A DNA stretch of 7,684 nucleotides from Candidatus Hydrogenedentes bacterium CG07_land_8_20_14_0_80_42_17 (GTDB taxonomy: Bacteria > UBA8481). The DNA is taken from contig PEWQ01000179.1 of the NCBI GenBank assembly GCA_002780065.1, positions 1 to 7,684 on the forward strand. Direction: 5' to 3'. The notes beneath the pieces were generated by a model, which saw only the letters and a list, made by a program, of their open reading frames with translations, searched no databases and was not told the origin of the DNA. Each line of letters starts with the position of its first letter. Positions within the stretch are counted from its first letter, which is position 1. This document shows, piece after piece, positions 1-7,684 of the stretch. Position numbers and translations under genes: made by a program.

Positions 1-97
1 CCATTGTGTCGTGGACACCATTGTGTCGTGGACACCATTGTGTCGTGGACACCATTGTGTCGTGGACACCATTGTGTCGTGGACACCATTGTGTCGT
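1..97. repeat. 17-bp tandem repeat array (5 full copies plus a 12-base partial copy)
   Basis: Five identical copies of CCATTGTGTCGTGGACA start at 1, 18, 35, 52 and 69, and a sixth copy starting at 86 breaks down after 97. There are no spacers between copies, and the array begins at the window edge, so it may be longer. Each unit holds two copies of one complementary arm pair: GTGTC-GTG-GACAC, then GACAC-CATT-GTGTC into the next unit (5+3+5+4=17), so the whole array is an alternating dyad. A 17-bp period is not divisible by three, so a frame open through it cycles through all three registers and is not evidence of a protein. It lies about 44 bp beyond the lpxA stop codon. Perfect identity suggests recent expansion by slippage. 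The function is unknown. Confidence 0.95.
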
Positions 98-103
98 AGC
101 AAA

Positions 104-135
104 AGTTTTAGGGAAACTCCAGAATAACAGTTCTG
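104..135 (-). terminator. possible weak terminator after lpxA
   Basis: Read in the direction of lpxA, the spacer just past the stop codon can fold CAGAA-CTGTTA-TTCTG (120-135). It can then fold AGTTT-CCCTA-AAACT (104-118), whose right arm runs into a short T stretch. Both stems are short and AT-rich and the T stretch is only about five bases, so this is a weak candidate. It would place the end of the skp-lpxD-lpxC/fabZ-lpxA transcript before the tandem repeat array. Confidence 0.2.
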
Positions 136-140
136 AAACT

Positions 141-917
141 TTACTTCTGAATTCCTCTTTTCGATGCTTTTATGAACTCGACAATTTTTGTTGCTTCTTT
201 TGATGGCTCGATCTTCTTTTCTATCTCTTGAAGCGCCTGAGTTGTATTCAATCCCGACTTAAACAGAATTCGAAAAACTTTATCTATTGTTTTGAGTTGC
301 TCCTCAGTAAAACCTCTGCGTGCCAGCCCAATTGAATTCGCACCCATAAGCGTAGGCGGAATTCCTCCCATCTTGATGTATGGAACTATATCCTGACTTA
401 CGCGTGTTGCTCCGCCGATGAATGCGTGTTCTCCGATCTTTACAAATTGGTGTACTGGCGTAAGCCCTCCAATTACCGAATAACTTCCCACTGTGACATG
501 TCCCGCAAGAGTTGCGCAATTCGCCATTACAACCTCGTCGCCGAGGTGGCAGTCATGCGCTACGTGTGAAGAGAGCATGAAAAGACAATTCGAACCTATC
601 GAAGTTATTCCGCCGCCGCCTACGGTTCCTCTGTTTATCGAAACGCATTCTCTGACAACATTATTGTCGCCCATCATCAGCTTTGTCGGCTCTCCAGCAT
701 ATTTCAAATCCTGCGGCGGTGTTCCTATTGCACAGCCTGAATAAAAAATGTTTCCTGCTCCGATTTCGGCTATGCCTTCCATTACAACATGACTGCGAAG
801 CACGTTTCCATTTCCGAGCTTTACACCTTTTCCGACAATGCAGAAAGGACCTATTTCGCAATCTTCACCAATTATTGCATCACGATCTATAATTGATGAA
901 GGATGTATCTTATTCAT
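141..917 (-). CDS. lpxA: UDP-N-acetylglucosamine acyltransferase (LpxA)
   Basis: Catalyses the first step of lipid A synthesis in the cytoplasm: transfer of a 3-hydroxyacyl chain from acyl carrier protein to the 3-OH of UDP-GlcNAc. The protein has 258 residues (E. coli LpxA has 262). Residues 1-185 are left-handed beta-helix hexapeptide repeats (for example IGEDCE, VGKGVK, IGSNCL). A helical C-terminal domain follows, with the family's RRGF motif (200-203). The catalytic histidine is His121 in HVAHDC, equivalent to E. coli His125. His118, His140 (AGHV) and His156 (VHQF) match the other active-site histidines. Gly169 sits where E. coli has Gly173, the chain-length ruler residue. The ATG lies 6 bp past the lpxC-fabZ stop, with GGAGG (929-933) inside the end of that gene. 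It is the last gene of the operon; lpxB does not follow directly. Confidence 0.97.
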   Translation of the reverse strand: MNKIHPSSIIDRDAIIGEDCEIGPFCIVGKGVKLGNGNVLRSHVVMEGIAEIGAGNIFYSGCAIGTPPQDLKYAGEPTKLMMGDNNVVRECVSINRGTVGGGGITSIGSNCLFMLSSHVAHDCHLGDEVVMANCATLAGHVTVGSYSVIGGLTPVHQFVKIGEHAFIGGATRVSQDIVPYIKMGGIPPTLMGANSIGLARRGFTEEQLKTIDKVFRILFKSGLNTTQALQEIEKKIEPSKEATKIVEFIKASKRGIQK

Positions 918-923
918 CAGCGA

Positions 924-2225
924 TTATGCCTCCGGTATAGTGAACTTTAATTCTGCCTCGGCAACGACCGTTCCTTCGACGAATGCTTTGCCGCGCATGT
1001 GAGCCATTCTCGATTTCACTTTCACAGCTTCAACCTCAAAAATAACCTGATCCCCGGGAACAACGGGCTTTCTGAATTTTACATTATCAAGTCCTGAAAA
1101 GAAGACAAGTCTGCCGGGTTTGTCTGAAGCTGATAACAACATTACTCCGCCAACTTGCGCCATCGCTTCGATAATGAGAACACCCGGCATTACAGGATAC
1201 TGAGGATAATGACCAAGAAAGAAGTCCTCATTTCCTGTGACATTTTTTAGACCGACAACTTTATTTCCAGGATCTATCGAGAGAATTCTATCGACCAAAA
1301 GAAATGGATGCCGATGAGGCAGAATCTTTTTTATTGCCTGAATGTCCAACTGCTCATTGGCTACAGGAAGGCTTTTATGGTAATACGCCGCTGTTTTCTG
1401 CCGAAGCTCATCGAGCTTCCGAGTCATGCGGATATTCAATGTATGCCCTCCGCGTATTACTATGACATGACCTTTTAATCTCGATCCGAGAAACATGAAA
1501 TCTCCGATCAGATCGAGTATTTTGTGCCTTACGGGCTCATCAGGAAATCTCAGTTTGCAGTTGCCATACGGACCCTTTGAGTCGAATACGATAGAATTTT
1601 CCAAAGACCCGCCTTTAATCAGTCCTGCGTTTCGGAGCGCTTCAACTTCGTCCAGAGAACAAAATGTTCTTGCCGGTGCGATCTCTTTTTCAAAAACTTC
1701 AGGAGTTAAAGTTAAGGTCAGAAACTGAGATCCTATTCCTGTTCCAGGAAAATTGATCGTGTAAGATATTCTGAAGTCGGCAGATGGAAGAACAATTATC
1801 TCTTTGTCTCCGTCTTCAAGCCAAACAGGCTCCCGCACTCGAAAAGTTTTTTGAGGTATATTGAATTTACGTATGCCGACCTTTTTTATCTCTTCTACGA
1901 TAGGCAAAGCAGATCCGTCGAGTGTCGGCACTTCCGGACCGTCAAATTCTATTATTACGTTGTCGATCTCTAATCCGCTTAAAGCCGCAAGCAGATGCTC
2001 CACTGTATGAATTGCAACTTCGCCTCGTCCAATCGTCGTTCCTCTTTCAGTTGCAATAACATATTCTGAACTGACAGGAATAACCGGAGACTCAGGCAGG
2101 TCTACTCGAATAAAAGTGATTCCTTTGTTCGGCTCGGAAGGTTTGAGCCTTACAGTAACTTCTTCTCCTGTGTGAAGTCCTACTCCGGAAAATACTACTT
2201 CTCCATTCAACGTTGCCTGGGTCAT
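924..2225 (-). CDS. lpxC/fabZ: Bifunctional UDP-3-O-acyl-GlcNAc deacetylase / 3-hydroxyacyl-ACP dehydratase (LpxC-FabZ fusion)
   Basis: One 433-residue protein joins two cytoplasmic enzymes. Residues 1 to about 280 are LpxC, the zinc deacetylase of the committed step of lipid A synthesis. HTVEH (73-77) supplies the catalytic Glu76 and zinc ligand His77; RHKILD (233-238) supplies ligands His234 and Asp238; His261 (GGHTLN) is the general acid; LDGSA (102-106) and ARTF (185-188) are also conserved. After a linker of about 15 residues, 294-433 form FabZ: LPHRHPFLLVDRI (302-314), then His339 (GHYP) and Glu353, the catalytic pair in the hot-dog fold. The start is an ATGA overlap with lpxD. Its AAGGAGG (2232-2238, six bases from ATG) is embedded in the last lpxD codons, so translation is probably coupled. 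Known fusion type in FCB-group bacteria. No catalytic residue is missing. Confidence 0.97.
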   Translation of the reverse strand: MTQATLNGEVVFSGVGLHTGEEVTVRLKPSEPNKGITFIRVDLPESPVIPVSSEYVIATERGTTIGRGEVAIHTVEHLLAALSGLEIDNVIIEFDGPEVPTLDGSALPIVEEIKKVGIRKFNIPQKTFRVREPVWLEDGDKEIIVLPSADFRISYTINFPGTGIGSQFLTLTLTPEVFEKEIAPARTFCSLDEVEALRNAGLIKGGSLENSIVFDSKGPYGNCKLRFPDEPVRHKILDLIGDFMFLGSRLKGHVIVIRGGHTLNIRMTRKLDELRQKTAAYYHKSLPVANEQLDIQAIKKILPHRHPFLLVDRILSIDPGNKVVGLKNVTGNEDFFLGHYPQYPVMPGVLIIEAMAQVGGVMLLSASDKPGRLVFFSGLDNVKFRKPVVPGDQVIFEVEAVKVKSRMAHMRGKAFVEGTVVAEAELKFTIPEA

Positions 2226-3286
2226 TGCCTGCCTCCTTCAAGTTTGTCGATTCTGCGCGCGATTCTTTGAAGCGCTGTCGTGAGCTGTGCGACCTTCTTT
2301 ATCAGCTCAGGAAGCCGCGGCATGGAAATCATAATTTTCTTCTCCTCAGAATGAGGCTTTGCAGGGAAACCTGACATGTGTAGTCCGCCTGGAATGGATT
2401 TAGTTACACCGGACTTTGCCGCGATTACGGTTCTGTCTCCAATTGTCAAATGCCCTGCAACTCCGACCTGCCCTGCTAGAGTTACGCTGTCGCCGACGGT
2501 TACGGAACCGGATATTCCGACTTGAGCTATAATCAGACAGTCATGTCCGATTATGACATTGTGAGCTATATGGACAAGATTATCAATTTTGGTACCGGAT
2601 TTAATTATTGTCGATTCTGTCGCCGCACGGTCAATAGTGCAGTTCGCTCCGATTTCAACATTATCCTCGATAATTACATTTCCAATCTGAGGTATCTTGA
2701 AATGCTTTCCGTTATTTTCTACGAATCCGAATCCGTCCGAGCCAATGACAGTTCCTGCATGAATAATGCAATTAGAGCCGACTACAGAATCTTCTTCGAC
2801 TGTGACATTAGCGTGAATTATCGTTCCATTTCCTATTTTGGAACGCTTTCCGATATATGCTCCGGAATAAATGACTGCTTCGTCTCCAAGACTCGCGTCT
2901 TCATCAATAACAGCATTTGCTCCGACAGCGACATTGCGGCCAAGCTCCGCTGAAGCGGCTATAGATGCTTCTGAATGAATTCCCGGAAGAAGCCGACTTG
3001 GCGGAGCAAAAAGCGAAGCTATTTTTGCAAAAGCGAATCTTGGATTATCTACAATTAAAAGATTTTTTTCCGACTCTGTTAAAATTGGAGGAACGATAAT
3101 ACATTCTGCCGCGCACTCTTCAGCACTTTTCAGAAACTGTTCTGATATAGCAAATGTTATATCTCCTCTCTTTGCTGTTTCTACCGATGCAATACCTTTT
3201 ATGATTGCTTCAGGATTGCCGATGATGCGCCCTCCGACGAATTCGGCGAGCTCATTCAATCTCCTGCTCAATATCTTTTCGGTCAT
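2222..3286 (-). CDS. lpxD: UDP-3-O-acylglucosamine N-acyltransferase (LpxD)
   Basis: Third step of lipid A synthesis: N-acylation of the LpxC product from 3-hydroxyacyl-ACP, in the cytoplasm. With the ATG start it has 354 residues (E. coli 341). Residues 1-100 form the uridine-binding domain (KGIASVETAKRGDITF). Residues 105-310 are left-handed beta-helix repeats, including the IGSDGFGF signature (182-189). IAHNV carries the catalytic His242, matching E. coli His239, with a second His at 239. SGFPAKP (305-311) precedes a C-terminal helix (about 325-350). The start is ambiguous: a TTG at 3289 directly precedes the ATG at 3286. The only purine-rich site, AAGG (3297-3300), is 7 bases from the TTG and 10 from the ATG; I prefer ATG. 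The gene lies 7 bp from the skp-like stop and overlaps lpxC-fabZ by ATGA. Confidence 0.96.
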   Translation of the reverse strand: MTEKILSRRLNELAEFVGGRIIGNPEAIIKGIASVETAKRGDITFAISEQFLKSAEECAAECIIVPPILTESEKNLLIVDNPRFAFAKIASLFAPPSRLLPGIHSEASIAASAELGRNVAVGANAVIDEDASLGDEAVIYSGAYIGKRSKIGNGTIIHANVTVEEDSVVGSNCIIHAGTVIGSDGFGFVENNGKHFKIPQIGNVIIEDNVEIGANCTIDRAATESTIIKSGTKIDNLVHIAHNVIIGHDCLIIAQVGISGSVTVGDSVTLAGQVGVAGHLTIGDRTVIAAKSGVTKSIPGGLHMSGFPAKPHSEEKKIMISMPRLPELIKKVAQLTTALQRIARRIDKLEGGRQ

Positions 3287-3293
3287 CAATAAG

Positions 3294-3929
3294 TTACCTT
3301 GATGTGAACGGCCAGCCGGTGTTGCCGGATCTCCCCGCAGGCGCCGGTGAAGGAAATGCAGTTGGCGGAGTGCTCGTTGCTCCGGAACTATTGCCGGAAA
3401 GATTCATTCTAACCGGAGGAAGCGGCTTGTAACGATTGTTTAATTCTGCAATGACCATATTTGTTATTTCAAGACTTTCATTTGTAAAGAGAGTCATGTT
3501 GCGTTCAAGGACAACATCCAATCCGAGCTTACGTGAAATTTCGATAACTACAGTTTCAACTTCGTCTTTGGTTCTGAATTGAAGAGTATCAAGCTCATCT
3601 CGAAATTGTGTGTTTGTCTGAATTACAAATTCACGAAGGTCTTTATCACGCCGCTCTATTTCTGATCTTCGATTGCCAATCTCTTCTTGAGTTGCCGTCG
3701 CGCGCACTGTTTCGAGTTCGTTGATCAATTGAAGTATTGATTGTTCTTCCTGATCGACTATAGACTGCAATTCAGCCTTTTTTTTCTCGAGATCTTTTCT
3801 CGCAGAACTGTATCGCTCATAACCTTCGCTGACTTTTGCCATGTCGACGACTCCGACATTAACCGGCGCTGAATATGCCGCTCCGGCTATAATTACAATT
3901 GCAAATGCAATTCCCAATATTTTTTTCAT
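3294..3929 (-). CDS. Periplasmic chaperone, OmpH/Skp family
   Basis: Skp/OmpH proteins are trimeric periplasmic chaperones that hold unfolded outer-membrane proteins on the way to the BAM complex. This one has 211 residues. An N-terminal signal peptide (Lys-Lys, hydrophobic core 4-18, likely cleavage after AAYSA at 21) precedes the family's beta-strand NVGVVDMAKV (24-33). Then comes a long charged coiled coil (about 35-130) forming the tentacle. The strand VLERNMTLFTN (140-150) and helix SLEITNMVIAELN (152-164) complete the body. Residues 168-211 are a Pro/Ser/Thr/Gly-rich tail not found in E. coli Skp (161 residues with signal peptide). AGGAGG (3936-3941) is six bases from the ATG. It is the first gene of the leftward operon; the skp-lpxD order is conserved widely, which supports the call. 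bamA, the usual upstream gene, is replaced by a divergent unit. Confidence 0.88.
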   Translation of the reverse strand: MKKILGIAFAIVIIAGAAYSAPVNVGVVDMAKVSEGYERYSSARKDLEKKKAELQSIVDQEEQSILQLINELETVRATATQEEIGNRRSEIERRDKDLREFVIQTNTQFRDELDTLQFRTKDEVETVVIEISRKLGLDVVLERNMTLFTNESLEITNMVIAELNNRYKPLPPVRMNLSGNSSGATSTPPTAFPSPAPAGRSGNTGWPFTSR

Positions 3930-3960
3930 GTTGCTCCTCCTATGAAAGCTTCTTCAAGTC

Positions 3961-3989
3961 ATTATATACTCGATAGAACTTCTTGACGA
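3961..3989 (-). promoter_or_regulatory. Candidate sigma70-type promoter of the skp-lpx operon
   Basis: On the minus strand a perfect TATAAT (3966-3961) is preceded, after exactly 17 bases, by TCGTCA (3989-3984), which matches TTGACA at four of six positions. Transcription would start near 3954, giving a leader of about 25 bases with the AGGAGG site of the skp-like gene in it. It is the best promoter match I found in the divergent spacer. In Bacteroidota the housekeeping promoter consensus differs, so this call depends on the lineage. Confidence 0.45.
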
Positions 3990-3997
3990 ATAATAGC

Positions 3998-4025
3998 TTG
4001 ATTCAAATGAAAATTCACGTACGAT
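3998..4025 (+). promoter_or_regulatory. Candidate promoter of the BON-corA unit, placing the start at the ATG
   Basis: TTGATT (3998-4003, four of six to TTGACA) and TACGAT (4020-4025, four of six to TATAAT) are 16 bases apart. Only six bases separate TACGAT from the ATG at 4032, so transcription would begin at or next to the start codon. No Shine-Dalgarno sequence lies before this ATG, and an in-frame TGA at 4008-4010 limits any upstream start. Both facts fit a leaderless mRNA. The -35 box is back to back with that of the leftward operon. Confidence 0.3.
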
Positions 4026-4031
4026 TCTCTT

Positions 4032-4334
4032 ATGGCTGTTGATGACAAATTGATTAATGTCAGAGTGGATCAGATTTTTGTGAGACGCGGAGTCGATACC
4101 ACAAAACTGAATTATTCTACTGCAAAGGGTTCCGTTACGATAACAGGTTTTCTTAAAGGAAGATCTAAAACTGCAGAGCCTAAAAGTAATACGGATATGA
4201 AGCAGATAGATTATATGATAAGAAAGATTCCGAATGTCAAGGGAGTGGTCTGGAACCTTCAGAATTGGCGCAAAGACGGCGCAACATGGAAAAAGATAAT
4301 GAGCGCAAAGGAACAATTCGGTGAGGGAGGATAA
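4032..4334 (+). CDS. Small BON-like domain protein, function unknown
   Basis: A 100-residue protein with no signal peptide or membrane segment, so probably cytoplasmic. The layout resembles a single BON domain: an N-terminal helix (KLINVRVDQIFVRRG, 6-20), a central strand pair GSVTITGFLKG (33-43), a helix with basic residues (57-67) and IPNVKGVVWNLQNW (66-79), which echoes the strand ending 'V.GV..V.N.L' of BON domains. The C-terminus is charged and likely flexible. BON domains are thought to bind phospholipid or other ligands, but no function can be given here. TAA ends two bases before the corA ATG, and the corA ribosome site lies inside this gene, so the two are surely co-transcribed. The upstream region has no Shine-Dalgarno site. 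The BON assignment rests on pattern recognition only. Confidence 0.8.
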   Translation: MAVDDKLINVRVDQIFVRRGVDTTKLNYSTAKGSVTITGFLKGRSKTAEPKSNTDMKQIDYMIRKIPNVKGVVWNLQNWRKDGATWKKIMSAKEQFGEGG

Positions 4335-4336
4335 AA

Positions 4337-5311
4337 ATGCTGCAAGTCTTCTGGTCGGACAGTTCCGGCGTAAAACAGCAAATTCCATCAGAAGAATGGA
4401 AAGCGCTTCTTTTAGATCCGAAAGGTTTACTGTGGGTTGATATCGAGAACCCTACTGAGGATGAACTGGATCTTCTCTCTGACGTTTATGAATTCCATCC
4501 GCTTTCGATAGAAGATTGCATATTTCCTAACCATCGCCCTAAAATTGATGATTACGAAGAATATCTATTTGTAATTTTTCATTCGATGGCTATAAAAGGT
4601 GACGTTTACTCTCAAGAAAATCTGGATATTCTCGAACTGAATATTTATTTAGGACCGAATTATATTGTGACTGTGCATGAAGATCCTATTCCAGTGATCA
4701 GGCAGGTAAAAACAAAATGTTCAATGAACAATTCTCTACTATGCAAAGGAACTGATTTTCTTCTGCATCTGATAATAGATACTGTTGTGGATGATGAGAC
4801 AAGAATATTTGATCGCATAGAAGATAAACTCGATGAGATTGAAGATGAAATTATCGCGGATAAAGGAGGCGCTTTAGAGAAGATAAATGAGTTCAAGGGA
4901 TTGCTTTCAAAATTTCGAAAGGTGTCAGGCCCTCAAAGAGATGTGATCAGAATGATGATGAGTCACTCTTTTTCTTTTATCAGCACGCATCAGGTTATCT
5001 ACTTCAAAGATATTCATGATCATCTTATAAGCATTAATGAAAATACGACTCTTATGAAAGAAATGATAGCTTCTATGATGGAATCTTATTACTCGATGAT
5101 CTCAAAGAAGTTAAATGATGTAATGAAGATTTTGACTGTCGTCACTATAATATTTTTGCCTTTGAATTTGATAACTGGTTTTTACGGAATGAATTTACAG
5201 TATCTTCCTCCTGAGTCTCAGTGGGAATACAGCAATGTCTTTATTATTCTGTTTATGTTGTTAATCGCTGTAACTTTAGTTCTGTTTTTCCGAAAGAAAA
5301 AATGGATTTGA
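4337..5311 (+). CDS. corA: CorA-type Mg2+/Co2+ transport protein
   Basis: CorA forms a homopentameric inner-membrane channel for Mg2+ (also Co2+ and Ni2+), gated by Mg2+ binding to its large cytoplasmic domain. The protein has 324 residues, slightly shorter than Thermotoga CorA (351). The N-terminal alpha/beta domain (1-150) holds LWVDIENPTEDEL (32-44), HPLSIEDC (54-61) and LNIYLGPNYIVTVH (101-114). Acid-rich helices follow (152-175), then the long stalk helix. TM1 spans about 263-283 and ends in the diagnostic YGMN (283-286). The periplasmic loop has the Pro-Glu and Trp of the family (YLPPESQWEY, 289-298). TM2 (299-318) ends in the basic FFRKKKW tail. GGAGG (4326-4330) is six bases before ATG. 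It is the second gene of a two-gene unit. Confidence 0.96.
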   Translation: MLQVFWSDSSGVKQQIPSEEWKALLLDPKGLLWVDIENPTEDELDLLSDVYEFHPLSIEDCIFPNHRPKIDDYEEYLFVIFHSMAIKGDVYSQENLDILELNIYLGPNYIVTVHEDPIPVIRQVKTKCSMNNSLLCKGTDFLLHLIIDTVVDDETRIFDRIEDKLDEIEDEIIADKGGALEKINEFKGLLSKFRKVSGPQRDVIRMMMSHSFSFISTHQVIYFKDIHDHLISINENTTLMKEMIASMMESYYSMISKKLNDVMKILTVVTIIFLPLNLITGFYGMNLQYLPPESQWEYSNVFIILFMLLIAVTLVLFFRKKKWI

Positions 5312-5316
5312 TAATT

Positions 5317-5344
5317 TAGCCTGCGGCTACCTATTTTCGTTTTT
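5317..5344 (+). terminator. Candidate rho-independent terminator after corA
   Basis: TAGCC-TGC-GGCTA (5317-5329) is a perfect 5-bp stem with a 3-base loop, five bases past the corA TGA. It is followed by a T-rich, interrupted stretch (TATTTTCGTTTTT). The stem is short, so efficiency is uncertain. It sits in the 53-bp spacer between corA and the convergent P-loop gene. The opposite strand has no T stretch after this stem, so it would serve corA only. Confidence 0.35.
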
Positions 5345-5364
5345 GTAAAAAAATATCTGTCAAT

Positions 5365-6327
5365 TTAATCTTTTTTTCCGGACAAAGCTCTTTTTAATTC
5401 TTCATGAACTGCCAAAACATTTTCTTTTTTCCAAGTCGAAGGGTCATCTCTCAGAAATGAAGTTTTGTCTACTCTATTGTCGAACCTGGCTGTAGGTAAA
5501 AAAAATGACTTTCCATCTTTCTCGATTTCTACTGTTCCGCGTCTTTTAGAATTTGTTATCAGCCAGTCGATGTCGTCGCATCCGTAATCTTTAAGCATAA
5601 CTTCTAGCGGCACTCCATGATGCAATATCGAGCCTGGATCGTTGGGATCGGTTCTGGCATCATTCTTTCTTCTCGATTCTTCAGGAGTTACCCAGATATA
5701 AAGTATTGATGCTTTTTGAAGGACAGAATCGCTTAATCTTTTTAAAGAGCTTCTGTAACCAAGCGGCTCTGAAAGCGGCATTTCAGCACCATCCGGGCCT
5801 CCGCGCGCAAATTCGATGACAATAGTTTTACCATTTAGATCAGTCTGAAGATTAGCATTTTTTTCTTCGATTAATTTTGAAGACTCTTTATCTAACCTTC
5901 GCCCGAGTTCTTTTTCTAAATCGGAATTCAAAACCGAAGACAATAAAGTTGCTCCGGCTCTTTTAGAGGCGGCTTCTATTCTTTGTAATAACCATTTTCC
6001 AGGTTCGTTAGAGGAAACTTTTTTGTGTTCTATAAGATCACTGTAATCTTCGTTGATAAGTTCTATAAGTGTCAGCCAATGCTTTGTGTCTCTGAACGGT
6101 TTGTCTGATGTTTGAAAAAAAATTCTGTTCGCGCCTATAGATATAAGCTCATCGTCTATACGCCTCATCGAATGAACGTAAGGATAGTCGTCGAGCTGAA
6201 CAGTTTCTCCGATTCCAAAGTCTGATTGCCTCGTCTTTGCGTCAGTAAAATCCATGTACCTTCTGACTTCTGATTTTCCTGAAGCCGGCAAAGCTAGTAA
6301 AAGCAAAATTTCAATATTCTTTGTCAT
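5365..6327 (-). CDS. P-loop kinase-like NTPase, function unknown
   Basis: A 320-residue soluble protein. A hydrophobic strand (IEILLLLALP, 5-14) leads into a Walker A loop, ALPASGKS (12-19), with Ala replacing the usual first Gly. This form is common in P-loop kinases. TIVIEFARGGPDG (168-180) resembles a Walker B strand and following loop. ILYIWVTPEESRRKNDAR (208-225) has the arginine-rich look of a kinase lid. Other notable blocks are QLDDYPYVHSMRRIDDEL (44-61), HWLTLIELINEDY (83-95), HHGVPLEVMLKDYGCDDIDWL (236-256) and RFDNRVDKTSF (281-291), all with the density of invariant-looking residues expected of an enzyme. The substrate is unknown. Its ATG overlaps the stop of the upstream membrane-protein gene (ATGA), and only a weak purine-rich ribosome site (GAAGAAAAG) precedes it, so translation is probably coupled. 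I know no characterised homologue. Confidence 0.9.
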   Translation of the reverse strand: MTKNIEILLLLALPASGKSEVRRYMDFTDAKTRQSDFGIGETVQLDDYPYVHSMRRIDDELISIGANRIFFQTSDKPFRDTKHWLTLIELINEDYSDLIEHKKVSSNEPGKWLLQRIEAASKRAGATLLSSVLNSDLEKELGRRLDKESSKLIEEKNANLQTDLNGKTIVIEFARGGPDGAEMPLSEPLGYRSSLKRLSDSVLQKASILYIWVTPEESRRKNDARTDPNDPGSILHHGVPLEVMLKDYGCDDIDWLITNSKRRGTVEIEKDGKSFFLPTARFDNRVDKTSFLRDDPSTWKKENVLAVHEELKRALSGKKD

Positions 6328-7526
6328 TTCTTTTCTTCGATTAATTCACGAGCCGCTTTCATCTCTGCAATTCGTTTTCGTTCCGCTACAGCAAGATAGA
6401 TGACTGCGATGAATATGTAGAGCAATGAGAGCCAATCCGTAATCTTAGGAAATTTTCCTTTAAAAAAGATTGCAAAAATAACTGTTGAAGCAGTACCTGC
6501 AACTAGAGATGTCAGCCGATTCGATAGGTTGGCAAAGGTTGCGGTTCTGCCCTTGAACATGAAGATAAATACTGAAAAGAATGCGGCAATTCCGAATACC
6601 ATTCCTGCTCCTATAGCTCCAAAACGCAATGATGTTAGATTTGGTTTTTGCAGATACTTGGCTTCAGGAATTCTGAATGCGTCGCGAAAAACATATACCT
6701 GTTCTACAGGCTCTTTTCTTGCCTTTTTAGCCAATTCTGCTACTACGGTTGGAAGTATAGTTTCGGCTGATTGAGTCGAATTAAGCGATTGAACTATAGC
6801 GGTTTCGTCTACTAGCGGCCGAGTCCAGTTCATAATTGAAGGCAGATTGATAATAAAGACTGACAATAAAATAATTCCTATAGACGCAGAAAACTGTTCA
6901 ATAGCAAAAAACCATTTATTATTTAATGGAGTTCCGACCGGCCGAGTATTTTTGTAATAGTTCATGATGTAGATTCTCAAAGCATACGCTGTAAGATAGC
7001 AGGATAATATTGTTATAGCCGCTGAGTTGTGAATGAAATCAAAGTCACCGGGCTTGACAAAGAATATTTGCATTCCGGCGGCAGTCAAAGCAAAAAGAAC
7101 AGCGGTGTTTTCTTCTTGATAAACTTTTTTCTTCAGGATTCCCTGCCTGATTTGTATTTCGTCCACAGCTCGACCAATAATTATGAGGCTCGCGCGCATA
7201 ATGACCATTGCCACCATTACGGAAATTGGCAAAAGGTACATCATAGTTGTTGTCGGGATTACTACTGCGGTGCACAATCCGGAAAAAATAATGTAGATTA
7301 GAGCGCGTTTATCTATTGGATCAATTTTCCACCAGCCTCTGATGAGAACCCATGAAATGCAGAGCAGAGAGCCTCCGATAGTGCTCCAGACCAGATATTC
7401 AATTTGATTTAGGCCTTTTATTACAGGGAACCACTTGGATGTTATCCCAAAGATTACGTATGCTACAAAATATGCGGCACAAAATTGTATAAGCTGTCCT
7501 GTTGACCCTTCAATCTTTTTGAACAT
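6324..7526 (-). CDS. 10-TM membrane protein, DMT/EamA-like, with periplasmic insert; function unknown
   Basis: A 400-residue inner-membrane protein with about ten TM segments: 11-30, 43-63, 75-92, 96-118, 141-158, 168-188, 207-228, 300-324, 334-356 and 362-381. Ten TMs are typical of the drug/metabolite transporter superfamily. Basic residues cluster in the loops after TM2, 4, 6, 8 and at both ends, so N and C termini are cytoplasmic. The loop between TM7 and TM8 (229-299), unusually long at about 70 residues, is therefore periplasmic. Distinctive blocks are YLLPISVMVAMVIMRAS (97-113), ALRIYIMNYYKNTRP (182-196) and FMFKGRTATFANLSNRLTS (322-340). No substrate can be inferred, and a non-transport role such as sensing is possible. 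First gene of a pair with the P-loop protein. TAAGGAGGT (7546-7538) precedes the ATG, and an in-frame TAG excludes a longer start. Confidence 0.9.
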   Translation of the reverse strand: MFKKIEGSTGQLIQFCAAYFVAYVIFGITSKWFPVIKGLNQIEYLVWSTIGGSLLCISWVLIRGWWKIDPIDKRALIYIIFSGLCTAVVIPTTTMMYLLPISVMVAMVIMRASLIIIGRAVDEIQIRQGILKKKVYQEENTAVLFALTAAGMQIFFVKPGDFDFIHNSAAITILSCYLTAYALRIYIMNYYKNTRPVGTPLNNKWFFAIEQFSASIGIILLSVFIINLPSIMNWTRPLVDETAIVQSLNSTQSAETILPTVVAELAKKARKEPVEQVYVFRDAFRIPEAKYLQKPNLTSLRFGAIGAGMVFGIAAFFSVFIFMFKGRTATFANLSNRLTSLVAGTASTVIFAIFFKGKFPKITDWLSLLYIFIAVIYLAVAERKRIAEMKAARELIEEKK

Positions 7527-7528
7527 AA

Positions 7529-7546
7529 GTAGAGTCTACCTCCTTA
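7529..7546 (-). promoter_or_regulatory. Strong ribosome binding site with adjoining palindrome
   Basis: TAAGGAGGT (7546-7538) is a near-complete anti-Shine-Dalgarno match, but its GGAGG ends 12 bases from the ATG, longer than usual. The gap holds the 11-bp palindrome GTAGAGTCTAC (7529-7539), which in mRNA could form a four-pair stem (GTAG-ACT-CTAC) that shares bases with the end of the ribosome site. This stem could shorten the effective spacing or mask the site, or the palindrome could be an operator. The function is inferred only from position. Confidence 0.5.
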
Positions 7547-7596
7547 TGAAATATAGTCAATAATAATCATAAATTTCCATTTTTCTCTTGGAGGCA

Positions 7597-7623
7597 TTGA
7601 CGCCACACGTCAAAGAACGTGTG
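7597..7623. promoter_or_regulatory. Two overlapping, mutually exclusive hairpins upstream of the membrane-protein gene
   Basis: Plus-strand TTGACG-CCACA-CGTCAA (7597-7613) is a perfect 6-bp stem. CACACGT-CAAAGA-ACGTGTG (7604-7623) is a perfect 7-bp stem. They share bases 7604-7613, so only one can form at a time. Neither is followed by a T run on either strand, which argues against a simple terminator. The site lies about 71-97 bp upstream of the minus-strand ATG at 7526, where an operator or a switching leader would sit. I see no convincing promoter boxes nearby. Confidence 0.4.
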
Positions 7624-7627
7624 AAAT

Positions 7628-7684
7628 AATTGAAAAATGAAAATTGGAAAAATAAAATTTTCAATTTGCATTTTCCAATTTGCA
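7628..7684. repeat. AT-rich block of inverted and direct repeats at the window edge
   Basis: AAATTGGAAAA (7641-7651) and TTTTCCAATTT (7671-7681) form an 11-bp perfect inverted repeat with a 19-base spacer. AATTGAAAA (7628-7636) and TTTTCAATT (7658-7666) form a second, interleaved 9-bp one. TTTTCAATTTGCA (7658-7670) recurs as TTTTCCAATTTGCA (7671-7684), one base longer, as a direct repeat that probably continues past the window. Such AT-rich blocks occur in intergenic DNA of many uncultured bacteria. Their role is unknown. Confidence 0.7.

Follow-up and report, generated by a model that had tools for sequence, protein, structure and literature searches.

In the NAD salvage of Haemophilus an outer nucleotidase (NadN), an inner carrier (PnuC) and a cytoplasmic ribosyl kinase (NadR) work in series. 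The module considered here would share this serial layout, built from other carrier and kinase families, and its nucleotidases resemble NadN at the superfamily level only. The nearest working parallel is LicB-LicA of the lic1 operon, in which a DMT-fold carrier imports choline and a cytoplasmic choline kinase then phosphorylates it (PMC4364537); LicA differs from the kinase described below, P0001, in having a protein-kinase-like fold with no P-loop, and in its substrate, choline. Two further DMT-fold proteins with ten helices are relevant to the carrier, P0002: the triose-phosphate/phosphate translocator, whose phosphate site consists of Lys204, Lys362 and Arg363 (PMC11661312), and SLC35B1, which binds nucleotide phosphates via K117 and K120 in TM4 and R276 and K277 in TM9 (PMC12267056). 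Both align with P0002 over ~290 residues, at an identity of ~8–9%; in contrast to these proteins P0002 is bacterial, lacks a Pfam transporter match and has a transport role by prediction. GlpT, PgtP and UhpC are OPA antiporters of the MFS; an alternative partner of the kinase in other genomes is near these, whereas our locus carries a DMT carrier instead. On the kinase side, deoxynucleoside and uridine kinases resemble P0001 in their P-loop phosphotransferase fold, in an acidic residue after strands 2 and 3 and in a basic lid, yet no significant sequence-profile match connects them with it.

We analysed a stretch of 7,684 nucleotides from Candidatus Hydrogenedentes bacterium CG07_land_8_20_14_0_80_42_17 (contig PEWQ01000179.1), referred to in its entirety as the window, and propose with moderate confidence that P0002 and P0001 serve a nucleotide or nucleoside scavenging module, the former as its inner-membrane carrier and the latter as its cytoplasmic kinase. 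The proposal draws on the predicted folds, the recurrent linkage of the genes, the interchange of carriers and the nucleotide-metabolism context. The pathway itself is well supported by this gene context, and substrate, direction of uptake, phosphate recognition, acceptor and catalytic step are each predicted. No description of the pair was found in the openly accessible literature.

Arrangement of the carrier and kinase genes

The window contains the following features of the pair:

6324..7526, minus strand: P0002, ten-helix DMT-fold carrier, 400 aa (ORF, AF2 model, fold matches)
7194..7196, minus strand: Arg111 in helix 4, candidate phosphate ligand (invariant in 22 sequences)
6618..6812, minus strand: ~65-residue loop linking helices 7 and 8 (lacking in the other 21 members)
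6516..6518, minus strand: Arg337 in helix 9, NRLTS motif, candidate phosphate ligand (N336, R337 and S340 invariant)
6324..6327, minus strand: ATGA overlap of carrier stop and kinase start, TCAT on the plus strand (sequence)
5365..6327, minus strand: P0001, P-loop small-molecule kinase, long form, 320 aa (ORF, 72-row alignment, AF2 model, fold)
6268..6294, minus strand: Walker A, ALPASGKSE, residues 12–20, including Lys18 (72-row alignment)
6187..6192, minus strand: Asp46-Asp47 at the end of strand 2, candidate catalytic base or acceptor-hydroxyl site (invariant)
5839..6018, minus strand: helical insert of the long form, approximately residues 104–163 (alignments A1, A2 and A6)
5800..5814, minus strand: Walker B-like EFARG, residues 172–176 (E172, R175 and G176 invariant in 72 sequences)
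5608..5685, minus strand: basic lid, residues 215–240, PEESRRKNDARTDPNDPGSILHHGVP (alignment, AF2 model)

Both ORFs are complete, and they overlap by 4 bases as the initial annotation had it. The overlap, which recurs in two other loci (L021 and L023), suggests translational coupling of carrier and kinase. The minus strand of the window holds lpxA, a fused lpxC-fabZ, lpxD, an ompH-like gene and then the pair; on the plus strand a short ORF is followed by corA (confirmed by Pfam, E 3e-69), which is convergent with the kinase gene and ends at 5311, 53 bp from it. The pair had been described as an isolated unit, bounded by corA and by a long upstream spacer. The convergent corA neighbour is indeed there, but on the other side rpoD, which follows dnaG, lies upstream of the carrier on the same strand, and as its ORF runs through Ns to ~C190:7661 the spacer measures just ~135–260 bp (Ns included), which places the pair downstream of the rpoD/dnaG operon and leaves it not isolated there.

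Two other genes of the window deserve mention in their own right. LpxC- and FabZ-type domains are joined in one 433-aa protein (924–2225, minus strand), with Pfam matches to LpxC at residues 3–271 and to a FabA-like domain at residues 302–425, within the order lpxA – lpxC/fabZ – lpxD – ompH. The ORF just before corA (4032–4334, plus strand) encodes 100 aa with no significant Pfam match and appears BON-like by eye only.

Folds, families and candidate sites of the two proteins

The AlphaFold model of P0002 has ten long helices (mean pLDDT 83.7), in agreement with the ten membrane segments annotated initially, and its best fold matches are the triose-phosphate/phosphate translocator (5Y78, Z 23.6) and the ATP/ADP exchanger SLC35B1 (Z 21.4), followed by nucleotide-sugar transporters and LicB (Z 18.8). 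As 21 DMT-fold entries lead the list (Z 14.7–23.6) and the following entry reaches only 7.7, the modelled fold clearly places P0002 in the DMT superfamily. Sequence comparison assigns it to no named family: scanning 22 carrier members gave no significant Pfam match to EamA, TPT, NST or any other family (best E 0.037, to unrelated families), P0002 itself has no match in NCBIfam, PHROGs or PADLOC, and nothing significant was found among the sequences of solved structures with the carrier profile. Arg111 in helix 4 and Asn336-Arg337 in helix 9 are invariant in the carrier family and may correspond to the phosphate site of the translocator; in SLC35B1 the phosphate-binding basic residues lie in helices 4 and 9. 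The loop between helices 7 and 8 is poorly predicted (pLDDT ~50–60) and is unique to the window's copy among the aligned members.

The P0001 model (pLDDT 92.2) compares with solved folds of adenylate kinase (Z 10.8), gluconate kinase (10.2) and dCK (9.6), values so near one another that their ranking does not separate nucleoside from gluconate-type substrates, and Foldseek places dephospho-CoA kinase first, followed by many dCK entries. The model places P0001 among P-loop small-molecule kinases with the adenylate/gluconate/deoxynucleoside-kinase fold. As with the carrier, the initial impression of an uncharacterised protein was upheld. P0001 has no assignable family in Pfam, NCBIfam, PHROGs or PADLOC, none of the 72 kinase relatives scanned has a significant Pfam match, and the gathering score of PF01712 (dNK) is not reached (best E 0.13, for one member of alignment A2 and one of A6). 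A comparison of the short-form profile (A6) with a confirmed uridine kinase by hhalign returned 19 P-loop columns at a probability of 9.8%, and the kinase profile found nothing significant among the sequences of solved structures.

The Walker A motif with Lys18, the Walker B-like strand and the arginine-rich lid that had been recognised in P0001 are all present, with key residues invariant in the 72-sequence alignment. These comprise P14, A15, G17, K18, S19 and E20 of Walker A, E172 within the Walker B-like strand VIEFARGG, and R220, K221, N222 and R225 of the basic lid (PEESRRKNDARTDPNDPGS), whose residues 231–235 have low pLDDT in the AF2 model, as a mobile lid would give. Asp46-Asp47 are invariant in both the long form of the kinase and a short form of ~240 aa, which lacks the helical insert and is present in further lineages. 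Uridine, deoxynucleoside and shikimate kinases suggest by analogy that Asp46-Asp47 may serve as catalytic base or acceptor-hydroxyl site; their position after strand 2, together with Glu172 after strand 3, resembles the arrangement in known families of hydroxyl-acceptor kinases.

A search of 84,980 species genomes yielded 301 kinase relatives, the best 80 of which come from Elusimicrobia, Myxococcota, Bdellovibrionota, Krumholzibacteria, Eisenbacteria, Lindowbacteria and others. Among these best 80, relatives in other phyla are 50–60% identical across the whole protein, which bears out the conserved-looking blocks noted at the outset. A FastTree phylogeny of 114 kinases separates long from short forms, and both partner types, described below, occur within each form; with its long branches and weak inner forks, the tree gives rough estimates of how often each partner was gained independently (8 and 10 changes).

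Linkage with two carrier types and with nucleotide metabolism

The co-occurrence of the genes was assessed in 386 genomes sampled across the domain, where strong matches to the carrier occur in 21 and to the kinase in 39. Seventeen of the 21 carrier genomes also hold the kinase, against 2.1 expected (hypergeometric p 1e-15), and at the family level the figure is 13 of 16 against 1.7 (p 3e-12, with the total number of families taken as ~260). The two genes adjoin in 8 of the 17 co-holders, in either order and at varying spacing. The kinase is linked in the same way to a second, GlpT-like MFS carrier: 13 of the 18 strong MFS holders also have the kinase (p 9e-11, same 386 genomes), and the two adjoin in 9 of these 13, again without a fixed order. 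The MFS partner matches GlpT (E 7e-33) and TIGR00881 (E 3e-47), remaining below every NCBIfam equivalog cut-off, and it keeps the two arginines of the GlpT phosphate site. The expectation of a joint system therefore survives in part, as linkage goes well beyond chance, but not as a private couple, the MFS carrier partnering the kinase equally often; the pair would be one edition of a looser module.

Adjacency across phyla, proposed earlier as a check, is similarly divided, with 8 of 17 co-holders on one side and, on the other, a DMT carrier adjacent in only ~8 of the best 80 of the 301 kinase relatives, most others being without such a neighbour, which led us to reject a strictly obligate pair. 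Unrelated genes surround many long-form relatives, and in 11 of the 39 genomes with the kinase neither carrier passes the threshold. In one family, represented by G093, G231 and G361, the kinase gene is followed by that of an EamA carrier. The long form also has Nramp-like, protein-kinase, fumarase and other neighbours, each confined to a single lineage and taken as inherited synteny.

Some loci carry further peculiarities. One Elusimicrobia locus (L024, 5771–5968) retains only N- and C-terminal pieces of a carrier upstream of an intact kinase, which would reflect loss of the carrier with retention of the kinase. Five Elusimicrobia loci (L025, L027, L038, L020 and L024) have a fumarase-like gene, identified by eye, immediately 5′ of the carrier or kinase gene, and a short-period coding-like repeat (GTDLAPAWHRP...) lies beside an MFS-kinase unit (genome G052, L010, 494–1102). 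Searches of phage, plasmid and viral collections returned one distant plasmid match (Chloroflexota) and no phage or viral relative, so we read the pair as neither mobile nor viral; an anti-phage defence role was rejected on the lack of a PADLOC match and of relatives in phage records or viral contigs.

Eight genomes have genes for a UshA-like nucleotidase, the carrier and the kinase collinear in this order; the carrier is of the DMT type in three of them (G030, G177 and G002) and of the MFS type in five (G325, G387, G052, G321 and G255). The UshA-like gene adjoins the kinase in two further genomes, and it lies within 5 kb of the kinase in 10 genomes. Its N-terminus is lipoprotein-like in those inspected. 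A uridine kinase gene directly follows UshA-MFS-kinase in G255, and an AphA-like phosphatase gene lies directly 3′ of the kinase in G030. The strongest nucleoside cluster is limited to one small phylum, that of G366, where five of seven genomes have the order Udk – RpiB – adenosine deaminase – kinase – (UshA) – PNP. The kinase there comes right after adenosine deaminase and is convergent with PNP, with RpiB and uridine kinase present where the contig suffices. In the remaining genomes, G237 and G390, the kinase is missing from the otherwise equal cluster, and a long-form kinase lies elsewhere, beside the MFS carrier; four of the five cluster-kinase genomes have the DMT carrier, which was found in neither G237 nor G390. 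Such a swap points to equivalent roles for the kinase forms, and likewise for the two carriers. Genes of nucleotide or nucleoside breakdown are thus linked to the kinase across independent lineages, and the UshA-like nucleotidase, adenosine deaminase, PNP and uridine kinase neighbours point to a pathway that is not visible from the window alone.

In the window's own genome no nucleotide gene adjoins the pair. A UshA-like lipoprotein gene is found there beside microcompartment (BMC) genes (L245, contig C141, 96–8594); those for a tandem BMC shell protein, a PduS-like protein, aldehyde dehydrogenase and PduL run into the UshA-like gene and a diguanylate-cyclase-like gene. Another contig (L246, C47, 2–2519) encodes a DeoC aldolase that carries a long extension at its N-terminus, and the ORF after it is DeoB (phosphopentomutase)-like. 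This set resembles the sugar-phosphate-utilising (SPU) microcompartment loci, for which a link to DNA catabolism has been proposed (PMC4207490), and the nucleotidase beside the BMC locus may mark a DNA-degrading compartment.

Proposed role and alternative explanations

In the scavenging module that we propose, a secreted UshA-type nucleotidase, its gene linked in many genomes and located elsewhere in the window's genome, would trim nucleotides from DNA and RNA debris outside the cell. P0002 would move the trimmed product across the inner membrane, a GlpT-like organophosphate antiporter replacing it in other lineages, and Arg111 and Arg337 probably recognise phosphate, either the substrate's or that of a counter-ion. 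P0001 would then use ATP on the imported molecule, trapping it and supplying the nucleotide pool; a nucleoside hydroxyl (purine or deoxynucleoside) is the more likely acceptor than a nucleoside monophosphate. Of the earlier suggestion that the kinase modifies or energises what the membrane protein moves or senses, modification of the moved molecule fits this scheme, while energising of the carrier is unsupported. The chief tension is that UshA strips, outside, the phosphate that such carriers usually recognise, which is chemically awkward; it would be eased by a nucleotidase that leaves a monophosphate, by a carrier that exchanges its substrate for phosphate or by a shift of the carriers towards nucleosides. 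A more specific reading, which we hold tentatively and consider rather doubtful, is that nucleotides or nucleoside phosphates enter uncultured bacteria by exchange through a new DMT carrier family, which resembles in structure the plastid triose-phosphate translocator and the ER ATP/ADP exchanger and is interchangeable with GlpT-like carriers, and that this family acts together with a hitherto unknown family of P-loop nucleoside or nucleotide kinases.

The alternative that survives best, though we judge it unlikely, is organophosphate uptake that is not nucleotide-specific, in which a sugar phosphate or similar compound is imported by phosphate exchange and the kinase acts on the same compound, for example ribose-1-phosphate or another pentose derivative. 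Both carriers resemble organophosphate exchangers (the triose-phosphate/phosphate translocator and GlpT/PgtP/UhpC), gluconate kinase is among the best fold matches of the kinase, RpiB is part of the cluster in one phylum and nucleotide sugars are also cleaved by UshA; however, the adenosine deaminase, PNP, uridine kinase and nucleotidase neighbours favour nucleosides over general sugars. Decidedly unlikely, in our view, is the import of intact nucleoside monophosphates with P0001 as an NMP kinase. In its favour, nucleotide and organophosphate exchangers are the proteins closest to the carrier, adenylate kinase heads the structural matches of P0001 and the MFS partner retains the phosphate-site arginines of GlpT, but a 5′-nucleotidase beside the carrier would destroy the substrate, and the invariant D46-D47, judged from known families, resembles hydroxyl-acceptor kinases.

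If P0001 were instead a housekeeping kinase for nucleoside or other salvage with no mechanistic tie to transport, adjacency would reflect a shared regulon, as could be read from the fact that most long-form relatives stand alone among unrelated genes and from the 11 of 39 kinase genomes with neither carrier above threshold. Against this, the kinase gene recurs next to carriers of two unrelated families, and several of the gene pairs overlap or nearly abut; we regard the explanation as improbable. That the kinase directly regulates or energises the membrane protein, or that the two form a sensor, is highly improbable, as despite the overlapping genes and strong conservation the kinase also partners a structurally unrelated MFS carrier, often has no carrier nearby and has the fold of a metabolite kinase.

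Outer nucleotidase, inner carrier and cytoplasmic kinase form a known salvage scheme; what is new in the scavenging module proposed here is both inner families. If the proposal is true, it assigns a pathway to two widespread families that carry no Pfam or NCBIfam name and occur in Elusimicrobia, Myxococcota, Bdellovibrionota, Krumholzibacteria and several candidate phyla, and two unrelated carriers of the organophosphate-exchanger type would substitute for each other next to a single kinase, so that the substrate could be tested directly. To our knowledge few bacterial nucleotide importers are known, and one of the DMT type would be of interest both for transport biology and for the uncultured bacteria that live on nucleic-acid debris.
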